Shown: piece by piece, positions 1 through 64,000 of the stretch
How positions within the stretch are numbered: position 1 is the stretch's first letter
How the letters are laid out: each line of letters starts with the position of its first letter
From: Pseudomonas shahriarae
Lineage (GTDB): Bacteria > Pseudomonadota > Gammaproteobacteria > Pseudomonadales > Pseudomonadaceae
NCBI RefSeq assembly: GCF_014268455.2
Contig: NZ_CP077085.1
Span: 1,612,001-1,676,000, forward strand
Reading direction: 5' to 3'
DNA length: 64,000 nt
Translations under genes and position numbers: made by a program
The notes under the pieces: model-generated
What the model saw: the letters and a program-made list of their open reading frames with translations, nothing else
Database searches by the model: none
What the model was told of the DNA's origin: nothing

Positions 1-708
1 GTCCATGTGGCTTTTTTTGCTGGCTGCCCCAGGCCCCGCATACATCCAGTCGTTGCCGTTATTGCCGTACAGGATGGCGTTACCGGAGCCGCCTATCATC
101 ATGTCGCTACCCTCATTGCCTTCGGCATAGCCTGCACCGCTGCCCAACTGGAGAAAGTCGTTGCCGTTGCCTCCCAGCAGGCGGCTTGGACCACCTCCCG
201 CCCTTACGTGATCATTGCCATCCCCTGCTTCAATCGTTACGTAAAGCATGACATCGGCATCGACCTTTATCTTGTCGTCACCGCCGTTACTTTTAATCAC
301 GAGTTTTGTGGGGACTTCATCTTTCGCGTCTCTTGCGTCAAAGATGTATGACTTGCCATTGACCTCTACATTGAGTCGTCCGTCGGTACGGTTACTGACA
401 TGAATAGTGTCTGAGGTATTACCTGTTTCAAGTGTCAGCTTATCGTCCAGCAGGGTGGGTTTATCCAGGTCATATTGCCGGGTGCGGATTGAATGCCGGG
501 CAATCAGATTACCGTCATCGACCAGTATCGCTTCCTGTTCTTGCGATGGGCGAACGCGTCTAGCAGGCGGAGCAGGGCTTTCTCCAGTGTCCTGCGCCAA
601 GGAGGGCGCTTGACGGCGCTCCCTCTTGGCGGGGGCGGGTGCCGAGTGTGTGGAAGGCTCAAGGGAAGGGAGGGGCAGACTGTGGTTCAGTGGCGCGATA
701 GTGTTCAT
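1..708 (-). CDS. RTX-type calcium-binding repeat protein, C-terminus cut by window edge
   Basis: The reverse strand is open from an ATG at 706-708 to the left edge of the window, giving 236 residues with no stop. The first 70 residues are Pro/Ala-rich with basic patches and no signal peptide. Glycine/aspartate repeats follow from about residue 145: GDGNDHVRAGGG, GGNGNDFLQLG, GGSGNAILYGNNGND. These match the GGxGxDxUx nonapeptides that bind calcium in RTX proteins, and such proteins usually leave the cell by type I secretion. The catalytic or adhesive part must lie outside the window. Effector-like metallopeptidases with a similar N-terminal half exist in pseudomonads, but that is only a guess. 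An AAAGG-like ribosome site precedes the ATG. Confidence 0.82.
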   Translation of the reverse strand, partial: MNTIAPLNHSLPLPSLEPSTHSAPAPAKRERRQAPSLAQDTGESPAPPARRVRPSQEQEAILVDDGNLIARHSIRTRQYDLDKPTLLDDKLTLETGNTSDTIHVSNRTDGRLNVEVNGKSYIFDARDAKDEVPTKLVIKSNGGDDKIKVDADVMLYVTIEAGDGNDHVRAGGGPSRLLGGNGNDFLQLGSGAGYAEGNEGSDMMIGGSGNAILYGNNGNDWMYAGPGAASKKSHMD

Positions 709-891
709 CAGAGAACCTTTCTATTCGAGATAGGGGGCTCTCTGTAGGTTGATGATTGGAATAAAAGGGTTCCGCCATACCGGCCGATGCTTTGTGTCCT
801 GGCGTAATGAAATTTGCTCGCGCCCGCTGCACACGTCGCTAAATCGTCTGGGGTGTCGGTTAACGAAACACGGCTCTGTGGTCGGGTTGGA

Positions 892-1791
892 TCATTGGGG
901 GGCGGCGTCCCACACCCAGTCCCACATCCCCGGTAAGTGCACGGCTTGGCTGGCATCCTTCACTGTGCGCGCCAGGGCCCCGCGCTCCAGTGCCGAGCGG
1001 TCGGTGTAGAACGGTTCGGCGGCGGTCTTCAGGCCATTGGCCTGGGCGCTGTCCATCAGGATCTGCAGGTACTCCTGCAGATGCCGGGCGGTGTAGCGAT
1101 TGATGTCGTGAAAGGTCACCACCACCGGGATCACCCCTTCTACAGTCGGCAGTTCGCCCAGGGCAATGCGTTCGCGCACCAGCGACAGCTGCCGCAGCAG
1201 GTTGGCCCGACGCCGTGGGCTGGCATTGAAGCCCCAGATCTTGCCGTCATTGGCGCTCAGGTCGGTCAGCAGAATCTGCATGCCGTGGCGCTGGTAGGCG
1301 GCGAAGGTGCGTTTGTCGTAATTCCAGAAGGGCGGGCGTATCAGGTTCGGCGCAGCGCCGGTGATCGAGGCGATAGTCGCGGCGCCCAGGCTCAAGGTCT
1401 GCGTCAGCTCTTCGTCGTTCAACAGCCGATGATTGCTATGCCAGCGCGTGGCGGTGTGAAACGCCAGGATATGGCCGGCGGCGTGCTCGCGCTCCATGGT
1501 CTTGCGCCCGCGCGGGCTGCCGCCAGAGCGCCAGGCCTCGGTCTGCAAAAAGAAGATCGCCTTGATCCCCGGTTGCACCGGGTTGTTGGCCAGGCTATCG
1601 ATGACCAAACGGCTAGGGTTGGCGTAGCCCGAGGCGCTGGGGCCGTCATCGAACGTCAGCAGGAAACGGATCGGGGCCTGGGCGTGCAGGCGCTGTTCGG
1701 TCTGGGGTGTCAATGCCACGGGCGCGCCGATGCAGGCGCTGAGGCTCAGTGCCAAAGCGAACACGGCGGCGGTGATGGCGAAGGATTTCAT
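892..1791 (-). CDS. Polysaccharide deacetylase family lipoprotein
   Basis: A 299-residue protein, started at the ATG at 1789-1791 because it opens directly into a signal sequence ending in the lipobox LSAC (Cys20). The NodB-type fold is indicated by TFDDGP (metal-binding Asp48/Asp49), an HTATRWH segment that could give the metal His pair, and RPPFW, which matches the RxPY-type third motif. The likely role is de-N-acetylation of an envelope or extracellular polysaccharide from the periplasmic face of a membrane. The exact substrate cannot be read. The gene stands alone: the RTX gene on the same strand begins 183 bases downstream. An upstream in-frame extension of 23 residues lacks signal character and was not used. 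Confidence 0.85.
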   Translation of the reverse strand: MKSFAITAAVFALALSLSACIGAPVALTPQTEQRLHAQAPIRFLLTFDDGPSASGYANPSRLVIDSLANNPVQPGIKAIFFLQTEAWRSGGSPRGRKTMEREHAAGHILAFHTATRWHSNHRLLNDEELTQTLSLGAATIASITGAAPNLIRPPFWNYDKRTFAAYQRHGMQILLTDLSANDGKIWGFNASPRRRANLLRQLSLVRERIALGELPTVEGVIPVVVTFHDINRYTARHLQEYLQILMDSAQANGLKTAAEPFYTDRSALERGALARTVKDASQAVHLPGMWDWVWDAAPQ

Positions 1792-2121
1792 GGTATGGGC
1801 CGGGCTCTGACACAGATTGCGCCTAAGGAGAGGCCGCAACAGGCGGGCACCATACAGCAAGAATAACCGGGGTGATCATCTGGCTGACGAACTACAACGG
1901 CCGGCCATCTCTTCATTGAGGCTAAACGCTGGTGGGCCGGGGCGCTACTCGCGGCAAGTGGCCCCTTCAGCGCTGACACTGAAGGGGGGCGGCAGCGGTC
2001 GGCAGGCCGACGGCCCGAAGTTCGCCGTTGGGCGTATCTCGCGCAGGTTTGTCGCCGGCCTGCTTCAGGGGGGGCCACCGCAGATATCCAGTGCTGGTAC
2101 CCCTAGTCAGTGCGAGGCAGC
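1792..2121. other. 330-base gene-free interval
   Basis: This interval lies between the deacetylase start and the porin stop. It holds one clear 9-bp inverted repeat (listed separately) and presumably the deacetylase promoter. I see no conserved reading frame or RNA gene in it. Confidence 0.6.
1962..1987. terminator. Hairpin downstream of the OprD porin
   Basis: CCCCTTCAG and CTGAAGGGG form a perfect 9-bp stem around an 8-base loop. It sits about 135 bases beyond the porin stop. There is no T-run on either strand, so it may be a processing or stability hairpin rather than a true intrinsic terminator. Confidence 0.45.
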
Positions 2122-3369
2122 CTACAGCAGGCTAAGGGGATAACTGACAATCAACCGATTCTCATCAAACTCATTGTTGCTGAAGTCGCGCCGGATGCTG
2201 GAATTGCGCCAGCGCAGGGTCAGGCTTTTCAGGCTGCCGCTTTGCACGGTGTAGCCCACTTCGCTTTCCCGCCCCCATTCCTTGCCATCGCTGACGGTGG
2301 TGGTGTGCACGTTGCTGCCGCTGATGTAGCGGTTCATCAGGGTCAGGCCCGGCACGCCGAGTGCGGCGAAGTTGTAGTCGTGGCGCAGCTGCCAGGAGCG
2401 TTCTTCGGCGTTGTCATAGCTGGCATTGAAGCTGTCGTTGGCCAGGGTGCCGCCGCTGGTGCCATTGACCCGCATCCACGCGCTATTGCCATTGAGTTTT
2501 TGCAGGCCGACATAGAAGGTATGGCCGCCGTACCTGGCCGAGAACAGGCCGGACCAGGTCCGGTTGTCCAGGTTGCCGGCACGGGCGCTGCCGTCGTCCT
2601 GGCCATAGAAGAAGCCGAGGTTGGTGCCCAGGGTCCAGTCGCCCACAGGCTGGCTGTGAGTCAGGTTGAGGTATTGCTGGCGGTAGATGTCCTTGAGCTG
2701 GGCATTCCACACGCCGACCTGGGTGCGCTTGTCGTTGAACGCATATTCGGCGCCCTGGAAGTTGAAGCGATCGGAGGTGAACGCGGTTTTACCGAACATC
2801 GACATGTCCGTCATGCTGCTGTCGTCCCGTGGGCTGTTGGCGCGGAACTGGCCGCCATACAGGGTCAGGCCGGCGATCTCTTTGGACGTGATCTGCCCGC
2901 CGCGCAGGGTTTGCGGCAGGGAGCGGCCATCGTCCGAACGCAGGATCGGCAGCACCGGCATCCACTCGCCGACTTTCAATTCGGTCTGGGAAATCCGTGC
3001 CTTGAACGCCACCCCCAGGCGGCCGAAGTTGTCGGCCGGTTTGCCATCGTGATCCAGGGGCAGCAATTGGGTGCCACCGGAGCCGCCGCCATCGAGCTTT
3101 TGCGCGTACATGCCCAGCACATCCACCCCGAACCCCACGGTGCCCTGGGTGAAACCGGACTTGGCGTCGAGGATGAAACTCTGCGTCCACTCCTGCGCGC
3201 CGCCCTGGGCCTTGGTCGGGTTGGTGAAATTGCGGTTGAAGAAGAAATTGCGCAGGTTGAGGTTGGCGCTGGCATCTTCCAGAAAGCCGTGTTCCTCGGC
3301 GACGACTGGGAGGGCAAGGCTGGCGACAGCGGTAGCCAGCAATAGCCGGCGAGGGTGCAAGGTGCTCAT
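2122..3369 (-). CDS. OprD-family outer-membrane porin
   Basis: A 415-residue substrate-specific porin for small nutrients such as amino acids or carboxylates. The start at 3367-3369 gives a signal peptide ending VVAEEHG. The mature N-terminus, ANLNLRNFFFNRNF, is the usual OprD-family first strand. The central segment with LPILRSDDGRSLPQT and GGQ-SKEI and the C-terminal SYPLSLL strand are also typical of the family. Length is normal. It resembles the OpdH homologue at 58744-60036 but is clearly a different paralogue. Substrate is not predictable from sequence. A Crc/Hfq-type site lies directly upstream of the ribosome site, which fits a catabolite-repressed uptake porin. Confidence 0.92.
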   Translation of the reverse strand: MSTLHPRRLLLATAVASLALPVVAEEHGFLEDASANLNLRNFFFNRNFTNPTKAQGGAQEWTQSFILDAKSGFTQGTVGFGVDVLGMYAQKLDGGGSGGTQLLPLDHDGKPADNFGRLGVAFKARISQTELKVGEWMPVLPILRSDDGRSLPQTLRGGQITSKEIAGLTLYGGQFRANSPRDDSSMTDMSMFGKTAFTSDRFNFQGAEYAFNDKRTQVGVWNAQLKDIYRQQYLNLTHSQPVGDWTLGTNLGFFYGQDDGSARAGNLDNRTWSGLFSARYGGHTFYVGLQKLNGNSAWMRVNGTSGGTLANDSFNASYDNAEERSWQLRHDYNFAALGVPGLTLMNRYISGSNVHTTTVSDGKEWGRESEVGYTVQSGSLKSLTLRWRNSSIRRDFSNNEFDENRLIVSYPLSLL

Positions 3370-3382
3370 GGCGTGGGACCTG

Positions 3383-3390
3383 TTGTTATT
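3383..3390 (-). promoter_or_regulatory. Candidate Crc/Hfq site (AATAACAA) upstream of the OprD porin
   Basis: On the coding strand AATAACAA matches the CA-motif consensus AAnAAnAA and is followed at once by AGGT, the probable ribosome site of the porin. In pseudomonads Hfq with Crc binds such motifs near start codons and blocks translation. An 8-base match is weak on its own, but the position is right. Confidence 0.5.
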
Positions 3391-3495
3391 GGTGGTTTTC
3401 AGGTGCGGGCCATGGTGCGGGGCGTTGCCGGGGCGGTTCAATTGGGGGAGGGCGGGTTCTGGGCGGTGATCGAACGGAACTGTACGCCCATGAAA

Positions 3496-3517
3496 AAGCC
3501 CACCAAAAGGTGGGCTT
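3496..3517 (-). terminator. Intrinsic terminator of emhABC
   Basis: AAGCCCACC and GGTGGGCTT form a 9-bp stem with a TTTT loop, followed by further T residues on the reverse strand. It lies about 20 bases past the emhC stop. Confidence 0.9.
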
Positions 3518-3535
3518 CCTGTGTTGCTACGCCGA

Positions 3536-4993
3536 TCAGAACAACTTGAGCTTCGGCGCTTCTTCTTTCACCGGCTCATTCTGCGCCGTCTGTTCGTTCC
3601 AACCGCCACCGAGGGCCTTGTACAAGGTCACTTCGCTGGTCAGTTGGGCCAGGCGGTCGGTGATCAGCGTTTGCTGGGCAGCGAATAGCTGGCGCTGGGC
3701 GTCGAGGAAGGTCAGGTTGCTATCAACCCCGATGCGGTAGCGACGCTCGGCCAGACGGTAGTAGTCCTGGTTGGCCGAGACGAAGTCACGCTGGGCCTGC
3801 AACTGTTGGTTGTAGGTCGCACGTGCCGCCAGGCCGTCGGAGACTTCCTGGAACGCGGTCTGGATCGACTTCTCGTAGGTCGCGACGTTGATCTCTTTCT
3901 GGATCTTCGAGTAGTCCAGGCTTGCGCGCAGGCTACCGGCGTTGAAGATCGGGATGTTGATCTGCGGTGCGAACGACCAGGTACCCGAGCCGCCCTTGAA
4001 CAGGCCGCCGAGGTCCGGGCTCAAGGTCCCGGCATTGGCCGTCAGGCTGATGCTCGGGAAGAACGCAGCCCGTGCCGCGCCGATATTGGCGTTGGCAGCC
4101 TTGAGGTTGTGCTCGGCCTGGAGGATGTCGGGGCGACGTTGCAGCAGGTCTGAAGGCAGGCCGGCCGGTACTTCGCTCAACAGGTCGTCGGACAGCGGCT
4201 GAGTGACGAGATTCGCCGGCAGACCGGTGCCCAGCAGCAGGGTCAGGTTGTTTTCATCCTGGGCCACCTGGCGGGTGTAGCGGGCCAGTTGCACGCGGGC
4301 GCTTTCAACCGAGGTCCGCGCCTGGCTCAAGTCCAGGGCCGAGGCCACGCCGACTTCGTTGCTGCGCGAGGTGAGCTTGAAGCTCTGCTCGTAGGCGGCC
4401 AGGGTGTCCTGGGTCAGCTTCAGCAGTTCCTTGTCGGCCTGCCAGGTCAGGTAAGCATTGGCCACGCTGGCCACCAGGCTGATCTGCGTGCTGCGGCGTG
4501 CTTCTTCAGTGGCGAAGTACTTCTGCAACGCTTCTTCGCTCAGGCTGCGCACCCGGCCGAACAGGTCCAGTTCGTAGGCGTTGATCCCGAGGGTCGCCGA
4601 GTAGGAGCTGGTGATGTTCGATTCGCCGGTTTGCGAGGCCCGTGCCGGAACGCGCTGGCGGCTGCCGCTGCCATTGGCGCCGACGGCCGGGAACAGGTCG
4701 GCACGCTGGATGCGGTACTGCGCGGCAAAGGCGTCGATGTTCAGCGCGGCGACGCGCAGGTCACGGTTGTTGACCAACGCGACCTGAATCAGTTGCTGCA
4801 GGGCAGGGTCGTGGAAAAACTGCTTCCAGCCTTGCTCGGCCGCGGCCTGGCTCGGTGCCTGGGCCGACGAGTACGCCGGCCCCTGCGGGAACTGGGCGGC
4901 CACCGGCGCTTCAGGCTGCTGATAATCAGGGATCAGCGAGCAGCCACTGAGCACAAATGCCGTGACTGCCAGGGAGAGTAGCGACTTGCGCAT
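3536..4993 (-). CDS. emhC: Outer-membrane channel of RND efflux pump (OprM/TtgC type)
   Basis: A 485-residue TolC-family lipoprotein that forms the outer-membrane exit duct of the tripartite pump. The signal sequence ends with lipobox LSGC (Cys18), followed by SLIPDYQQP, typical of OprM proteins. Two outer-membrane-efflux repeats follow, and the alpha-barrel parts are rich in [21 protein letters not shown] helices. The ATG overlaps the emhB stop by one base (TAATG), so translation is coupled. A strong terminator follows. Named after the P. fluorescens emhABC pump; it is equally the orthologue of ttgC and oprM. Confidence 0.95.
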
Positions 4994-7900
4994 TAGCCAG
5001 CCTCTTTAGGAGTATTCGGTGTATCGGACTTGTCAGTTTTTTTCCGGCTGCCAATGGCGGACACGGTCACGAAGAACAGTGGCACCCAGAAGATAGCCAG
5101 AACAGTGGCGGTGATCATACCGCCAATTACGCCGGTACCGATTGCGTGTTGGCTGCCCGAACCTGCACCCGAGGAGATCGCCAGCGGCAGTACGCCGAGG
5201 ATGAACGCCATGGACGTCATGATGATCGGACGCAAACGCATGCGGGACGCCTCGATGGCCGCCTCGACGATGCCCTTGCCCTGTTCATGCAGTTCCTTGG
5301 CGAACTCGACGATCAGGATGGCGTTCTTCGAGGCCAGGCCCACGGTGACCAACAACCCCACCTGGAAGAACACGTCGTTGGACAGTCCTCGCAGGCTGGT
5401 GGCCATCAGTGCACCGATCACGCCCAGCGGTACTACCAGCACTACCGCAATCGGGATCGACCAGCTTTCGTACAACGCTGCCAGGCAAAGGAACACCACC
5501 AGCAACGACAGGGCATACAGCGCAGGTGCCTGGGAGCCGGACAAGCGTTCTTCATAGGACAGACCGGTCCAGGCATAGCCCACACCTGCCGGCAATTGCT
5601 TGGCGATGCGTTCGACTTCCGCCATCGCATCACCGGTGCTGTAGCCAGGCGCCGGGGTACCGAGGACTTCCATCGCCGCTACACCGTTGTACCGCGACAG
5701 TTTCGGCGAACCGAAGATCCAGTTGCCAGAGGCAATTGCTGATAGTGGCACCATTTTTCCGTCGTTGGCGCGCACGAACCATTTGTTCAGGTCTTCAGGG
5801 GTCATCCGGCCAGCGGCCTCACCCTGGATGTAGACCTTCTTCACTCGACCGCGGTCGATGAAGTCATTGACGTAGCTGCCACCCAAGGCAATCGCCAGGG
5901 TCTGGTTGATGCTCGACAGGCTGATGCCCTGGGCACTGGCTTTCTCGTCGTCGATGGTCAGCTCGTACTGCGGCTCATCGTTGACGCCGTTGGGACGTAC
6001 GCCAGCCAGGATCTTGCTCTGCGCGGCCATGCCGAGGAACTGGTTACGTGCGTTCATCAACGCTTCGTGACCCACCCCGCCCTGGTCCTGCAGGAACACG
6101 TCGAAACCGGTGGCGTTACCCAACTCCAGTACCGATGGGGGCACGATGGCAAACACCATGGCGTCCTTGAAGGTCTGGAAGAAGTAGCCCTGGGCACGCT
6201 TGGCCACTTCGAACACCGACATGGATGCGTCGCGCTGGTCCCATGGCTTGAGCATGACGAATGCCAGGCCCGAGCTTTGGCCACGACCGGCAAAGTTGAA
6301 GCCGTTTACGGTAAATACCGATTGCACGGCCTTGCCTTCACCGGGCTCGCCTTCCTTGTCGTTCAACAGGAAAGCACGCATGTCGTCGATAACGGTCTGG
6401 GTGCGTTCGGCCGAAGAACCAACCGGCGTCTGTACCTGGGCGAAGATCACGCCCTGGTCTTCCTCGGGCAGGAACGCGCTTGGGATACGGGTGAACAGCC
6501 AGATCATGCCGGCGAAGATGATCAGGTACACCAGGAACGAAGGCGCCTTGTGCTTGATCATGTTGCCCACGCCGCGCTCGTAGCTCAGTACGCCACGGTC
6601 GAAGGTGCGGTTGAACCAGCCGAAGAAACCACGCTTGGGTTGGCCGTGTTTCTCGGGGTCGATCGGCTTGAGCATGGTGGCGCACAGGGCCGGGGTGAAG
6701 ATCAGTGCAACCAGTACCGAAAGTGCCATCGCCGACACAATGGTGATGGAGAACTGTTTATAGATGACCCCCGTCGAGCCGCCAAAGAACGCCATCGGCA
6801 GCAGTACCGCCGAGAGTACCAGGGCAATACCTACCAGGGCGCCCTGGATCTGGTCCATGGACTTGACCGTTGCCTCTTTAGGCGACAGATGCTCCTCGGC
6901 CATCACCCGCTCGACGTTTTCCACTACCACGATCGCATCGTCCACCAGCAAGCCGATGGCCAGGATCATGCCGAACATGGTCAAGGTGTTGATGGTGAAG
7001 CCGAAGGCCGCGAGGATGCCGAACGTACCCAGCAATACCACCGGTACTGTCATGGTGGTGATGATGGTGGCGCGGAAGTTTTGCAGGAACAGGTACATCA
7101 CCAGGAACACCAGGATGATCGCCTCGACCAGGGTATCGACTACCCCGGAAATCGACTCGGTCACCACTGGGGTGGTGTCATACGGAACCACGGCTTTCAT
7201 GCCTGGCGGGAAGAACGGCTCCAGGGACGCGACCGTGGCACGGATGGCCTTGGCGGTGTCCAGGGCGTTGGCACCCGAGGCCAGTTTGATCGCCATGCCG
7301 GAAGCCGGCTTGCCGTTGAACTGGGCACTGATGCTGTAGTTCTGGCCACCCAACTCGACACGGGCGACATCGCCCAGGCGCACCTGGGAGCCATCGCTGT
7401 TCACGCGCAGCAGGATCTTTTCAAACTGCTCGGCGCTTTGCAGACGGGTCTTGCCGATGATGGTGGCGTTCAACTGGGTGCCGGGCAGGGCTGGCAGGCC
7501 GCCCAACTGGCCGGTGGCCACCTGGACGTTCTGCGCCGCAATGGCACTGCTGACATCCACCGGGGTCATCTGGAAGTTGTTCAACTTGGCCGGATCCAGC
7601 CAGATACGCATGGCGTACTGGGAACCGAAGACCTGGAAGTCACCCACGCCAGACGTCCGCGAAATCGGATCCTGGATGTTGGAAACGATGTAGTTGGACA
7701 GGTCATCCTTGCTCATGGTGCCGTCTTCGGACACCAGGCCGATCACCATCAGGAAGTTCTTCACCGACTTGGTTACACGGATCCCTTGTTGCTGCACTTC
7801 TTGCGGCAGCAATGGGGTCGCCAGGTTCAGCTTGTTCTGCACCTGAACCTGGGCGATGTCCGGGTTGGTACCCTGGTTGAACGTCGCGGTGATGGTCATG

Positions 7901-8160
7901 CTGCCGTCGGAGTTACTGTCCGAGGCCACATAACGCAGGTTGTCGATACCGTTGAGCTGCTGCTCGATCACCTGTACCACGGTGTCCTGCACGGTTTGTG
8001 CGGACGCGCCTGGGTAGGTCACCTGGATATCAATGGCGGTTGGCGCGATGGCCGGGTATTGGTTGATGGGCAACTTCAGGATCGACAGTGCCCCGACCAG
8101 CATGATCACCAGGGCAATTACCCAGGCGAAAATGGGACGGTCGATAAAAAATTTCGACAT
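4993..8160 (-). CDS. emhB: RND efflux inner-membrane transporter (MexB/TtgB type)
   Basis: A 1055-residue proton-driven multidrug transporter of the HAE1 family, full length. Starts [18 protein letters not shown]. Visible hallmarks are the TM4 aspartate pair in [14 protein letters not shown], the [13 protein letters not shown] segment after it, and the C-terminal [17 protein letters not shown] helix with the proton-relay lysine. Two large periplasmic loops sit after TM1 and TM7. It takes hydrophobic compounds (aromatics, antibiotics, detergents) from the periplasm or membrane and passes them to EmhC. It lies 3 bases after emhA and overlaps emhC, so the three proteins are made together. Confidence 0.97.
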
Positions 8161-8163
8161 GTA

Positions 8164-9306
8164 TTACTCCCCTTTGCCAGCGGCGGCGGCAGGAGCAGTA
8201 CCGGCAGGCTTGGCGTTGGTGGCTTCCTTCGCGTCAACCGTGATGCCCGGCTTGATGAACTGCAAGCCTTCGGTGATCACACGGTCACCGGCATTCAGGC
8301 CCTTTTCCACCAGCCAGTAGGCGCCAGCGGTACGGTTGGCCACCAGCACGCGCTGTTCGACCTTGTTGTCGGCGGTCACGACCAGCGCAGTCGGGATGCC
8401 CCGGATGTCGCGGGTCACGCCTTGTTGTGGGGCGAGGATCGCCTTGCTGTTCACGCCTGCCTGCAATTGGGCGTGGACAAACATGCCCGGCAACAGGGTG
8501 TGATCAGGGTTGGGGAACACGGCGCGCAGGGTTACCGAACCGGTGGTCTGGTCGACCGACACTTCAGAGAATTCCAGCTTGCCCTGTTGCGCGTACTCGC
8601 TGCCGTCTTCCAGGGTCAGCTTGACCATGGCCGCGTTTTCACCGGATTTCTGCAGTTGGCCGCTTTCCAGGTCGCGACGCAGCTTCAACATCTCGGCGGA
8701 GGATTGCGTGACGTCGACGTAGATCGGGTCCAGTTGCTGGATCACGGCCATGGCATCGGCCTGGCCATTGCTGACCAGCGCGCCTTCGGTGACCGAGGAA
8801 CGCCCGATACGCCCGGAGATCGGGGCGAACACCTTGGTGTAGCGCACGTTGATCTGGGCGGTCTGCAGGTTGGCTTCGGAAGTCATGCGGTTGGATACGG
8901 CGGTGTCGTATTCCTGGCGGCTGACGGCCTGCTCGTTGACCAGTTGTTTGTAGCGGTCGGCAATCGACTTGGTCTGTTGCAGGTTGGCCTGGGCGCTTTT
9001 CAGGGTCGCCTCATACACCGACGGGTCGATCTGATAGAGCTGCTGGCCTTCCTTGACGTCGCCGCCTTCCTTGAACAGACGCTTGAGAATGATGCCATTG
9101 ACCTGCGGGCGGACTTCCGCGATGCGGAACGCAGTGGTGCGGCCCGGCAATTCGGAGGTCAGGGTATAGGCTTGAGGTTGAATAGTGACCACGCCGACCT
9201 GAGGGGTTTGAGCGGGCGGAGCCGCTTCTTCCTTTTTACATCCGCTGAGCAGCGATGCCAGGGCGACGGCAGTGACCAGAGCGGTAACAGCTGGCTTAAG
9301 TTGCAT
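8164..9306 (-). CDS. emhA: RND efflux periplasmic adaptor (MexA/TtgA type)
   Basis: A 380-residue membrane-fusion lipoprotein that joins EmhB to EmhC. The start at 9304-9306 is preceded by GAGGA and gives a signal sequence with lipobox LSGC followed by KKEE. The lipoyl/hairpin region (about residues 60-200) contains GRIGRSSVTEGALV, and a beta-barrel domain with LLPGMFVHAQL follows. First gene of the operon. The divergent emhR lies 265 bases away, with a shared operator in between. Confidence 0.95.
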   Translation of the reverse strand: MQLKPAVTALVTAVALASLLSGCKKEEAAPPAQTPQVGVVTIQPQAYTLTSELPGRTTAFRIAEVRPQVNGIILKRLFKEGGDVKEGQQLYQIDPSVYEATLKSAQANLQQTKSIADRYKQLVNEQAVSRQEYDTAVSNRMTSEANLQTAQINVRYTKVFAPISGRIGRSSVTEGALVSNGQADAMAVIQQLDPIYVDVTQSSAEMLKLRRDLESGQLQKSGENAAMVKLTLEDGSEYAQQGKLEFSEVSVDQTTGSVTLRAVFPNPDHTLLPGMFVHAQLQAGVNSKAILAPQQGVTRDIRGIPTALVVTADNKVEQRVLVANRTAGAYWLVEKGLNAGDRVITEGLQFIKPGITVDAKEATNAKPAGTAPAAAAGKGE

Positions 9307-9393
9307 GAAGATCCTCGGGTCAGGCGCGCTCGATGCGCACAAGAAGTGTGGAAGGGTAAAAAACAGGCAGTGAGTAGATAAGTAGCTTGCTAG

Positions 9394-9426
9394 GCAATAT
9401 ACTTACGTTCATGGTTGTTTGTAAAC
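9394..9426. promoter_or_regulatory. EmhR/TtgR operator between emhA and emhR
   Basis: The reverse strand reads TTTACAAACAACCATG then AACGTAAGTATATTGCC. From memory this closely matches the TtgR operator of P. putida ttgABC (a TTTACAAACAACCATG core followed by a GTAAGTA arm). It lies about 90 bases upstream of the emhA start. EmhR dimers would repress both directions until a drug or plant aromatic ligand is bound. Confidence 0.85.
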
Positions 9427-9571
9427 TCTTGACAGGCTTCGCGGATTCCTTGCAAGGCAGCGCTGAAAGCCTCGATTCTATTACGTTCGGCGCCCTTGAC
9501 GGTGTCGTCCCATAATTATTCAGAAGGTGGTTATCAACCACCGCTCGTGTCCTGATTGAGGTGTTACTGCC

Positions 9572-10204
9572 ATGGTTCGTCGTACCAAAGAGGAAGCTCA
9601 GGAAACGCGCAGCCAGATTCTTGAAGCTGCCGAGCAAGCCTTTTATGAGCGTGGCGTTGCGCGTACTACGCTGGCGGATATCGCGGCGCGGGCGGGCGTG
9701 ACGCGAGGCGCGATCTATTGGCACTTCAGCAACAAGTCGGACCTGCTGCAGGCGCTGCTGGACACGCTGCACGAGCCCCTGGACGAATTGGCCAGGGCCA
9801 GTGAAAGCGAGGATGAGGTAGATCCGCTGGGCTGCATGCGCAAGCTGCTGATCCATCTTTTTCATCAGGTGGCCCTGGACCCGAAAACCCGGCGCATTAA
9901 TGAGATCTTGTTCCATAAGTGCGAATTTACCGATGAAATGTGTGACATGCGCCGTCAGCGCCAGACCCACAGCCTTGAGTGCAACCTGCGCATTGGCCTG
10001 ACACTGCGCAATGCAGTCCACCGCGGGCAACTTCCGGAAAACCTCGACACCGCTCGCGGGGCGGTGTGCATTCATGCCTACATCAACGGGCTTATTGGCC
10101 AATGGCTACTGGTGCCAGACAGCTTTGAGCTGTATCAGCAGGCCGAGCGCCTGGTGGATATCGGGCTGGACATGCTGCGCTTGAGTCCCAGCCTGCACAA
10201 TTGA
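9572..10204 (+). CDS. emhR: TetR-family repressor of emhABC
   Basis: A 210-residue TetR/AcrR regulator. The N-terminal helix-turn-helix is visible in [20 protein letters not shown] (residues about 31-50), and the ligand domain follows. It is the expected orthologue of TtgR/EmhR by sequence and by its divergent position to emhABC. The ATG at 9572 follows GAGGTGTTACTGCC, a good ribosome site. It binds antibiotics and flavonoids in TtgR; that ligand range is inferred here. Confidence 0.93.
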
Positions 10205-10420
10205 TACAAAATGCGTAATTGCGTTCGTTGGTGTCAACAGTAAAGCCTAAGGATGATCAATCGTCCTTCCGACTTATTTGTGGGGTGACGTTATATACGC
10301 GCTGGCCCCAGGTTGAAAGGTAGCCGGCTAAGTATTTTGTAGCGATATTGTTTCATTGCTGTGAAGGATTGTTACCGAACCTGTGGGAGCGGGCGCGGTG
10401 TTTTCAAGATCCAATAAAAA

Positions 10421-10444
10421 GCCCCGGCTCTTGCGAGCCGGGGC
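10421..10444. terminator. Bidirectional intrinsic terminator between emhR and xenB
   Basis: GCCCCGGCTC and GAGCCGGGGC form a perfect 10-bp stem with a TTGC loop. TTTT follows on the plus strand and TTTTT on the minus strand, so it can end transcripts from both convergent units. A lone REP-like fragment (TGTGGGAGCGGGCG) lies about 25 bases to its left. Confidence 0.9.
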
Positions 10445-10461
10445 TTTTGCATTGTTGCGGG

Positions 10462-11517
10462 TCAGAGCGCCAGGGTCGGGTAGTCGATATAGCCGACCGG
10501 GCCTGGGCTGTAGAAGGTTTGCGGGTTCGCTTCGTTTAATGATGCATCGGCCTTGAGACGGGCCGGCAGGTCCGGGTTGGCGATAAACGGCACGCCAAAC
10601 GCCACCGCATCGGCCTTGCCCGAGGCCAGCCAGGCATTGGCGCTGTCCTTGGTGAAGCGTTCGTTGGCAATGTACGGACCGCCGAACGCGGCTTTCAATT
10701 GCGGGCCCAGGCTGTCGCCGGCTTCTTTCTCGCGGGCGCAGATAAAGGCGATGCCACGCTTGCCCAGTTCACGGGCGACGTAGGTGAAGGTTTCTGCCAG
10801 GTTGGCATCGCCCATGTCATGCAGGTCGGCCCGTGGCGACAGATGCATCCCCACGCGGCCGGCGCCCCAGACTTCGATCACCGCGTCAGTCACTTCCAGC
10901 AACAGTCGCGCGCGGTTTTCCAGGGAACCGCCGTATTCGTCGGTGCGCTGGTTGGTGCTGCTTTGCAGGAACTGGTCGAGCAGGTAGCCATTGGCGCCGT
11001 GCACTTCCACCCCGTCAAAACCGGCAGCCTTGGCGTTCTCGGCACCCACGCGATAGGCATCGACGATATCGGCGATTTCTGCGGTTTCCAGGGCTCGTGG
11101 GGTTGGGTAGTCGGCCAGCGGGCGCACCAGGCTGACGTGGCCGGCGGGCTGGATGGCGCTCGGGGCTACCGGGCTCTCGCCGTTCAGGTAAGACGGGTGG
11201 GAGATCCGCCCCACGTGCCACAGTTGCAGGAAGATCTTGCCGCCGGCGCCGTGCACGGCCTTGGTGATGTTGGTCCAGCCGCGCACCTGGTCGTTGGACC
11301 AGATGCCTGGAGTGTTCGGGTAGCCCACGCCCATCGGCGTCACCGAAGTGGCTTCGCTGAGGATCAGGCCGGCAGACGCCCGCTGCACGTAGTATTCAGC
11401 CATCAGCGCATTGGGCACGCGACCGGCGTCGGCACGGCAGCGGGTCAGCGGTGCCATGATGATGCGGTTCGACAGCTGCACATCACCCAGTTTGATCGGA
11501 TCGAAAATAGTCGTCAT
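10462..11517 (-). CDS. xenB: Ene-reductase / xenobiotic reductase, OYE family
   Basis: A 351-residue FMN- and NADPH-dependent flavoenzyme that reduces activated C=C bonds and nitro compounds. Sequence marks are NRIIMAPLTRCRAD at the N-terminus, QLWHVGR, the catalytic pair in VEVHGANGYLLDQF, and the FMN-binding end with GKADAVAFGVPFIANPDL. The sequence closely resembles P. fluorescens XenB as I remember it. It lies 26 bases after the MFS gene, as last member of an arsR-MFS-xenB unit ended by the terminator at 10421-10444. That context suggests induction by reactive electrophiles, which would be both substrates and inducers. Confidence 0.93.
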   Translation of the reverse strand: MTTIFDPIKLGDVQLSNRIIMAPLTRCRADAGRVPNALMAEYYVQRASAGLILSEATSVTPMGVGYPNTPGIWSNDQVRGWTNITKAVHGAGGKIFLQLWHVGRISHPSYLNGESPVAPSAIQPAGHVSLVRPLADYPTPRALETAEIADIVDAYRVGAENAKAAGFDGVEVHGANGYLLDQFLQSSTNQRTDEYGGSLENRARLLLEVTDAVIEVWGAGRVGMHLSPRADLHDMGDANLAETFTYVARELGKRGIAFICAREKEAGDSLGPQLKAAFGGPYIANERFTKDSANAWLASGKADAVAFGVPFIANPDLPARLKADASLNEANPQTFYSPGPVGYIDYPTLAL

Positions 11518-11543
11518 CGCAAATACTCGTCTGTTCTAAGTGA

Positions 11544-12710
11544 TTAATGGGTAGCAGGGGCCAGGTCAGCATCGGCGCTCTGGCGGAAGGTGATCAGCGT
11601 GACCACCAGCGCCAGGATCGCCAGGGCCGCAGCCGCCAGCGGCACGCTGGTCAGGCCGAAACCGTGGGCAATCACACTGCCGCCGACCCAGGCGCCCAGG
11701 GCGTTGCCGATATTGAAAGCGCCGATATTGAGGGTCGACACCAGGTTGGGCGCGGCCTTGCCGAAGGTCACCACGTTGATCTGCAGTGCCGGTACGGCGG
11801 CAAACGACGCGGTGGCCCAGAGGAACAGGGTGATTTCGGTGGGGATGATGGCGACGCTGGTCCAGGTCAATGCGGTGGATACCACGGCCATGCTGATAAA
11901 CACGCCGATCAGGGTCGCCGCCAGGCGTTTGTCCGCCAGTTTGCCGCCGATGATATTGCCCACGGTCAGGCCCAGGCCGATCAGCAGCAGGGTCCAGGTC
12001 ACGCCTTTGGGCGAGACGCCGGTGACATCACCGAGCAGCGGCGCGACGTAGGTGAAGAGGGTGAACATCGACGCGGCAAACAGCGCGGTCATGCTCAGCG
12101 ACAACCAGATCCCGGCACCCTTGAGGGCCGCCAGTTCGGCGCGCATATCGAGTTTCTCTTCATCACGCTTGGCCGGCAGGAAGCGGATCAGGCCGATCAG
12201 CGCGATCACACCAATCACCGTCACCGCCCAGAAGGTCGAGCGCCAGCCGGCTTCCTGGCCCAGCGCGGTGCCCAGGGGCACGCCGAGCACGTTGGCCAGG
12301 GTCAGGCCGGTGAACATCAGGGCCACGGCTGATGCGCGTTTGTTGGCTGGCACCAGGTTGGCGGCCACCACCGAGCCGATCCCAAAGAAGGCACCGTGGC
12401 ACAACGCGGTGACTACCCGGGCAAACATCAACACGTTGTAGTCACTGGCCAGGGCGCAAAGCAGATTGCCGACGATGAAAATGCCCATCAACGCTACCAG
12501 GGCAGCCTTGCGTGGCAGTTTGGCGGTGGCCAGTGCCATGAAGGGTGCACCAATGGCCACGCCCAGGGCGTAGCCAGTCACCAGCCAGCCGGCGCCAGGA
12601 ATCGACACACCAAGGTCGGCCGCCACATCGGGCAACAGGCCCATGATGACGAATTCGGTGGTGCCGATGGCGAAGGCGCTTAAGGCCAGTATGAGGAGCG
12701 AGAGAGGCAT
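11544..12710 (-). CDS. MFS drug/metabolite efflux transporter, DHA1 (AraJ-like)
   Basis: A 388-residue inner-membrane transporter with about 12 hydrophobic segments. The start at 12708-12710 has AGGATCC just upstream and opens with LLILALSAFAIGTTEFVIMG, the motif of AraJ/PbuE-type DHA1 exporters. It lies 10 bases downstream of the arsR stop, so it is co-transcribed. It probably exports a toxic small molecule that induces the operon. The substrate is unknown. An upstream 24-residue basic extension lies over arsR and was rejected. Confidence 0.88.
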   Translation of the reverse strand: MPLSLLILALSAFAIGTTEFVIMGLLPDVAADLGVSIPGAGWLVTGYALGVAIGAPFMALATAKLPRKAALVALMGIFIVGNLLCALASDYNVLMFARVVTALCHGAFFGIGSVVAANLVPANKRASAVALMFTGLTLANVLGVPLGTALGQEAGWRSTFWAVTVIGVIALIGLIRFLPAKRDEEKLDMRAELAALKGAGIWLSLSMTALFAASMFTLFTYVAPLLGDVTGVSPKGVTWTLLLIGLGLTVGNIIGGKLADKRLAATLIGVFISMAVVSTALTWTSVAIIPTEITLFLWATASFAAVPALQINVVTFGKAAPNLVSTLNIGAFNIGNALGAWVGGSVIAHGFGLTSVPLAAAALAILALVVTLITFRQSADADLAPATH

Positions 12711-12720
12711 GCGGGATCCT

Positions 12721-13035
12721 TTACAGCGGTGGGCTGAGTTCTTCGGTGATGGCTTGGATAAACGCTTGGATGACGTCTTCATTGCGGCGGAAAAAGTGCC
12801 ACTGCCCGGCTTTCTGGCTACTGATCAGGCCTGCCCGTTGCAGGGTTGCCAGGTGCGCCGACACGGTGGACTGCGACAGGCCGCAGCGTTGGTCGATCTG
12901 CCCGGCGCAGATGCCGTACTCGTGGTTGTGGACTTGTTCGGGGAACTGCACTTTCGGGTCTTTCAGCCAGTTGAGAATGTCTCGCCGTACTGGGTGTGCC
13001 AGGGCTTTTATTATTTCGTCGAGGTCAATGGACAT
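12721..13035 (-). CDS. ArsR-family winged-helix repressor
   Basis: A 104-residue DNA-binding protein. The recognition helix is in LSQSTVSAHLATLQRAGLI (residues about 53-71), and the wing contains QKAGQWHFFRR. It lacks the metal-site ELCVCDL motif of true ArsR, so it is probably not a metal sensor. It has two cysteines, Cys43 and Cys51, close to or within the helix-turn-helix. It is the first gene of the operon with the exporter and XenB. It probably binds the AT-rich repeated operator at 13059-13161 and represses its own operon. Cysteine-based sensing of electrophiles is an inference from the partner genes. Confidence 0.9.
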   Translation of the reverse strand: MSIDLDEIIKALAHPVRRDILNWLKDPKVQFPEQVHNHEYGICAGQIDQRCGLSQSTVSAHLATLQRAGLISSQKAGQWHFFRRNEDVIQAFIQAITEELSPPL

Positions 13036-13058
13036 GGCAGGGCTCGGTGTGGGTAAAA

Positions 13059-13161
13059 CGTTATATCGCGATGAGGCGAACTTTAAATCGCTATATCCCG
13101 ATATACCAATACGATTTTGATCTTGTTACTTAATAAATCGGTATATCGGGTTATAACGATA
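13059..13161. promoter_or_regulatory. Repeated inverted operator upstream of arsR
   Basis: Two 21-base elements face each other: the reverse complement of 13087-13107 (GGTATATCGGGATATAGCGAT) and 13140-13160 (GGTATATCGGGTTATAACGAT) agree at 19 of 21 positions. A third partial copy, ACGTTATATCGCGAT, lies at 13058-13072 next to the arsR start. Each element is itself a rough dyad of TATA/CG steps. The sites fill the 154-base gap between arsR and the divergent acpH and are the obvious target for the ArsR protein. Confidence 0.7.
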
Positions 13162-13189
13162 CGTTGGCAGCAGTGCTAAACTGCGCGCC

Positions 13190-13774
13190 ATGAATTATCT
13201 CGCACATCTGCACCTCGGCGGCCAACTTCCTGCACAACTGCTGGGCAGCCTCTATGGCGATTTCGTCAAAGGCCGCCTGCAGGGCCAGTACAGCCCGCAA
13301 ATCGAGGCGGCGATCCAGCTGCATCGCTCCATCGACCGTTTCACCGACAGCCACCCATTGGTCGGGCAGGCGTTGTCACGGTTTACCCTGACTCGGCGTC
13401 GTTATGCGGGGATCGTCCTCGACGTGTTCTTCGACCATTGCCTGGCGCGGGATTGGGCGTTGTATGCCGATCAGCCACTGGAGCGCTTTACCTCCCAGGT
13501 GTACCAGGTGCTGGCGGCCGAACCGCAATTGCCGGGGCGCCTGGCGCAGATTGCACCGTCTATGGCGACGGATGACTGGCTGGGCTCCTACCGCGAGTTT
13601 GCGGTGATGGAGCATGTGCTGCGGGGGATTTCCCGGCGCCTGAGCCAACCCCGGGAACTGGACCAGGCGATGCAGGAGTTGCGAGTTCTGTATGAGCCGT
13701 TGAGCGAGGATTTCCGGGTGTTCTATCCCCAGTTGCAGGCGTTCTCGAATAGCCACTTGGTAATACAAACCTGA
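13190..13774 (+). CDS. acpH: Acyl carrier protein phosphodiesterase
   Basis: A 194-residue member of the AcpH (DUF479) family, which removes the 4'-phosphopantetheine arm from holo-ACP. Family marks are the start MNYLAHLHLGG, the GSLYGDFVKGRL loop, HRSIDRFTDSHP and LDVFFDHCLARDW, which supply the His/Asp metal residues. Length equals the family norm. It is divergent from arsR across the operator region, so its promoter may overlap the operator. It is convergent with olsA, with a 16-bp hairpin stem between. Confidence 0.93.
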   Translation: MNYLAHLHLGGQLPAQLLGSLYGDFVKGRLQGQYSPQIEAAIQLHRSIDRFTDSHPLVGQALSRFTLTRRRYAGIVLDVFFDHCLARDWALYADQPLERFTSQVYQVLAAEPQLPGRLAQIAPSMATDDWLGSYREFAVMEHVLRGISRRLSQPRELDQAMQELRVLYEPLSEDFRVFYPQLQAFSNSHLVIQT

Positions 13775-13797
13775 ATGTGGGAGCAAGCCCCCACATT
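13774..13797. terminator. Hairpin between acpH and olsA
   Basis: AATGTGGG and CCCACATT pair over an 8-base spacer. The arms resemble a shortened REP element (GTGGGAGCAAGCCCCCAC). It probably ends both convergent units, though neither side has a T-run. Confidence 0.5.
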
Positions 13798-13813
13798 GGG
13801 TACTGCGTTTGCT

Positions 13814-14605
13814 TCAGGCCGCATACGCCGGCCGAACCGGCACTGGCTGGTTTTGTGGCACCGGCCCGAACAAGGCCTTCTGCACCGCCTGCTGCGCCTG
13901 ATACGCCAGCGCCGCACGTTCCTGGCCGGCGCAGGCAATGGGTTTGAGCAGATGAATCTCAACGTCGCCCTGATCATTGGCAAACAAACGCATCAGGTGC
14001 GAGAGCAAATCATCGTCACCAATAAACGGTGCGAGCGGATCAATCTGTCCCTCGCGCAAATAACGGATCGCCACCGGTTGCAGCGCCACCTCGGCATCAA
14101 TCGCGCTGGCCAGTAGCCGGCCATGGAAGGTGCGCAGGCTGCGGCCATCGGTGGTGGTGCCTTCGGGGAACATCAGCAGCGGGTGTTTTTGCTCGAGATG
14201 ACGAGTCATCTGTTTGCGAATCAACTGACTATCCCCCGAGCCACGGCGGATAAACAGGCTGCCCGCCTTGGCGGCCAACCAACCGGCCACTGGCCAGGTG
14301 CGCACTTCGGCCTTGGACAGGAATGACAGCGGCGCCACCATCCCCAGCAGCGGGATGTCGGTCCAGGACACATGGTTGCTGACCCACAGCATCGGCTGTT
14401 GCGGCAGCTCACCGTGCACCGTCACGCGAAAGGGCAGGGCATTGCTCAGGCGCGCCATGAAAAACCGCGACCAGCGCTGGCGCCGCACCATGGAGTTGGC
14501 GATTCCCAGGCGCTCGAACACACCAAACACGCCGGCCATGCTCAAGCCCAGGGCCACCACCAGCAGCACGCGGGCGATCCGCCCGTAGACCCGCAGGCGG
14601 CCCAT
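13814..14605 (-). CDS. olsA: Lyso-ornithine lipid O-acyltransferase
   Basis: A 263-residue membrane-bound 1-acyl-glycerol-3-phosphate acyltransferase-type enzyme. A hydrophobic anchor follows the start [15 protein letters not shown], then come the catalytic HX4D box NHVSWTD and the substrate motif FPEGTT. It acylates lyso-ornithine lipid on the 3-hydroxyl group to finish the phosphorus-free membrane lipid. The ATG at 14603-14605 overlaps the olsB stop by one base (TGATG). An in-frame extension upstream runs antisense to nothing useful and lies inside olsB, so it was rejected. The assignment to OlsA rather than PlsC rests on the olsB neighbour. Confidence 0.9.
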   Translation of the reverse strand: MGRLRVYGRIARVLLVVALGLSMAGVFGVFERLGIANSMVRRQRWSRFFMARLSNALPFRVTVHGELPQQPMLWVSNHVSWTDIPLLGMVAPLSFLSKAEVRTWPVAGWLAAKAGSLFIRRGSGDSQLIRKQMTRHLEQKHPLLMFPEGTTTDGRSLRTFHGRLLASAIDAEVALQPVAIRYLREGQIDPLAPFIGDDDLLSHLMRLFANDQGDVEIHLLKPIACAGQERAALAYQAQQAVQKALFGPVPQNQPVPVRPAYAA

Positions 14606-15360
14606 CACATGGCCGCCTTGAAGTGGCGGGCATACCGCGGGCACAACTCGTCGCGTTTGAGCAGGATGAACACGTCGGCCACCTGGAAGTCCTCGTCCCA
14701 GCACGGCTCGCCGCAGATCTTCGCGCCCAGGCGCATGTAGGCCTTGAGCAGCGGCGGCATTTCGGCGATGACGTTGGACGGCAAGTCCAGGCTCGGCAGG
14801 GGTTTTTTCGGTTCGGCGCGCAGGTGTTCGTTGCACAGGTAGCGTTCGCGCAGGCGCTGCATGATCGCGTGGGCCTGGATGCCGCCGTCGTGCATCGGGA
14901 TGCTCGCGCAGCCCATCAGGTAGCTGTAGCCGCCCTGGTTGAGCACCTCGGCCAACTCGCCCCATAGCACCGCGATGGTGCCGCCGTTACGGTAGGCCGG
15001 GTCGACACAGGTACGGCCGATCTCCAGGATCGGCCCCTGCAAATGCAGGAGGCCGTGGAGGCTGAACTCTTCTTCGCTGTAGAACCGGCCCAGGGTGCTG
15101 GCCGCCTGGTGATCCAGCAGGCGGGTGGTGGCCACCAGGCGCCCGGTGTTCAAGTCCCGTACGCCAATGTGGCTGCAGTGAACATCATAGTCATCCATGT
15201 CCAGGCCCAGCTCCGCGCCTTTCAGCTTGGCATTGAACTCGCCGCTGAAAACGCTGAAACGCAGGGCCTGAGCTTCCTGCAACGCCTGGGCGCCGATCAG
15301 GCGTTCGGCTTGCAGGCGGCGTTCATTGCCGGTGTCACTGATGCGGGCGATCTGAGTCAT
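14605..15360 (-). CDS. olsB: L-ornithine N-alpha-acyltransferase
   Basis: A 251-residue GNAT-fold acyltransferase that transfers a 3-hydroxyacyl group from ACP to ornithine, the first step of ornithine lipid synthesis. Typical parts are [14 protein letters not shown], the Asp-rich DMDDYDVHC stretch, [16 protein letters not shown] and [13 protein letters not shown]. Length is normal. It forms an operon with olsA. In pseudomonads this pair is induced by phosphate limitation, but I could not find a convincing PHO box in the 100 bases upstream. Confidence 0.93.
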
Positions 15361-15490
15361 GGCGAGTCTCCAGGTGCCGGCCAGGGTTGCGGCCAGTCGA
15401 CTTTGTTGTGCAAAGTCAGGCTATGTACCCCCGGTGTCATCTCCATGAATCTACGGTGACGCTTAGATGACAGCCCCCAAGGAGCCTTTC

Positions 15491-16369
15491 ATGCCCTGGC
15501 ACGCGTTGCTCGACCGACCTGCCCGACTGCCCGTCCACGCCAACCTGGCCGAGGGCTACAGCGTTTTATTGCAACGCCTGGGGCCGCTCACACCCTTTGA
15601 GTTGGCAACCCAGGGCGCCCGCCTGATGGCCACGCCCGGCCTGGCGTTCCTGGTGGGTTATCAAGCAGCATTGCGCGCGTTATGGCCCAGCGCGCCCCAC
15701 AGCCTGGGCGCCCTGTGTGCGACCGAACAGCGCAGCCTGCGCCCGCTGGACATGCAAACGCGCCTGGACGACCTGCGCCTGAGCGGACGCAAGGATTTCG
15801 TCACCGCCGGCGATGCCGCCGACTGGCTGTTGATCGCCGCCCGCTGCGAGGCCCCCGGCGAAAAGCCGCGCCTGACCCTGGCCGTGGTGCTGGCCGGCGA
15901 GCCCGGCGTGCGTGTGGAGCCCTTGCCGGCGATCCCCTTGATGCCCGATATCAGCCATGGTCGCGTCCACCTCGACCACGCCGCCTGCGAGCGCTTGCCG
16001 GGGGATGGCTGGGACGATTACGTCAAACCCTTCCGCACCCTGGAGGACACCTATGTACTCAGCGCGATGACCGCCTGGCTGCATGGCATCGGCCAGGAAT
16101 GCGACTGGCCCCAGGCCCTGCGTTTGCAGTTGTTGGCATTGCTGGCCGGCTGTGCCGAGGTTGTTCGCCAACCCAGCGCGTCGGCGGCGGGGCATGTGTT
16201 GTTGGGGGGATTGTTTGTGCAGTTCGAGGGGCTGAAGGCGCAGGTCAATCAGGCGATGGGGGCGGGACCGTGGGCCGCGATGTGGCAGCGCGACCAAGCC
16301 GTGCTGGACCTCGCCGCCAGCGCCCGGGCCAAACGCTTGGAAAAAGCCCTGAACCCAGCCCCTCGCTGA
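15491..16369 (+). CDS. Acyl-CoA-dehydrogenase-like protein of unknown function
   Basis: A 292-residue protein. The ATG at 15491 is preferred because AAGGAG sits 6 bases upstream; an earlier ATG at 15467 would contain that site. A segment around residues 105-165 (GRKDFVTAGDAADWLLIAA then PLMPDISHGRVHLD) resembles the middle beta-domain of acyl-CoA dehydrogenases. The protein is shorter than a true dehydrogenase (about 380) and I see no clear catalytic glutamate. It is divergent from olsB (130 bases apart). A role in acyl-chain metabolism is possible. Function not known. Confidence 0.75.
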   Translation: MPWHALLDRPARLPVHANLAEGYSVLLQRLGPLTPFELATQGARLMATPGLAFLVGYQAALRALWPSAPHSLGALCATEQRSLRPLDMQTRLDDLRLSGRKDFVTAGDAADWLLIAARCEAPGEKPRLTLAVVLAGEPGVRVEPLPAIPLMPDISHGRVHLDHAACERLPGDGWDDYVKPFRTLEDTYVLSAMTAWLHGIGQECDWPQALRLQLLALLAGCAEVVRQPSASAAGHVLLGGLFVQFEGLKAQVNQAMGAGPWAAMWQRDQAVLDLAASARAKRLEKALNPAPR

Positions 16370-16385
16370 CTGTGGGATGAGCTTG

Positions 16386-17323
16386 TGTGGGAGCGGGCTT
16401 GCCCGCGATAGCAGGGGGGGCAGGCAATACAGGCGGTGACTGATATACCGCCATCGGGGCATAGGTATCTACACACTCTCTTCTGGGTATGTGTACATAT
16501 CCGTTTTTGCGGTAACGGCGGCTATTGGTTCCGCTCTTACAGCGGGTCACTTTTGGAAAAGAGCCCCAAAAGTAACCAAAAGGGCTCCTGCCCCACCACT
16601 CGGCACCTCGCCTAGGCTCGGTGTGCCCGTCATCCGACATTGATTTGGGGGGCCGCCGCGATGGGCCATCCATGGCCCAGCGCGGCTAACCCGGCGTCCT
16701 GCCGGGTTACCCCCAAATCAATATCGGATGACGGCCAGCGTGGTTTAACGGGGCGCCTAAGATCAAAATCACAAGCAAAGCGAGTCGGCCTGACAGCCGA
16801 CCTGATCGTCGAGATGTACGCATATACCTGTGGGAGCTGGCTTGCCTGCGAAGGCGGTGTATCAGCCAATACATTTATCGACTGATACACCGCCATCGCA
16901 GGCAAGCCAGCTCCCACAGGGGGGAATGCAGCTTCGCGCCCCGGCTTTGCTGTTGCTCTGCTTTTGATCTGGCTTTTGATCTTGATCTTGGGCGCCCCGT
17001 TAAACCACGATGGCCGCAGGCAGGTATTGCGCAGTGGGCACCCCGGCATGGATGCCGGGGTAGCCGCGACACGGCCAGGGATGGCCGATCGCGGCGGGCC
17101 CACGGAGCAATGCCTGACTGCGGGCATGCCGAGCCTAGGCGAGGCACCGAGGGGTGGGGCAAGAGCGTTTTGCTTACTTTGGCGCTTCTCCAAAGTGAGC
17201 CGCTGTAAGAGCGGAACCAATAGCCGCCGTAACCGCAAAAACGGATATGTACACCACCCCAAGAACCACGAAAGAGTTGTGTAGATACCTATGGCCATCG
17301 CGGGCAAGCCCGTTCCCACAGGC
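16386..17323. repeat. Imperfect palindrome of about 0.94 kb filling the intergenic region
   Basis: The two halves are long inverted copies around a centre near 16875. Matches I checked: 16461-16475 with 17278-17292 (15/15), 16493-16545 with 17200-17252 (52/53), 16591-16621 with 17129-17159 (28/31) and 16742-16757 with 16991-17006 (16/16). REP-like sequences mark both ends (GGGAGCGGGCTTGCCCGCGA on the left, TCGCGGGCAAGCCCGTTCCC on the right), and a complete REPIN lies at the centre. No plausible protein is encoded, although open frames run through it. The region from 16370 to 17409 holds nothing else except the promoter of the next gene. Confidence 0.85.
16827..16920. repeat. REPIN at the centre of the large palindrome
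   Basis: Two inverted REP copies (CTGTGGGAGCTGGCTTGCCT at the left and its complement at the right) enclose GGTGTATCAG and CTGATACACC arms. Nearly perfect pairing over about 38 bp with a short loop. Confidence 0.88.
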
Positions 17324-17409
17324 GCTATGTGGTGGTTCCCAGGCCTGTCGCCAAACCGTCATTTATCTGCATTAGGCTCGCGGGCTTGAATGCCCCCGAG
17401 TGCTTGTCC

Positions 17410-18492
17410 ATGGTCAAAGGCCTGCTGTCCGTCGCCTTGCTGCTGTTCACCGCTACCGCACATGCCCAGACCTGGCCGACGAAGGATTGGTCCCAGGGCC
17501 CGCAGTTGGCCGGTCCCGCCGTCAAGGCGCTGGAGGACTATGCCTTCCCGGCGCGCAATGACATCACCCGCGAAGGCATCCGCACCGACGCGCTGCTGGT
17601 GATCCGCGATGGCGCAGTCATTTATGAGCGCTATGCAGCACCGACCACCGCCACCACCCCGCACCTGACCTGGTCCATCAGCAAAAGCCTGATGGCCACC
17701 GTGCTGGGCGTGGCGTACGGCGAAAACCGCTTCAAACTGAGCGACCCGGCCGCACGCTTTTATCCGCCGATGAAGCAGCACCCGACCATTACCCTGGGGC
17801 ACCTGCTCAATTGGGCCTCGGGCCTGGACTGGCAGGAAGACTACGAATACGCGCCGCTGAAATCCTCGGTGGTGGCCATGCTCTACACCCGTGGCCGCGC
17901 TGATATGGCGGAGTTTGCCGCTGATACCAGCCCCTTCGCCGTACCTGGCCAGGCATTCCGCTACTCCAGCGGTGACAGCAATCTATTGTCTGCTGCCCTC
18001 AAGGGCATGCTTGGCCATAAGGCTTATGTCGATTACCCGTGGACCGCGCTGTTCACGCCCTTGGGCATTCGCAGTGCCAGCTGGGAAAGCGACGCCAATG
18101 AAACCTTTGTCGCCTCATCCTATGCCTATATGACTGCCCGCGATCTGGCACGGATTGGCTTGTTGATGGCGCGGGACGGGCGTTGGGGCGAGCGGCAATT
18201 GCTGCCCAAGGCCTGGGTCGATTTCAATCGCCAGCCCCTGGCGCAATACATCGCGGGCCAGGACGAGGCGGTGCCCGGCGGCCACTGGTGGCTCAACCGC
18301 CACGTGCAGGGCGCTGCCCGGCCCTGGCCGGATGCGCCCGACGATGCCTTCGCGGCCCTGGGGCACTGGGGCCAGGCGTTGTATGTGTTGCCCGAGGCAC
18401 AGCTGGTGATCGTGCGCTACGGCGATGACCGCGATGGCAGCTATCGCCACAACGAACTGCTCAAGCGCGTGCTCGCGGCGGTGCAACCATGA
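17410..18492 (+). CDS. Periplasmic serine hydrolase, class C beta-lactamase/esterase family
   Basis: A 360-residue protein. The start at 17410 opens a signal peptide cut after TAHA. The nucleophile box S89-I-S-K92 (in WSISKSLMA) is present. The second motif is YSS (in FRYSSGDS) in place of YxN, and HWG stands for the KTG box near the C-terminus. This set fits 6-aminohexanoate hydrolase/EstB-like enzymes and D-aminopeptidases rather than a resistance beta-lactamase. The stop overlaps the next start by 4 bases (ATGA), so the two proteins are translated together. The substrate is unknown. Confidence 0.87.
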   Translation: MVKGLLSVALLLFTATAHAQTWPTKDWSQGPQLAGPAVKALEDYAFPARNDITREGIRTDALLVIRDGAVIYERYAAPTTATTPHLTWSISKSLMATVLGVAYGENRFKLSDPAARFYPPMKQHPTITLGHLLNWASGLDWQEDYEYAPLKSSVVAMLYTRGRADMAEFAADTSPFAVPGQAFRYSSGDSNLLSAALKGMLGHKAYVDYPWTALFTPLGIRSASWESDANETFVASSYAYMTARDLARIGLLMARDGRWGERQLLPKAWVDFNRQPLAQYIAGQDEAVPGGHWWLNRHVQGAARPWPDAPDDAFAALGHWGQALYVLPEAQLVIVRYGDDRDGSYRHNELLKRVLAAVQP

Positions 18493-18803
18493 TCCGTCGT
18501 CGCCCGTTTATCAGCCTGTTTCTCCTGCTGTTGCTCGCCTTGCTGGGGTGGATCTGGCACGAGCGCGTCAACCTGCAAGCCTTCCCCGACATCATCGCGG
18601 CGTATACGGCCAAGGAGTATTGCTCGTGTCGGTATGTGGCGGGCAATCCTGCTGACTATTGCCTGGGGTATGTGAAGCAATACGTTCCCACCAGCGCCTT
18701 TGCCGATCATCCGCAAACGCGCCTGGTCACCGCCAGCGGCCTGGGCCGCAGCCACAGCGCCCAATGGCTGGGTGAACGCCAGGGTTGCCGCCTGCTGCCC
18801 TGA
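18489..18803 (+). CDS. Small Cys-rich membrane-anchored protein coupled to the hydrolase
   Basis: A 104-residue protein. Residues about 7-24 (ISLFLLLLLALLGWIW) form one transmembrane or uncleaved signal segment. The rest is outside and contains four cysteines: CSC near residues 45-47, YC near 58, and one near the C-terminus (RQGCRLLP). Two disulfides are possible. The ATG overlaps the hydrolase stop in ATGA, which supports it as a real gene. I do not recognise the family. It could be a partner, anchor or inhibitor of the hydrolase; that is inference. Confidence 0.75.
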   Translation: MIRRRPFISLFLLLLLALLGWIWHERVNLQAFPDIIAAYTAKEYCSCRYVAGNPADYCLGYVKQYVPTSAFADHPQTRLVTASGLGRSHSAQWLGERQGCRLLP

Positions 18804-18822
18804 GGTTCCACAGGGTGGAACC
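18804..18822 (+). terminator. Hairpin after the hydrolase operon
   Basis: GGTTCCAC and GTGGAACC form a perfect 8-bp stem with a 3-base loop directly after the stop codon. Only a short CCTTT tract follows, so the termination strength is doubtful. Confidence 0.5.
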
Positions 18823-18911
18823 ACCTTTGATTGTCCTCGCACGCCCATCGCGGTTATCTGTGGCGGTGCCACAAAAAAGAACGGGAACACCCGCCTGCGA
18901 GGAGAGTCACC

Positions 18912-20087
18912 ATGCGCCCACACCAGCACATCCTGGATTGGCTGAGCGATGTCGCCAGCGACCTGCACGCCGTGCGCCAGGACATCCACGCCCACCCTGA
19001 ACTGGGGTTTGAAGAAAACCGCACCTCGGCCCTGGTCGCCCAATCCCTGAAGGACTGGGGCTTCGAGGTCCATACCGGCATCGGCCACACCGGCGTGGTC
19101 GGCGTGCTGCGCAATGGCAGCAGCCCACGCACCCTGGGGATCCGGGCCGATATGGATGCCTTGCCGATTATCGAAAACACCGGCGTCGCCTACAGCAGCC
19201 AGCACGCCGGCTGCATGCATGCCTGCGGTCACGACGGTCACACCGCCATGCTGCTGGGCGCCGCGCGCTACCTGGCGGCGACGCGTCAGTTCGACGGTAC
19301 CCTCAACCTGATTTTCCAGCCGGCCGAAGAAGGCCAGGGCGGCGCCGAAGCGATGCTCGCCGATGGCTTGCTGGAGCGCTTCCCCTGCGACGCGCTGTTC
19401 GGCATGCACAATATGCCCGGCCTGCCCGCCGGCCACCTGGGCTTGCGGACCGGGCCGATGATGGCTTCCCAGGACCTGCTCACCGTGACCCTCGAAGGCG
19501 TCGGCGGCCACGGTTCCATGCCGCACCTGACCGTGGACCCGCTGGTGGCCGCCGCCAGTACGGTGATGGCTTTGCAGACGGTGGTCGCGCGCAATATCAA
19601 TGCCCAGGAAGCTGCGGTAGTCACGGTCGGCGCCCTGCAAGCGGGGCAGGCCGCCAACGTGATTCCTCAGCAGGCCATCCTGCGCCTGAGCCTGCGTGCC
19701 CTCAATGCGCCGGTACGCGAGCAGATGCTGGAGCGGGTCAAGGCAATCATCCAGACCCAGGCCGCCAGCTTTGGCTGTACCGCACAGATCGAACACCGCC
19801 CGGCCTACCCGGTGCTGGTCAACCATGTCGACGAAACCGAGTTCGCCCGCCAGGTCGGCATTGCCTTGCTCGGTGAAGCGGCGGTCGACGCCAATACGCC
19901 CAAGTTGATGGGCAGTGAAGACTTCGCCTGGATGCTCCAACGCTGCCCCGGCAGCTACCTGTTTATCGGCAACGGCGTGTCGCGGCCGATGGTCCACAAC
20001 CCGGCCTATGACTTCAACGACGAGATCCTGCTGACCGGCGCCGCCTATTGGGGCGCCCTGGCCGAGAGCTGGCTCAAGCCGGCCTGA
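18912..20087 (+). CDS. M20-family amidohydrolase (hippurate/N-acyl-amino-acid hydrolase type)
   Basis: A 391-residue cytoplasmic metallo-amidohydrolase. Metal-binding motifs are GIRADMDALPI, HACGHDGHTAMLLG and FQPAEEGQGGAEAML, with GSEDFAWML near the end. The start at 18912 has GGAGAG upstream. Such enzymes cleave N-acyl amino acids, hippurate or IAA conjugates. It is first in a cassette with an MFS importer, an amidase and an IclR regulator, which suggests uptake and hydrolysis of an amide-linked nutrient. A sequence AAAAAGAA about 30 bases before the start fits the Crc consensus weakly. Confidence 0.92.
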   Translation: MRPHQHILDWLSDVASDLHAVRQDIHAHPELGFEENRTSALVAQSLKDWGFEVHTGIGHTGVVGVLRNGSSPRTLGIRADMDALPIIENTGVAYSSQHAGCMHACGHDGHTAMLLGAARYLAATRQFDGTLNLIFQPAEEGQGGAEAMLADGLLERFPCDALFGMHNMPGLPAGHLGLRTGPMMASQDLLTVTLEGVGGHGSMPHLTVDPLVAAASTVMALQTVVARNINAQEAAVVTVGALQAGQAANVIPQQAILRLSLRALNAPVREQMLERVKAIIQTQAASFGCTAQIEHRPAYPVLVNHVDETEFARQVGIALLGEAAVDANTPKLMGSEDFAWMLQRCPGSYLFIGNGVSRPMVHNPAYDFNDEILLTGAAYWGALAESWLKPA

Positions 20088-20145
20088 CCACCTGCCTTTT
20101 TCCTGCCGCTGGACCTTTCCTCAACAGGTTGAATGGAGTGTTCTC

Positions 20146-21456
20146 ATGCAGACTTCAATAAAAGGTGTGTCCCGCACCCGGCAAGTGGTAGCGGCGGTGG
20201 TCGGCAACGCGCTGGAGTGGTACGACTTCATCGTCTATGGCTTTCTGGCCAGCATCATCGCCCGGCAGTTCTTCCCCTCGGACGATGAGTACGCATCGCT
20301 GCTGATGGCCCTGGCCACCTTCGGCGTGGGCTTCTTTATGCGCCCGGTGGGCGGCATCCTGCTCGGCATGTACGCCGACCGCAAAGGCCGCAAGGCCGCC
20401 ATGCAGTTGATTATCCGCTTGATGACCGTGTCCATCGCACTGATCGTGTTTGCGCCCAACTACGCCGCCATCGGCATGGGCGCACCGCTGCTGATCGTAG
20501 TGGCGCGGATGCTCCAGGGCTTTGCTACCGGCGGCGAATATGCCAGCGCCACGGCGTTCCTGGTGGAAAGCGCACCGGCTCATCGCAAAGGCCTTTACGG
20601 CTCCTGGCAATTGGTCGGGCAGTGCCTGGCGGTGTTTGGCGGCGCGGCGATGGTGGCATTGGTCACTCACTTCTTTTCCCCGCAGACCCTCGACCTGTGG
20701 GGCTGGCGCCTGCCGTTTGTATTCGGCTTGCTGATTGGCCCGGTGGGCTTGTGGATTCGTCGGCACATGGAAGACCCCGAGGAGTTTATCGAAGCGCGCA
20801 AACAGGCCACCGGCCCGGCGCCGAGCCTGATGACAGTGCTGCGTGAGCATCGGCGCAGCATCCTGGTGAGCATGGGCCTGGCGTGCGGTGCGACGGTGTC
20901 GTTTTACGTGGTGCTGGTGAATATGCCGACCTTCGCCCACAAGAACCTCGGCCTGCCCCTGGACCAGGTATTGATGGTGCAGATGTTTGCCGTGGCGCTG
21001 ATGACCGTGGTCATCCCCTTGTCCGGCCTGCTCTCGGATCGCCTGGGCCGGCGACCGGTGTTGATGGGCTTTACCCTGGCGTTCTTTGTGATGGTTTACC
21101 CGCTGTATGTGTGGGTCGCGGCGGCGCCGTCCATCGAGCGTTTATTGGTGATGCAAGTGATGCTGTGCACCGCCATCGGCGGCTTCTTCGGCCCGGCGCC
21201 GACCGCCCTGGCCGAGCAGTTTCCCATCGAGGTGCGTTCCACCGGTGTGTCGGTGGCCTATAACGTAGCGGTGATGGTGTTCGGCGGTTTTGCCCCGCTG
21301 ATCGTCACCTGGTTGAGCAAAGAGTTGGGCACACCGGTGGCCCCGGCGTTTTATGTGCTGTTCGCTTGCGTCCTGACGCTGCTGGGCACTTACTGCATGC
21401 ATGAAGCGCCGAGGGCTGCAGCGCCGGCGCGCTTTGCCAAGGGGGTGAAACCTTGA
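20146..21456 (+). CDS. MFS metabolite:proton symporter (MHS family)
   Basis: A 436-residue importer. The GNALEWYDFIVYGFLA first helix is typical of the MHS family (citrate, shikimate, proline/betaine, alpha-ketoglutarate carriers). RPVGGILLGMYADRKGRKAA is the conserved loop 2-3, and GEYASATAFLVESAPAHRKG follows TM4. Transcribed with the M20 enzyme 58 bases upstream and the amidase, whose start overlaps its stop by 4 bases. It probably imports the substrate of those two hydrolases. Confidence 0.9.
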   Translation: MQTSIKGVSRTRQVVAAVVGNALEWYDFIVYGFLASIIARQFFPSDDEYASLLMALATFGVGFFMRPVGGILLGMYADRKGRKAAMQLIIRLMTVSIALIVFAPNYAAIGMGAPLLIVVARMLQGFATGGEYASATAFLVESAPAHRKGLYGSWQLVGQCLAVFGGAAMVALVTHFFSPQTLDLWGWRLPFVFGLLIGPVGLWIRRHMEDPEEFIEARKQATGPAPSLMTVLREHRRSILVSMGLACGATVSFYVVLVNMPTFAHKNLGLPLDQVLMVQMFAVALMTVVIPLSGLLSDRLGRRPVLMGFTLAFFVMVYPLYVWVAAAPSIERLLVMQVMLCTAIGGFFGPAPTALAEQFPIEVRSTGVSVAYNVAVMVFGGFAPLIVTWLSKELGTPVAPAFYVLFACVLTLLGTYCMHEAPRAAAPARFAKGVKP

Positions 21457-22895
21457 ACATCGTTGAACTGGATGCGCTCGAGCTGTCCCGGGCGATCCAT
21501 GCACGGCAGGTGTCCTGCCACGAAGTGATGCAGGCCTATCTGGCGCAGATCGCGCGCTTCAACCCCTCGGTCAATGCCCTGGTGTCGTTGCGCGACGAAG
21601 CCGATGTGCTGGCCGAAGCCCGTGCCTGTGACCTTGAGCTGGACCAGGGCCGCTCCCGTGGCTGGATGCACGGCATGCCCCAGGCCATCAAGGATCTGGC
21701 GGCGACCCAGGGCCTGCGCACCACCCTGGGCTCGCCCCTGTTCGCCGAGCAGATTCCCAGTGAAGACGCGATCGTCGTGGCGCGGGTGCGTGCCAGTGGC
21801 GCGATTATCATCGGCAAGAGCAACGTGCCGGAGTTCGGCCTGGGTTCGCAGACCTACAACAGCGTATTCGGCACCACCGGCAATGCCTATGACCCGACCT
21901 TGGTCGCGGGCGGCAGCAGCGGCGGGGCGGCGGTGGCCCTGGCGCTGCGCATGCTACCGGTGGCCGATGGCAGCGACATGATGGGTTCGCTGCGCAACCC
22001 GGCGGCGTTCAACAACGTGTTCGGCCTGCGTCCTTCCCAGGGCCGCGTACCCCATGGCCCGGCGCCGGAGGTGTTTGTCCAGCAACTGGCCACCGAAGGC
22101 CCGATGGGGCGCAGTGTGGCTGACGTGGCGCGGCTGTTGAGCGTCCAGGCCGGTTATGACCCGCGGGTGCCGTTGTCGCTCAAAGACGATCCCGGCGTGT
22201 TCGGCACATCGTTGGCCCGTGATTTCAACGGCGCACGCCTGGGTTGGCTGGGGGACTACAACGGCTATCTGCCGATGGACGACGGCGTGCTGGGCCTGTG
22301 TGAGTCAGCCCTCGGCGATTTCGGCGCGCTGGGGTGCGAGGTAGAAAGCTGCCAGCCGGACTTTTCCATGGCGCGCCTGTGGCAAACCTGGCTGGTCCAT
22401 CGCCATTGGCTGGTGCAGGGCACGCTGGGGGCGGCCTATGCCGCCCCCCATAAACGTGCGCTGCTCAAGCCTGAAGCGCAGTGGGAAGTCGAGGGCGGCC
22501 TGGGCCTGAACGCGGCGGATGTGTATCAGGCGTCGCTGGCGCGCAGCGACTGGTATCGCGCCTTGGCCAGGTTGTTCGAACGTTACGATTTTCTGCTGCT
22601 GCCCAGCGCACAAGTGTTCCCTTTCGATGCACAACAGCCCTGGCCACGCGTCGTCGGGGGGCAAACCATGGACACTTATCATCGCTGGATGGAGGTGGTG
22701 ATCGGCCCCACATTGGCCGGCCTGCCGAGCATGAGTGTGCCGGTGGGCTTCAACCACCGTGGCTTGCCCATGGGCTTGCAGATCATTGGCCCGGCCCAGG
22801 CGGATCGCGCCGTGCTGCAACTGGCGTATGCCCATGAACAACTGACACGCTGGGTGCAGCGTCGCCCTCCGCAATGCTTGCGGGCGAACGCCTGA
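21453..22895 (+). CDS. Amidase-signature hydrolase
   Basis: A 480-residue amidase. The Ser-cisSer-Lys triad is visible: Lys in MPQAIKDLAA, cis-Ser in GGSSGGAAVALALRM and the nucleophile in ADGSDMMGSLRNPA. The start is TTG at 21453-21455. It is supported by AAGGGGGTGA, 6 or so bases upstream, and by the 4-base overlap with the transporter stop (TTGA). It hydrolyses an amide to acid plus ammonia. Likely partner of the M20 enzyme in one catabolic route. Substrate unknown. Confidence 0.9.
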   Translation: MNIVELDALELSRAIHARQVSCHEVMQAYLAQIARFNPSVNALVSLRDEADVLAEARACDLELDQGRSRGWMHGMPQAIKDLAATQGLRTTLGSPLFAEQIPSEDAIVVARVRASGAIIIGKSNVPEFGLGSQTYNSVFGTTGNAYDPTLVAGGSSGGAAVALALRMLPVADGSDMMGSLRNPAAFNNVFGLRPSQGRVPHGPAPEVFVQQLATEGPMGRSVADVARLLSVQAGYDPRVPLSLKDDPGVFGTSLARDFNGARLGWLGDYNGYLPMDDGVLGLCESALGDFGALGCEVESCQPDFSMARLWQTWLVHRHWLVQGTLGAAYAAPHKRALLKPEAQWEVEGGLGLNAADVYQASLARSDWYRALARLFERYDFLLLPSAQVFPFDAQQPWPRVVGGQTMDTYHRWMEVVIGPTLAGLPSMSVPVGFNHRGLPMGLQIIGPAQADRAVLQLAYAHEQLTRWVQRRPPQCLRANA

Positions 22896-22958
22896 GCTGG
22901 CAGCGGCCTGTATCTTGCTGTGAAATTCGATCATCCATCAGCAACCGGGAGATCAGCC

Positions 22959-23729
22959 ATGGGCAGCAACGCCGACACAGGTACTGTGCGCTCAGTGGAG
23001 CGGGCACTGGCCATCATCGAGTTGCTCGGTGAGCACCAGGCCCTGGGGCTTGAGGAGCTGCATTACCTGACGCGCCTGCCCAAGGCCACGGTGTCGCGCA
23101 TGCTGCTGACCTTGCAGGAGCAGGGCTGGATCTATCGCGGCCTGAGCGACCGGCGTTATCGCATCAGTGCCCAGCGTTTGTTTGGCGATACCCAGCAACG
23201 GTTCAAGCGCCGCCTGGTGGAGTGCGCGGCGCCCTGGCTGCTGGAACTCAGCGAACGCACCGGGCTGGTGGCGGATTTGTCGAACTTTGACGGCGAACGC
23301 CTGGAAGTCATGGAGAGCGCGATCCCCACGGTGCTGCGCAAGCTGTACCCGAACAACTGCCAGATCGTCGGCCAGCATGCCAGTTTGTTCCACTCGGCCA
23401 TGGGCAAGGCGTGCCTGGCCGAGTTGGCTTCTGATGAAGTAGAGCGCCTGGCCAGCCGCGAACATGTGCCGGCCGACGACCAGTACCGCGCCTGTGAGCA
23501 ATCCCAGCACCAGGGGTTTGGCCAGCGTACCGAGGGGTACTGGGAGTACCCGGTGCGCTTGCCGTTCCTGATCCGCGCGGTGGCCCTGCCGGTGCGGGCC
23601 AATGGCCGGTTGGTGGGGAGCATGGCGTTGCACTGGCCGATGCACCAGGCGCCGGTGGAGCGGGTGTTGAGTTTGCATCTGGCCAGCCTGGAGGCGACTG
23701 TGCGCGGGGTGCAGCATGCGTTGGGCTGA
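22959..23729 (+). CDS. IclR-family transcription regulator
   Basis: A 256-residue regulator. The N-terminal winged helix includes LGLEELHYLTRLPKATVSRM (residues about 30-49), and the C-terminal effector domain contains GKACLAEL and VRANGRLVGSMALHW. The start at 22959 has GGGAGA upstream; an earlier in-frame ATG at 22920 lacks a site. It follows the M20-MFS-amidase genes on the same strand and probably controls them in response to the imported amide or its product. Confidence 0.9.
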   Translation: MGSNADTGTVRSVERALAIIELLGEHQALGLEELHYLTRLPKATVSRMLLTLQEQGWIYRGLSDRRYRISAQRLFGDTQQRFKRRLVECAAPWLLELSERTGLVADLSNFDGERLEVMESAIPTVLRKLYPNNCQIVGQHASLFHSAMGKACLAELASDEVERLASREHVPADDQYRACEQSQHQGFGQRTEGYWEYPVRLPFLIRAVALPVRANGRLVGSMALHWPMHQAPVERVLSLHLASLEATVRGVQHALG

Positions 23730-23818
23730 GGGGGATATACATTGCTGTCTCCCTTACATTGCGTGCAGCAAGCCGGCCAGTTAATGTTCAGGCAGGTTTT
23801 TCTCCGCGCGAGTGTTTA

Positions 23819-24409
23819 ATGTTCAACACATCCCTCCTCAAACCCCTGGCTCTCTTGCTGCTGGCCACTGCCACCCTGCGCGCACAGGCCGCCTGGTACC
23901 TGGATAACGAATCCTCACGGCTGTCGTTCGTCACCACCAAGAACACCGATGTTTCCGAAGTCCAGCGCTTCCTGGTGCTGCATGGCAAGGTCGACGAGAA
24001 AGGTGCCGCGCAGTTGGAAGTCGAGTTGGAGTCGATTAACAGTGGCATCCCGCTGCGTGACGAGCGCATGCGTAACGACCTGTTCCAGATCAAGACCCAC
24101 CCTGATGCGCTGATCAACGCGCAAATCAATCTGCAGCCGATCAACGACCTGGCCACCGGCGCGCAACTGGAGTTGCGTCTGCCGCTGTCCGTCACCCTGC
24201 ACGGCAAGACCCAGACCTACAACGCCGAACTGCTGGCCACGCGCCTGGATGACCGGCGTTTCCAGGTGGTGACCCTGGAGCCGCTGGTGCTGCACGCCAA
24301 GGATTTTGATTTGCTCACCGGTGTCGAGACCCTGCGCAAGGCTGCGGGCCTGGACGCGATCAGCCTGTCGGTGCCGGTAGGTGCGGTGCTGATTTTCACG
24401 GCGCGCTGA
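23819..24409 (+). CDS. YceI-family periplasmic lipid-binding protein
   Basis: A 196-residue lipocalin-like YceI protein. The start at 23819 gives a signal peptide cut after LRAQA, and the mature protein begins AWYLDNESSRLSF. Conserved DERMRNDLF and LSVTLHGKTQTY strands follow. The family binds amphiphilic molecules such as polyisoprenoids, and some members act under acid or osmotic stress. The next gene, a cardiolipin synthase, starts one base after the stop, so the pair may share a membrane-lipid role. Confidence 0.9.
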   Translation: MFNTSLLKPLALLLLATATLRAQAAWYLDNESSRLSFVTTKNTDVSEVQRFLVLHGKVDEKGAAQLEVELESINSGIPLRDERMRNDLFQIKTHPDALINAQINLQPINDLATGAQLELRLPLSVTLHGKTQTYNAELLATRLDDRRFQVVTLEPLVLHAKDFDLLTGVETLRKAAGLDAISLSVPVGAVLIFTAR

Positions 24410-24410
24410 C

Positions 24411-25568
24411 ATGAGCGGCGCGGTGTTCCCCTGGCGCAGCGCCAACCGCTATGAATTGCTGATCGACGGCCCGAATTTTTTCCCGCAGATGCTCGTGGCG
24501 ATTGCCCGTGCCGAGCACCAGGTGGAGCTTGAGCTGTATCTGGTGGAGGCGGGCGCCTGCGCCGAGGCGATGGTCCAGGCCCTGGTGCAGGCGGCCGAGC
24601 GTGGGGTGCAGGTGCGTTGCCTGTTCGATGACTACGGCAGCCTGGCGTTTACCCTCAGCCTGCGGCGCCGCCTGATCGAGGCCGGGGTGCAACTGCGATT
24701 CTACAATCCGCTACGCTGGCGCCGCGGGATGCGTAACCTCTACCGCGACCATCGCAAGCTGCTGTTGGTCGACCAGACCATTGCTGTGGTGGGCGGTACC
24801 GGGGTCACCGACGAGTTCTGGACCCCTGGCCAGGACACCTGCGACTGGCACGAAGTGATGGTGCAGATCAGCGGCCCGCTGGTGCAGGACTGGCAGGCCC
24901 TGTTCGACAGGCAATGGCGGGTCAACGACCACCGCCGGGCCTGGAAGCCGGCCACGCATTTTGGTTTGCCGCGCCTGCCCAAGGTGCCCGCGACCGGGCC
25001 GGGCCTGGGACGAGTGGCGTATGCCGACGCCGGGCAACACCGGGACATTTTGCAATCGCTGATCCGCGCCTTGAACAACGGCCAGCACCGTATCTGGCTG
25101 GCCACGCCGTACTTCTTGCCCACTTGGGGCGTGCGTCGGGCCCTGCGCCGTGCGGCAGGGCGTGGTGTGGACGTGCGCCTGCTGCTGACCGGGCCGCGCA
25201 CCGACCACCCCTCGGTGCGTTACGCCGGGCACCGCTACTACCCGCGCCTGCTCAAGTCGGGGGTGAAAATCTTTGAGTACCAGCCGTGTTTCCTGCACCT
25301 GAAGATGGTGCTGGTGGACGACTGGGTGAGCATTGGCTCGTGCAATTTCGATCACTGGAACCTGCGTTTCAACCTGGAAGCCAATCTGGAAGCATTGGAC
25401 CCGGCGTTGACGCTGGCGGTGGCGGGCAGTTTCGAGCGCGACTTTGCCCAGAGCCAGGCGGTCAGCCTTGAGGCGTGGAAGGCCCGACCGTTGTGGCGGC
25501 GGGTGAAGCAGCGGGTGTGGGGGTGGATCGACCGGTTGGTGGTCAATCTGCTGGATCGAAGAGGGTAG
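24411..25568 (+). CDS. clsB: Cardiolipin synthase-like phospholipase D family protein (ClsB type)
   Basis: A 385-residue protein with two phospholipase D domains. The HKD motifs are HRKLLLVDQTIAVVGG (about residue 118) and HLKMVLVDDWVSIGSCN (about residue 294). No N-terminal membrane helices are present, as in ClsB rather than ClsA. It makes cardiolipin from phosphatidylglycerol and possibly phosphatidylethanolamine. The N-terminal HKD box follows an Arg-rich WRRGMRNLYRD stretch. Translationally close to YceI (1-base gap). A REP element follows the stop. Confidence 0.85.
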   Translation: MSGAVFPWRSANRYELLIDGPNFFPQMLVAIARAEHQVELELYLVEAGACAEAMVQALVQAAERGVQVRCLFDDYGSLAFTLSLRRRLIEAGVQLRFYNPLRWRRGMRNLYRDHRKLLLVDQTIAVVGGTGVTDEFWTPGQDTCDWHEVMVQISGPLVQDWQALFDRQWRVNDHRRAWKPATHFGLPRLPKVPATGPGLGRVAYADAGQHRDILQSLIRALNNGQHRIWLATPYFLPTWGVRRALRRAAGRGVDVRLLLTGPRTDHPSVRYAGHRYYPRLLKSGVKIFEYQPCFLHLKMVLVDDWVSIGSCNFDHWNLRFNLEANLEALDPALTLAVAGSFERDFAQSQAVSLEAWKARPLWRRVKQRVWGWIDRLVVNLLDRRG

Positions 25569-25587
25569 GGAACACACCGCAATCAAC

Positions 25588-25674
25588 TGTAGGAGCTGGC
25601 TTGCCTGCGATGCAGGCACCTCGGTCTATCAGTTACACCGAGGTGCTGCCATCGCAGGCAAGCCAGCTCCTACA
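25588..25674. repeat. REP pair between clsB and bglX
   Basis: TGTAGGAGCTGGCTTGCCTG and its inverted copy surround a loop with GCACCTCGG/CCGAGGTGC arms. Lies between two convergent genes and can end both transcripts. Confidence 0.85.
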
Positions 25675-25697
25675 TTGACCGTGTTTACAGCTTCAAG

Positions 25698-27989
25698 TCA
25701 GAGCAGTTCAAAGCTCTGCTGCTGCACATCCTGGGAGTCCAGGCCGATCTGCACATTGAACTGGCCAGGTTCGGCGGCGAACTTGAGCTGGGTGTTGTAG
25801 AACTTCAAGTCATCCTCGGTAATGCTGAAGTGCACCACCTTCGATTCGCCGGCCTTGAGCAGGATCTTCTGGAAGTTCTTCAGCTCCTTGATCGGGCGGA
25901 TCATCGAGCCAGCCACGTCCTGAATGTACAACTGCACCACGGTTTCACCGTCAACCTTGCCGGTGTTTTTCAGGGTGACGCTGGCGTCGAGCTTGCCGGT
26001 CTTGTTCAGGGTGGTGGACGACAGCGCCATGTCCGACAGGCTGAAACTGGTGTAGCTCAGGCCATAACCGAACGGGTACAGGGGGCCTGTGGTGTCGTCG
26101 AAGTACTGTGAGGTGTAGTTGCCCGGTTTGCCCGGGGTGAACGGCCGGCCAATGGTCAGGTGGTTGTAGTAGGTCGGAATCTGCCCCACGGAGCGTGGGA
26201 AGGTGATCGGCAGCTTGCCCGACGGGTTGTAGTCACCAAACAGTACGTCGGCAATCGCGTTGCCGCCTTCGGTGCCGGCGAACCAGGTTTCCAGGATCGC
26301 GTCGGCTTGCTGGTGCTCTTCGAGGATCGACAGTGGTCGGCCGTTCATCAACACCAGCACCAGCGGCTTGCCCGTGGCTTTCAGGGCCTTGATCAGGTCG
26401 CGCTGGCTTTGCGGGATGTTCAGGTCGGTACGGCTCGATGATTCGTGGGACATGCCACGGGATTCACCCACGGCGGCTACCACCACATCGGCGTTTTTCG
26501 CGGCCTTGACCGCTTCGTCAATCAGCACCTGGGCCGAGCGCGGGTCATCCACCACTTCCGGGGCATCGAAGTTGAGGAAGTTCAGGTAGTCCACCACCGC
26601 CTTGTCGCTGGTGATGTTGGCGCCACGGGCGTAGATCAGCTTGCCCTTTTCGCCGATCACCGCGTTCATGCCGTCCAGCAGGGTTACCGATTGCGCGGGC
26701 TTACCGGCGGCGGCCCAACTGCCCATCATGTCGATGGGGGCCTTGGCCAGCGGGCCGACCAGGGCGATGGTCGCGGATTTCTTCAGCGGCAGGGTGTCGT
26801 TCTGGTTTTTCAGCAACACCAGGCTGCGCCGCGCGATATCGCGCGCTTCGCTGCGGTGCAGGCGGCTTTCGGCATAGGTGTCGGCCGGATCATCCTCGGC
26901 CTTGCCGATACGCAGGTACGGGTCGGCAAACAGGCCCATGTCGTACTTGGCACCGAGCACTTCACGTACGGCGTTGTCGATATCGCTCTGCTCGATCTCG
27001 CCGGACTTCAGCAGCCCTGGCAATTCCTTGCCGTAGAGCTGGTCGTTCATGCTCATGTCGATGCCGGCCTTGATCGCCAGCTTGGCCGCTTCGCGACCAT
27101 CCTTGGCCACGCCGTGCTTGATCAGCTCGAAGATCGCGCCGTGGTCGCTCACCGTCAGGCCCTTGAAGCCCCACTCCTTGCGCAGCAGGTCGTTCATCAG
27201 CCAGGTGTTGGCGGTAGCAGGCACGCCGTTGATCGAGTTCAGCGCCACCATCACGCCGCCAGCGCCGGCCTTGATGGCGGCGTGGTAGGGCGGCAGGTAG
27301 TCCTGGTACATCTTGACCGGGCTCATGTCGACCACGTTGTAGTCGCGACCGCCTTCCACTGCGCCGTACAGGGCGAAGTGCTTGACGCTGGCCATGATGC
27401 TGTCGGCCTGGGCCGGGCTCGGGCCCTGGAAGGCCTTGACCATCACTTCGCTGATGCGCGACACCAGGTAGGTGTCTTCGCCAAAACCTTCGGAGGTCCG
27501 ACCCCAGCGCGCGTCGCGGGAAATATCGACCATCGGCGCGAAGGTGATGTCGAGGCTGTCGGCGGCGGCTTCCTTGGCGGCAATGCGCCCGGAGCGGCCG
27601 ATGGCGTCCATGTCCCAGCTCGAGGCCAGGGCCAGGCTGATCGGGAAAATGGTGCGGTGGCCGTGGATCACGTCATAGGCGAAGAACATCGGGATCTTCA
27701 AGCGGCTGCGCATGGCCGCGTCCTGCATCGGACGGTTTTCCGGGCGGGTGATGGAGTTGAACGTGCCACCAATACGCCCGGCGGCGATTTCCTTGCGGAT
27801 CATCTCGCGGGGCATTTCCGGGCCGATGCTGATCAGGCGCAACTGGCCGATCTTTTCATCCAGGGTCATCTGCCGGAGCAGGTCGCTGACGAACGCGTCC
27901 TTGTCTTTAAGCGCAGCGGGCTTGGTCTCGGCAACGACGGAGTGACTGGCCAGAGTGGCAACAAGGCCCAGCAAACACAGCTTTTTCAT
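25698..27989 (-). CDS. bglX: Periplasmic beta-glucosidase, GH3 family
   Basis: A 763-residue glycoside hydrolase. The signal peptide MKKLCLLGLVATLASHSVVA is evident. The GH3 N-terminal barrel follows, with the catalytic Asp expected in GLTVSDHGAI (about residue 277), then the C-terminal domain and a fibronectin-III-like end (TLKNTGKVDGETVVQLYI). Length and order equal E. coli BglX. It releases glucose from beta-glucosides in the periplasm. AAAGGA lies 5 bases before the start. It stands alone. Confidence 0.94.
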   Translation of the reverse strand: MKKLCLLGLVATLASHSVVAETKPAALKDKDAFVSDLLRQMTLDEKIGQLRLISIGPEMPREMIRKEIAAGRIGGTFNSITRPENRPMQDAAMRSRLKIPMFFAYDVIHGHRTIFPISLALASSWDMDAIGRSGRIAAKEAAADSLDITFAPMVDISRDARWGRTSEGFGEDTYLVSRISEVMVKAFQGPSPAQADSIMASVKHFALYGAVEGGRDYNVVDMSPVKMYQDYLPPYHAAIKAGAGGVMVALNSINGVPATANTWLMNDLLRKEWGFKGLTVSDHGAIFELIKHGVAKDGREAAKLAIKAGIDMSMNDQLYGKELPGLLKSGEIEQSDIDNAVREVLGAKYDMGLFADPYLRIGKAEDDPADTYAESRLHRSEARDIARRSLVLLKNQNDTLPLKKSATIALVGPLAKAPIDMMGSWAAAGKPAQSVTLLDGMNAVIGEKGKLIYARGANITSDKAVVDYLNFLNFDAPEVVDDPRSAQVLIDEAVKAAKNADVVVAAVGESRGMSHESSSRTDLNIPQSQRDLIKALKATGKPLVLVLMNGRPLSILEEHQQADAILETWFAGTEGGNAIADVLFGDYNPSGKLPITFPRSVGQIPTYYNHLTIGRPFTPGKPGNYTSQYFDDTTGPLYPFGYGLSYTSFSLSDMALSSTTLNKTGKLDASVTLKNTGKVDGETVVQLYIQDVAGSMIRPIKELKNFQKILLKAGESKVVHFSITEDDLKFYNTQLKFAAEPGQFNVQIGLDSQDVQQQSFELL

Positions 27990-28107
27990 GAATATCCTTT
28001 TTCGGCGTACTGCGCAGCGTTCAGGTAAAACACTGCTCGGCCAAAATGTGGGGAGCGACTATTGTTGTTCGGGTGTTGTGTGGATAAATACCGCACACTT
28101 CTCAGCT

Positions 28108-28128
28108 CTTTATGAACTATCCATAAAG
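28108..28128. promoter_or_regulatory. 7-bp dyad in the bglX/lemA intergenic region
   Basis: CTTTATG and CATAAAG flank a 7-base spacer, about 120 bases upstream of both divergent genes. It could be an operator for either. No regulator is identified. Confidence 0.35.
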
Positions 28129-28244
28129 AAGGGCATCTTTTAGCTGATTGGCTCGCTGTAATCCAGTAGTGGCGGATTATGCCCCAAGCGCGTGATGTAT
28201 AGGGTCAGTCGTCAAATTCCATAAGGTTGGTCAGGAGACACACC

Positions 28245-28853
28245 ATGCAAGCAGCACAGACTATTCGATGGGGCTGGAAAGCCGCCGCCCTGCTACTGAT
28301 CAGCAGCGTGCTGAGCGGTTGCGGCATCAACAAGATCCCGACCCTGGACGAACAGGTCAAGGCGGCCTGGGCCCAGGTGCAGAACCAGTATCAGCGGCGT
28401 GCCGACCTGATCCCCAACCTGGTGGAAGTGGTCAAGGGCTATGCGGCCCATGAGCAGGACACCCTCACCGCCGTGATCGAAGCGCGGGCCAAGGCCACCT
28501 CGATCCAGGTCGATGCCAGCACCCTCGACAACCCGGAAAAACTCAAGCAGTTCCAGCAGGCCCAGGAAGGCCTGAGCGGAGCCCTCAGCCGCCTGATGGT
28601 GGTGTCCGAGCGCTATCCGGACCTCAAGGCCAACCAGAACTTCCTGGCCCTGCAATCCCAGCTTGAAGGCACCGAAAACCGCATCAGCGTGGCCCGTCGT
28701 GACTTTATCGCCGCGGTGCAGGCCTTCAACACCGAGATCCGTACCTTCCCTGGCCGCCTGTGGCACAGCGTGATGTACAGCGACTTGCCAGTACGCGCCA
28801 ACTTCGAGGCCACCAGTGCCGATGCCGATAAAGCGCCGCAAGTGAAATTCTGA
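28245..28853 (+). CDS. LemA-family lipoprotein
   Basis: A 202-residue protein. The start at 28245 follows AGGAGA. A signal sequence ends in lipobox LSGC (Cys26). The body is the helical LemA fold with the hallmark QNQYQRRADLIPNLVEVVKG and a second conserved helix around NRISVARRDFI. The family role is unclear; it commonly sits with TPM-domain proteins, as here. The stop overlaps the next ATG by one base (TGATG), so the three genes form one operon acting in the cell envelope. Confidence 0.92.
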   Translation: MQAAQTIRWGWKAAALLLISSVLSGCGINKIPTLDEQVKAAWAQVQNQYQRRADLIPNLVEVVKGYAAHEQDTLTAVIEARAKATSIQVDASTLDNPEKLKQFQQAQEGLSGALSRLMVVSERYPDLKANQNFLALQSQLEGTENRISVARRDFIAAVQAFNTEIRTFPGRLWHSVMYSDLPVRANFEATSADADKAPQVKF

Positions 28854-29578
28854 TGACCCGGCGTGCTTGGTGGCTGGCGGCGCTGCTGCTGGCCTTTAGC
28901 CTGACTGCCCAGGCGGCCCCGGACTTTCCGGCGCTGACCGGGCGGGTGGTCGACAACGCGCAGATGATTGACCCGGCGGTGCGCACGCAACTGAACCAGC
29001 AATTGCAGGCGCTGGAGCAAACCCGTGGCGACCAGATAGTGGTCGTCACGGTGCCCGACCTGCAAGGCCTGCCCATTGAAGACTTCGGTTATCAACTGGG
29101 CCGGCACTGGGGCATCGGCCAGAAGGGCAAGGACAACGGCGCGCTGTTGATCGTGGCCCGGGACGAGCGTCAGTTGCGCATCGAAGTGGGCTACGGCCTG
29201 GAAGGCGTGCTCACCGATGCGCAGTCGTGGGTGATCATCAACCAGGTGATCGGGCCCAAGTTCAAGGCGGGCAATTTCACCCAGGGCATCAGCGACGGCG
29301 TGGCCGCCATGATCCAGGTGGTTGGCGGTGAGCCGTTGGCCGTGCCGGCCCATGTGGCGGATCCCAATTTCGCCAAGGACAACCCGGTGTTTTCCATCGG
29401 CCTGTTCATCCTGTTGCTGGTGGTACTGTGGCTGTGCAACCGCATGGGGCTGCCGGTGGGCGCCATCCTGCTGGCGATTCTCAGCAGCAGCGGGCGTGGC
29501 GGTGGCGGTGGTGGAGGCGGCGGTTTCCGGGGCGGCGGCGGTGGTTTCGGCGGCGGCGGGGCTTCGGGTGGCTGGTAA
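28853..29578 (+). CDS. TPM-domain (YgcG-like) envelope protein with Gly-rich tail
   Basis: A 241-residue protein. A signal peptide (to about residue 21, AQA) precedes a TPM domain of about 130 residues (VVDNAQMIDPAVRTQLNQ, GRHWGIGQKGKDNGALLIVA, VGYGLEGVLTDAQS). One transmembrane helix follows near residues 180-200, then a tail of about 30 residues made almost only of Gly with Arg/Phe. The domain should lie in the periplasm. Some TPM domains show weak phosphatase activity. Second gene of the LemA operon. Confidence 0.9.
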   Translation: MTRRAWWLAALLLAFSLTAQAAPDFPALTGRVVDNAQMIDPAVRTQLNQQLQALEQTRGDQIVVVTVPDLQGLPIEDFGYQLGRHWGIGQKGKDNGALLIVARDERQLRIEVGYGLEGVLTDAQSWVIINQVIGPKFKAGNFTQGISDGVAAMIQVVGGEPLAVPAHVADPNFAKDNPVFSIGLFILLLVVLWLCNRMGLPVGAILLAILSSSGRGGGGGGGGGFRGGGGGFGGGGASGGW

Positions 29579-29606
29579 TGACAATAACTAAAGAGCATCT
29601 ACAACC

Positions 29607-30224
29607 ATGGCTTTACTGACAGAACACGAGCAGCGCCAGGTGGCCGAAGCGATTGCCAGGGTCGAGCAACAGACCGATGCCGAACTGGTGACCGTACTCG
29701 CCGCCCGCGCCGACGACTACGCCTATATCCCGTTGTTGTGGGCCAGTGTGGTGGCGTTGGTGGTGCCGGGGATCGTGCATTACCTGTCGGGCTGGCTGAC
29801 CATGCACACCTTGTTGCTGGCGCAATGGGCGACCTTCATTGTGCTGTGCCTGGTGTTCCGCCTGCCGGCCATCACCACCCGCCTGATCCCGCGTTCGGTA
29901 CGGCATTGGCGCGCGTCAAACCTGGCACGCCGGCAGTTCCTGGAGCAGAACCTGCACCACACCCTGGGTAGCACCGGGGTGTTGATTTTTGTCAGCGAGG
30001 CCGAGCGTTACGTGGAGATCCTGGTGGATGACGGCATTTCCAAACGGCTGGATGACAGCAGTTGGGATGCCATCGTCAAGACGTTTACCCAGCAGGTGAA
30101 ACAGGGGCAGACGTTGAGCGGGTTTATCACGTGCATTGAGGCCTGTGGCGAACTGCTCAAGGTGCATGTGCCGCAGACGCACACGCGCAATGAACTGCCC
30201 AACCGCTTGGTCGTCCTGAAATAA
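29607..30224 (+). CDS. Second TPM-domain membrane protein
   Basis: A 205-residue protein with a TPM domain split by two transmembrane helices (residues about 42-60 and 67-85). The N-terminal strand is EQQTDAELVTVLAARADDY. The C-terminal part has LGSTGVLIFVSEAERYVEILVDDGI and TFTQQVKQGQTLSGFI. It differs in architecture from the preceding TPM protein, since the domain is interrupted and lacks a signal peptide and Gly tail. The gap to the previous gene is 28 bases, so it is very likely in the same operon. Partner role with LemA inferred from context. Confidence 0.88.
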   Translation: MALLTEHEQRQVAEAIARVEQQTDAELVTVLAARADDYAYIPLLWASVVALVVPGIVHYLSGWLTMHTLLLAQWATFIVLCLVFRLPAITTRLIPRSVRHWRASNLARRQFLEQNLHHTLGSTGVLIFVSEAERYVEILVDDGISKRLDDSSWDAIVKTFTQQVKQGQTLSGFITCIEACGELLKVHVPQTHTRNELPNRLVVLK

Positions 30225-30237
30225 CCTGTGGGAGTTG

Positions 30238-30267
30238 GCTTGTGTGGGAGCTGGCTCCTACACAAGC
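30238..30267. terminator. REP-derived hairpin ending the LemA operon
   Basis: GCTTGTGTGGGAG pairs with CTCCTACACAAGC over 13 bp (one G-T step) with a 4-base loop, 14 bases past the stop. The arms carry part of the REP consensus. Confidence 0.7.
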
Positions 30268-30368
30268 GACATTTTGAATTGCGCTGACCGTTGGGCAAAT
30301 AACTCCGTGCCCTGAGCCCCCATCCCCCCTAAAATGCCCGGCATTCCCAGCCCGAGGCGTTTTTGTTC

Positions 30369-31586
30369 ATGTCTGTCACCGCTAAACCTGCCAGCCCCGC
30401 GCCGGACCATCACGCCCAGTTCATCGAACTGCTGCGCGCAAGCCTTGAGCAGAACGCCTTTATCAAGCTGGTGCTGGCCAAGTACGTGGGCGACGAGGCG
30501 GACCTGCAGCGCCTGATCATCAAGCCAGTGACGGTCAAGGAGCAGGCCTGCCTGTCCTTTGTCTATCGCTACAAGACCCGTGACATCACCAAGAACTTCG
30601 CCCTGGCCGATGGGGTCGCGATGATTGCCGAGCTGCTGCCGGCCTCGTTCAAGAACGCGCACCTGCTGGCGTTGACCGATGAGGCACAGCTGGAATACAG
30701 CAAGAAGAACAAAAGCTCGCTGTTCAAAAGCAAGCCCCAGCAGCTGCGTGAGGCGCCGTCGGCCGAGCACAACCGCGAGAAAAACCGCTTCCTTGACCTC
30801 AGCCGGCCATTTCTCGCCGACCTGGGCGTGACCAACGCCAAGCACGAGCTGATCCCGGCGATGTCGCGCAAGTGGAAGCAGATCAACAAGTTCATCGAAG
30901 TGTTCAGCCATGCGCTGACCTCATCCCCCTTGCAACTGGACCGGCCGGTACGTGTCGCGGACTTTGGTTCGGGCAAGGGCTACCTGACCTTCGCCATCCA
31001 CGACTACCTGCGCAACACCCTCAAGGCCGAAGGCCAGGTGACGGGTGTGGAGTTGCGCGAAGACATGGTGACCCTGTGCAACAACGCCGCCGCCCGCCTG
31101 GACCACCCGGGGCTGGTGTTCAAGTGCGGTGACGTGCGCAGCGTGGCGCCCAGCGAACTGGACGTGATGATCGCCCTGCATGCCTGCGACATCGCCACCG
31201 ACTACGCAATCCACACCGGCATCCGCTCCGGGGCGTCGATCATCATGTGCTCGCCGTGCTGCCACAAACAGATCCGCTTGCAGATCCAGAGCCCGGCGCT
31301 GCTCAAACCGATGTTGCAATACGGCCTGCACCTGGGCCAGCAGGCAGAAATGGTCACCGACAGCTTGCGCGCCTTGTTCCTGGAAGCCTGTGGGTATGAG
31401 ACCAAGGTCTTTGAGTTCATCTCCCTGGACCACACCAACAAGAACAAGATGATTTTGGCGGTCAAGCGTGCGGAGCCTGCGGATAACACGCAGTTGCTGG
31501 AGAAGATCCGGGAATTGAAGGCGTTTTATCAGATCAGTGAGCACTGCCTGGAAACCTTGCTGCGCGCTGACGGCTACCTATCCTGA
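30369..31586 (+). CDS. SAM-dependent methyltransferase, METTL25-like
   Basis: A 405-residue protein. The class I methyltransferase fold begins at about residue 195 with the SAM loop VADFGSGKGYLTFAIHDY. A conserved IIMCSPCCHKQIR segment follows and is characteristic of this family. The N-terminal 190 residues are alpha-rich without a recognised domain. RNA is the probable target by family analogy, but the base and position are unknown. Start at 30369 chosen over an upstream TTG two codons earlier. It stands alone between two REP-type hairpins. Confidence 0.82.
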   Translation: MSVTAKPASPAPDHHAQFIELLRASLEQNAFIKLVLAKYVGDEADLQRLIIKPVTVKEQACLSFVYRYKTRDITKNFALADGVAMIAELLPASFKNAHLLALTDEAQLEYSKKNKSSLFKSKPQQLREAPSAEHNREKNRFLDLSRPFLADLGVTNAKHELIPAMSRKWKQINKFIEVFSHALTSSPLQLDRPVRVADFGSGKGYLTFAIHDYLRNTLKAEGQVTGVELREDMVTLCNNAAARLDHPGLVFKCGDVRSVAPSELDVMIALHACDIATDYAIHTGIRSGASIIMCSPCCHKQIRLQIQSPALLKPMLQYGLHLGQQAEMVTDSLRALFLEACGYETKVFEFISLDHTNKNKMILAVKRAEPADNTQLLEKIRELKAFYQISEHCLETLLRADGYLS

Positions 31587-31602
31587 AGAGTGCGCGGATC
31601 AA

Positions 31603-31696
31603 AATGTGGGAGCGGGCTTGCCCGCGATGACGGAGTGTCAGTCAACCTATCTGGCGCCTGATACACCGCTATCGCGGGCAAGCCTCCTCCCACATT
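31603..31696. repeat. REP pair at the end of the EamA gene
   Basis: AATGTGGGAGCGGGCTTGCC and its inverted copy enclose an irregular loop. The right arm runs to the stop codon of the convergent EamA gene, so it can act as terminator for both genes. Confidence 0.85.
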
Positions 31697-32594
31697 AGAT
31701 TGCATTTACCTTGGGAGAGGGCGCCGGCTGCACGGCGGTCTTGCGCCCCAGCATCACGGTCACGATTACCCCGCAGGCAAACAGCCAGGTAATCGGTTCG
31801 ATGTGTTCGCCAAAAAACAGTGCGGAAAAGGCGATGGTGAAAAAGATCTGCAGCAGTTGGATCTGGCTGACCCGCGCAATGCCGCCCATGGCCAGCCCGG
31901 CGTACCAGGCAAAGAACCCCAGGAACTGCGAGAACAACGAGACGTAGCCAAACGCCCACCAGGTGCGCGCCGAGATTGCGCCGTCGTGTTGCAGCGCCAG
32001 GTACGTCACCGGCCCGATCAATAGCGGCGTCGACAGCACCAGCGCCCAGCAGATCACCTGCCAGCCGCCCATTTCCTTGGCCAGTCGGCCGCCTTCGGCA
32101 TAACCCAGGCCACCCACGGCAATCGCCCCGAGCATCAACAAGTCGCCGGCCTGGATGCTGCCGGCACCGCTGATCAATGCATACCCGAGCACCAACGCAC
32201 TGCCCAGCGCCGCGCAGGCCCAGAAGGCCTTGGACGGACGCTCATGGGACAACCACGCCGCATACAGCGCCACGCACAGCGGTTGCAGGCCGTTGACCAG
32301 GGCGCCATGGGAGGCCGGCAGGGTTTGCATGGCCCAGGCCGACAGCACTGGGAAACCAAGGATCACCCCGGCAATCACCAGCGTCAGGCCGCGCACCTGG
32401 CGCCAGGTCGGCCAGGCTTCGCGGCGCCACAGCAACAGCAAGGCCGCCGGCACCGCCGCGAACAGCGCGCGGCCCAGGCCGTTGAGCAGCGGATGGATTT
32501 CCTGCACCACGATGCGGGTGAAGGGCAGGGTCAGGCTGAAGATAACGACGCCGAGCAGGCCGAGGGCCATGCCGGTGTTTTCGCGGGAGTTCAT
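31695..32594 (-). CDS. EamA-family (DMT) transporter
   Basis: A 299-residue protein with ten predicted membrane helices in two EamA repeats, for example LGLLGVVIFSLTLPFTRIVV at the start and FSALFFGEHIEPITWLFACG near the end. The family exports amino acids, nucleotide-sugar-like metabolites or drugs. Length is normal. It ends within a REP element. Function of this member is not clear. The next gene on this strand, the TonB receptor, ends 118 bases upstream of the start, so co-transcription is not likely. Confidence 0.88.
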   Translation of the reverse strand: MNSRENTGMALGLLGVVIFSLTLPFTRIVVQEIHPLLNGLGRALFAAVPAALLLLWRREAWPTWRQVRGLTLVIAGVILGFPVLSAWAMQTLPASHGALVNGLQPLCVALYAAWLSHERPSKAFWACAALGSALVLGYALISGAGSIQAGDLLMLGAIAVGGLGYAEGGRLAKEMGGWQVICWALVLSTPLLIGPVTYLALQHDGAISARTWWAFGYVSLFSQFLGFFAWYAGLAMGGIARVSQIQLLQIFFTIAFSALFFGEHIEPITWLFACGVIVTVMLGRKTAVQPAPSPKVNAI

Positions 32595-32712
32595 GGGGCG
32601 CGACCGGATTCAAATGGGCTAGAGGTTGATGCCCATCTAGCCACAAAGCCCGCAGGACACGGGCTTACAGCTGGCTGCAGATTGAACCGTACAGTTCCTG
32701 CAGGCGCTGGGG

Positions 32713-35280
32713 TTAGAAGAACCGTGTCACGCTGATCTTGGCGTTGCGCCCGACGCTGGTGGCGCTGTCGCCGCTCAAGGCTGGCATGTAGCTGCGGTTG
32801 AACAGGTTGTCGACCGTGAAGTTGACTTCGGTGCCCTTGAGGTACGCCTGTTGCGGCGTCCATTTGGCGAACAGGCCCTGGGTGTCGTAGCTGGCGTTGG
32901 GGTACTGGTCGTAGAAGCTGTCGCCGAAGCCGCTGTTCAGGCCGCCTGAGTATTTGTCGCTGGGCAGGCGATCGGTCTTGCGCACGAACTGACCTTGCCA
33001 ACCCACCTGAGCGTCCCAGGCCGGAATCTTGGTGCCCAGCACGGCAACCCACTTGGCCGGTGGAATATCCCGGGCCCAGACGTGGATGTCGGTCGCCCAT
33101 GGGTTGGTGTAGGGGTTTTCGCGTTTGCCGGTGGCCCACGAGTAACTCAGGGAGCCGAACAGATAAGTCGAGTCGTAGTAGCCCTCAAGCTCGAAGCCCT
33201 TGATGGTCATGCTGCCGACGTTGCGGTAGTTGGTCTTCGACGCCATATCGGTGCAGACCTCGGCGATGGAACCTTTGATGGAGTTCTGTTGCGCGCAGCC
33301 CAGGCCGGTGGCCTTGAAGATCTCGTCCTCGATCTTGTTGTGGAACAACGTGCTGCGCAGTTGCAGGCTGTCGCCGCTGGCGATCACGTTGGCGAAGCTG
33401 GTGACGTTACCCACGGTAATGGCGGTGATGCGTTCCGGGTCGAGGTTGCGGCTGGTGGAGGTGCGGCTGCCCAGGCCCTGGACTTCGTATTGCTCGTCGA
33501 TCACCGGTGCGCGCCAGGTGCGGCTCCAGTTGGCGAACATCACCACGTCCGGGGTGACTTTCCAGAACACCGCCAGGCGCGGAGACCAGCCGGCATAGGT
33601 GCGGTCGCCGTAGTCATGGCCGTAGGCCGGATCGGGGTTGCTGTAGTACGGCGCATCGTTGGCTTTGCCACGGTTGAGCACGTGGTCATAACGCAGGGAT
33701 GGGGTGATGGTCACGTCGCCCAGGGTGACCGCGTCCTGGATGTAGAACGCGTTGGTGTCGACCTTGCCGTGGGGCATGAACGCCGGCTGGAAATGCCCGT
33801 AGTTGTACTCAGGCGTGTCGTACTTGGCGCCGGGCATCCAGCTGTCGGTATCGCGGATGTGCTTGCGGATCTGCACCCCGGTGGTCAAGGCATGGTCCAG
33901 CGGGCCGGTGTTGAAGCGGCTGATGTTGCGCAGCTCCAGAATCTTGTCGGTGTAGGCGGTGTCCATCTTGCGCCCGCCGGTGGACAAGCCGACAACGGCC
34001 GTGGCGTCGCGCTCGTCGGTCTGGTCGGTGTTGGACTCCGAGTAGCTGAGCTTCATGTCGATCAGCGGGTTATCCAGGGGGTGGTATTCGTACTTGCCCG
34101 ACCACGTGGTATCGACGGTGTGGCGGTTGGCCAGGTACCGTCTTACGGCAGCATCGTAGCCATAGAGATCGATATCTTTCTGCTGCGGTGGCGATGGGTA
34201 GCTTCTGGCCGAGAAGGGCGTCCAGCGTTCGCTGTTGGCCCGGGAGTAGGAGAAACCGAGGCTGTGCTCATCGGTGAGGTACATGTTCAGTTTGAACAGT
34301 TGACCGTCCACATCCTGGGCGCTGTTGGGCAGGCGCTGCGGGTTGATCGGGTAGCGCTTGCTGTCGTAGTCGCGCGCAGCGGCCAGCTTCAAATCGCCGC
34401 CGTCGCGCTGGGTCAGGTAGGCCAGGGCGTCGATGCGCCCGTCCTCGGTGCGGCCATACACGGCGCCGGTGTAGACCTGTTCGTGGTCGTTGCTGGCATA
34501 CCCGTATTTGAGCATCGCACCGCTGTTGCGCCCGTCCTTGAGCAGGTCCGGTGCATCTTTGGTGACCATATTGACCGTGCCGCCAAACCCGCCGTTACCG
34601 GTGAAGGCCGAGTGCGGGCCTTTTTCCACCTCGACGTTCTTGATCATCTCGGGCTCGATAAAGATGGTGCCTTGCTGATAGCGCTCGAATCCGCTTTTGG
34701 TGGCGCCATCGACGGTCATCGGCACGTCTTCGGCCTCGCCCATGCCGCGAATGTTGATGATCTGCCCGCCCGGTTTCATCGAGCCGCCCATGGTCACCCC
34801 CGGCAGCGTCTGCACCAGGCTGGCGATGTTGTTGGGCTGCAGGCGGTCGATATCGGCCTGGGACAGGGTGGAGCGGCCGACGGTGCTGGCGTCGACCTGG
34901 TTACCGGTGCCGATCACGCTCAAGGCGTCCAGTTGTAAGCTGGCGCTGTTGGTGGTGCGGCTTTCTTCGGGGCGCACGACATAGGTGTTGCCCACTTTGA
35001 TCAGGGTGAACGCGCCGGTATTGAGCAGGGTGCGGATCGCCACTTCGGGGGTGAAATCGCCGTTGAGCGCGGGCGCCTGGATATTTTTCAGCAGGTCTTC
35101 ATCGAACAGCAGCTGGATTTTTGCTTGTTGCGCCACCTGGCTCAGGGACGTGGCCAAGGGTTGGGCCGGCAGTTGCAGGGTGAACGACTCGGCCTGGGCC
35201 GTGAGGCTGACGGCCAGGCAGGCGGCGATCAGTGTCGGTCGAACAAACAGGTGCTGGGCAAGGCAAGGCGCGCGAAACAT
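32713..35280 (-). CDS. TonB-dependent receptor with STN domain, probable heme receptor (HxuA-like)
   Basis: An 855-residue outer-membrane receptor. The ATG at 35278-35280 is chosen because GGGGGA lies 6 bases upstream. After the signal peptide (ending LTAQAES) comes an STN signalling domain of about 75 residues (FTLQLPAQPLATSLSQVAQ). A plug follows with INIRGMGEAEDVPMTVDGA and FIEPEMIKNVEVEKGPHS, a pattern shared with hemoglobin/heme receptors. The barrel ends in ISVTRFF. The STN domain would signal to the FecR-like anti-sigma next door. No hemophore gene is present, so an hxuIRA-type heme system fits better than hasRA. A siderophore ligand cannot be excluded. A weak hairpin (AAGCCCG/CGGGCTT) follows at 32645-32666. 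Confidence 0.88.
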   Translation of the reverse strand: MFRAPCLAQHLFVRPTLIAACLAVSLTAQAESFTLQLPAQPLATSLSQVAQQAKIQLLFDEDLLKNIQAPALNGDFTPEVAIRTLLNTGAFTLIKVGNTYVVRPEESRTTNSASLQLDALSVIGTGNQVDASTVGRSTLSQADIDRLQPNNIASLVQTLPGVTMGGSMKPGGQIINIRGMGEAEDVPMTVDGATKSGFERYQQGTIFIEPEMIKNVEVEKGPHSAFTGNGGFGGTVNMVTKDAPDLLKDGRNSGAMLKYGYASNDHEQVYTGAVYGRTEDGRIDALAYLTQRDGGDLKLAAARDYDSKRYPINPQRLPNSAQDVDGQLFKLNMYLTDEHSLGFSYSRANSERWTPFSARSYPSPPQQKDIDLYGYDAAVRRYLANRHTVDTTWSGKYEYHPLDNPLIDMKLSYSESNTDQTDERDATAVVGLSTGGRKMDTAYTDKILELRNISRFNTGPLDHALTTGVQIRKHIRDTDSWMPGAKYDTPEYNYGHFQPAFMPHGKVDTNAFYIQDAVTLGDVTITPSLRYDHVLNRGKANDAPYYSNPDPAYGHDYGDRTYAGWSPRLAVFWKVTPDVVMFANWSRTWRAPVIDEQYEVQGLGSRTSTSRNLDPERITAITVGNVTSFANVIASGDSLQLRSTLFHNKIEDEIFKATGLGCAQQNSIKGSIAEVCTDMASKTNYRNVGSMTIKGFELEGYYDSTYLFGSLSYSWATGKRENPYTNPWATDIHVWARDIPPAKWVAVLGTKIPAWDAQVGWQGQFVRKTDRLPSDKYSGGLNSGFGDSFYDQYPNASYDTQGLFAKWTPQQAYLKGTEVNFTVDNLFNRSYMPALSGDSATSVGRNAKISVTRFF

Positions 35281-35398
35281 GAAATCCCCCAAAGCGGCTA
35301 AATAGCCAAAAAAGGCATGCGTATCAAACGCAGACCGGAGGAAGACGCGGCAGGAAAAAAAATCCTCACATGCGAATGCAAAATATTCTCAAGTGGTG

Positions 35399-36367
35399 TT
35401 ACTTGCGCGCTTCGATACGGATCTTGCCATCGCCCAGGGCCACGGTTTTCACCGGCAACAGGGCCGGCAGGGCACTGATCAGCGCGTCCGGGTCATTCAC
35501 GTCGAGATTGCCAGAAACCTTCAACCGCGCCACCGCGCCATCGGCCAACACCACGGCCTTGGGCCGGTACAGACTCAACTCATCCAGCAGGCTGGCCAGT
35601 TCGCGGTTGCGAAAGGACAGGTGCCCGCTGCGCCAGTCGGCGACTTCGCCAGCGGCCACGGTTTGCTGCTGCACGGAGCCCTTGGTGTAGCTGTAGGTCG
35701 CCCGCTGCTGGGCGCCGAGCATAACGGCGCTGGCTTTCTGGTCGGGGGCGAAGGCGACCATCCCGTGGGCCACGCTGACCACCAGTTGCTGCTGGCCGCG
35801 GCGCACATCAAAAGCGGTGCCCACCACCCGCACATCGGCCTCGCCTGCGCGCACGAACAGCGGCCGCTCCTTGTCGGGTGCCACCTCCAGGTACAACTGG
35901 CCCCGGTCCAGATGGATCACACGGCGATGGGCATCGAAGTCCACCCGCAACTGCGTGCTGGCATTGACGTACAAGGTGCTGCCGTCCGGCAGGTCCAAGG
36001 TGCGCATGCCTTTGTCCTGCGCCGCGATGTCGGTCTGATACAGCCCGCGGGGGGCCCCGAGGTTGCTGGCGAGCAAGGCGCAGACCAGCGCGGCTGCCAC
36101 CGCCAGGGCGGGGCGCCAGGGCGCGGGTTTGCGGGCGGGCAAGGGCACGGGTTTGTTCAGTTGCTGCAACTCGCCGAGGTCGGCCCACAGCTGTTCGAAT
36201 TCGGCGTAGGCGCGCGCATGGGCCGGCACGGCATGCCAGGCGGCGAAGGCCTTGCGCTCCTGCGTGTTGCCTTCGTTGCGATTGCGCGCAAACCAACTGG
36301 CAGCCTGGGCATCGATGCAGTCGTGCTCATCAATGTTGTGGCTGTCGCGGTTACTCAAGCGGGTCAT
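35399..36367 (-). CDS. FecR-family anti-sigma regulator
   Basis: A 322-residue inner-membrane protein. The cytoplasmic N-terminus has the DUF4880-type motif AASWFARNR-EGNTQERKAFAAW. One transmembrane helix sits at about residues 86-102, and the periplasmic FecR domain contains LPDGSTLYVNASTQLRVDF and VGTAFDVRR. It holds the sigma factor until the receptor STN domain contacts its periplasmic part. The start at 36365-36367 overlaps the sigma gene by 17 bases. The 118 bases to the receptor gene should hold a sigma-dependent promoter. Confidence 0.92.
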   Translation of the reverse strand: MTRLSNRDSHNIDEHDCIDAQAASWFARNRNEGNTQERKAFAAWHAVPAHARAYAEFEQLWADLGELQQLNKPVPLPARKPAPWRPALAVAAALVCALLASNLGAPRGLYQTDIAAQDKGMRTLDLPDGSTLYVNASTQLRVDFDAHRRVIHLDRGQLYLEVAPDKERPLFVRAGEADVRVVGTAFDVRRGQQQLVVSVAHGMVAFAPDQKASAVMLGAQQRATYSYTKGSVQQQTVAAGEVADWRSGHLSFRNRELASLLDELSLYRPKAVVLADGAVARLKVSGNLDVNDPDALISALPALLPVKTVALGDGKIRIEARK

Positions 36368-36902
36368 TCTGGCTGCTCCTTGCCCGGTCTTTTTGAAGTC
36401 GCTGCTTGCAGTGCAGCAGGGCAAAGGCGATGTGCTTTTCCACCATGCTGATCGAAATACCCATGCGTTCGGCGATCTGCGCCTGGCTCAGGCCTTCGAA
36501 GCGGTGCAGCATAAGGGCTTCTCGCCTGCGGGGCGAGAGTTCGGCGAGGACTTCTTTCAACTGTTCCAGGCGTTGGAGGCGTTGGGCGGCGGCCAGGGGA
36601 TCGTTTTGCTCGTCGCTGACAGGTTCGGCATCCCGTTCGGCCTGCTCGTGATGGACGCCGTGGCGCACCTTCTGTTTGCGCCAATGGTCGCGCAACAGGT
36701 TGCGCGCCATCTGAAACAGAAAGGCCCGTGGCTGCTCGACCTTGGCTCGGTCGCGGTAGTCCAGCCATTGGGTAAAGACATCCTGGGTCATGTCCGCCGC
36801 GTCGCTGGCGTTGTCCGTGCGTTTACGCAGGTAATGCAGGATATCTGCATAAAACCCGCGAAAGGCATCGGCCGACAGCGGGTCGGGCTTGAAACGAGGC
36901 AT
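36351..36902 (-). CDS. FecI-type ECF sigma factor, iron starvation
   Basis: A 183-residue ECF sigma factor. Region 2 is LRKRTDNASDAADMTQDVFTQW with PRAFLFQMARNLLRDHWRKQ, and region 4 is SPRRREALMLHRFEGLSQAQ followed by ISISMVEKHI. This is the standard FecI/PvdS subgroup. It directs RNA polymerase to the receptor gene when the ligand is outside the cell. A Fur-type box lies 42-62 bases upstream, so it is made only under iron limitation. Confidence 0.93.
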   Translation of the reverse strand: MPRFKPDPLSADAFRGFYADILHYLRKRTDNASDAADMTQDVFTQWLDYRDRAKVEQPRAFLFQMARNLLRDHWRKQKVRHGVHHEQAERDAEPVSDEQNDPLAAAQRLQRLEQLKEVLAELSPRRREALMLHRFEGLSQAQIAERMGISISMVEKHIAFALLHCKQRLQKDRARSSQNDPLE

Positions 36903-36943
36903 GGATATCCTTCTTGACGCAGCACGCTGCAGAAAAGTCGCGA

Positions 36944-36964
36944 ATGATATCGAGAATTATTGCT
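36944..36964 (-). promoter_or_regulatory. Probable Fur box upstream of the ECF sigma gene
   Basis: The plus strand reads TGATATCGAGAATTATTGCT, close to the Pseudomonas Fur target TGATAATGAGAATTATTATC (15 of 20 by eye). The position 42 bases before the sigma start is as expected. Confidence 0.65.
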
Positions 36965-36993
36965 ATTTGTCTCCGTAAATTTAGCGATGCATA

Positions 36994-37080
36994 CATTCCC
37001 CTGTGGGAGCGGGCTTGCCCGCGATGGCGGTGTGTCTGGTCCACCGCTATCGCGGGCAAGCCCGCTCCTACAGGGGGATG
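36994..37080. repeat. REP pair between the DapA-like gene and the sigma gene
   Basis: CATTCCCCTGTGGGAGCGGG and its inverted copy (one base different) enclose GGCGGTG and CACCGCT arms. It lies right after the DapA-like stop and can end that operon. Confidence 0.85.
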
Positions 37081-37082
37081 TT

Positions 37083-37970
37083 TTAGCTCAATGTGGTCAG
37101 CAGCTTCTGCAACTGCGCCTGACCTGCCATGTCCAGTGGGAACACCGGTAACCGTGGATCACCCACCTCCAGCCCGGTCAGGCGTAAACCGGCCTTGATC
37201 GTCGCTGGCAAGCCGCCCTTGAGGATGAAGTCCAGCACCGGCAACTGCCGATAGAACAGCTCCCGTGCCTGGTTCAGGTCATTGGCCAGTATCGCCTGGT
37301 ACAGGTCCAGGTTGAGTTGCGGGATCAGGTTCGGTGCAGCCGTGCACCAACCCTTGGCACCGGCGGCGAACGCTTCCAGGGCCAGTGGGTTGCAGCCGTT
37401 GTAGAACGGCACCTGGCCTTCGCTCTGGCGGTACAGCTGGTGCATGCGCTGGATATCGCCGGTGCTCTCCTTGACCATCGTCACGTTGTCGACGCTGTGG
37501 ACGATACGCAGGATCAGCTCCACCGACATATCCGTGCCGCTGGTGGCCGGGTTGTTGTAGAGCATGATCGGCACGCCGACGCTGTCGCCGATGGCCGCGT
37601 AGTGCGCGAGGATCTGCGCTTCACTGAGCTTCCAGTACGACGTCGGCAGCACCATCACCACATCGGCGCCTTCGGCTTCGGCAAAGCGCGCGCGACGCAC
37701 GGCCTTGGCGGTGGTCAGGTCGGATACGCTGACGATGGTCGGCACGCGCTTGGCGACCTTTTGAATGCTGTAGGCGCTGACGTCGTCCCACTCGGCGTCG
37801 CTCAGGTAAGCGCCTTCACCGGTGCTGCCCAACGGGGCAATGGCGTGGACGCCGCTGTCGATCAAACGGTCGATGGATTGACCCAGGGCGTCGAGGTCAA
37901 CGGTGCTGCCGTCGGCGCTGAACGGGGTGATGGTGTAGCCGATGATGCCGTGAATAGTAGGGCTGGACAT
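37083..37970 (-). CDS. Dihydrodipicolinate synthase family aldolase
   Basis: A 295-residue class I lyase/aldolase with a TIM barrel. Visible parts are LGSTGEGAYLSD, the Tyr-containing IMLYNNPATSG and the Schiff-base lysine in VTMVKESTGDIQ. It is probably not the biosynthetic DapA: it differs in several positions and sits with a class II aldolase. It likely makes or cleaves a 2-oxo acid with pyruvate. The gap to the upstream aldolase gene is 25 bases, so both are in one operon under the XRE-cupin regulator. Confidence 0.88.
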   Translation of the reverse strand: MSSPTIHGIIGYTITPFSADGSTVDLDALGQSIDRLIDSGVHAIAPLGSTGEGAYLSDAEWDDVSAYSIQKVAKRVPTIVSVSDLTTAKAVRRARFAEAEGADVVMVLPTSYWKLSEAQILAHYAAIGDSVGVPIMLYNNPATSGTDMSVELILRIVHSVDNVTMVKESTGDIQRMHQLYRQSEGQVPFYNGCNPLALEAFAAGAKGWCTAAPNLIPQLNLDLYQAILANDLNQARELFYRQLPVLDFILKGGLPATIKAGLRLTGLEVGDPRLPVFPLDMAGQAQLQKLLTTLS

Positions 37971-37995
37971 GGAATATCTCCGGTCGAAAAAGGCT

Positions 37996-38778
37996 TCAGT
38001 TCAGGCAATCGGCGTGTTGACGCAGGTTCTGCCGAGCGTAGTAGTTGAACGCGGCGCCGTGGCGCTTGGGCTTGGAGATCCAGTCATGGGCCTCGCGTCC
38101 CAACTGCGGCAGGATCGGCTTGATGGTCCCGGCGGCCATGGCCAGCAATTGCAACTTGGCCGCCCGTTCGATCAATTGCGCGATCACGCAGGCCTCTTCG
38201 ATGGTGCTTCCGGTGGACAGCTGCCCGTGGTGCGACAGCAGGATGGCGCGCTTGTCGCCCAGGGCTTGGGTGATGATTTCGCCTTCTTCGTTACCCACCG
38301 GCACACCCGGCCAGGCTTCGAGGAACGCGCAGTCTTCATACAGCGGGCACAGGTCCATGTGCGACACCTGCAGCGGTACTTCGAGCATCGACAGCGCGGC
38401 GATGTGGGTGGGGTGGGTGTGGATGATGCAGTTCACATCCGGCCGGCCACGGTACACCCAGCTGTGAAAACGGTTGGCCGGGTTGGGCATGCCGTGGCCT
38501 TCCAACACTTCCAGGTCTTCGTTGACCAGCAGCAGGTTGCTGGCGGTGATTTCATCGAAACCCAGGCCCAGTTGCTGGGTGTAGTAGGTGCCAGGCTGTG
38601 GGCCACGGGCAGTAATCTGCCCGGCCAGGCCCGAGTCGTGGCCGTTCTCGAACAGAATACGGCAGGTCAGGGCCAGCTTTTGCCGGTCGGTCCACGTATT
38701 ATCCGCCAGGGTACTTTGCATCTGGGTCAGCGCTTGCTTGACCAGTTGTTCTTTCGGGAGTGCTAATGTCTTGGCCAT
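37996..38778 (-). CDS. Class II aldolase/adducin family protein
   Basis: A 260-residue protein. The start at 38776-38778 has AAAGGA upstream. Metal-binding histidines are in IIHTHPTHIAAL and in LLSHHGQLSTG. The family splits sugar phosphates such as fuculose-1-phosphate or acts on hydroxy-oxo acids. First gene of a two-gene operon with the DapA-like enzyme, so the two probably act in sequence on the same carbon compound. Substrate unknown. Confidence 0.87.
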   Translation of the reverse strand: MAKTLALPKEQLVKQALTQMQSTLADNTWTDRQKLALTCRILFENGHDSGLAGQITARGPQPGTYYTQQLGLGFDEITASNLLLVNEDLEVLEGHGMPNPANRFHSWVYRGRPDVNCIIHTHPTHIAALSMLEVPLQVSHMDLCPLYEDCAFLEAWPGVPVGNEEGEIITQALGDKRAILLSHHGQLSTGSTIEEACVIAQLIERAAKLQLLAMAAGTIKPILPQLGREAHDWISKPKRHGAAFNYYARQNLRQHADCLN

Positions 38779-38854
38779 ATCGGTGTCCTTTGGGTGGTTC
38801 AATGGACGTCGATTTGCTGGTTCCCGCTGCTCGCAAGGTCGTTGGGTTCTGCAA

Positions 38855-38890
38855 ATGACACTAAAGAGGCTATATGACACTTTGTGTCAT
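38855..38890. promoter_or_regulatory. Operator with repeated ATGACAC sites
   Basis: A perfect dyad ATGACAC-TTT-GTGTCAT occupies 38874-38890. A third copy of ATGACAC in direct orientation starts at 38855, 19 bases away (about two helical turns). It lies between the divergent aldolase operon and XRE-cupin gene and is the likely binding site of that regulator. Confidence 0.7.
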
Positions 38891-38935
38891 TGGCAAGCAA
38901 TAATCATCGCATTCTGCTTGGATTAATCGCTGCGC

Positions 38936-39463
38936 ATGTCTATCCGTTTGAAACTATTGAGAAAAAAACTCGGCGTCACCCTGGAGGCATTGGCCGAAAA
39001 ATCCGGGATGACCAAGAGTTACCTGTCCAAGGTCGAGCGCGGCTTGAACACCCCGTCGATTGCCGCCGCGCTGAAACTGGCCAAGGCGTTGAACGTCAAG
39101 GTCGAGGAACTGTTCAGCGAAGACAGCGTCAGCCTCGACAGCTACAGCCTGGTGCGCAGCCACGAGCGGCCCGAGACCGCGCCGGGTTATGCAGTACTGG
39201 CCCATCAGGTCAGCGAGCGCAGCCTGCTGCCGTTCATCATTTATCCGCCGGCAGAATTCAGCGACAAGACCTTCAAGGAGCATTTGGGGGAAGAGTTTCT
39301 GTTTGTGCATGAAGGCCGGGTGGAAGTGGACTTCATGACCGAACGGGTGCTGTTGGAGCGTGGCGATGCATTGCACTTCAACGCGCAAAAGCCCCATCGG
39401 ATTCGCTCGGTGGGCGAGGTGCAGGCGCAGTTGCTGGTGGTGGTGCACAGCGCCGAGGAATAA
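38936..39463 (+). CDS. XRE-family regulator with C-terminal cupin domain
   Basis: A 175-residue regulator. The N-terminal helix-turn-helix (residues about 9-62) has VTLEALAEKSGMTKSYLSKV. The cupin domain follows from about residue 105 (EEFLFVHEGRVEVDFMTERV, then GDALHFNAQKPHRI). Proteins of this layout bind small metabolites in the cupin pocket. It is divergent from the aldolase operon, with the dyad operator between, so it very probably regulates that operon and itself. Confidence 0.91.
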   Translation: MSIRLKLLRKKLGVTLEALAEKSGMTKSYLSKVERGLNTPSIAAALKLAKALNVKVEELFSEDSVSLDSYSLVRSHERPETAPGYAVLAHQVSERSLLPFIIYPPAEFSDKTFKEHLGEEFLFVHEGRVEVDFMTERVLLERGDALHFNAQKPHRIRSVGEVQAQLLVVVHSAEE

Positions 39464-39489
39464 CGCCAACGCTGTGTTGGAACTCGGTC

Positions 39490-39564
39490 AATGTGGGAAC
39501 TGGCTTGCCTGCGATAGCGGTGTGGCTGATACACCGCCATCGCAGGCAAGCCGGCTCCCACATT
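39490..39564. repeat. REP pair between the regulator and the DUF4917 gene
   Basis: AATGTGGGAACTGGCTTGCC and its inverted copy with CGGTGTGGC/GCCA-type inner arms. Placed between two convergent genes. Confidence 0.85.
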
Positions 39565-39585
39565 TGATCGCCTTCGTTAACCCGA

Positions 39586-40602
39586 TCAGTGTTCGACAGG
39601 CACCGCCAGGGCCGGGTTGCCGAGTGCATGGCTGCGTGCCGCAAAGAACCTGAGCTCCACTTCCATCTCCTCAAACAGTGCGGCAAACCGGCGTTTCTGC
39701 TGTTGGATAAACCCGTCGCTGCGGCCAAACACCGAGATCGCCAGGGTCTTGATCTTCGACCGGCGAATTGCCTCCACCAAGTGCCCATCCTGTTCGCTCA
39801 GGTGATGGCCGAACAGGCACAACGCACCTTCCTGTCCCAGCAATTGCTCATAGCAGAACGACAGGTAATCCGAGCTGCGAATGCTCTTGAGCTTTTCGCT
39901 GCTGGTGCCTTCGTTGATAAACAGCGGCACATCATCGAGGGTCTTGATCGTGTTGTTGATCGCAAAGCTGCTCAGCAACGTGCTGTCGGTGGAGGCCAGT
40001 TTGCGCGCCGAACCATCCAGGTTGCGTACCAGGTGCAGGCCGCCGTGCAGGTACAGAATGCGCGTCGCGGTGGTTGCGGTATCGCGCAAGTCAAAGCGTG
40101 ATTCGGCGCCGCGAAACAGGTCGTCGATACCCGGCGTATGCAGGATCGACCAGTAATTGAGCAGGTCGTAATTGCTGGTGAACACCGTCTTGTAGCTCGC
40201 CAGTTCCTGATTGATGGTCACCAGGGTCGACGGCTGTACCAGGCGCCACGGGATATGCACGGCGTGGATGGTATTGATCAGCGCTTCCTTGATCGCGTAG
40301 TAGCGATTGCGCGGCGCGGCGGAGCTGACGGCCAGGGCCTTGTTGACGCGGCTGGTGGTTTTCAGGGCGCCCAGCACCTGCTCGAAGCTGCGGGTCTGCA
40401 TCGCGTCAAACACGCTCAGTTCGGAAGCGCTCAAGGGCTTTTCTTCCACGGTGCGTGCGTTTTCAAACAGCGAGTCGTAGGCAAAGTCTTCCCATACTGT
40501 GCGACTGGCGCCGTTGCCGATCAGGATGGCGTCGAAGGCGATGCTGTTGCGCAGTGCGTTCCAGTCTTCAAGGGTGGCGTCGATATCCTGGAAATCCTTC
40601 AT
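39586..40602 (-). CDS. DUF4917 family protein, SIR2-like fold
   Basis: A 338-residue protein. The start FDAILIGNGASRTVWEDFAY and FTSNYDLLNYWSIL plus YLHGGLHLV in the middle are typical of DUF4917 and of SIR2-like proteins, where the GNG/GxN loop and the central His bind NAD-type nucleotides. The biochemical role is unknown. It is a single gene between convergent and divergent neighbours. SIR2-like folds occur in NAD-depleting phage defence proteins, but those usually have a partner, and none is seen here. Start at 40600-40602; no strong ribosome site. Confidence 0.82.
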   Translation of the reverse strand: MKDFQDIDATLEDWNALRNSIAFDAILIGNGASRTVWEDFAYDSLFENARTVEEKPLSASELSVFDAMQTRSFEQVLGALKTTSRVNKALAVSSAAPRNRYYAIKEALINTIHAVHIPWRLVQPSTLVTINQELASYKTVFTSNYDLLNYWSILHTPGIDDLFRGAESRFDLRDTATTATRILYLHGGLHLVRNLDGSARKLASTDSTLLSSFAINNTIKTLDDVPLFINEGTSSEKLKSIRSSDYLSFCYEQLLGQEGALCLFGHHLSEQDGHLVEAIRRSKIKTLAISVFGRSDGFIQQQKRRFAALFEEMEVELRFFAARSHALGNPALAVPVEH

Positions 40603-40728
40603 TGCGGCGGGTCTACTCAAAAACGGCTGGGCGGTGACTTTATCACGGGCGGGCGTTGATCTTGGTCAAGATGCCGCAGGCGGGTGAGGTTGATGCTGTA
40701 GGAATCAACGCATCCCCGAGGATTCATC

Positions 40729-41877
40729 ATGAGCAGCACGTTCTTCATTCCCGCCGTCAACATCATGGGCATCGACTGCCTCGACGAAGCCATGAACGCG
40801 ATCCGCAACTACGGTTTTCGCAAGGCCCTGATTGTCACCGACGCCGGCCTGGCCAAGGCGGGCGTGGCCAGGATGATTGCCGAGAAACTGGCAATGCAGG
40901 ACATCGACTCAGTGATTTACGACGGCGCCAAGCCCAACCCCAATGTGGAGAACGTCGAGAACGGCCTGGCGTTGTTGCAGCAAAGTGCCTGCGATTTCGT
41001 GGTGTCGCTGGGCGGCGGCTCGCCCCATGACTGCGCCAAGGGCATTGCCCTGTGTGCCACCAATGGCGGGCATATCGGCGACTACGAAGGTGTCGACCAA
41101 TCGAGCAAGCCACAGCTGCCCCTGGTGGCGATCAACACCACCGCCGGCACCGCCAGCGAAATGACCCGTTTCTGCATCATCACCGACGAAACCCGCCACG
41201 TGAAAATGGCCATCGTCGACCGCAACGTCACACCGTTGCTGTCGGTCAACGATCCTGCACTGATGGTCGCCATGCCCAAGGGCCTGACCGCCGCCACCGG
41301 CATGGACGCGCTGACCCACGCCATCGAAGCCTATGTGTCCACGGCCGCCAACCCGATCACCGACGCGTGCGCGATCAAGGCTATCGAGCTGATCAGCGCC
41401 AACCTGCGCCTGGCCGTGCGCGACGGCAGCGATATGGCGGCCCGGGAAAACATGGCCTACGCGCAGTTTCTCGCCGGCATGGCCTTCAACAACGCCTCCC
41501 TGGGGTTTGTCCACGCCATGGCCCACCAGTTGGGCGGCCTCTACGACTTGCCCCACGGCGTATGCAACGCGGTGCTGTTGCCCCACGTGCAAAGCTTCAA
41601 CGCCAGTGTCAGCGCAGCGCGCCTGAGCGACGTCGGCCGCGCCCTTGGGGTGGATAACAAACACGCCAGCCCGGAAGAGGGCGCCCAGGCGGCCATCGCG
41701 GCGATCCGCTGCCTGTCCCAGGACGTCGATATCCCGGCCGGCCTGCGTGAGCTCGGCGCCAAGCTGCAGGATATCCCGCTGCTGGCCACCAACGCCCTCA
41801 AGGATGCGTGCGGCCTGACCAACCCTCGGCGGGCGGACCAGCGCCAGATTGAGGAGATTTTCCGTAGCGCGTTTTAA
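40729..41877 (+). CDS. yiaY: Iron-containing alcohol dehydrogenase
   Basis: A 382-residue group III dehydrogenase. NAD site: [18 protein letters not shown]. Metal site: the His residues in [14 protein letters not shown] and [11 protein letters not shown] with the [13 protein letters not shown] loop. It oxidises alcohols or reduces aldehydes with NAD. It resembles E. coli YiaY and Pseudomonas ErcA-like proteins. The start follows CGAGGATTCATC. It ends in a 4-base convergent overlap with the MFS gene. Confidence 0.9.
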
Positions 41878-43031
41878 TCCGCCCTGGAACGGGCGACGCA
41901 CCACAGTGCGCCGCCCGCCAGAGCTACACATAGCGCGGCCAATGGCCACACTTGCTGACTGACCAGCAAGCTGGCCACACCCCCTATCAGCGCCGCCAGC
42001 AACTGGTGCAGAAAGCCACTTAGGGCCATGGCGTACGAGCCGCTTATCGGAGAGTGATCGTTGGCCAAGGACAGACTGATGGGGTAACTCATCGACTGCC
42101 CGAACACCGCCACGCAATACGGCAGCCACAGCAGCCAGGCCCAATCGCTGGCGAACCAGCCTGCGAGCAACATCACCGAGCTGCCGCCCATCACCAATGT
42201 CACACCCCATGTCATCATCGGCAGGCGCCCGCTGCGGGCAACCCAGCGATTGACCATCAGTGCGCCCGCCAGATAGGCCGCGCTGATCGGCCAACCCAGC
42301 AGCCCGTACTGCGCAGCAGTCCACTCGAAGCGACCCTGCAGAATCAGCGGAGCGCAGGTGTTGAACGCGATGATCACGCCATACCCCAATCCGCCCGCCA
42401 ACGCCGCTCGGAGAAACGCCGGGTGTTGCAAAATCATGCGGTAGATACGCCACGCAGAAACCTGTCCATCGGCTTTCATCCGCGCCGGGAACGCCACCCC
42501 TTGCAGTACGCCAATCAGCCCGATTGCCGCCAACGCCAGGCCATAGAAGATCGCCTCCCAACCAAACGCCACCTGCAATACCGAGCCAATGAACTGGCCG
42601 ATGCCCAGGGCGATCACGAAGGTCATGCCCAGCCACGACAGCCCCTTGGCCAACAATGCACCGCTGAAACTGTCGCGCACCAACACCCGAGCCATCACCG
42701 AAACGCCACCGGCGCCCAGGCCCTGGGCAAACCGTAGCGACAGAAACGTCTCGATGTTGTGAGCCAAGGGGATGGCCGCACTGGCCACTGCATACAGGGC
42801 CAATGCCGCCAGCAATACCGGCTTCCTGCCCAGGCGCTCACCCAGGCTGCCCCATAGCAGCATGGGCAACGCCATGCCTACCAGATACACCGCCAAGGCG
42901 AGCGAAGCTTGAGCCTCCAGGGCCTGCAGCGCTTGGGAAATGGCCGGGACTGCGGGAAGGTAAATGCTGATGCCAACCTGGGACAGGAAGGCGGTGCAGC
43001 AGGCAATGGCGAGGGTTGTGGTGCTCTTCAA
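41874..43031 (-). CDS. MFS drug-efflux transporter, DHA1 family
   Basis: A 385-residue transporter with about 12 membrane segments. It starts [18 protein letters not shown], typical of Bcr/CflA-like DHA1 exporters, and has [18 protein letters not shown] in loop 2-3. Substrate unknown. Its stop (TAA) overlaps the stop of yiaY on the other strand by 4 bases (TTAA shared), so there is no space for a terminator between them. Confidence 0.87.
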
Positions 43032-43130
43032 GGGGGCGAGTTCCTTTCTGAACGCTAAATTTCAGGCGCAAAGCTACAAGCTGTTAGTGTATTTGTCTTT
43101 AGCTTGAAACTTGCCACTGAGGCCTCCCTG

Positions 43131-43805
43131 ATGAGAGTTCTGCTATTCGGCGCCACCGGCATGGTCGGCCAGGGCGTGTTGCGTGAGTGTCTGCTGGCCG
43201 CTGATGTGCAGGAAGTGGTGGCGGTGGGGCGCACGGCGTTGACCCAGGCGCATGGCAAGCTGCACCAGGTGTTGCATGCCGATATGTTCGACTTCCAGCC
43301 CCTGGAGCATTTGCTGCAGGGCTTTGATGCCTGTCTGTTTTGCCTGGGGGTGTCGTCGGTGGGCGTGGATGAAGCCACCTACACCCGGCAGACCTACGAC
43401 CTGACCCTGGTCGCCGCCAGTACCCTGGCGCGGCTCAATCCGCAGATGACGTTTGTGTACGTGTCCGGTGCCGGCACCGACAGTTCCGAGCAGGGCAAGG
43501 TGATGTGGGCGCGGGTCAAGGGCAAGACCGAGAACGCCTTGCTGCGCCTGCCATTCAAGGCGGTGTATCTATTCCGGCCGGGGATCATTCAGCCGCTGCA
43601 TGGCGTGCGTTCGAAAACCGCGCTCTACCAGACGATCTACAACCTGATCGGGCCGCTGCTGTCCCTGGTCCGGCGCATGCGACCAGCCTGGGTGGTGAGT
43701 ACCGAGACCGTGGGCCGGGCGATGCTCGCGGTGGTCCGGCATGGCGCTCCGCAAGCGGTGATTGAGCCTGCGCAGATCCATCGCCTGGCTGCCGAGCGTT
43801 TGTAA
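43131..43805 (+). CDS. NAD(P)-binding oxidoreductase, YbjT/epimerase-like
   Basis: A 224-residue Rossmann-fold protein of the atypical SDR type. The nucleotide loop is VLLFGATGMVGQGVLRECL. The catalytic Tyr of classical SDRs is not evident, and the FVYVSGAGTDSSEQGKVMWA segment fits YbjT-like members. Start at 43131, with GAGG upstream. Its stop overlaps the start of a broken MFS gene by one base (TAATG), showing that both were once one operon. Confidence 0.85.
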   Translation: MRVLLFGATGMVGQGVLRECLLAADVQEVVAVGRTALTQAHGKLHQVLHADMFDFQPLEHLLQGFDACLFCLGVSSVGVDEATYTRQTYDLTLVAASTLARLNPQMTFVYVSGAGTDSSEQGKVMWARVKGKTENALLRLPFKAVYLFRPGIIQPLHGVRSKTALYQTIYNLIGPLLSLVRRMRPAWVVSTETVGRAMLAVVRHGAPQAVIEPAQIHRLAAERL

Positions 43806-44302
43806 TGCTCTCGAAAAGCCTGATCCGTCGCCTGGCGCCTGATGCCGTTGATCATGGTGTGTTATCTGTTTGCCTTTTTTGATCGCATCAATATCAGCTT
43901 CGCCAAGTTCCAGTTGCAGGCTGACCTGGGTTTGAGCAACACCGCCTACGGTTTGGGTGCGGGGCTGTTTGTGATCGGGTATGTGATCTTCGAAGTCCCG
44001 AGCAACATGATGTTGTACAAGGTCGGCGCCCGGCGTTGGATTGCCCGGATCATGGTGTCCTGGGGGCTGGCGACGGCCGCGATGGTGTTTGTGACGGCCG
44101 AGTGGCAGTTCTATGCATTGCGCTGATCAATACGTTGGGCCAACTCGGTGGCATCGTCAGCCCGGTAATGGTCGGGCGCATCAAGGACATCACGGGCAGC
44201 ACGACCCCGGCGCTGTATGTGATTGGCGTGTGTGCATTGATTGCGGCGGCGCTGCTGCTATGGGGCTTGCCGCATAAGTTGCGCACCTCCGACAAGCGCT
44301 GA
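43805..44302 (+). pseudogene. Remnant of an MFS transporter (frameshift plus internal deletion)
   Basis: The ATG at 43805 gives MLSKSLIRRLAPD and soon runs out of frame. From about 43840 another frame continues with MPLIMVCYLFAFFDRINIS and TAYGLGAGLFVIGYVIFE, typical of the ACS-family MFS N-terminus, up to a stop at 44126. A third frame then carries INTLGQLGGIVSPVMVGRIK and the C-terminal helix to 44302. So about 260 residues of a 430-residue transporter are missing. The first lesion may be loss of one CGCCT copy, and the deletion joins at GCATTGCGCT. Not functional. Confidence 0.85.
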
Positions 44303-44306
44303 CGAC

Positions 44307-44795
44307 TCAGCTCACGCCAGCCAATGCCTTGGCTGGCGCGCTACTGAACTGAATCAACACCACCCCGCCAATCAACATCAGCACCCCAAGCAAGCGGGGG
44401 GCGGTCAGTTGCCGCTCCACCAGACCAAACAGGCCGAAGTGGTCGAGCAACAATGACGCGAGGATTTGCCCGGCCATGGCCAGGGCGATAAACCCCGAGG
44501 CCCCGAGCTTGGGCAGCAAGACCAGGGCCAGGGAGATAAAGCACACGCCGAATGCGCCGCCGGTCCACATCCATAGCGGCGCCTTGCTGATAAAACCGAG
44601 GCTTGGCAGCGGCAGCCGTAACGCCAGGATCACCGGCAATAACACCAGAATACTCACCAGCAGCGAGGCCAGGGTCGCCCACAACGGATGCCCGAGGCCG
44701 CGCCCGAGGTTGGCGTTGATTGCGCTTTGAAACGGCACCACCGCCCCGGCAATCACCGCCAGCAGTAACAAGCCCAACCAATGCAACGTGGTCAT
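44307..44795 (-). CDS. DMT-family small membrane protein, YdcZ (DUF606)
   Basis: A 162-residue protein with four to five membrane helices, of the YdcZ/DUF606 half-length DMT type. Conserved parts are GAVVPFQSAINANLGR and LGASGFIALAMAGQI. The start at 44793-44795 has GGAG 8 bases upstream. Members probably work as dimers to export small molecules. It is divergent from the LysR gene (68 bases apart), which may regulate it. Confidence 0.87.
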   Translation of the reverse strand: MTTLHWLGLLLLAVIAGAVVPFQSAINANLGRGLGHPLWATLASLLVSILVLLPVILALRLPLPSLGFISKAPLWMWTGGAFGVCFISLALVLLPKLGASGFIALAMAGQILASLLLDHFGLFGLVERQLTAPRLLGVLMLIGGVVLIQFSSAPAKALAGVS

Positions 44796-44863
44796 GATCA
44801 ATCTCCAAAAGGTTTTACTGGACTCTACGGTATTCGTCGCGCAGATTTAAATTCCAAGTTCTT

Positions 44864-45790
44864 ATGCCGAACATGCATGCTATGAATGATCTGCGCCGTG
44901 TTGACCTTAACCTACTGGTGATCCTCGACGCGTTGCTCAGCGAGCAGCACGTCACCCGCGCTGCCGAGCGCCTGCACCTGAGCCAGCCGGCGGTCAGCCA
45001 TGCGCTGGGGCGCTTGCGTGATTTGTTGGGCGACCCGTTGCTGGTACGCCAAGGCGGCGGCCTGGTCGCCACCGCTCGCGCGCTGGAACTGGCGGCGCCG
45101 CTGGCTGATGCCTTGGCCCAGGTCCAGTCGTTGCTGGCGCCGAACCGTTTTGATCCGGCGTCGGCCAGGCGCACCTTTCGCCTGGCCATGTCCGATTACG
45201 GCGCGGCTCTCTTGTTGCCCGGGCTGGTGCGGGCGCTGCGCGAGCAGGCGCCGGGGATTGACTTGGCCATCATCCACGCCAGTCGCGAAGGCATGCAGGA
45301 AGGGGTGCTCAGTGGGGAGATCGACCTGGCCGCCGGCGTGTTTCCCGACCTGCCGGCCGAGTTGCGCAGCACGCCGTTATTCGAAGAGCACTACGCCTGC
45401 CTGGTGGACCGCGACAGCTTGCCCGCCGGCGGCGGGCTCGACCTGCCGACCTACCTGGCACGGCCCCATGTGCTACTGGAAATGCGCGGCAGCGGCACCC
45501 CGGAAATCGAGCGGGCGCTGACCGCGATCCGCGAGCGACGGCACGTGGCGATCAGCCTGCCGCATTGGGGCATCGCGCCGCAGTTGATCCAGGGCACTGA
45601 CCTGATCCTTACCGTGTCCTCCCAAGGACTGCTGAACATCGACTCGCGGCACTTGCTGGTGGTACCGCCGCCGTTTCATATCCCATCCTTCGGTTTTGTA
45701 CTGGCCTGGCATAAACGCCGCGCGGGGGATGGCGCCTTGCAGTGGTTGATCACCCAAGTGCAAGACGTGTTGGCCAAACGTGCGGCCTAG
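44864..45790 (+). CDS. LysR-family transcription regulator
   Basis: A regulator of up to 308 residues. The helix-turn-helix is at VTRAAERLHLSQPAVSHALG, with DLNLLVILDALL before it. The effector domain has TFRLAMSDYGAALLLPGLV, as in the NodD/LinR/PcpR-like group. The start could be 44864, 44873 or 44882; the last is most usual for the family, and no ribosome site decides. It may control the divergent ydcZ gene or the downstream lysE-like gene. Confidence 0.88.
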   Translation: MPNMHAMNDLRRVDLNLLVILDALLSEQHVTRAAERLHLSQPAVSHALGRLRDLLGDPLLVRQGGGLVATARALELAAPLADALAQVQSLLAPNRFDPASARRTFRLAMSDYGAALLLPGLVRALREQAPGIDLAIIHASREGMQEGVLSGEIDLAAGVFPDLPAELRSTPLFEEHYACLVDRDSLPAGGGLDLPTYLARPHVLLEMRGSGTPEIERALTAIRERRHVAISLPHWGIAPQLIQGTDLILTVSSQGLLNIDSRHLLVVPPPFHIPSFGFVLAWHKRRAGDGALQWLITQVQDVLAKRAA

Positions 45791-45853
45791 CATTGCAGTG
45801 CCCGGTGGATTGTGCACAATCGACGCGCCCCCTCTTTTCTGAGCGTGTTACCC

Positions 45854-46495
45854 ATGACTTCATCATTGCTGTTTGCCGTCATCGCCTCGGGCTTTATCTA
45901 TGGCATCACGCCGGGCCCCGGGGTGCTGGCGGTATTTGGCATTGGTGCGGCACGCGGCCGTCGGGCCGGCGCGGGTTTTCTGTGCGGGCATTTGCTGGGC
46001 GATGTGGTGTGGTGCAGCACCGCGTTGGTGGCGATTGTCGGCGCCCGGGAGATCGGTAGCAGCGCGTTTGATGTGCTGGGTGTGCTCAGTGCCCTGTACC
46101 TGTTCTGGCTCGGCATCCGTGCCATTCGCACCCGCAACCGCAGCGGGGACGCGCCTCAGGGGGCGGCGCGCCAACCGTTCTGGCACGGCATTCTGTTTGG
46201 CCTGACCAACCCCAAGGCGTATCCGGTGGCCGTGGCCACGTTCACCGCACTCCTGTCGAGCCGGGCCGAGCTGCTGACCTGGAGCATGCTGCCGTGGTTG
46301 ATTGTCCTGAGCTTTGTAGGCGGCCTGCTGGCCTACGGGATCCTCATCGGCGTCGTGGGCGCGCGGCAGGTGCGTACGGTGTATCAGCGTCATGAAGTGT
46401 TGATCACCAAGCTGTGCGGGGTGATGTTTATCGGCTTCGCGATCAATGCCCTGGCCCATGCGTTGCCGGGCTTGCTGGGCAGTAAAACGTCCTGA
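45854..46495 (+). CDS. LysE-family amino-acid/threonine exporter
   Basis: A 213-residue protein with about six membrane helices. The family signature is ITPGPGVLAVFGIGAARGRR near the N-terminus and FGLTNPKAYPVAVATF in the middle. It exports amino acids, homoserine lactones or similar compounds. Start at 45854. The gap from the LysR stop is 63 bases on the same strand, so co-transcription is possible. Confidence 0.88.
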   Translation: MTSSLLFAVIASGFIYGITPGPGVLAVFGIGAARGRRAGAGFLCGHLLGDVVWCSTALVAIVGAREIGSSAFDVLGVLSALYLFWLGIRAIRTRNRSGDAPQGAARQPFWHGILFGLTNPKAYPVAVATFTALLSSRAELLTWSMLPWLIVLSFVGGLLAYGILIGVVGARQVRTVYQRHEVLITKLCGVMFIGFAINALAHALPGLLGSKTS

Positions 46496-46542
46496 GTACC
46501 GACGACCGTTCGTCGCACCAGCAAGTTTTTTCTAAACCTTTG

Positions 46543-46570
46543 CCGCCCTGAAAATTCAGATTCAGGGCGG
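46543..46570. terminator. Hairpin after the lysE-like gene
   Basis: CCGCCCTGAA and TTCAGGGCGG form a 10-bp stem with an 8-base loop, 48 bases past the stop and about 45 before the next gene. No T-run follows on either strand. Confidence 0.55.
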
Positions 46571-46613
46571 GGCTCGTTCCCCGGCATGTATTTATTACCT
46601 GGAGGAACCCATC

Positions 46614-47141
46614 ATGAGCCGCATGGCTATCCGGTTACGCACCGCCACTTTCGCGATGCTGCTGGGCCTCGGCGCCAGCAATGCTTTTGCCCAAGGCCCC
46701 GCCGAATTTATCGAGCAAGCCTCGGCCAAGGGCATGGCCGATATCGAAACCAGCCGCATGGCCCACGCCAAGACCTCGTCTCAGGAAATCAAAGACTACA
46801 CCATCGAGGTCATCAACGAACGCACCCTGGCCAATCAACATTTGGCGGCCATTGCGAAAAAACTCGACTTGCCGGTGGCGCCTCGCGACCAGATCGTCGA
46901 CAAGGCTGAAACCCTGATGCCTGAGCTGACCGATGGCGACTCCTTTGACGCCGCCTACACGGCTCAGCAGGTCAAGGCCAACGAAGATGCAATCGCGTTG
47001 TTCAAGCAGGAAGGTGCTGCTTCGGATATCCCTGAGATAAAGGCATTGGTCGACGAAACCCTGCCCAAGCTGGAAACCCGCCTGGAAAAAGCCCGGGCGC
47101 TGGCTTCGTCCTACAGCAAGAGCCGCAACAGCGACGGTTGA
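46614..47141 (+). CDS. DUF4142 exported protein
   Basis: A 175-residue protein. The signal peptide ends SNAFA. The mature part is a helical ferritin-like DUF4142 domain: FIEQASAKGMADIETSRMA, then SQEIKDYTIEVINERTLAN. The function is unknown. Similar proteins are common in the periplasm or outer membrane of proteobacteria. GGAGGA lies 9 bases before the start. A strong terminator follows. Confidence 0.9.
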   Translation: MSRMAIRLRTATFAMLLGLGASNAFAQGPAEFIEQASAKGMADIETSRMAHAKTSSQEIKDYTIEVINERTLANQHLAAIAKKLDLPVAPRDQIVDKAETLMPELTDGDSFDAAYTAQQVKANEDAIALFKQEGAASDIPEIKALVDETLPKLETRLEKARALASSYSKSRNSDG

Positions 47142-47159
47142 TCGCGGGCTTTGCCAGGA

Positions 47160-47190
47160 AACGGCGGTTGGAGCTGATCCAACCGCCGTT
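47160..47190. terminator. Intrinsic terminator, bidirectional
   Basis: AACGGCGGTTGGA and TCCAACCGCCGTT form a perfect 13-bp stem with a 5-base loop, followed by TTTTT on the plus strand. It serves the DUF4142 gene and the convergent broken gene. Confidence 0.92.
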
Positions 47191-47193
47191 TTT

Positions 47194-47417
47194 TTACGCC
47201 TGGTTCAGGTCGGTCTTGCCTGGGTCCGCCGCCGTGCCGTCGCCGCCGAGGTTGACGGTATGGCGCTCGCCCAAGGTACGGTATTCGCTGCGCAGTTTTT
47301 CCAGGGCTTTGAAGTCCAGGCCATCGAGGCTTCATGGCGATGCTCCAGATAAGTGCTGATGAAAGTACTGACCGTGGCGGCACGCTGAAATTTCTTTTTA
47401 CAATTGTTGACCTGCAT
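47194..47417 (-). pseudogene. Small gene broken by a one-base frameshift (74 residues intact)
   Basis: An ATG at 47415-47417 starts MQVNNCKKKFQRAATVSTF and continues to YLEHRHE near 47328. The same sense then continues one frame away as SLDGLDFKALEKLRSEYRTL and ends GKTDLNQA at a TAA at 47194-47196. Adding one A at about 47333 (GAAGCC to GAAAGCC) joins both parts into 74 residues. The codon usage of the second half looks like real coding sequence. I do not recognise the family. It may be a true mutation or a sequencing error. It ends in the terminator shared with the DUF4142 gene. Confidence 0.6.
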
Positions 47418-47526
47418 GAATTCGGTCGGGCCGTGCAACCGTTGGGCAGGTGCGGGGTGCAGGCATCGAACCCTGCTTGTGCAGGCTGGTCACTGTTTCA
47501 TCACCCCGTTGAATGGAAGCGCGATC

Positions 47527-47673
47527 ATGAGCCTCTCTCGTACTCTCTGCCTGGCCTGCTGCCTGGTGCTGTTGCAAGGCTGTTTCGACAGCTCTGACAA
47601 TGAAACCCAGGACAACACCGGCGGCAGCAAATCCTCGGTGCAAATGAAGGATTCCAAGGCTGATCAGCCCTAG
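47527..47673 (+). CDS. Small lipoprotein of 48 residues
   Basis: MSLSRTLCLACCLVLLQGCF is a complete lipoprotein signal with lipobox LLQGC (Cys19). About 29 hydrophilic residues follow (SSDNETQDNTGGSKSS and on). TGGAAGCG just upstream can serve as ribosome site. Possibly a small envelope or stress lipoprotein. No homologue is recognised. Confidence 0.65.
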   Translation: MSLSRTLCLACCLVLLQGCFDSSDNETQDNTGGSKSSVQMKDSKADQP

Positions 47674-47686
47674 CGCTACGTGGCTG

Positions 47687-48187
47687 TCAGAACAATGACC
47701 TTGTGACCCCGCCATCCTCGAGGGTCAGCAAGTACTGCTTGGCTTCAAGCCCGCCGGCAAACCCGGTGAGGCCACCCGCAGCACCAATCACTCGATGGCA
47801 GGGCGCGACGATCGAAATAGGATTGCGCCCGTTCGCCGCCCCCACCGCGCGTACAGCCTTGGGGTTGCCGATCTGTTGGGCGATCTGGCTGTAGCTGCGG
47901 GTTTCACCGAAGGGAATAGTCAGCAGCGCACCCCAGACTTTTTTCTGGAACTCGGTGCCGTCAAAGTCCAGTTCCAGCTCGAAGCACTCGCGGGTGCCGG
48001 CAAAATACTCGTTCAACTGCCGCTCGGCCTCCAGCAGCACCGCGCTGTGGTTGACTTCCACCAGCTCGCCCAGGCGCACACGGTTGGCGCGCTCGGCCTC
48101 CCACAAGATGGCGGCGAGCTTGCCGTTGCGGGCAACCAGGGTCAGTTGGCCGACGGGGGAGGGCATGAGTTTGTATTCACGCGGCAT
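47687..48187 (-). CDS. ogt: Methylated-DNA--protein-cysteine methyltransferase
   Basis: A 166-residue suicide repair protein. The active site PCHRVIG (Cys about residue 134) is intact, with GAANGRNPISIVA before and GGLEAKQYLL after. It has the N-terminal RNase H-like domain. It transfers methyl groups from O6-methylguanine to itself. Named ogt because it lacks an Ada regulatory domain. No neighbour appears functionally linked. Confidence 0.94.
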   Translation of the reverse strand: MPREYKLMPSPVGQLTLVARNGKLAAILWEAERANRVRLGELVEVNHSAVLLEAERQLNEYFAGTRECFELELDFDGTEFQKKVWGALLTIPFGETRSYSQIAQQIGNPKAVRAVGAANGRNPISIVAPCHRVIGAAGGLTGFAGGLEAKQYLLTLEDGGVTRSLF

Positions 48188-48283
48188 GAGCGGGCTCCTT
48201 GTTGAGTGGATCGTTTATCGCCTGCACTTTAGCGCTCGTCGCGGGTGGCTGAACTACGTTTCTTGCGCTCAAATTCGGCGATG

Positions 48284-48694
48284 TTATCGCTCCTGTTGCA
48301 GCACCTTCAGCGCTGCCGATGCCAGGAACCCCGAACGACTTTTTTCTTCCGGGTGGTGCAGCACGTACTCATCAATGCGGTTGAGCAAGTAGCCAGGCAG
48401 CGTGATGTTGAGTTTTTGCGCCTTGCCCAGGTACTTGGTCACATCAATATCCACCACCGCCCAGGTACAGCCGGCGTACAGGGGGTTGGCTGCGTGCAGC
48501 GTGACCTTTTGTGCGCTGGGAATGGGCGCGCCCTCTTCGGCCAGCAGCTCAAAATGGCCTTCTATGGCTTCCCGTGCCATGGCCATGGCGTCGTCCAGGT
48601 CATCACCGGCAGAGAAGCAGCCAGGGATGTCGGGGACTTCTACGCCCCAGGCGTGGTCATCGTCGCCGGTTGAAATTGCAATCGGATACAGCAT
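48284..48694 (-). CDS. hicB: HicB antitoxin
   Basis: A 136-residue antitoxin. The N-terminal HicB domain has HAWGVEVPDIPGCFSAGD and DDAMAMAREAIEGHFELL. The C-terminal ribbon-helix-helix includes LNITLPGYLLNRIDEYV, which binds DNA. It neutralises HicA and represses the operon. Lies 22 bases after hicA on the same strand. Confidence 0.93.
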   Translation of the reverse strand: MLYPIAISTGDDDHAWGVEVPDIPGCFSAGDDLDDAMAMAREAIEGHFELLAEEGAPIPSAQKVTLHAANPLYAGCTWAVVDIDVTKYLGKAQKLNITLPGYLLNRIDEYVLHHPEEKSRSGFLASAALKVLQQER

Positions 48695-48716
48695 GTTCTT
48701 GTCCTCCAGGTACGCT

Positions 48717-48899
48717 TCAAGCGAGCAGAGCTTGTTTCAAGATGCTCTTGGCGGTCTTGTCCAACAGATGCTTCTTGGGGTGGGGAATGGTCACCAGCCC
48801 AGGCTTGGCAGGGTGTTTAAAATGATGATGACTGCCCCTGACGCGCACCAGGTACCAGCCATCAGCCACGATATGGCCTATCAAATATCGGCTATCCAC
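48717..48899 (-). CDS. hicA: HicA toxin, mRNA interferase
   Basis: A 60-residue toxin with a dsRBD-like fold. The catalytic His is in RGSHHHFKHP, following IVADGWYLVRV. It cleaves mRNA independently of the ribosome. First gene of hicAB. The start ATG at 48897-48899 has AGGAGG close upstream (reverse of CCTCCT), a strong ribosome site. No intact mobile element surrounds the pair, but a tRNA gene lies 240 bases upstream. Confidence 0.93.
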   Translation of the reverse strand: MDSRYLIGHIVADGWYLVRVRGSHHHFKHPAKPGLVTIPHPKKHLLDKTAKSILKQALLA

Positions 48900-49064
48900 A
48901 TCACCTCCTTGTGGTGTGTTGGTGGTGACTATAACTACTAAATAAAAATTTTCAACACTCTACCCACCAACAAAAGAGGGCAGGCGGTGCAAGAAGTTTA
49001 TGGGGGCGGGGCGAGGCTGCTGGACGAAGGTATTGCGGGGTTTTACTGATAAATCCCAGGCACA

Positions 49065-49093
49065 AAAAAACCGGCTTCAGGAGCCGGTTTTTT
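49065..49093. terminator. Intrinsic terminator between hicA and tRNA-Gly
   Basis: AAAAAACCGGCT and AGCCGGTTTTTT enclose a 5-base loop. T-runs on both strands. It probably ends the tRNA transcript on the minus strand. Confidence 0.88.
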
Positions 49094-49139
49094 ATTCATC
49101 CTCCATCAAGGACAAGCTGATGGGGGAGGACAATCTGAG

Positions 49140-49213
49140 TGGAGCGGGTAGAGGGAATCGAACCCTCAACTAAAGCTTGGGAAGCTTTCGTTTTGCCACT
49201 AAACTATACCCGC
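49140..49213 (-). tRNA. tRNA-Gly, anticodon CCC
   Basis: The reverse strand starts GCGGGTATAGTTTAGTGGC, pairs its acceptor GCGGGTA with TACCCGC, and ends with an encoded CCA. The anticodon stem is AAAGC/GCTTT, and the loop TTCCCAA carries CCC at positions 34-36. The T-arm has GTTCGATTC. It reads GGG codons. 74 bases with CCA. Confidence 0.97.
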
Positions 49214-49354
49214 TCAGAGCGGCTGACTTTGTACCAGAAGTGCGCGGCGATTTGAAGTTTTTCTTTGAAAAATGTGCAAGTTGCGAGCGTCAGCGGATGC
49301 TTTGAGCCCACCCCAGGCAGAAACGCTGCACCGTCCCTGCCCAGGGCCTTGCTT

Positions 49355-50239
49355 TCAAATCGCAAACGCATGCAGGGCCTGGCCCTGGTGATGCCGCAGT
49401 CGACTCACCGACTGTTCCGGTTTCAAAAAGCCCATCAATGCCTGCCGACTGTCATTGCACGCGGCCTTGTGCTCCATGTCCAGAAAGTGCCCGGTGGCCT
49501 GGATGGTGCCGAAGCTGCTGTTCGCTACATGTTGCCCAAACAGCCGGGCATCCTCGGCACTGGTGTATTCGTCCCACTCGCCATTCAAGAACAGAACCGG
49601 AATGTCGATCTGCCGTGCGGCCTTGAGGTAGCACTGGCGGTCGCTATTGAGCACCTGGCTGATGTGGTAGTGCATCTGCCCGTACTCGTGCTCGGCCAGG
49701 GTGCTGACGTGTCGATAGTTGAAGCGCTTGAACAGTGGCGGCAGGTGTTTGCCGATGGTGCTGTTGACCAGGTTGCCGACGCTGTGACGGTCGAGGGTGC
49801 CGAGGTAGTCGACGCCACGTTCCAGGTAGTCGCGCATCGGTGCGTTGATCACTGGGGAGAAGGAGCTGATCACGGCTTTCTCCACGCGCCGGGGACGCTG
49901 GGACAGGGCGACGAGCGTGGCGACACCGCCCCAGGAAAACGACAGCACATGCTCGGCGGCGAAGTGTTCGATGAGTTCCAGAAGGATCTGGCCCTCAATG
50001 TCCTTCGTCAGCATTTGCTCATGGCGGTTGTGGGCTTTGGAACGACCGGCGTAGGGCTGATCATACAAAACCACATTGAATTGCGGATGCAGGCTTTTCA
50101 CGGTCTGGGCGAACGACGCGGTGGTGGCCATGGAGCCGTTGACCAGGATGATGGTCTTTTGAGCAGCCTCCGCGCGATAGAACTCCGTGTAAACCCGATA
50201 CTGACCCTGTATATCCAGCACAGCGATTTCTGGCCTCAT
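49355..50239 (-). CDS. phaG: (R)-3-hydroxydecanoyl-ACP:CoA transferase / 3-hydroxyacyl-ACP thioesterase PhaG
   Basis: A 294-residue alpha/beta hydrolase. It starts MRPEIAVLDIQGQYRVYTEF as in P. putida PhaG, and has the serine nucleophile in FSWGGVATL, TTASFAQTVKSLHPQFNVVL and the His in ATGHFLDMEHKAA. It links fatty acid synthesis to medium-chain PHA by freeing or moving 3-hydroxyacyl groups from ACP. It is related to RhlA, but the N-terminus and C-terminus match PhaG. Start at 50237-50239, with GGAG upstream. Single gene. Confidence 0.93.
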   Translation of the reverse strand: MRPEIAVLDIQGQYRVYTEFYRAEAAQKTIILVNGSMATTASFAQTVKSLHPQFNVVLYDQPYAGRSKAHNRHEQMLTKDIEGQILLELIEHFAAEHVLSFSWGGVATLVALSQRPRRVEKAVISSFSPVINAPMRDYLERGVDYLGTLDRHSVGNLVNSTIGKHLPPLFKRFNYRHVSTLAEHEYGQMHYHISQVLNSDRQCYLKAARQIDIPVLFLNGEWDEYTSAEDARLFGQHVANSSFGTIQATGHFLDMEHKAACNDSRQALMGFLKPEQSVSRLRHHQGQALHAFAI

Positions 50240-50534
50240 GTCGTAAGACTCCTGGCAAGCGGGTGATGCGCGCAGATCACTCTGCACGAGCTTTGTGACA
50301 GGTAGGCATACGCCTGGAAGGGAGGCCCATGTCGGTCCGATGAGGCTGGCCGACGGGTGTTGTTATGGCGGGCAACTTGCTTGGGCCCCTACGTCAAGCG
50401 GTACGGGCCGGCAATGTGTTTCTTGGAGGTCGGGTGACTCGCCAGTCAGATTGCGGCTGGCGGTTTGATTTAAGCAGGAGGCGGGCCAGGTCGCACGTTT
50501 GACCCTGGGCTTTTGCCGATCACCGGCTGAACGG
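50240..50534. other. Gene-free interval upstream of phaG
   Basis: 295 bases between the phaG start and the rsuA stop. It should hold the phaG promoter. A CGCCAG/CTGGCG inverted pair occurs near 50435-50465. No reading frame is supported and no clear -24/-12 site was found. Confidence 0.5.
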
Positions 50535-51227
50535 TCATATCTGGCGGATTTCAGCTTCTGTCAGCGGCCGATATTGGCCGGGGGCGAGTTGTTCATCCAG
50601 CACCAGCGGGCCCATGCGTTCGCGATGCAGGCGCGTCACCTTGTTGTCGAAGTGCCCGAACATGCGCTTGACCTGGTGATAACGCCCTTCAATGATGCTC
50701 AGGCGCGCGCTTTTGGGGCTCAACACTTGCAGGTCGGCCGGTTGGGTGGTCAGGTCTTCGAAGGCGAAGTACAGGCCGGCACTGAACGTTGCGGCGTACT
50801 GCGGGCCAATCGCCTGTTCGGTCTCCACGTAGTAGACCTTGGGCAGCTTGGTCCTGGGCTGGGTCAGGCGCCGGGACCACTGGCCATCATTGGTGATCAG
50901 CAGCAGGCCGGTGGTGTTGAAGTCCAGGCGGCCGGCGATATGCAGGTCGCCCTTGTCCGGCTCATCCAGCAGGTCGAGGACGGTGGGGTGTTGTGGGTCG
51001 ACGGTGGCACTGACGCAGCCTGGCGGCTTGTGCAGCATGAAGTAGCGTGCGGGTTTCCCCACCTGCAGGATTTCGCCATCACATTCCACGCGGCTGAACT
51101 CGCGCACTTCATGGTGGGGATCGGCAACCGGCAGCCCATCGACTTGGACCCGTCGCTCCGCCAGCAGTAAGCGCACTTGCTGGCGATTGAAGCGGGGCAG
51201 GTTACTGAGGAATCGGTCGATACGCAT
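50535..51227 (-). CDS. rsuA: 16S rRNA pseudouridine516 synthase RsuA-type
   Basis: A 230-residue enzyme. An S4 RNA-binding domain (residues about 1-45, MRIDRFLSNLPRFNRQQV) precedes the synthase domain with the catalytic GRLDFNTTGLLLITNDG (Asp about residue 102). RYHQVKRMFGHFDNKV is the usual C-terminal motif. It turns U516 of 16S rRNA into pseudouridine. The ATG overlaps the stop of the upstream Cys-rich gene by one base. Confidence 0.93.
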   Translation of the reverse strand: MRIDRFLSNLPRFNRQQVRLLLAERRVQVDGLPVADPHHEVREFSRVECDGEILQVGKPARYFMLHKPPGCVSATVDPQHPTVLDLLDEPDKGDLHIAGRLDFNTTGLLLITNDGQWSRRLTQPRTKLPKVYYVETEQAIGPQYAATFSAGLYFAFEDLTTQPADLQVLSPKSARLSIIEGRYHQVKRMFGHFDNKVTRLHRERMGPLVLDEQLAPGQYRPLTEAEIRQI

Positions 51228-51439
51228 TAGCGGGGCTCGGCTGCGCGCAGTTGTGCGTCGACCTGGGCACAGCGCGGGCACAGGCAGGCCTTGTTGCGCA
51301 GCTCCATCGGCAGGGCTTCGAGCACCTTGGGATCGATGGTGACGCTGTAGCACCAGCAGGCACGGTCAGCGGTGCGCGGGTCGGCCAGGGTGCAATCGTT
51401 GCGAGCGCCGCAGGCCGGGCAAAGTGTAGGAGTGTTCAT
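51227..51439 (-). CDS. Cysteine-rich CWC-family protein
   Basis: A 70-residue protein: CPACG near residue 7, ACWCYS near residue 28 and CLCPRCA near residue 53. This is the cysteine-rich CWC pattern, likely zinc binding. It is translated just before RsuA with TAATG overlap, which suggests a link with RNA modification. Function unknown. Confidence 0.88.
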   Translation of the reverse strand: MNTPTLCPACGARNDCTLADPRTADRACWCYSVTIDPKVLEALPMELRNKACLCPRCAQVDAQLRAAEPR

Positions 51440-51522
51440 CGGTCGGTTCAGGTGTCATGGCGTCGAGGTTCCGGCGAAACCGGTGTATTTGGCACGATAC
51501 AGACCTGGGCGGTTTATTGCGC

Positions 51523-51542
51523 CATAGATGTATCAATCTATG
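51523..51542. promoter_or_regulatory. 7-bp dyad upstream of the Tyr-rich lipoprotein
   Basis: CATAGAT and ATCTATG flank GTATCA, 115 bases before the start of the lipoprotein gene and 84 bases upstream of the CWC gene. An operator is possible; no regulator is known. Confidence 0.4.
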
Positions 51543-51656
51543 TCCAAGTCGCACCAGATTTGCTTTTTGCGGTCTGATCTCCTGTCATTCAGTGAAAGCT
51601 GTCTGTCGCCCCCCAGCGTCGCTGGTGTGTGCTCTTCCGCGGTCCAGGAGGCCGCC

Positions 51657-52016
51657 ATGTATCGTCGATTGCTCATCACAGCTGTGCTCGGTTTGACCCT
51701 TTCTGCTTGCGTGCCCTATTACGATGGAGGCTCCAGCTACTATCGATCCGAAGTCTATACCGCACCCGCGCCGGTCTATTACTACGGCGGCGGTCCGTCA
51801 TACCAGTACCGGCGCGGCTATTACGCACCGCCACCACGCTATTACCCGGCGCCGCGTTATTACCAGCCGGCGCCCCGTTACTATCAGGCCGGGCCAAGGG
51901 CGGGCTACCGTCCCCATCCCAGTCAGGGATGGGGGGATCATCGCGGCTACAACCGCCATGGTCGCGGCGATGGACGTGGCGGTGATCATGGCCGGGGACG
52001 TGGCGGGCATCGGTAG
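51657..52016 (+). CDS. Tyr/Pro/Gly-rich lipoprotein
   Basis: A 119-residue protein. The start at 51657 follows AGGAGG. The lipobox is LSAC (Cys18) after MYRRLLITAVLGLT. The mature part is low complexity: repeated PxxYYxP units (APPPRYYPAPRYYQPAPRYY) and a Gly/Arg/His-rich end (HGRGDGRGGDHGRGRGG). It probably sits in the outer membrane, exposed to the periplasm. The role is unknown; metal or surface binding by the His/Gly tail is a guess. Confidence 0.8.
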   Translation: MYRRLLITAVLGLTLSACVPYYDGGSSYYRSEVYTAPAPVYYYGGGPSYQYRRGYYAPPPRYYPAPRYYQPAPRYYQAGPRAGYRPHPSQGWGDHRGYNRHGRGDGRGGDHGRGRGGHR

Positions 52017-52032
52017 TCAGACTTTTCTTTGA

Positions 52033-52053
52033 AACGGCGCGAAATGCGCCGTT
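52033..52053 (+). terminator. Intrinsic terminator after the Tyr-rich lipoprotein
   Basis: AACGGCGC and GCGCCGTT form an 8-bp stem with a 5-base loop, followed by TTTTT. Confidence 0.9.
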
Positions 52054-52161
52054 TTTTTGTGGGCGACCGTCTGTCTGGGCTGTCATATTTAACAGCTATC
52101 TTAAGTGCTCTTCTAGGACTTTACTGGGTGGCAAGACCTCAGTAGCTCAACGGAATGACAC

Positions 52162-52590
52162 ATGATCAGCCGGGCACTTATTCTTTTTTTACTCGGTTTT
52201 TTTTCCTTCGCTCACGCCAGCGCAGAATTCAGCTGCCCCTATCCCTCGTCGATCAAGCGCAAGGCGGGCCATTTCCAAAGTGACAATGGCCACTGGAGGA
52301 GCCCTGCAGGCGGGGCCGACAGCTTTTTGGAACGATTTGTCGGGGCGGTTTTTATTCCGGCCAATGACCAGGAGCGTAAACAAGGCTACTTGGAGTATTG
52401 CACCTACAAGGCGGCCAACAACCAGTGGGTCAACCTCAGGTTCCAGGCGCCCGAGCCCCTGTCCGGCATGTCGCTGACCGACTCCACCCATTGGATGCCG
52501 GCCCGCGGGCCGTTTGACCAGGAAATTTTTGTGTGCACGGACAGCCAGCCCGACAACTGTTCGTTCACCCTCGATCGCCCAAAATACTAG
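52162..52590 (+). CDS. Small exported protein, DUF3757-like
   Basis: A 142-residue protein with a signal peptide (LFLLGFFSFAHASA) and four cysteines in the mature part (SCPYP, EYCTYK, FVCTDSQPDNCSF). The pattern suggests two disulfides and a small secreted or periplasmic beta protein of the DUF3757 type. The function is not known. Alone, convergent with the enoyl-CoA-hydratase-like gene. Confidence 0.75.
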   Translation: MISRALILFLLGFFSFAHASAEFSCPYPSSIKRKAGHFQSDNGHWRSPAGGADSFLERFVGAVFIPANDQERKQGYLEYCTYKAANNQWVNLRFQAPEPLSGMSLTDSTHWMPARGPFDQEIFVCTDSQPDNCSFTLDRPKY

Positions 52591-52612
52591 CCCGCCGCTT
52601 GACTTGCGTCTG

Positions 52613-53725
52613 TCATAAATCAGACAGGTCTGCCAGGGGATGGCGGCCTTCCCAGGCCTTGTGAAAGTGCGCCTCGACCACCGCCTCGGGAATGCGCTTG
52701 ATATCTGGCCAGTGCCAGTGTGGCTGCTGATCCTTGTCGATCAGGCGAGCGCGTACCCCTTCGCTGAACTCCGGATGCCGACAGCAGTTGAGGCTCAAGG
52801 TGTATTCCATCTGGAACACCTGCGACAGAGAAAGGTGCCGCGCCCGTCGGATCTGCTCCCAGACCAGGTGTGCGGTCAGCGGGCAGCCCTCGCTCAAGGT
52901 CTTGCCGGCCCGGCTGAACAGCGGGTCGGCATGCTCGCGCAGTTGGCTCAAGGCGCGCCAGGCGCAGTGCACATCACCCACATCCAACCATGCGTCGATC
53001 TGCTGGCGGCGCGGCAGCCACTGTGGTTCGGGCTGCTGGCTGGCGGCCTCCTGGGCCAGGGCCTTGAACAGGCTGTTGAGCTGCATCGCCGTCTGTTCCT
53101 GCCAGTTCAGCTGTAACAGGCCCTCAAGCATTTCGTCCTGTTGCTCATCCAGCAGGAAGCGGTCGGCCAGGCCCAGGTCCAGGGCGTCGCGCCCGTTCAT
53201 ATGGGCGCCGGTGAGGCCCAGGAACAGGCCGAGCTTGCCGGGCAGGCGCGAGAGGAACCAACTGGCGCCGACGTCCGGGTACAGGCCGATGCTGATTTCC
53301 GGCATGGCCAGCCGGCTGCTCGGGGTGACGATGCGGATGGCGGCGCTTTGCAGCAAGCCCATGCCACCGCCCAGAACATAGCCATGGCCCCAGCAAATCA
53401 GGGGCTTGGGGTAGGTGTGCAGGTGGTAGTCCAGACGATATTCGGCAGCAAAAAACTGCGCGGCCAGGGCGGGTACTTCGCCCGGGTGCTCGCGGCAGGC
53501 CTGGGCCAGGCTGCGCACTTCACCGCCGGCGCAAAACGCCTTGGCGCCGTTGCCGCGCAGCAGCACGCAGACGATTTGCGGGTCTTTGGCCCAACTCGCC
53601 AGGCGCTCGCCCAGGGCCAGGATCATCGGCAGGGAGAGAGCATTGAGGGACTTTTCTGCGTCCAGGCTGGCGATGCCGATACGGGCGCCGTCTGTGCCAG
53701 TGAGCTCTTCGAAGTGCAGATTCAT
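52613..53725 (-). CDS. Enoyl-CoA hydratase/isomerase family, 3-hydroxyisobutyryl-CoA hydrolase type
   Basis: A 370-residue crotonase-superfamily enzyme. The oxyanion-hole motifs are GNGAKAFCAGGEVRSLA and GHGYVLGGGMGLLQSA, with EISIGLYPDVGASWFLSRLP as in the hydrolase subgroup and a longer C-terminal part than simple hydratases (about 260 residues). It probably hydrolyses 3-hydroxyisobutyryl-CoA in valine breakdown or acts on a similar acyl-CoA. Two ATGs are adjacent; the second, 53723-53725, has GAGGT at better spacing. Confidence 0.87.
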   Translation of the reverse strand: MNLHFEELTGTDGARIGIASLDAEKSLNALSLPMILALGERLASWAKDPQIVCVLLRGNGAKAFCAGGEVRSLAQACREHPGEVPALAAQFFAAEYRLDYHLHTYPKPLICWGHGYVLGGGMGLLQSAAIRIVTPSSRLAMPEISIGLYPDVGASWFLSRLPGKLGLFLGLTGAHMNGRDALDLGLADRFLLDEQQDEMLEGLLQLNWQEQTAMQLNSLFKALAQEAASQQPEPQWLPRRQQIDAWLDVGDVHCAWRALSQLREHADPLFSRAGKTLSEGCPLTAHLVWEQIRRARHLSLSQVFQMEYTLSLNCCRHPEFSEGVRARLIDKDQQPHWHWPDIKRIPEAVVEAHFHKAWEGRHPLADLSDL

Positions 53726-53859
53726 CATGACCTCAATCGGTAAATTGAACGTTGAGTATGATCCCTTCGTGGGAAAGTGCCGGTTGCGCGTCAGATCAAT
53801 TGACAAGTGGGGTGGGCTTTCCTAGGGTTCGCCCATTCTTTTTACATGATGCTTTTCTG

Positions 53860-54552
53860 ATGACTGTCGACGACCGTATCAAACTTGAACCGAGCTGGAA
53901 ACACGCCCTGCGTGAGGAATTCGAGCAGCCGTACATGAGCCAATTGCGCGAGTTCCTGCGCCAGGAGCATGCGGCGGGCAAGGAAATCTACCCGCCGGGC
54001 CCGTTAATCTTCAACGCGCTTAATTCCACGCCGCTGGACAAGGTCAAGGTGGTGATCCTCGGCCAGGACCCGTATCACGGCCCGGGCCAGGCCCACGGCC
54101 TGTGCTTCTCGGTGCAACCGGGCGTGCCGGCGCCGCCGTCCCTGGTCAATATCTATAAAGAGCTCAAGCGCGACCTCAATATCGACATCCCCAGCCACGG
54201 CTGCCTGCAAAGCTGGGCTGACCAGGGTGTGTTGATGCTCAATACCACCATGACCGTGGAGCGCGCCAATGCCAACGCCCATGCGGGCAAGGGCTGGCAG
54301 TTCTTCACCGACCGGGTGATCGAGATTGTCAGCGAGCATCAGCCGCACCTGGTGTTCCTGTTGTGGGGCGCCCATGCCCAGGGCAAGCAAAAGCTGATCG
54401 ACGCGACCAAGCATCTGGTGCTGACCTCGGTGCATCCGTCGCCGTTGTCGGCGTATCGCGGGTTTTTGGGCTGCGGGCATTTCAGCCGGACGAATAAGTT
54501 TCTTGAGCAGAATGGCGAGACGCCGATCGAGTGGCGGTTGCCGCCGCTCTGA
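53860..54552 (+). CDS. ung: Uracil-DNA glycosylase
   Basis: A 230-residue family 1 UDG. The water-activating motif [17 protein letters not shown] (catalytic Asp about residue 71) and the minor-groove loop [11 protein letters not shown] are intact. It removes uracil from DNA. Start at 53860; a longer upstream frame is not needed. The stretch from ung through abrB, tctABC, opdH, tctDE, HDOD to ygfZ follows, as I recall, the gene order in P. aeruginosa. Confidence 0.96.
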
Positions 54553-54562
54553 AGGTCAACAC

Positions 54563-54650
54563 AAGGTAGAAGCTGCCTGCGATGACTGACAGTCTGCCGA
54601 TATCTCTGTTGGCAGACACACCGCAATCGCAGGCAAGCCAGCGCCTATAT
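54563..54650. repeat. Degenerate REP pair between ung and abrB
   Basis: A GGTAGAAGCTGCCTGCGAT arm pairs with ATCGCAGGCAAGCCAGCGCC with several mismatches, and inner arms CAGTCTGCC/GGCAGAC pair. A decayed copy of the REP family. Confidence 0.7.
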
Positions 54651-55688
54651 TTAAATGGTGTCCGGCTGGCGGTTCCAATGGCGGAATAACGGCTCCGCCA
54701 GGAACAGCACAAACAACAGCCGCATCACCTGCATCGCCGTTACCAACGGCACCGACAATTGCAGGGTCTCAGCCGTCAAACTCATCTCGGCAATCCCACC
54801 GGGCATCATCCCCAGCGTCAGCGAGCGCAGATCCAACTGCGTCAATGCACTCAAACCCACCGCCGCAAAGGTCGCGATCAGCATGCTCAGCAGTGTGCCA
54901 ACCACCGTGCGGCCCATGAACGACGGTGCCCGTCGGAAGAACTGCCGGTTGAAGTGGCAACCCAGGCCACTGCCGATCAACCATTGGCCGATCTGGCTGC
55001 CACCTTCGGGCAGGCCGATGTGCAAATCCCAGGTGATACTGGCGACGGCACTGACCAGTAACGGCCCGAACAACCAGGGGTTGGGTTGGCGCAAGCGTTG
55101 CCAGCCCCAGGCCACCAGCGCGCCAATGGGAAACAGCAGGGCCAGCCAGGCCCAATCCACAGGCGCCGGATGAAACTGTGGTGCGCCGCCGCCCAGTAAA
55201 TACTTGAAGATTGCCGGCACACACAGCACCACCAGCAACACCCGTAGACTCTGGCCAGCCGCCACGCGACTGAGCACCGCGCCATTGCGTGCGCCCAGGT
55301 TGACCATCTCCCCGGAACCGCCCGGCATGCTTGAGAAAAACGCAGTGGCGCGATCTTCACCGCTGCGGCGCATCAACCACACGCCGACAATGCTCGACAG
55401 GCTGGTGACCAGCGCGCCGAAGAAGATCAGGCCAAAGTGGCTCATCACCTGTTCGATCACCACCGGGGTGAAGTGCAGGCCGATACCAATGCCCACCACC
55501 CACTGCCCGCATTTGCGCCCGCCGGGAATCTCGCCCAACTGCCAGGGCGTCAGGCAGCGCACCAGGATGATCGCCAGCAACGAGCCGACCATATACGGCA
55601 AAGGCCAGCCGACCAGGCTGGCCAGGTAACCGCCGGCCAGGCCGACCAGCGGTGTCCCCCACCATTGTCTAAGGGTGACCTCAGACAT
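54651..55688 (-). CDS. AbrB-family membrane protein
   Basis: A 345-residue membrane protein with about ten helices in two similar halves. Each half carries a PGG motif: SSMPGGSGEMVNLGA and MMPGGIAEMSLTAETL. This is the AbrB (DUF based, formerly ammonia monooxygenase-like) family, likely a transport or regulatory protein. It overlaps the tctA end by 8 bases, so it is the last gene of the citrate operon. A role in tricarboxylate uptake is inferred from that. Confidence 0.9.
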   Translation of the reverse strand: MSEVTLRQWWGTPLVGLAGGYLASLVGWPLPYMVGSLLAIILVRCLTPWQLGEIPGGRKCGQWVVGIGIGLHFTPVVIEQVMSHFGLIFFGALVTSLSSIVGVWLMRRSGEDRATAFFSSMPGGSGEMVNLGARNGAVLSRVAAGQSLRVLLVVLCVPAIFKYLLGGGAPQFHPAPVDWAWLALLFPIGALVAWGWQRLRQPNPWLFGPLLVSAVASITWDLHIGLPEGGSQIGQWLIGSGLGCHFNRQFFRRAPSFMGRTVVGTLLSMLIATFAAVGLSALTQLDLRSLTLGMMPGGIAEMSLTAETLQLSVPLVTAMQVMRLLFVLFLAEPLFRHWNRQPDTI

Positions 55689-57195
55689 CGGCTACGGCAC
55701 GACGCTGCAACGCGCGCTTGCGCCAGATACGCAGCAATGGCACGAGCAGCATGATGGCGGTCAGTACCCAGACGCCCAAAGTGATCGGGCTCGACCACAG
55801 AATTTCCAGCGTGCCATTGGAAATCGACAACGCACGCCGCAGGTTCTGCTCCATCAGGCCGCCGAGGATAAAGCCCAGCAGCAGCGGCGACAGTGGGAAG
55901 TCCAGCTTGCGCAGGATGTAGCCGAAGATGCCGATGGCGATCATCAGGAACAGATCGAAGGTGGTGGCGTGTACGGCATAGACGCCAATCGCGGTGATGA
56001 TCGCGATCACCGGCACCAGCGCCCAGTTCGGCACGGCAAGGATGCGGGTGAAGATGCGAATCATCGGGATGTTGAGGACCACCAGCATGATGTTGGCGAT
56101 AAACAACGAAGCGATCAGGCCCCAGACAATGTCCGGTTGCTGTTGGAACAGCAGCGGGCCTGGCGTGATGTTGTACAGCGACAGGGCGCCGATCATCACC
56201 GCCGTGGTGCCCGAGCCCGGAACGCCGAGGGTCAGCATTGGCACCATGGCACCGCAGACTGAAGCGCCGATGGCGGTTTCCGGGGCGGCCAGGCCGCGCA
56301 TGTCGCCTTGGCCGAACTTGCCGCTGGCGCCCGCGATACGTTTTTCGGTCATGTAGGCCACGGCCGAGGCCATGGTCGCGCCAGCACCTGGCAATACGCC
56401 GATGATGAAGCCCGATACACCGCAGCGCAGGTTCACGGTCAACACCGACAAGGCTTCCTTGACGTTGAACATCATGCGCCCGGTGGCCTTCACCGCTTCC
56501 TGGCCACGGTGGGTTTTTTCCAGGAGCAGGAGGATCTCACTGATGGAGAACAGACCCAGGACCAGGACCACGAACTGGATACCATCGGTCAGATGGATGT
56601 TGTCACCGGTAAATCGGTAGACACCGCTATTGGCATCAATGCCGACGCAGGCAAGGAACAGGCCGATCAACGCCGAGACAAAGGTCTTCAGTGGCTTGTC
56701 ACCGGCCATGCCGCCCAGGCAGACAATCGCAAACACCATCAGTACGAAGTATTCCGCAGGTCCGAAGGCAATCGCCCATTTGGCCAGCAGCGGGGCGAAC
56801 AGCACCATGCCGCAGGTGGCGATAAACGCACCGATGAACGAGCTCCAGGCTGAGAGCGACAGCGCCACCCCAGCCATGCCTTTGCGGGCCATTGGGTAGC
56901 CGTCGAGGGTGGTCATCACGGTGGAGGCTTCGCCCGGGATGTTCAGCAGGATCGAGCTGATCCGGCCGCCGTATTCGCAGCCCAGGTACACGGCTGCCAA
57001 CAGGATCAGTGCCGATTCGGGCGGCAGGCCCAAGGCAAATGCAATGGGGATCAATAACGCCACGCCGTTGATCGGGCCCAGGCCCGGCAACAGGCCGACG
57101 ATGGTGCCGATCAGGGTGCCACACAGCGCGGTCACCAGGTTATAGGGGCTCAGCGCGACGCCGAAACCCTGGCCCAAATAGCCAAAAGTATCCAT
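55681..57195 (-). CDS. tctA: Tripartite tricarboxylate transporter large subunit TctA
   Basis: A 504-residue protein with about 12 membrane helices. The TctA signature is visible in LPGLGPINGVALLIPIAFAL and VLPGAGATMASAVAYMTEKR. It forms the ion-driven channel that takes citrate from TctC. It starts 1 base after the tctB stop and overlaps abrB at the other end. Confidence 0.95.
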   Translation of the reverse strand: MDTFGYLGQGFGVALSPYNLVTALCGTLIGTIVGLLPGLGPINGVALLIPIAFALGLPPESALILLAAVYLGCEYGGRISSILLNIPGEASTVMTTLDGYPMARKGMAGVALSLSAWSSFIGAFIATCGMVLFAPLLAKWAIAFGPAEYFVLMVFAIVCLGGMAGDKPLKTFVSALIGLFLACVGIDANSGVYRFTGDNIHLTDGIQFVVLVLGLFSISEILLLLEKTHRGQEAVKATGRMMFNVKEALSVLTVNLRCGVSGFIIGVLPGAGATMASAVAYMTEKRIAGASGKFGQGDMRGLAAPETAIGASVCGAMVPMLTLGVPGSGTTAVMIGALSLYNITPGPLLFQQQPDIVWGLIASLFIANIMLVVLNIPMIRIFTRILAVPNWALVPVIAIITAIGVYAVHATTFDLFLMIAIGIFGYILRKLDFPLSPLLLGFILGGLMEQNLRRALSISNGTLEILWSSPITLGVWVLTAIMLLVPLLRIWRKRALQRRAVADV

Positions 57196-57196
57196 A

Positions 57197-57655
57197 TCAG
57201 TTCTCCAGAACGTCGAGCAGACCGAGGGGCAGCGGTACGTCCATGGCTTTATCGAACAGCAGATAAAGACCGACGCTCATCAAGGTGATGATCACCACGC
57301 CGGGCAACCAGCGCCCTCCATACAGCCGTGCCATCGGAATACCAATCAGCATGCTGCTGAGAATGAAACCCAGAGATTCGAAAGTGCCGGCAAACACCAG
57401 CAGCAAGCTCACGCAGATCCCGATCTTAATCAGGGTCGGGCGGTCCAGCGGCGGTTCATCGTCAGTGTGTTGGGTCGGTTGCGGACGAATCAGCATGTAG
57501 GTCAGAGCCAGGCCCATCAGCCCGAGCAACAGCAGTGGGAAGGCCCGAGGCCCTACTGGCTCGTAGGAAAAGGCCGCCTGATAGGGCCAGGCCATAAGCG
57601 CCAGGCCGATACACACCAGTAACAGCACTGCGGCGAAAATGCGTTGTAAGAGCAT
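57197..57655 (-). CDS. tctB: Tripartite tricarboxylate transporter small subunit TctB
   Basis: A 152-residue protein with four membrane helices, starting MLLQRIFAAVLLLVCIGLAL. It pairs with TctA in the membrane. The start at 57653-57655 is chosen because the upstream extension lies in the hairpin region. The hairpin between tctC and tctB is 13 bases upstream of this start. Confidence 0.92.
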   Translation of the reverse strand: MLLQRIFAAVLLLVCIGLALMAWPYQAAFSYEPVGPRAFPLLLLGLMGLALTYMLIRPQPTQHTDDEPPLDRPTLIKIGICVSLLLVFAGTFESLGFILSSMLIGIPMARLYGGRWLPGVVIITLMSVGLYLLFDKAMDVPLPLGLLDVLEN

Positions 57656-57667
57656 GTAGAACTCCTG

Positions 57668-57698
57668 GGCCACGCCCCCGATTCAAAGGGGCGTGGCC
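57668..57698 (-). terminator. Strong hairpin between tctC and tctB
   Basis: GGCCACGCCCC and GGGGCGTGGCC form a perfect 11-bp GC-rich stem with a 9-base loop. No T-run follows, so it is better read as a 3'-end stabiliser or partial terminator that raises tctC over tctBA levels. Such unequal output is known for binding-protein transporters. Confidence 0.7.
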
Positions 57699-57715
57699 GC
57701 GCGACAGGGGGGCGA

Positions 57716-58699
57716 TTACTGGATCAGGCCGAACTCTTTGGCCAGCACTTTGTAGTCAGCCACCTGTTTCTTCACGTAGGTGTCCAGTTCCGGTCCGGTC
57801 AGGGCGAACGGGAACAGCTCGCGCTGGTCACGCAGCTTGGAGAACTCTTCGGAGGCCAGCAGCTTGTCGAACGCAGCCTTCCACCAGGCGTAGTCTTCAT
57901 CGCTGACTTTTGGCCCGAGGTAGAAGCCCCGTACCACTGGCCAGACGATGTCGTAGCCTTGCTCTTTGGCAGTCGGAATATTCTTCATTTCCGGCTCGTC
58001 CAGGCGCTCTTCGGAGAACACCGCCAGCAGGCGCATATCGCCGCTGAGGATGTGTGGCATGGAGTCGGAGATATCGGTACTGCCTACCTGGATGTGACCA
58101 CCGAGCAGGGCAGTGGCGATTTCACCGCCGCCTTCGAGGGCCACGTAACGCAGGTCACGCGGGTTGATCCCGGCAGCCTTGGCGATCAGTGCGGTCTGCA
58201 TCCAGTCCTGGCTGCCGACTGTGCCGCCGGAACCAATTACCACTTTGCTCGGATCTTTCTTCAGGGCCTGTACCAGATCATCGAGGCTCTTGTAGGGCGA
58301 ATCGGCTTTCACCGCAATCGCGCCATAGCTGGTGCCGACGGCGGCCAGCCATTTCACTGCGCTTTCATCAAATCGACCGAATTTGCCCTGGGCCAGGTTC
58401 AGCAGCGAACCGCTGGACCAGGCCACCAGCGTGCCGGCATCGGCGGGGCGCTGGGCGACGACGGCGTTGTAGGCCACCGCGCCCACGCCGCCGGGCATGT
58501 AGGTCACGCGCATCGGCTTGCTCAGTAGCTTTTCGTTGACCAGTGCGCTTTGCACCAGCTTGCAGGTCAGGTCAAAACCACCGCCGGGGGAGGCCGGTGC
58601 GATGCATTCCGGGCGCTTGGGTTCTTCGGCTGCCAGCAGTTGGCCGGCAAACAGCATGCAGCCGGCGGCCAGGGCAAATTTACGCAGGGATGAGGACAT
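57716..58699 (-). CDS. tctC: Tricarboxylate-binding periplasmic protein TctC
   Basis: A 327-residue binding protein (Bug family). The start at 58697-58699 gives a signal peptide cut after LLAAE. ECIAPASPGGGFDLTCKLVQ is the usual ligand loop. It brings citrate-type substrates to TctAB. A Crc-type site precedes its ribosome site, and it lies 44 bases after the opdH stop. Confidence 0.95.
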   Translation of the reverse strand: MSSSLRKFALAAGCMLFAGQLLAAEEPKRPECIAPASPGGGFDLTCKLVQSALVNEKLLSKPMRVTYMPGGVGAVAYNAVVAQRPADAGTLVAWSSGSLLNLAQGKFGRFDESAVKWLAAVGTSYGAIAVKADSPYKSLDDLVQALKKDPSKVVIGSGGTVGSQDWMQTALIAKAAGINPRDLRYVALEGGGEIATALLGGHIQVGSTDISDSMPHILSGDMRLLAVFSEERLDEPEMKNIPTAKEQGYDIVWPVVRGFYLGPKVSDEDYAWWKAAFDKLLASEEFSKLRDQRELFPFALTGPELDTYVKKQVADYKVLAKEFGLIQ

Positions 58700-58713
58700 G
58701 GGGAACTCCGTCA

Positions 58714-58721
58714 TTGTTGTT
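58714..58721 (-). promoter_or_regulatory. Crc/Hfq site AACAACAA upstream of tctC
   Basis: AACAACAA matches AAnAAnAA fully and lies 4 bases upstream of GGAG, the ribosome site of tctC. It should put tctC translation under catabolite repression. Confidence 0.65.
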
Positions 58722-58743
58722 ATTGGGGATATGACTTGCAGGG

Positions 58744-60036
58744 TTACCACAGCGCGACGCTGTAACTGACCAGCACGCGCACTTCGTCTGCGTCCCGTGC
58801 CGAATAGTTGGAGCGGTAAGTGGCGTTACGCAGGCGTACGGCCACATCCTTGAGGGTGCCGCTTTGCACCACGTATTTGATCTCGGTGTTGCGTTCCCAC
58901 TCTTTGCCGGTGTCGCCGTTCTTGAGTTGGATATTGTCACCGGACAGGTAGCGGCTCATGAAGCTCAGGCCGGGAATCCCCAGCTTGGCGAAGTCGTAGT
59001 CGTAGCGAGCCTGCCAGGAGCGTTCTTCGGCACCGGCAAAGTCGTTGATCTGCACAAAGTTGACCAGGTACGGGTCGCTGCCATCCACATATGGGAACGC
59101 GCTATCGCCGGACATGTGCTGGTAGCCGGCGCTCAGTTTATGGCCGTTGAGGGCGTAGCTGAAAAGGCCGTTGAGGGATTTGTTATCAATGCTGCCGCCC
59201 CGCGCGCTGCCGGTGTCATCACTGATGGCCAGGCGCAGGTCGGTACCGAAAGTGCCGGGGCCCATCGGAGTGGAGGCGACGACACCGAGGAAGTGCTGGC
59301 GGTACACGTCGTCCAGTTGGGCGAAGTGATAGCTGCCGGTGACCTTCTCGGCAAACTTGTAGTCCACGCCACCAAAGTTGAAGTGCTTGCCGGTGGCTCC
59401 GCCGACGAAGCGGCCGTTCTTGTTGTTGAGGGCGATGTCCTCGTAGTTGCTGTCGTCGCGGTCCTTGGCCTTGTCCAGGCGGCCGCCGGTGAACGTCAGC
59501 TGCTTGAACTCCTTGGAGGTCAGCAGGCCGCCGTTGAACGTCTGCGGCAGGATGCGTCCGTCGTTGGCCTTGAGGATTGGCAACTCAGGAATCAGCGAGC
59601 CGATTTTCAGCTCGGTAGCCGAGATTTTCACTTTGCCGGTCAGCCCCAGTTTCGAGTACTCGTCAGCGGCGCGGCCATCATCGTGGGTAGGCAGCAGGCC
59701 GCTGCCGGCGCGGTCCGGGCTGGAGTCGAGCTTGACCCCGAGCATGCCCAGTGCATCCACGCCAAAACCGACGGTACCGTCGGTGTAGCCCGATTGCAGG
59801 TTGAGCATGAAGCCCTGGGCCCATTCGTCGCGTTTGGATTGCTGGGCGCTGGTACCGTCGCGAAAGTCGCGGTTGAAGTACATGTTGCGGGTTTCCAGGG
59901 TCGCGCTACTGTCTTCGAAGAAGGCAGCCTGGCTAAGCGGCGAAAAGCCGGCAAGGGCAGCGGCACTGGCGAGGGCGGTCTGGGTCAGGCGGGAAAAACG
60001 AACAGGCGGGCAAGCCTGGGGCTGTGTCGACAGCAT
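58744..60036 (-). CDS. opdH: OprD-family porin for tricarboxylates, OpdH
   Basis: A 430-residue outer-membrane porin. The signal peptide ends LSQAAF, and the mature N-terminus SSATLETRNMYFNRDFRD is typical of the OpdH branch. ELPILKANDGRILPQTFNGG is the conserved central loop. In P. aeruginosa OpdH takes up tricarboxylates such as cis-aconitate. First gene of the tct operon here. GGAG lies 9 bases before the start, with a Crc-type site just upstream. Confidence 0.93.
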   Translation of the reverse strand: MLSTQPQACPPVRFSRLTQTALASAAALAGFSPLSQAAFFEDSSATLETRNMYFNRDFRDGTSAQQSKRDEWAQGFMLNLQSGYTDGTVGFGVDALGMLGVKLDSSPDRAGSGLLPTHDDGRAADEYSKLGLTGKVKISATELKIGSLIPELPILKANDGRILPQTFNGGLLTSKEFKQLTFTGGRLDKAKDRDDSNYEDIALNNKNGRFVGGATGKHFNFGGVDYKFAEKVTGSYHFAQLDDVYRQHFLGVVASTPMGPGTFGTDLRLAISDDTGSARGGSIDNKSLNGLFSYALNGHKLSAGYQHMSGDSAFPYVDGSDPYLVNFVQINDFAGAEERSWQARYDYDFAKLGIPGLSFMSRYLSGDNIQLKNGDTGKEWERNTEIKYVVQSGTLKDVAVRLRNATYRSNYSARDADEVRVLVSYSVALW

Positions 60037-60054
60037 CGTAGAGCACTCCGTTTA

Positions 60055-60062
60055 TTGTTCTT
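60055..60062 (-). promoter_or_regulatory. Crc/Hfq site AAGAACAA upstream of opdH
   Basis: AAGAACAA matches AAnAAnAA and stands 5 bases before the ribosome site of opdH. The remaining interval to tctD (60063-60283) must hold the two divergent promoters and the TctD site; I see no clear repeat there. Confidence 0.6.
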
Positions 60063-60283
60063 ATAGGGCGAAAACGCTTCGAGGCGTTTTTCGGGCGCTA
60101 TGGGTGAAATAGCTCGGAAGGTGTAACCGTCCGTTTCTGGATGCTAATGGGCGAACCTTTCACTAACCTTTCAACGGTCTTTCAATGTTTTCGGGCTTCA
60201 CAGCACAGGCGGCGGCTGTAAACTGCGCCGCGAGTCGGTAAACAGAGGGCGGCATCGGCTGCCCCTTAACGAGGTACAAATCC

Positions 60284-60955
60284 ATGCGTGTCCTGCTCGT
60301 CGAAGACCATTTGCAGCTCGCCGAAAGTGTCGCCCAGGCGCTCAAGAGCACGGGCTTGACGGTGGATGTGCTGCACGATGGCGTGGCTGCGGACCTGGCC
60401 TTGAGCAGCGAGGAATACGCGGCAGTGATTCTCGACGTGGGCCTGCCGCGCATGGATGGTTTCGAGGTGTTGGCACGCCTGCGGGCCCGTGGGAAAAATC
60501 TTCCGGTGCTGATGCTCACCGCCCGCAGTGATGTAAAGGATCGGGTGCATGGCCTTAACCTGGGCGCCGATGACTACCTGGCCAAGCCCTTTGAGCTGAC
60601 CGAGCTGGAGGCCAGGGTCAAGGCGCTGTTGCGCCGCAGCGTGCTGGGTGGCGAGCGGCAGCAGACCTGTGGCGTGCTGGTGTATGACGTGGAAACCCGG
60701 CGCTTCACCCTCGGCGGTGACCTGCTGACCCTGACCTCTCGCGAGCAGGCGGTGCTCGAGGCGCTGATCGCCCGTCCCGGCCGGGTCATGAGCAAGGAGC
60801 AATTGGCGTCCCAGGTGTTTGGCCTGGATGAGGAGGCCAGCCCCGACGCCATCGAAATCTATGTGCACCGCTTGCGCAAGAAACTCGATGGCCAGCCGGT
60901 CGCCATCGTCACCTTCCGTGGCCTTGGCTACCTGCTGGAAGCTCGCGATGCGTAA
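60284..60955 (+). CDS. tctD: Response regulator TctD, OmpR family
   Basis: A 223-residue regulator. The receiver domain has the acidic pair in LLVEDH, the phosphorylation Asp in VILDVGLPRMDGF (Asp51) and the Lys in YLAKPFELTEL. The winged-helix domain ends VTFRGLGYLLEA. It activates the opdH-tctCBA genes in response to citrate. Start at 60284, with GAGG upstream. It overlaps tctE by 8 bases. Confidence 0.95.
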   Translation: MRVLLVEDHLQLAESVAQALKSTGLTVDVLHDGVAADLALSSEEYAAVILDVGLPRMDGFEVLARLRARGKNLPVLMLTARSDVKDRVHGLNLGADDYLAKPFELTELEARVKALLRRSVLGGERQQTCGVLVYDVETRRFTLGGDLLTLTSREQAVLEALIARPGRVMSKEQLASQVFGLDEEASPDAIEIYVHRLRKKLDGQPVAIVTFRGLGYLLEARDA

Positions 60956-62333
60956 GCACAGCAGCCTGCGTTGGCGCCTGCTGTGGAACCTGGCGCTGCT
61001 GTTGGTGGTGCTGATGCTGGCCAGCGGCCTGAGCGCCTACTGGAACGGTCGCGAGGCCGCAGACACTGCCTACGACCGCACCCTGCTGGCCTCGGCGCGG
61101 ACCATCGCCGCCGGGCTGTCCCAGCGTGACGGCACCCTGAGTGCCGATGTGCCCTACGTGGCGCTGGACACTTTCGCCTATGACAGTGCCGGGCGGATTT
61201 ACTACCAGGTCAATGATATTCACCAGAAGCTGATTTCCGGTTACGAACACCTGCCAGGCCCGCCGCCCGGGACGCCGCGCACCGACGATTACCCGGCCCT
61301 GGCGCGGTTCTATAACGCCAAGTACCAGGGGCAGAATGTGCGGGTGGTGAGCCTGCTCAAGGCGGTGTCGGAGCCGAACATGAATGGCATGGCAGAAATC
61401 CGCGTCGCAGAAACCGACGAAGCCCGGGTCAGCATGGCCCGCAGCCTGATGGCCGATACCCTGCTGCGCCTGGGCATGCTGGGCGTCGGGGCCCTGCTGC
61501 TGGTGTGGTTTACCGTGAGTGCGGCGCTGCGCCCGCTGGAGCGTTTGCGCACGGCGGTAGAGGAGCGCCAGCCGGATGATCTGCGGCCGTTGCCGCTGGT
61601 TGAAGTGCAGCACGAACTCGGGCCGCTGGTGCGGGCGTTGAACCACTTCACCGAACGCCTGCGCGGGCAGTTCGAGCGCCAGGCGCAGTTTATTGCCGAC
61701 GCATCCCACGAATTACGCACCCCGCTGGCCGCGCTCAAAGCCCGCCTGGAGCTGGGGCTGCGCGCCGAGGAGCCGGCGATCTGGCGCAGCACCCTGGAAA
61801 CGGCGGCGCAAGGCACGGATCGCTTGACCCACCTGGCCAACCAGTTGCTGTCCCTGGCACGCATCGAAAACGGGGCGCGGGCGATTGCCGAAGGCGGTGC
61901 GCAATTGCTCGACCTCAGCCAATTGGCCCGTGAGTTGGGTATGGCCATGGCGCCCCTGGCACATGCCCGTGGGGTGGCGCTGGCGTTGGAGGCGGATGAG
62001 CCGGTGTGGCTGCGGGGCGAGCCGACCTTGTTGAACGAGCTGCTGAGCAACCTGGTGGATAACGCCCTGGCCCACACGCCGTCAGGTGGCAATGTGATCT
62101 TGCGGGTGACGGCGCCGGCAGTGCTGGAAGTGGAGGACGATGGCCCTGGGATTCCGCAGGACGAACGGGACCGGGTGTTCGAGCGATTCTATCGACGTAA
62201 CCAGCAGGGCGCGGGTTCGGGCCTGGGGTTGGCGATTGTCGGGGAGATCTGCCGCGCACACCTGGCCCAGATCAGCCTGCATGATGGCGAGCTGAAAGGG
62301 CTTAAGGTGCGGGTGAGTTTTATCGCTGGGTAG
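60948..62333 (+). CDS. tctE: Sensor histidine kinase TctE
   Basis: A 461-residue kinase. Two transmembrane helices (residues about 12-30 and 165-190) border a periplasmic sensor of about 135 residues. A HAMP segment follows. The H-box is FIADASHELRTPLAALKARL (His about 254), the N-box LLSNLVDNALAHTPSG, then DDGPGIP and GSGLGLAIV. It senses extracytoplasmic tricarboxylates and phosphorylates TctD. The ATG at 60948 lies inside the tctD end. No citrate-specific residue can be named with certainty. Confidence 0.95.
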   Translation: MRKHSSLRWRLLWNLALLLVVLMLASGLSAYWNGREAADTAYDRTLLASARTIAAGLSQRDGTLSADVPYVALDTFAYDSAGRIYYQVNDIHQKLISGYEHLPGPPPGTPRTDDYPALARFYNAKYQGQNVRVVSLLKAVSEPNMNGMAEIRVAETDEARVSMARSLMADTLLRLGMLGVGALLLVWFTVSAALRPLERLRTAVEERQPDDLRPLPLVEVQHELGPLVRALNHFTERLRGQFERQAQFIADASHELRTPLAALKARLELGLRAEEPAIWRSTLETAAQGTDRLTHLANQLLSLARIENGARAIAEGGAQLLDLSQLARELGMAMAPLAHARGVALALEADEPVWLRGEPTLLNELLSNLVDNALAHTPSGGNVILRVTAPAVLEVEDDGPGIPQDERDRVFERFYRRNQQGAGSGLGLAIVGEICRAHLAQISLHDGELKGLKVRVSFIAG

Positions 62334-62357
62334 GGCCGTGCTTGCCACACCGACCGG

Positions 62358-63179
62358 TCAATAGAACATCGAGCGCGCTTCGTCCAGCTCGGTGCGCACC
62401 GCTTCGTTGAGCGGGTCGATGCGCAGCTTCCTGAATGCCGGCAAGCTCGACAGCGCAGCGTTGGCCAGCGGGTGATCGGTATTCTTGTGGCAGTACAGCA
62501 CCGCCACTTGCACCAGGTCGACGTAGTCCAGGCTGGCCGAATCGCGCTCGAGGTCCTGGTAGTGTGCGGGCACATTTACCAGCATTTCCGGGAAGTCCCA
62601 GCCCCTCAGCAGCTTGTCCCCCAGCAGCGGGTGGATGCTGTCAATCACATGGTTGAGGCTGACCGGGTCGGAGAGCAGTTCATAGTGATCTTCGGCGTAG
62701 GTCAGGATCGGCAGCACACCGATCTGGTGCACCAGCCCGCCAAGTGCTGCCTGGTCCGGCTTGAGTTGGCTGTGGTTGCGGCACAGGGCGTAGCAGACGC
62801 CTGCGACTTCCAGGCTGCGGCGCCATACGTCACGCATCTTCTGTTCGACGACTTCTGAGCGGGCATGGAAGATTTGCTCCATCACCAGACCAATCGACAG
62901 GTTGCTGCTGTAGTTGGTGCCCAGGCGCGTGATGGCGGTGTGCAGGTCGGTGACCTCCTGGGTGGCGCGCAACAGTGGGCTGTTGACGACCTTGATCAGC
63001 CGCGCCGTCAGGGCGGTATCGCGGCTGATGACTTTGCTCAAATGACTGATGCTGACTTCGGGGTCTTCGGCGGCCTGACGAATTTTCAGGGCCACTTCCG
63101 GTAACGTGGGCAGAACCAGGTCATCGTTATCGATGGCCATCACCAACGCCTGTTGGACTTTTTCCGCCAGTTTATTCAT
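62358..63179 (-). CDS. HDOD-domain protein
   Basis: A 273-residue protein. The HDOD domain spans most of the sequence: LPTLPEVALKIRQAAEDPEV, ISRDTALTARLIKVVNSPLL, then LVHQIGVLPILTYAEDHYEL. HDOD proteins are noncatalytic relatives of HD phosphohydrolases that act in signalling. In Pseudomonas this gene sits next to ygfZ. It lies 36 bases after the ygfZ stop on the same strand, so the two are probably co-transcribed. Confidence 0.9.
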   Translation of the reverse strand: MNKLAEKVQQALVMAIDNDDLVLPTLPEVALKIRQAAEDPEVSISHLSKVISRDTALTARLIKVVNSPLLRATQEVTDLHTAITRLGTNYSSNLSIGLVMEQIFHARSEVVEQKMRDVWRRSLEVAGVCYALCRNHSQLKPDQAALGGLVHQIGVLPILTYAEDHYELLSDPVSLNHVIDSIHPLLGDKLLRGWDFPEMLVNVPAHYQDLERDSASLDYVDLVQVAVLYCHKNTDHPLANAALSSLPAFRKLRIDPLNEAVRTELDEARSMFY

Positions 63180-63215
63180 TCATGCTCTCTAGGGTGCTGC
63201 AAAAGGGTACGGCGA

Positions 63216-64000
63216 TTAGCGCTGGATCTCGCGATCACGGTCCAGTTGGTAAGGCAGGTCAAGTAACTTGAGGCCTGGGCCTTCCAGCGTGCCTAAATGC
63301 ACGTTGCCACTGTCGGCTGCTTCGGCTTGCAGCACTGCCAGAAGTTCAATCCCTTCGTCGGCCCGGGCGGCGATGACTACCTCACCGATGGCGCTGTTAT
63401 GGCTGGGGGCAAACAGTGGCGTGCCGGGCTCGGGCAGCGCATGGCTGTCGAGGCTCAGGCGATACAGGCGCCGCTTGAGTTTGCCCAGGTATTGCATGCG
63501 GGCGACGATTTCCTGGCCGGTGTAGCAGCCTTTCTTGAAGCTTACGCCGCCGACCGCTTGCAGGTTGAGCATCTGCGGGATGAACAGCTCGCGGGTCTGG
63601 GCCATGACCTGGCCGATGCCGGCACGAACCTGCCCCAGCAGCCAGGCATTGAGATCGCCTTCGGCAAGTGTGGCGGCCAGTTGGCTGCGCAGGGACTCGG
63701 CTTGCGCGGCGGGCGCCCAGAGTTCGGCGCGGCCCGGGGAGACGCGAATGGCCAGCAGTTCTTCATGGCGCGCCACACTGTCGGTCTCGGCCGGCAAATC
63801 CAGGCCCAGGCTGGCGAGAGCCTGATCGGCATTCACCAGACCGAAGCGGGCCCAGGTAGCACTTTCGTCCGTCAGCTTGGACTTGGAAAACACAGCGTAT
63901 TTCTTCAGGTCCGCCAGTTGCGGTTCCAGCAGTTCGCTGGCCATGGCCAGCAGTACACCGTCACCTTGCAGCACGATCCGGAAGCTCGACTGCATGCGCC
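63216..64000 (-). CDS. ygfZ: tRNA-modifying protein YgfZ, N-terminus cut by window edge
   Basis: At least 261 residues of the folate-binding GcvT-like YgfZ. The family hallmark is KKGCYTGQEIVARMQYLGKL with the conserved Cys. It supports Fe-S cluster enzymes such as MiaB. The reading frame is open to the right edge, so the first 50 or so residues of the protein lie outside. The internal Met at 63993-63995 is not the real start. Confidence 0.9.
   Translation of the reverse strand, partial: RMQSSFRIVLQGDGVLLAMASELLEPQLADLKKYAVFSKSKLTDESATWARFGLVNADQALASLGLDLPAETDSVARHEELLAIRVSPGRAELWAPAAQAESLRSQLAATLAEGDLNAWLLGQVRAGIGQVMAQTRELFIPQMLNLQAVGGVSFKKGCYTGQEIVARMQYLGKLKRRLYRLSLDSHALPEPGTPLFAPSHNSAIGEVVIAARADEGIELLAVLQAEAADSGNVHLGTLEGPGLKLLDLPYQLDRDREIQR

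Follow-up and report, generated by a model that had tools for sequence, protein, structure and literature searches.

A dispersed palindromic element inserted in a Pseudomonas REPIN carries outward pairs of candidate RsmA/CsrA-binding RNAs

The palindrome, its REPIN host and its copies

The window, that is, the whole stretch of 64,000 bp analysed here (positions 1612001-1676000 of the single-contig, 6,054,205-bp genome of Pseudomonas shahriarae), contains an intergenic palindrome at 16386-17323. A preliminary description had presented it as a non-coding element made of long inverted arms around a complete REPIN. The repeat comparison confirmed the palindrome, which comprises four paired blocks with 78-95% identity and, given 19 further loci in the genome, goes far beyond chance. 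The central REPIN was also found as described (Table 1). The span had to be narrowed, as the two outermost stretches are pieces of a host REPIN into which the element proper is inserted. Open frames on the two strands overlap one another here and by eye showed no sign of a gene, in agreement with the non-coding reading, and on this ground a protein-coding reading was discarded. The GC content of the two arms was 58.7% and 61.2%. The Rfam microRNA matches on the central REPIN (MIR533, mir-2331 and mir-667) were far below their gathering scores and were taken as hairpin artefacts.

Table 1. Features of the palindromic element and its host site (window coordinates)
Feature	Position	Strand	Basis or remark
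Host REPIN, left part (first REP and most of the loop)	16386..16456	+	direct repeats with the central REPIN
Putative 6-bp target duplication, left copy CATCGG	16452..16457	+	one base off CATCGC
Mobile palindromic element, ~840 bp	16458..17295	.	ends set by terminal inverted repeats common to other copies
Left terminal inverted repeat GGCATAGGTATCTACACA	16458..16475	+	common to other copies
Outermost inverted block, 19 nt, 95%	16457-16475 / 17278-17296		repeat comparison
Inverted arm block, 70 nt, 93%	16484-16553 / 17192-17261		repeat comparison
Second inverted arm block, 99 nt, 80%	16579-16677 / 17073-17171		repeat comparison
Third inverted arm block, 77 nt, 78%	16700-16776 / 16972-17048		repeat comparison
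Left arm, type A	16484..16776	-	RNA sense = minus strand
Hairpin GGTCACTTTTGG...CCAAAAGTAACC (helix 5)	16545..16577	.	in other copies, insertion-sequence hot spot
TwoAYGGAY RNA (RF01731) in left arm	16618..16743	-	60.4 bits, gathering score 43
Left arm GGA hexaloop AUGGAU	16668..16673	-	
Left arm GGA five-base loop AGGAC	16696..16700	-	
Left arm conserved inner box GGCGCCCCGTTAAACCACG	16739..16757	-	
Complete REPIN at palindrome centre	16827..16920	.	arms 45 nt, 93%
Right arm, type B	16971..17261	+	RNA sense = plus strand
Right arm conserved inner box	16990..17009	+	
TwoAYGGAY RNA core (RF01731) in right arm	17036..17101	+	48.2 bits
Right arm GGA hexaloop AUGGAU	17048..17053	+	
Right arm GGA hexaloop AGGGAU	17077..17082	+	
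Right terminal inverted repeat	17278..17295	-	common to other copies
Host REPIN, right part (second REP)	17296..17322	+	sequence, direct repeats
Putative target duplication, right copy CATCGC	17296..17301	+	

A search of the genome returned 19 other loci aligning over at least 570 bp with 84-94% identity, plus fragments. The same 19 loci also aligned in flipped orientation (70-78% identity), which indicates that the element had its two-fold layout before the copies dispersed. We have taken 36 stretches of the genome with their flanks and re-aligned them; many copies were truncated or split. As in MITEs, the copies are dispersed and lack coding capacity, the latter judged by eye from the frames.

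We have then compared the insertion site with that of relatives. An ortholog of the upstream gene was present in 83 of the 119 genomes of the genus (own genome included); of these, the own locus and 29 from relatives, 30 in all, were selected. The palindrome arms were absent from the orthologous site in all 29 relatives compared, five of which gave short REPIN matches. The two closest relatives (94% protein identity) have the orthologous space without the palindrome. By eye, the second closest and some more distant ones carry a REPIN at that spot, which in one genome (G039, locus L109) is uninterrupted. Copies at seemingly orthologous sites in two species were seen by eye in two cases (L073/L082 and L075/L083, genomes G024 and G097), which suggests possible inheritance of some insertions across species.

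Copies across the genome share a terminal inverted repeat with consensus GGCATAGGTATCTACACAACTCTTT. At 32 of 42 recognised ends, the six bp just outside were exactly GCGATR or its complement, derived from REP. Among 13 two-ended copies of this genome, a 6-bp duplication was perfect in five, carried one mismatch in three (including the studied copy) and was missing in five; four of these last lay between two REPs in opposite orientation and one had a non-REP flank on one side. A pattern search with the terminal repeat gave 27 sites in the genome, against none for a reversed control. Fetched copies accounted for 24 of them, two belonged to a mini-element and one (L338) lay beside a LysR-type gene. 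The mini-element (L337, G000:C1:3521449-3521566) spans 118 bp and consists of little beyond two terminal repeats. No partner transposase bearing the element's ends was detected among these 27 sites or at two odd site pairs of another Pseudomonas genome, G015 (L397 and L406), which adjoin ordinary genes.

Nine of the 36 fetched loci (L041, L043, L046, L047, L048, L052, L060, L062 and L064) were split by insertion sequences of unrelated families, namely two IS481-like kinds, IS110 and an apparently IS3-like one. Their junctions fell within ~55 bp, in and around one arm hairpin or its mirror. An IS481-like element showed the identical junction in L041 and L060. Copies with inserts of 1.3-2.7 kb had raised the idea of cargo genes or of an autonomous version of the element; this was rejected, as the inserts carry transposases of known insertion-sequence families.

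Taken together, the palindrome is almost certainly a mobile, MITE-like element with dispersed copies, which at this site inserted into a REPIN.

A conserved fold in each arm

Both arms match the TwoAYGGAY RNA family (RF01731) above its gathering score (Table 1). The own genome gave at least 54 matches, all above the cut-off, with 150 of 293 candidates scored, and by coordinate comparison all 54 lie inside copies of the palindromic element. None of 14 control genomes gave a match. Under stricter filters, 73 of the 119 genus genomes matched, 63 of them above the cut-off (own genome included), and 46 gave no match under these filters, which lose weak matches. Across the class, matches were found in 24 of 369 genomes (own included; 16 above the cut-off), belonging to 22 of 272 genera. 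The matches listed name many species of the P. fluorescens group, where the preliminary description had placed such blocks, together with P. viridiflava and P. syringae.

For the structural analysis, 128 arms were cut out by an outer motif and not by their loops. The resulting alignment was reduced to 122 arms, then to 49 below 92% identity, and finally, after dropping 19 arms without one of two conserved boxes, to 30 arms from 12 genomes, with a mean column identity of 74%. The motif GCGGTAACGGCGGCTATTGG, already described as conserved, was conserved in the arm alignment. In the 30-arm set the loops read GGCA(N)GGA(T/C)GCC and GCCANGGATGGC, with GGA invariant in both (30/30), and one of the two was often of the five-base AGGAC form. 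Each arm thus has the features of the TwoAYGGAY family, two AYGGAY-like hairpins inside a common stem with covariation. A further hairpin, CCGAGC-CUAG-GCGAGG (window 16606-16621 and 17129-17144), is largely conserved in the arms and could form tandem G-A pairs, which have been reported for TwoAYGGAY (PMC4333381).

The covariation counts use a structure derived from the same 30-arm alignment. With this structure, 97.1% of 1650 cells were paired, against 84.9 ± 0.5 in shuffles, and two-sided changes were seen in 24 of 55 pairs (shuffles 16.4 ± 1.6, reached by none of 500) and in 185 cells (shuffles 55.8 ± 6.9). When the partner was slid by 1-3 columns, 34-45% were paired. Single arms folded with z of -5.9 and -9.1.

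We have used G-U and A-C pairs as an indication of which strand's fold is kept. The two predicted folds each favoured their own strand, with 124 G-U to 10 A-C for the GGA strand and 132 to 48 for the opposite one. Folding itself rewards G-U, hence each strand shows its own excess and only pairs predicted on both strands count. Among the 73 such pairs the GGA strand was favoured by 28 to 2, and among the 39 of them in the core by 27 G-U to 1 A-C (binomial p 2e-7, ignoring relatedness). This supported that the fold of the outward (GGA) strand is the one kept. In the wider 49-arm set, which includes truncated arms, the ratio was 183 to 111, with GGA present in loop 1 of 34 arms and in loop 2 of 40. 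Such an excess could fit RNA and single-stranded DNA hairpins equally. Selection on the fold with fixed GGA loops is, in our assessment, very likely.

We have examined how the arms are arranged by considering neighbouring RF01731 matches within 700 nt as pairs, among the matches listed in the scans of the own genome, the genus and the class. Outward orientation was found in 53 of the 60 pairs among these matches: 20/20 in the own genome, 29/35 in other Pseudomonas genomes and 4/5 in other families, all four coming from three genomes of family f167. The non-outward Pseudomonas pairs among the matches listed were three inward ones, situated between successive outward pairs in G015, and three direct ones. 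Lone arms are common, as in all 20 loci of one genome (G106). Most pairs join two arm types: 14 of 17 in the own genome and 11 of 12 in G024 were A+B, the rest being untyped, and five pairs in four other genomes were B+B.

The identity between A and B arms was the same within and between copies, both in the own genome (0.799 vs 0.798; 14 copies, a value reached or exceeded in 2326 of 5000 permutations) and in G024 (0.776 vs 0.775; 11 copies, 1715/5000). A-A and B-B identities in the own genome were 0.94-0.96. Thus, the arms were not kept alike after the element spread, and selection acts on each arm's own fold.

These results bear on several earlier proposals. The arm search that had been suggested did reveal dispersed copies across Pseudomonas, mostly outward and enriched between convergent genes. 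Chance or a local rearrangement had been reserved for the case that the arms occurred only here or lacked a symmetric partner elsewhere; copies do exist elsewhere, mostly as outward pairs, whereas lone arms are common in G106. Of the proposed selected two-fold symmetry, the outward geometry recurs as counted above, whereas selection on pairing between the arms finds no support, given the equal identities and the many lone arms. Likewise, aligning the arms for compensatory changes revealed them inside each arm's own stems and not between arms. The mismatches between arms, described as scattered, are non-random and reflect the two arm types common to other copies and genomes.

Genomic placement and other lineages

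Gene neighbours were assigned with a simple home-made gene caller, and one of the 36 own loci had no usable flank. Convergent genes flanked 19 of the 35 copies and divergent genes two of them. Of the 145 other neighbour pairs in these loci, 21 were convergent (Fisher p 2.7e-6) and 35 divergent (p 0.018). In four other genomes, 15 of 39 loci lay between convergent genes (10 of 61 other pairs, p 0.018) and 3 between divergent ones (12 of 61, p 0.15). In G024, one element end was often within ~20 bp of a stop codon. Lone arms between tandem genes showed no strand preference (GGA sense in 7, antisense in 5). The placement can be explained by target choice (REPs, terminators) as well as by function. 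No sigma-70-like promoter was found around the studied copy (window 16300-17500), where terminator-like sites numbered four and shuffled sequences gave 1.0 ± 1.1.

Elements with the same core and different ends were found in G015, where 13 of 19 fetched loci (L369-L387) had at least one end reading GGTT(G/C)TTCACGNAATYCC. By eye, these ends lie inside the T-tract of what look like intrinsic terminators. An A/T run adjoined 21 of 22 such ends, and at eight of nine two-ended loci the run was in direct orientation, e.g., TTTTTTGA on both sides. By appearance, this is a terminator-targeting mobile element. With REP as target in the own genome and a terminator T-tract in G015, the ends and the target differ between lineages and the core is kept.

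In family f167, 11 of 12 fetched loci were self-inverted stretches of 577-720 bp. Their GGA hairpins faced outward in nine, inward in one (L203) and were one-sided in one (L204); they also faced outward at one locus of another family (L215). By eye, the sequence of these loci is otherwise unlike that of the Pseudomonas element. At L197 (G394:C1:605300-612000), also from another family, two outward TwoAYGGAY arms lie 3.7 kb apart, which is possibly a longer version of the element.

Proposed role, alternatives and relation to known systems

The high-affinity motif of RsmE is an ANGGAX hexaloop placed directly on a stem, and loops that omit the N are one of the variants with a 10- to 1000-fold lower affinity (PMC4005645). 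The loop consensus of the arms matches this published consensus, free N position included, and the N is omitted in one loop of the studied copy's left arm. Motif matching led the authors of "Annotating RNA motifs in sequences and alignments" (PMC4333381) to propose that TwoAYGGAY binds CsrA. A CsrA-family gene was present in all 12 hosts checked, with three in the own genome. In P. putida KT2440, RNA of three ISPpu8 loci and their intergenic regions co-purified alike with RsmA, RsmE and RsmI; the pull-downs also recovered a "long palindromic region", read as an ISPpu8 insertion site, whose meaning the authors leave open where they report it (PMC7937890). Judging from motif and analogy, binding of the arm RNA by Rsm/CsrA proteins is likely.

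The reading that we favour, with a probability of roughly 55%, is that of a mobile element carrying an RsmA/CsrA-binding RNA as an outward inverted pair of arms, with a possible decoy role and a possible role as 3'-end structure. It builds on the dispersal, the empty sites, the shared ends, the covariation with its strand bias, the invariant loops, the outward pairing and the placement near gene 3' ends. The element is bounded by terminal inverted repeats and in this copy lies in a REP (GCGATR), with a probable duplication of 6 bp of target. From the centre towards its outer end, each arm would yield a structured, multi-branched RNA of ~170-250 nt whose two GGA-loop hairpins would bind RsmA/CsrA-family dimers. 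With the arms inverted, read-through RNA from either flanking gene would include one GGA module of correct sense, located in its distal arm. The read-through RNA from the copies could form a dispersed decoy for Rsm proteins, and the arm RNA might also serve neighbouring genes as an Rsm-binding 3'-end structure. For the studied copy we infer its transcription, the Rsm binding of its RNA and the decoy function, the last being our best guess of a role, put forward tentatively. A wider version appears doubtful to us: palindromic elements spread over Pseudomonas and one or more further gammaproteobacterial families would seed gene 3' ends with outward RsmA/CsrA decoys, their copy number setting the load on the Rsm/Csr pool and lineages exchanging the ends. 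Against our reading we count the lack of strand bias of lone arms, the 46 of 119 genus genomes without matches under filters that lose weak ones, the missing partner transposase, the mixed target duplications, the inward L203, the fit of the G-U excess to single-stranded DNA as well, and the weaker G-U bias and less constant GGA loops of the 49-arm set.

A purely selfish, MITE-like element, in which arm structures of single-stranded DNA or RNA serve transposition and the likeness to RsmA sites is incidental, would account for several of these observations. Its mobility is clear from the empty sites, ends and second lineage, lone arms have no strand bias, many copies are truncated or split, and the G-U excess is compatible with single-stranded DNA hairpins. 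However, it would be odd for a core serving one transposase to stay constant in its GGA while ends and targets differ by lineage. No transposase was found, the loops match the RsmE consensus down to its free N position, and palindromic sites appear in the P. putida Rsm pull-down (PMC7937890). We therefore hold this explanation to be unlikely, though of real weight. The excess between convergent genes, the G024 ends close to stop codons and the terminator-like sites of the studied copy would also suit a bidirectional terminator or 3'-end stabiliser in which Rsm binding plays no part. Termination does not need invariant GGA loops, however, and if the element simply inserts where REPs or terminators already exist, its placement requires no function; Silby et al. 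2009 interpreted this tail-to-tail bias, in other repeats, as the least harmful place (PMC2718517). We thus regard this alternative as improbable. The reading of the preliminary description, a DNA cruciform with selected whole-length symmetry, draws on the long imperfect palindrome and on the outward pairs (53/60 among the matches listed). It was already disfavoured and is highly improbable in view of the lack of arm co-evolution within copies, the abundant lone arms and the covariation, with strand bias, inside each arm.

If the RNA-carrying element is correctly read, the amount of free regulator in a global post-transcriptional circuit would depend on transposable elements. Differences in copy number from strain to strain, illustrated by at least 54 modules here and no match in 46 of 119 genus genomes, would then contribute to the variation of Gac/Rsm traits, among them secondary metabolism and biofilm. 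The element would also join an Rfam RNA of no known function, large unnamed repeats of the P. fluorescens group and the P. putida pull-down of palindromic sites. The parts are each known separately; no literature linking the palindrome, TwoAYGGAY and mobility was found in a search mostly outside subscription papers. A triplex-repeat paper describes a different motif in the part consulted (PMC4666352).

Like REPINs and MITEs, the element is non-coding, bounded by inverted repeats and mobile without a transposase of its own. REPINs, two inverted REPs, measure ~100 bp, and REPs are moved by RAYTs. The element differs from them in its ~840 bp, in its two large, structured arms of non-REP sequence and in using REPs as insertion sites; only its centre and its host site are REPINs. 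With TwoAYGGAY (RF01731, clan CL00106) it shares the outer stem and the two GGA-loop hairpins, both arms scoring above the gathering cut-off, yet that RNA is treated as stand-alone in the account consulted (PMC4333381), whereas the mobile palindrome carries it as an arm, in dispersed copies that mostly pair two such arms facing outward. The sponges RsmX/RsmY/RsmZ and CsrB/CsrC likewise present GGA hairpins in pairs to which RsmA/CsrA dimers can bind (PMC4005645, PMC4333381). These, however, are each a single regulated gene, and the element exists in tens of dispersed mobile copies, with no sigma-70-like promoter found at the studied one. The repeat families R0-R200 of Silby et al. 2009 are also dispersed, intergenic and biased to tail-to-tail positions, and R200 (320 bp, 60.25% GC, 47 copies in SBW25) resembles a single arm in size and GC; unlike the arms, R200 is not described as inverted pairs or as RNA in the sections consulted (PMC2718517). 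The likeness to the ISPpu8 site of KT2440 is close, by analogy: matched by description, both are intergenic long palindromes and insertion-sequence targets, and the RNA of the KT2440 site is bound by RsmA, RsmE and RsmI (PMC7937890), as we propose for the arms.
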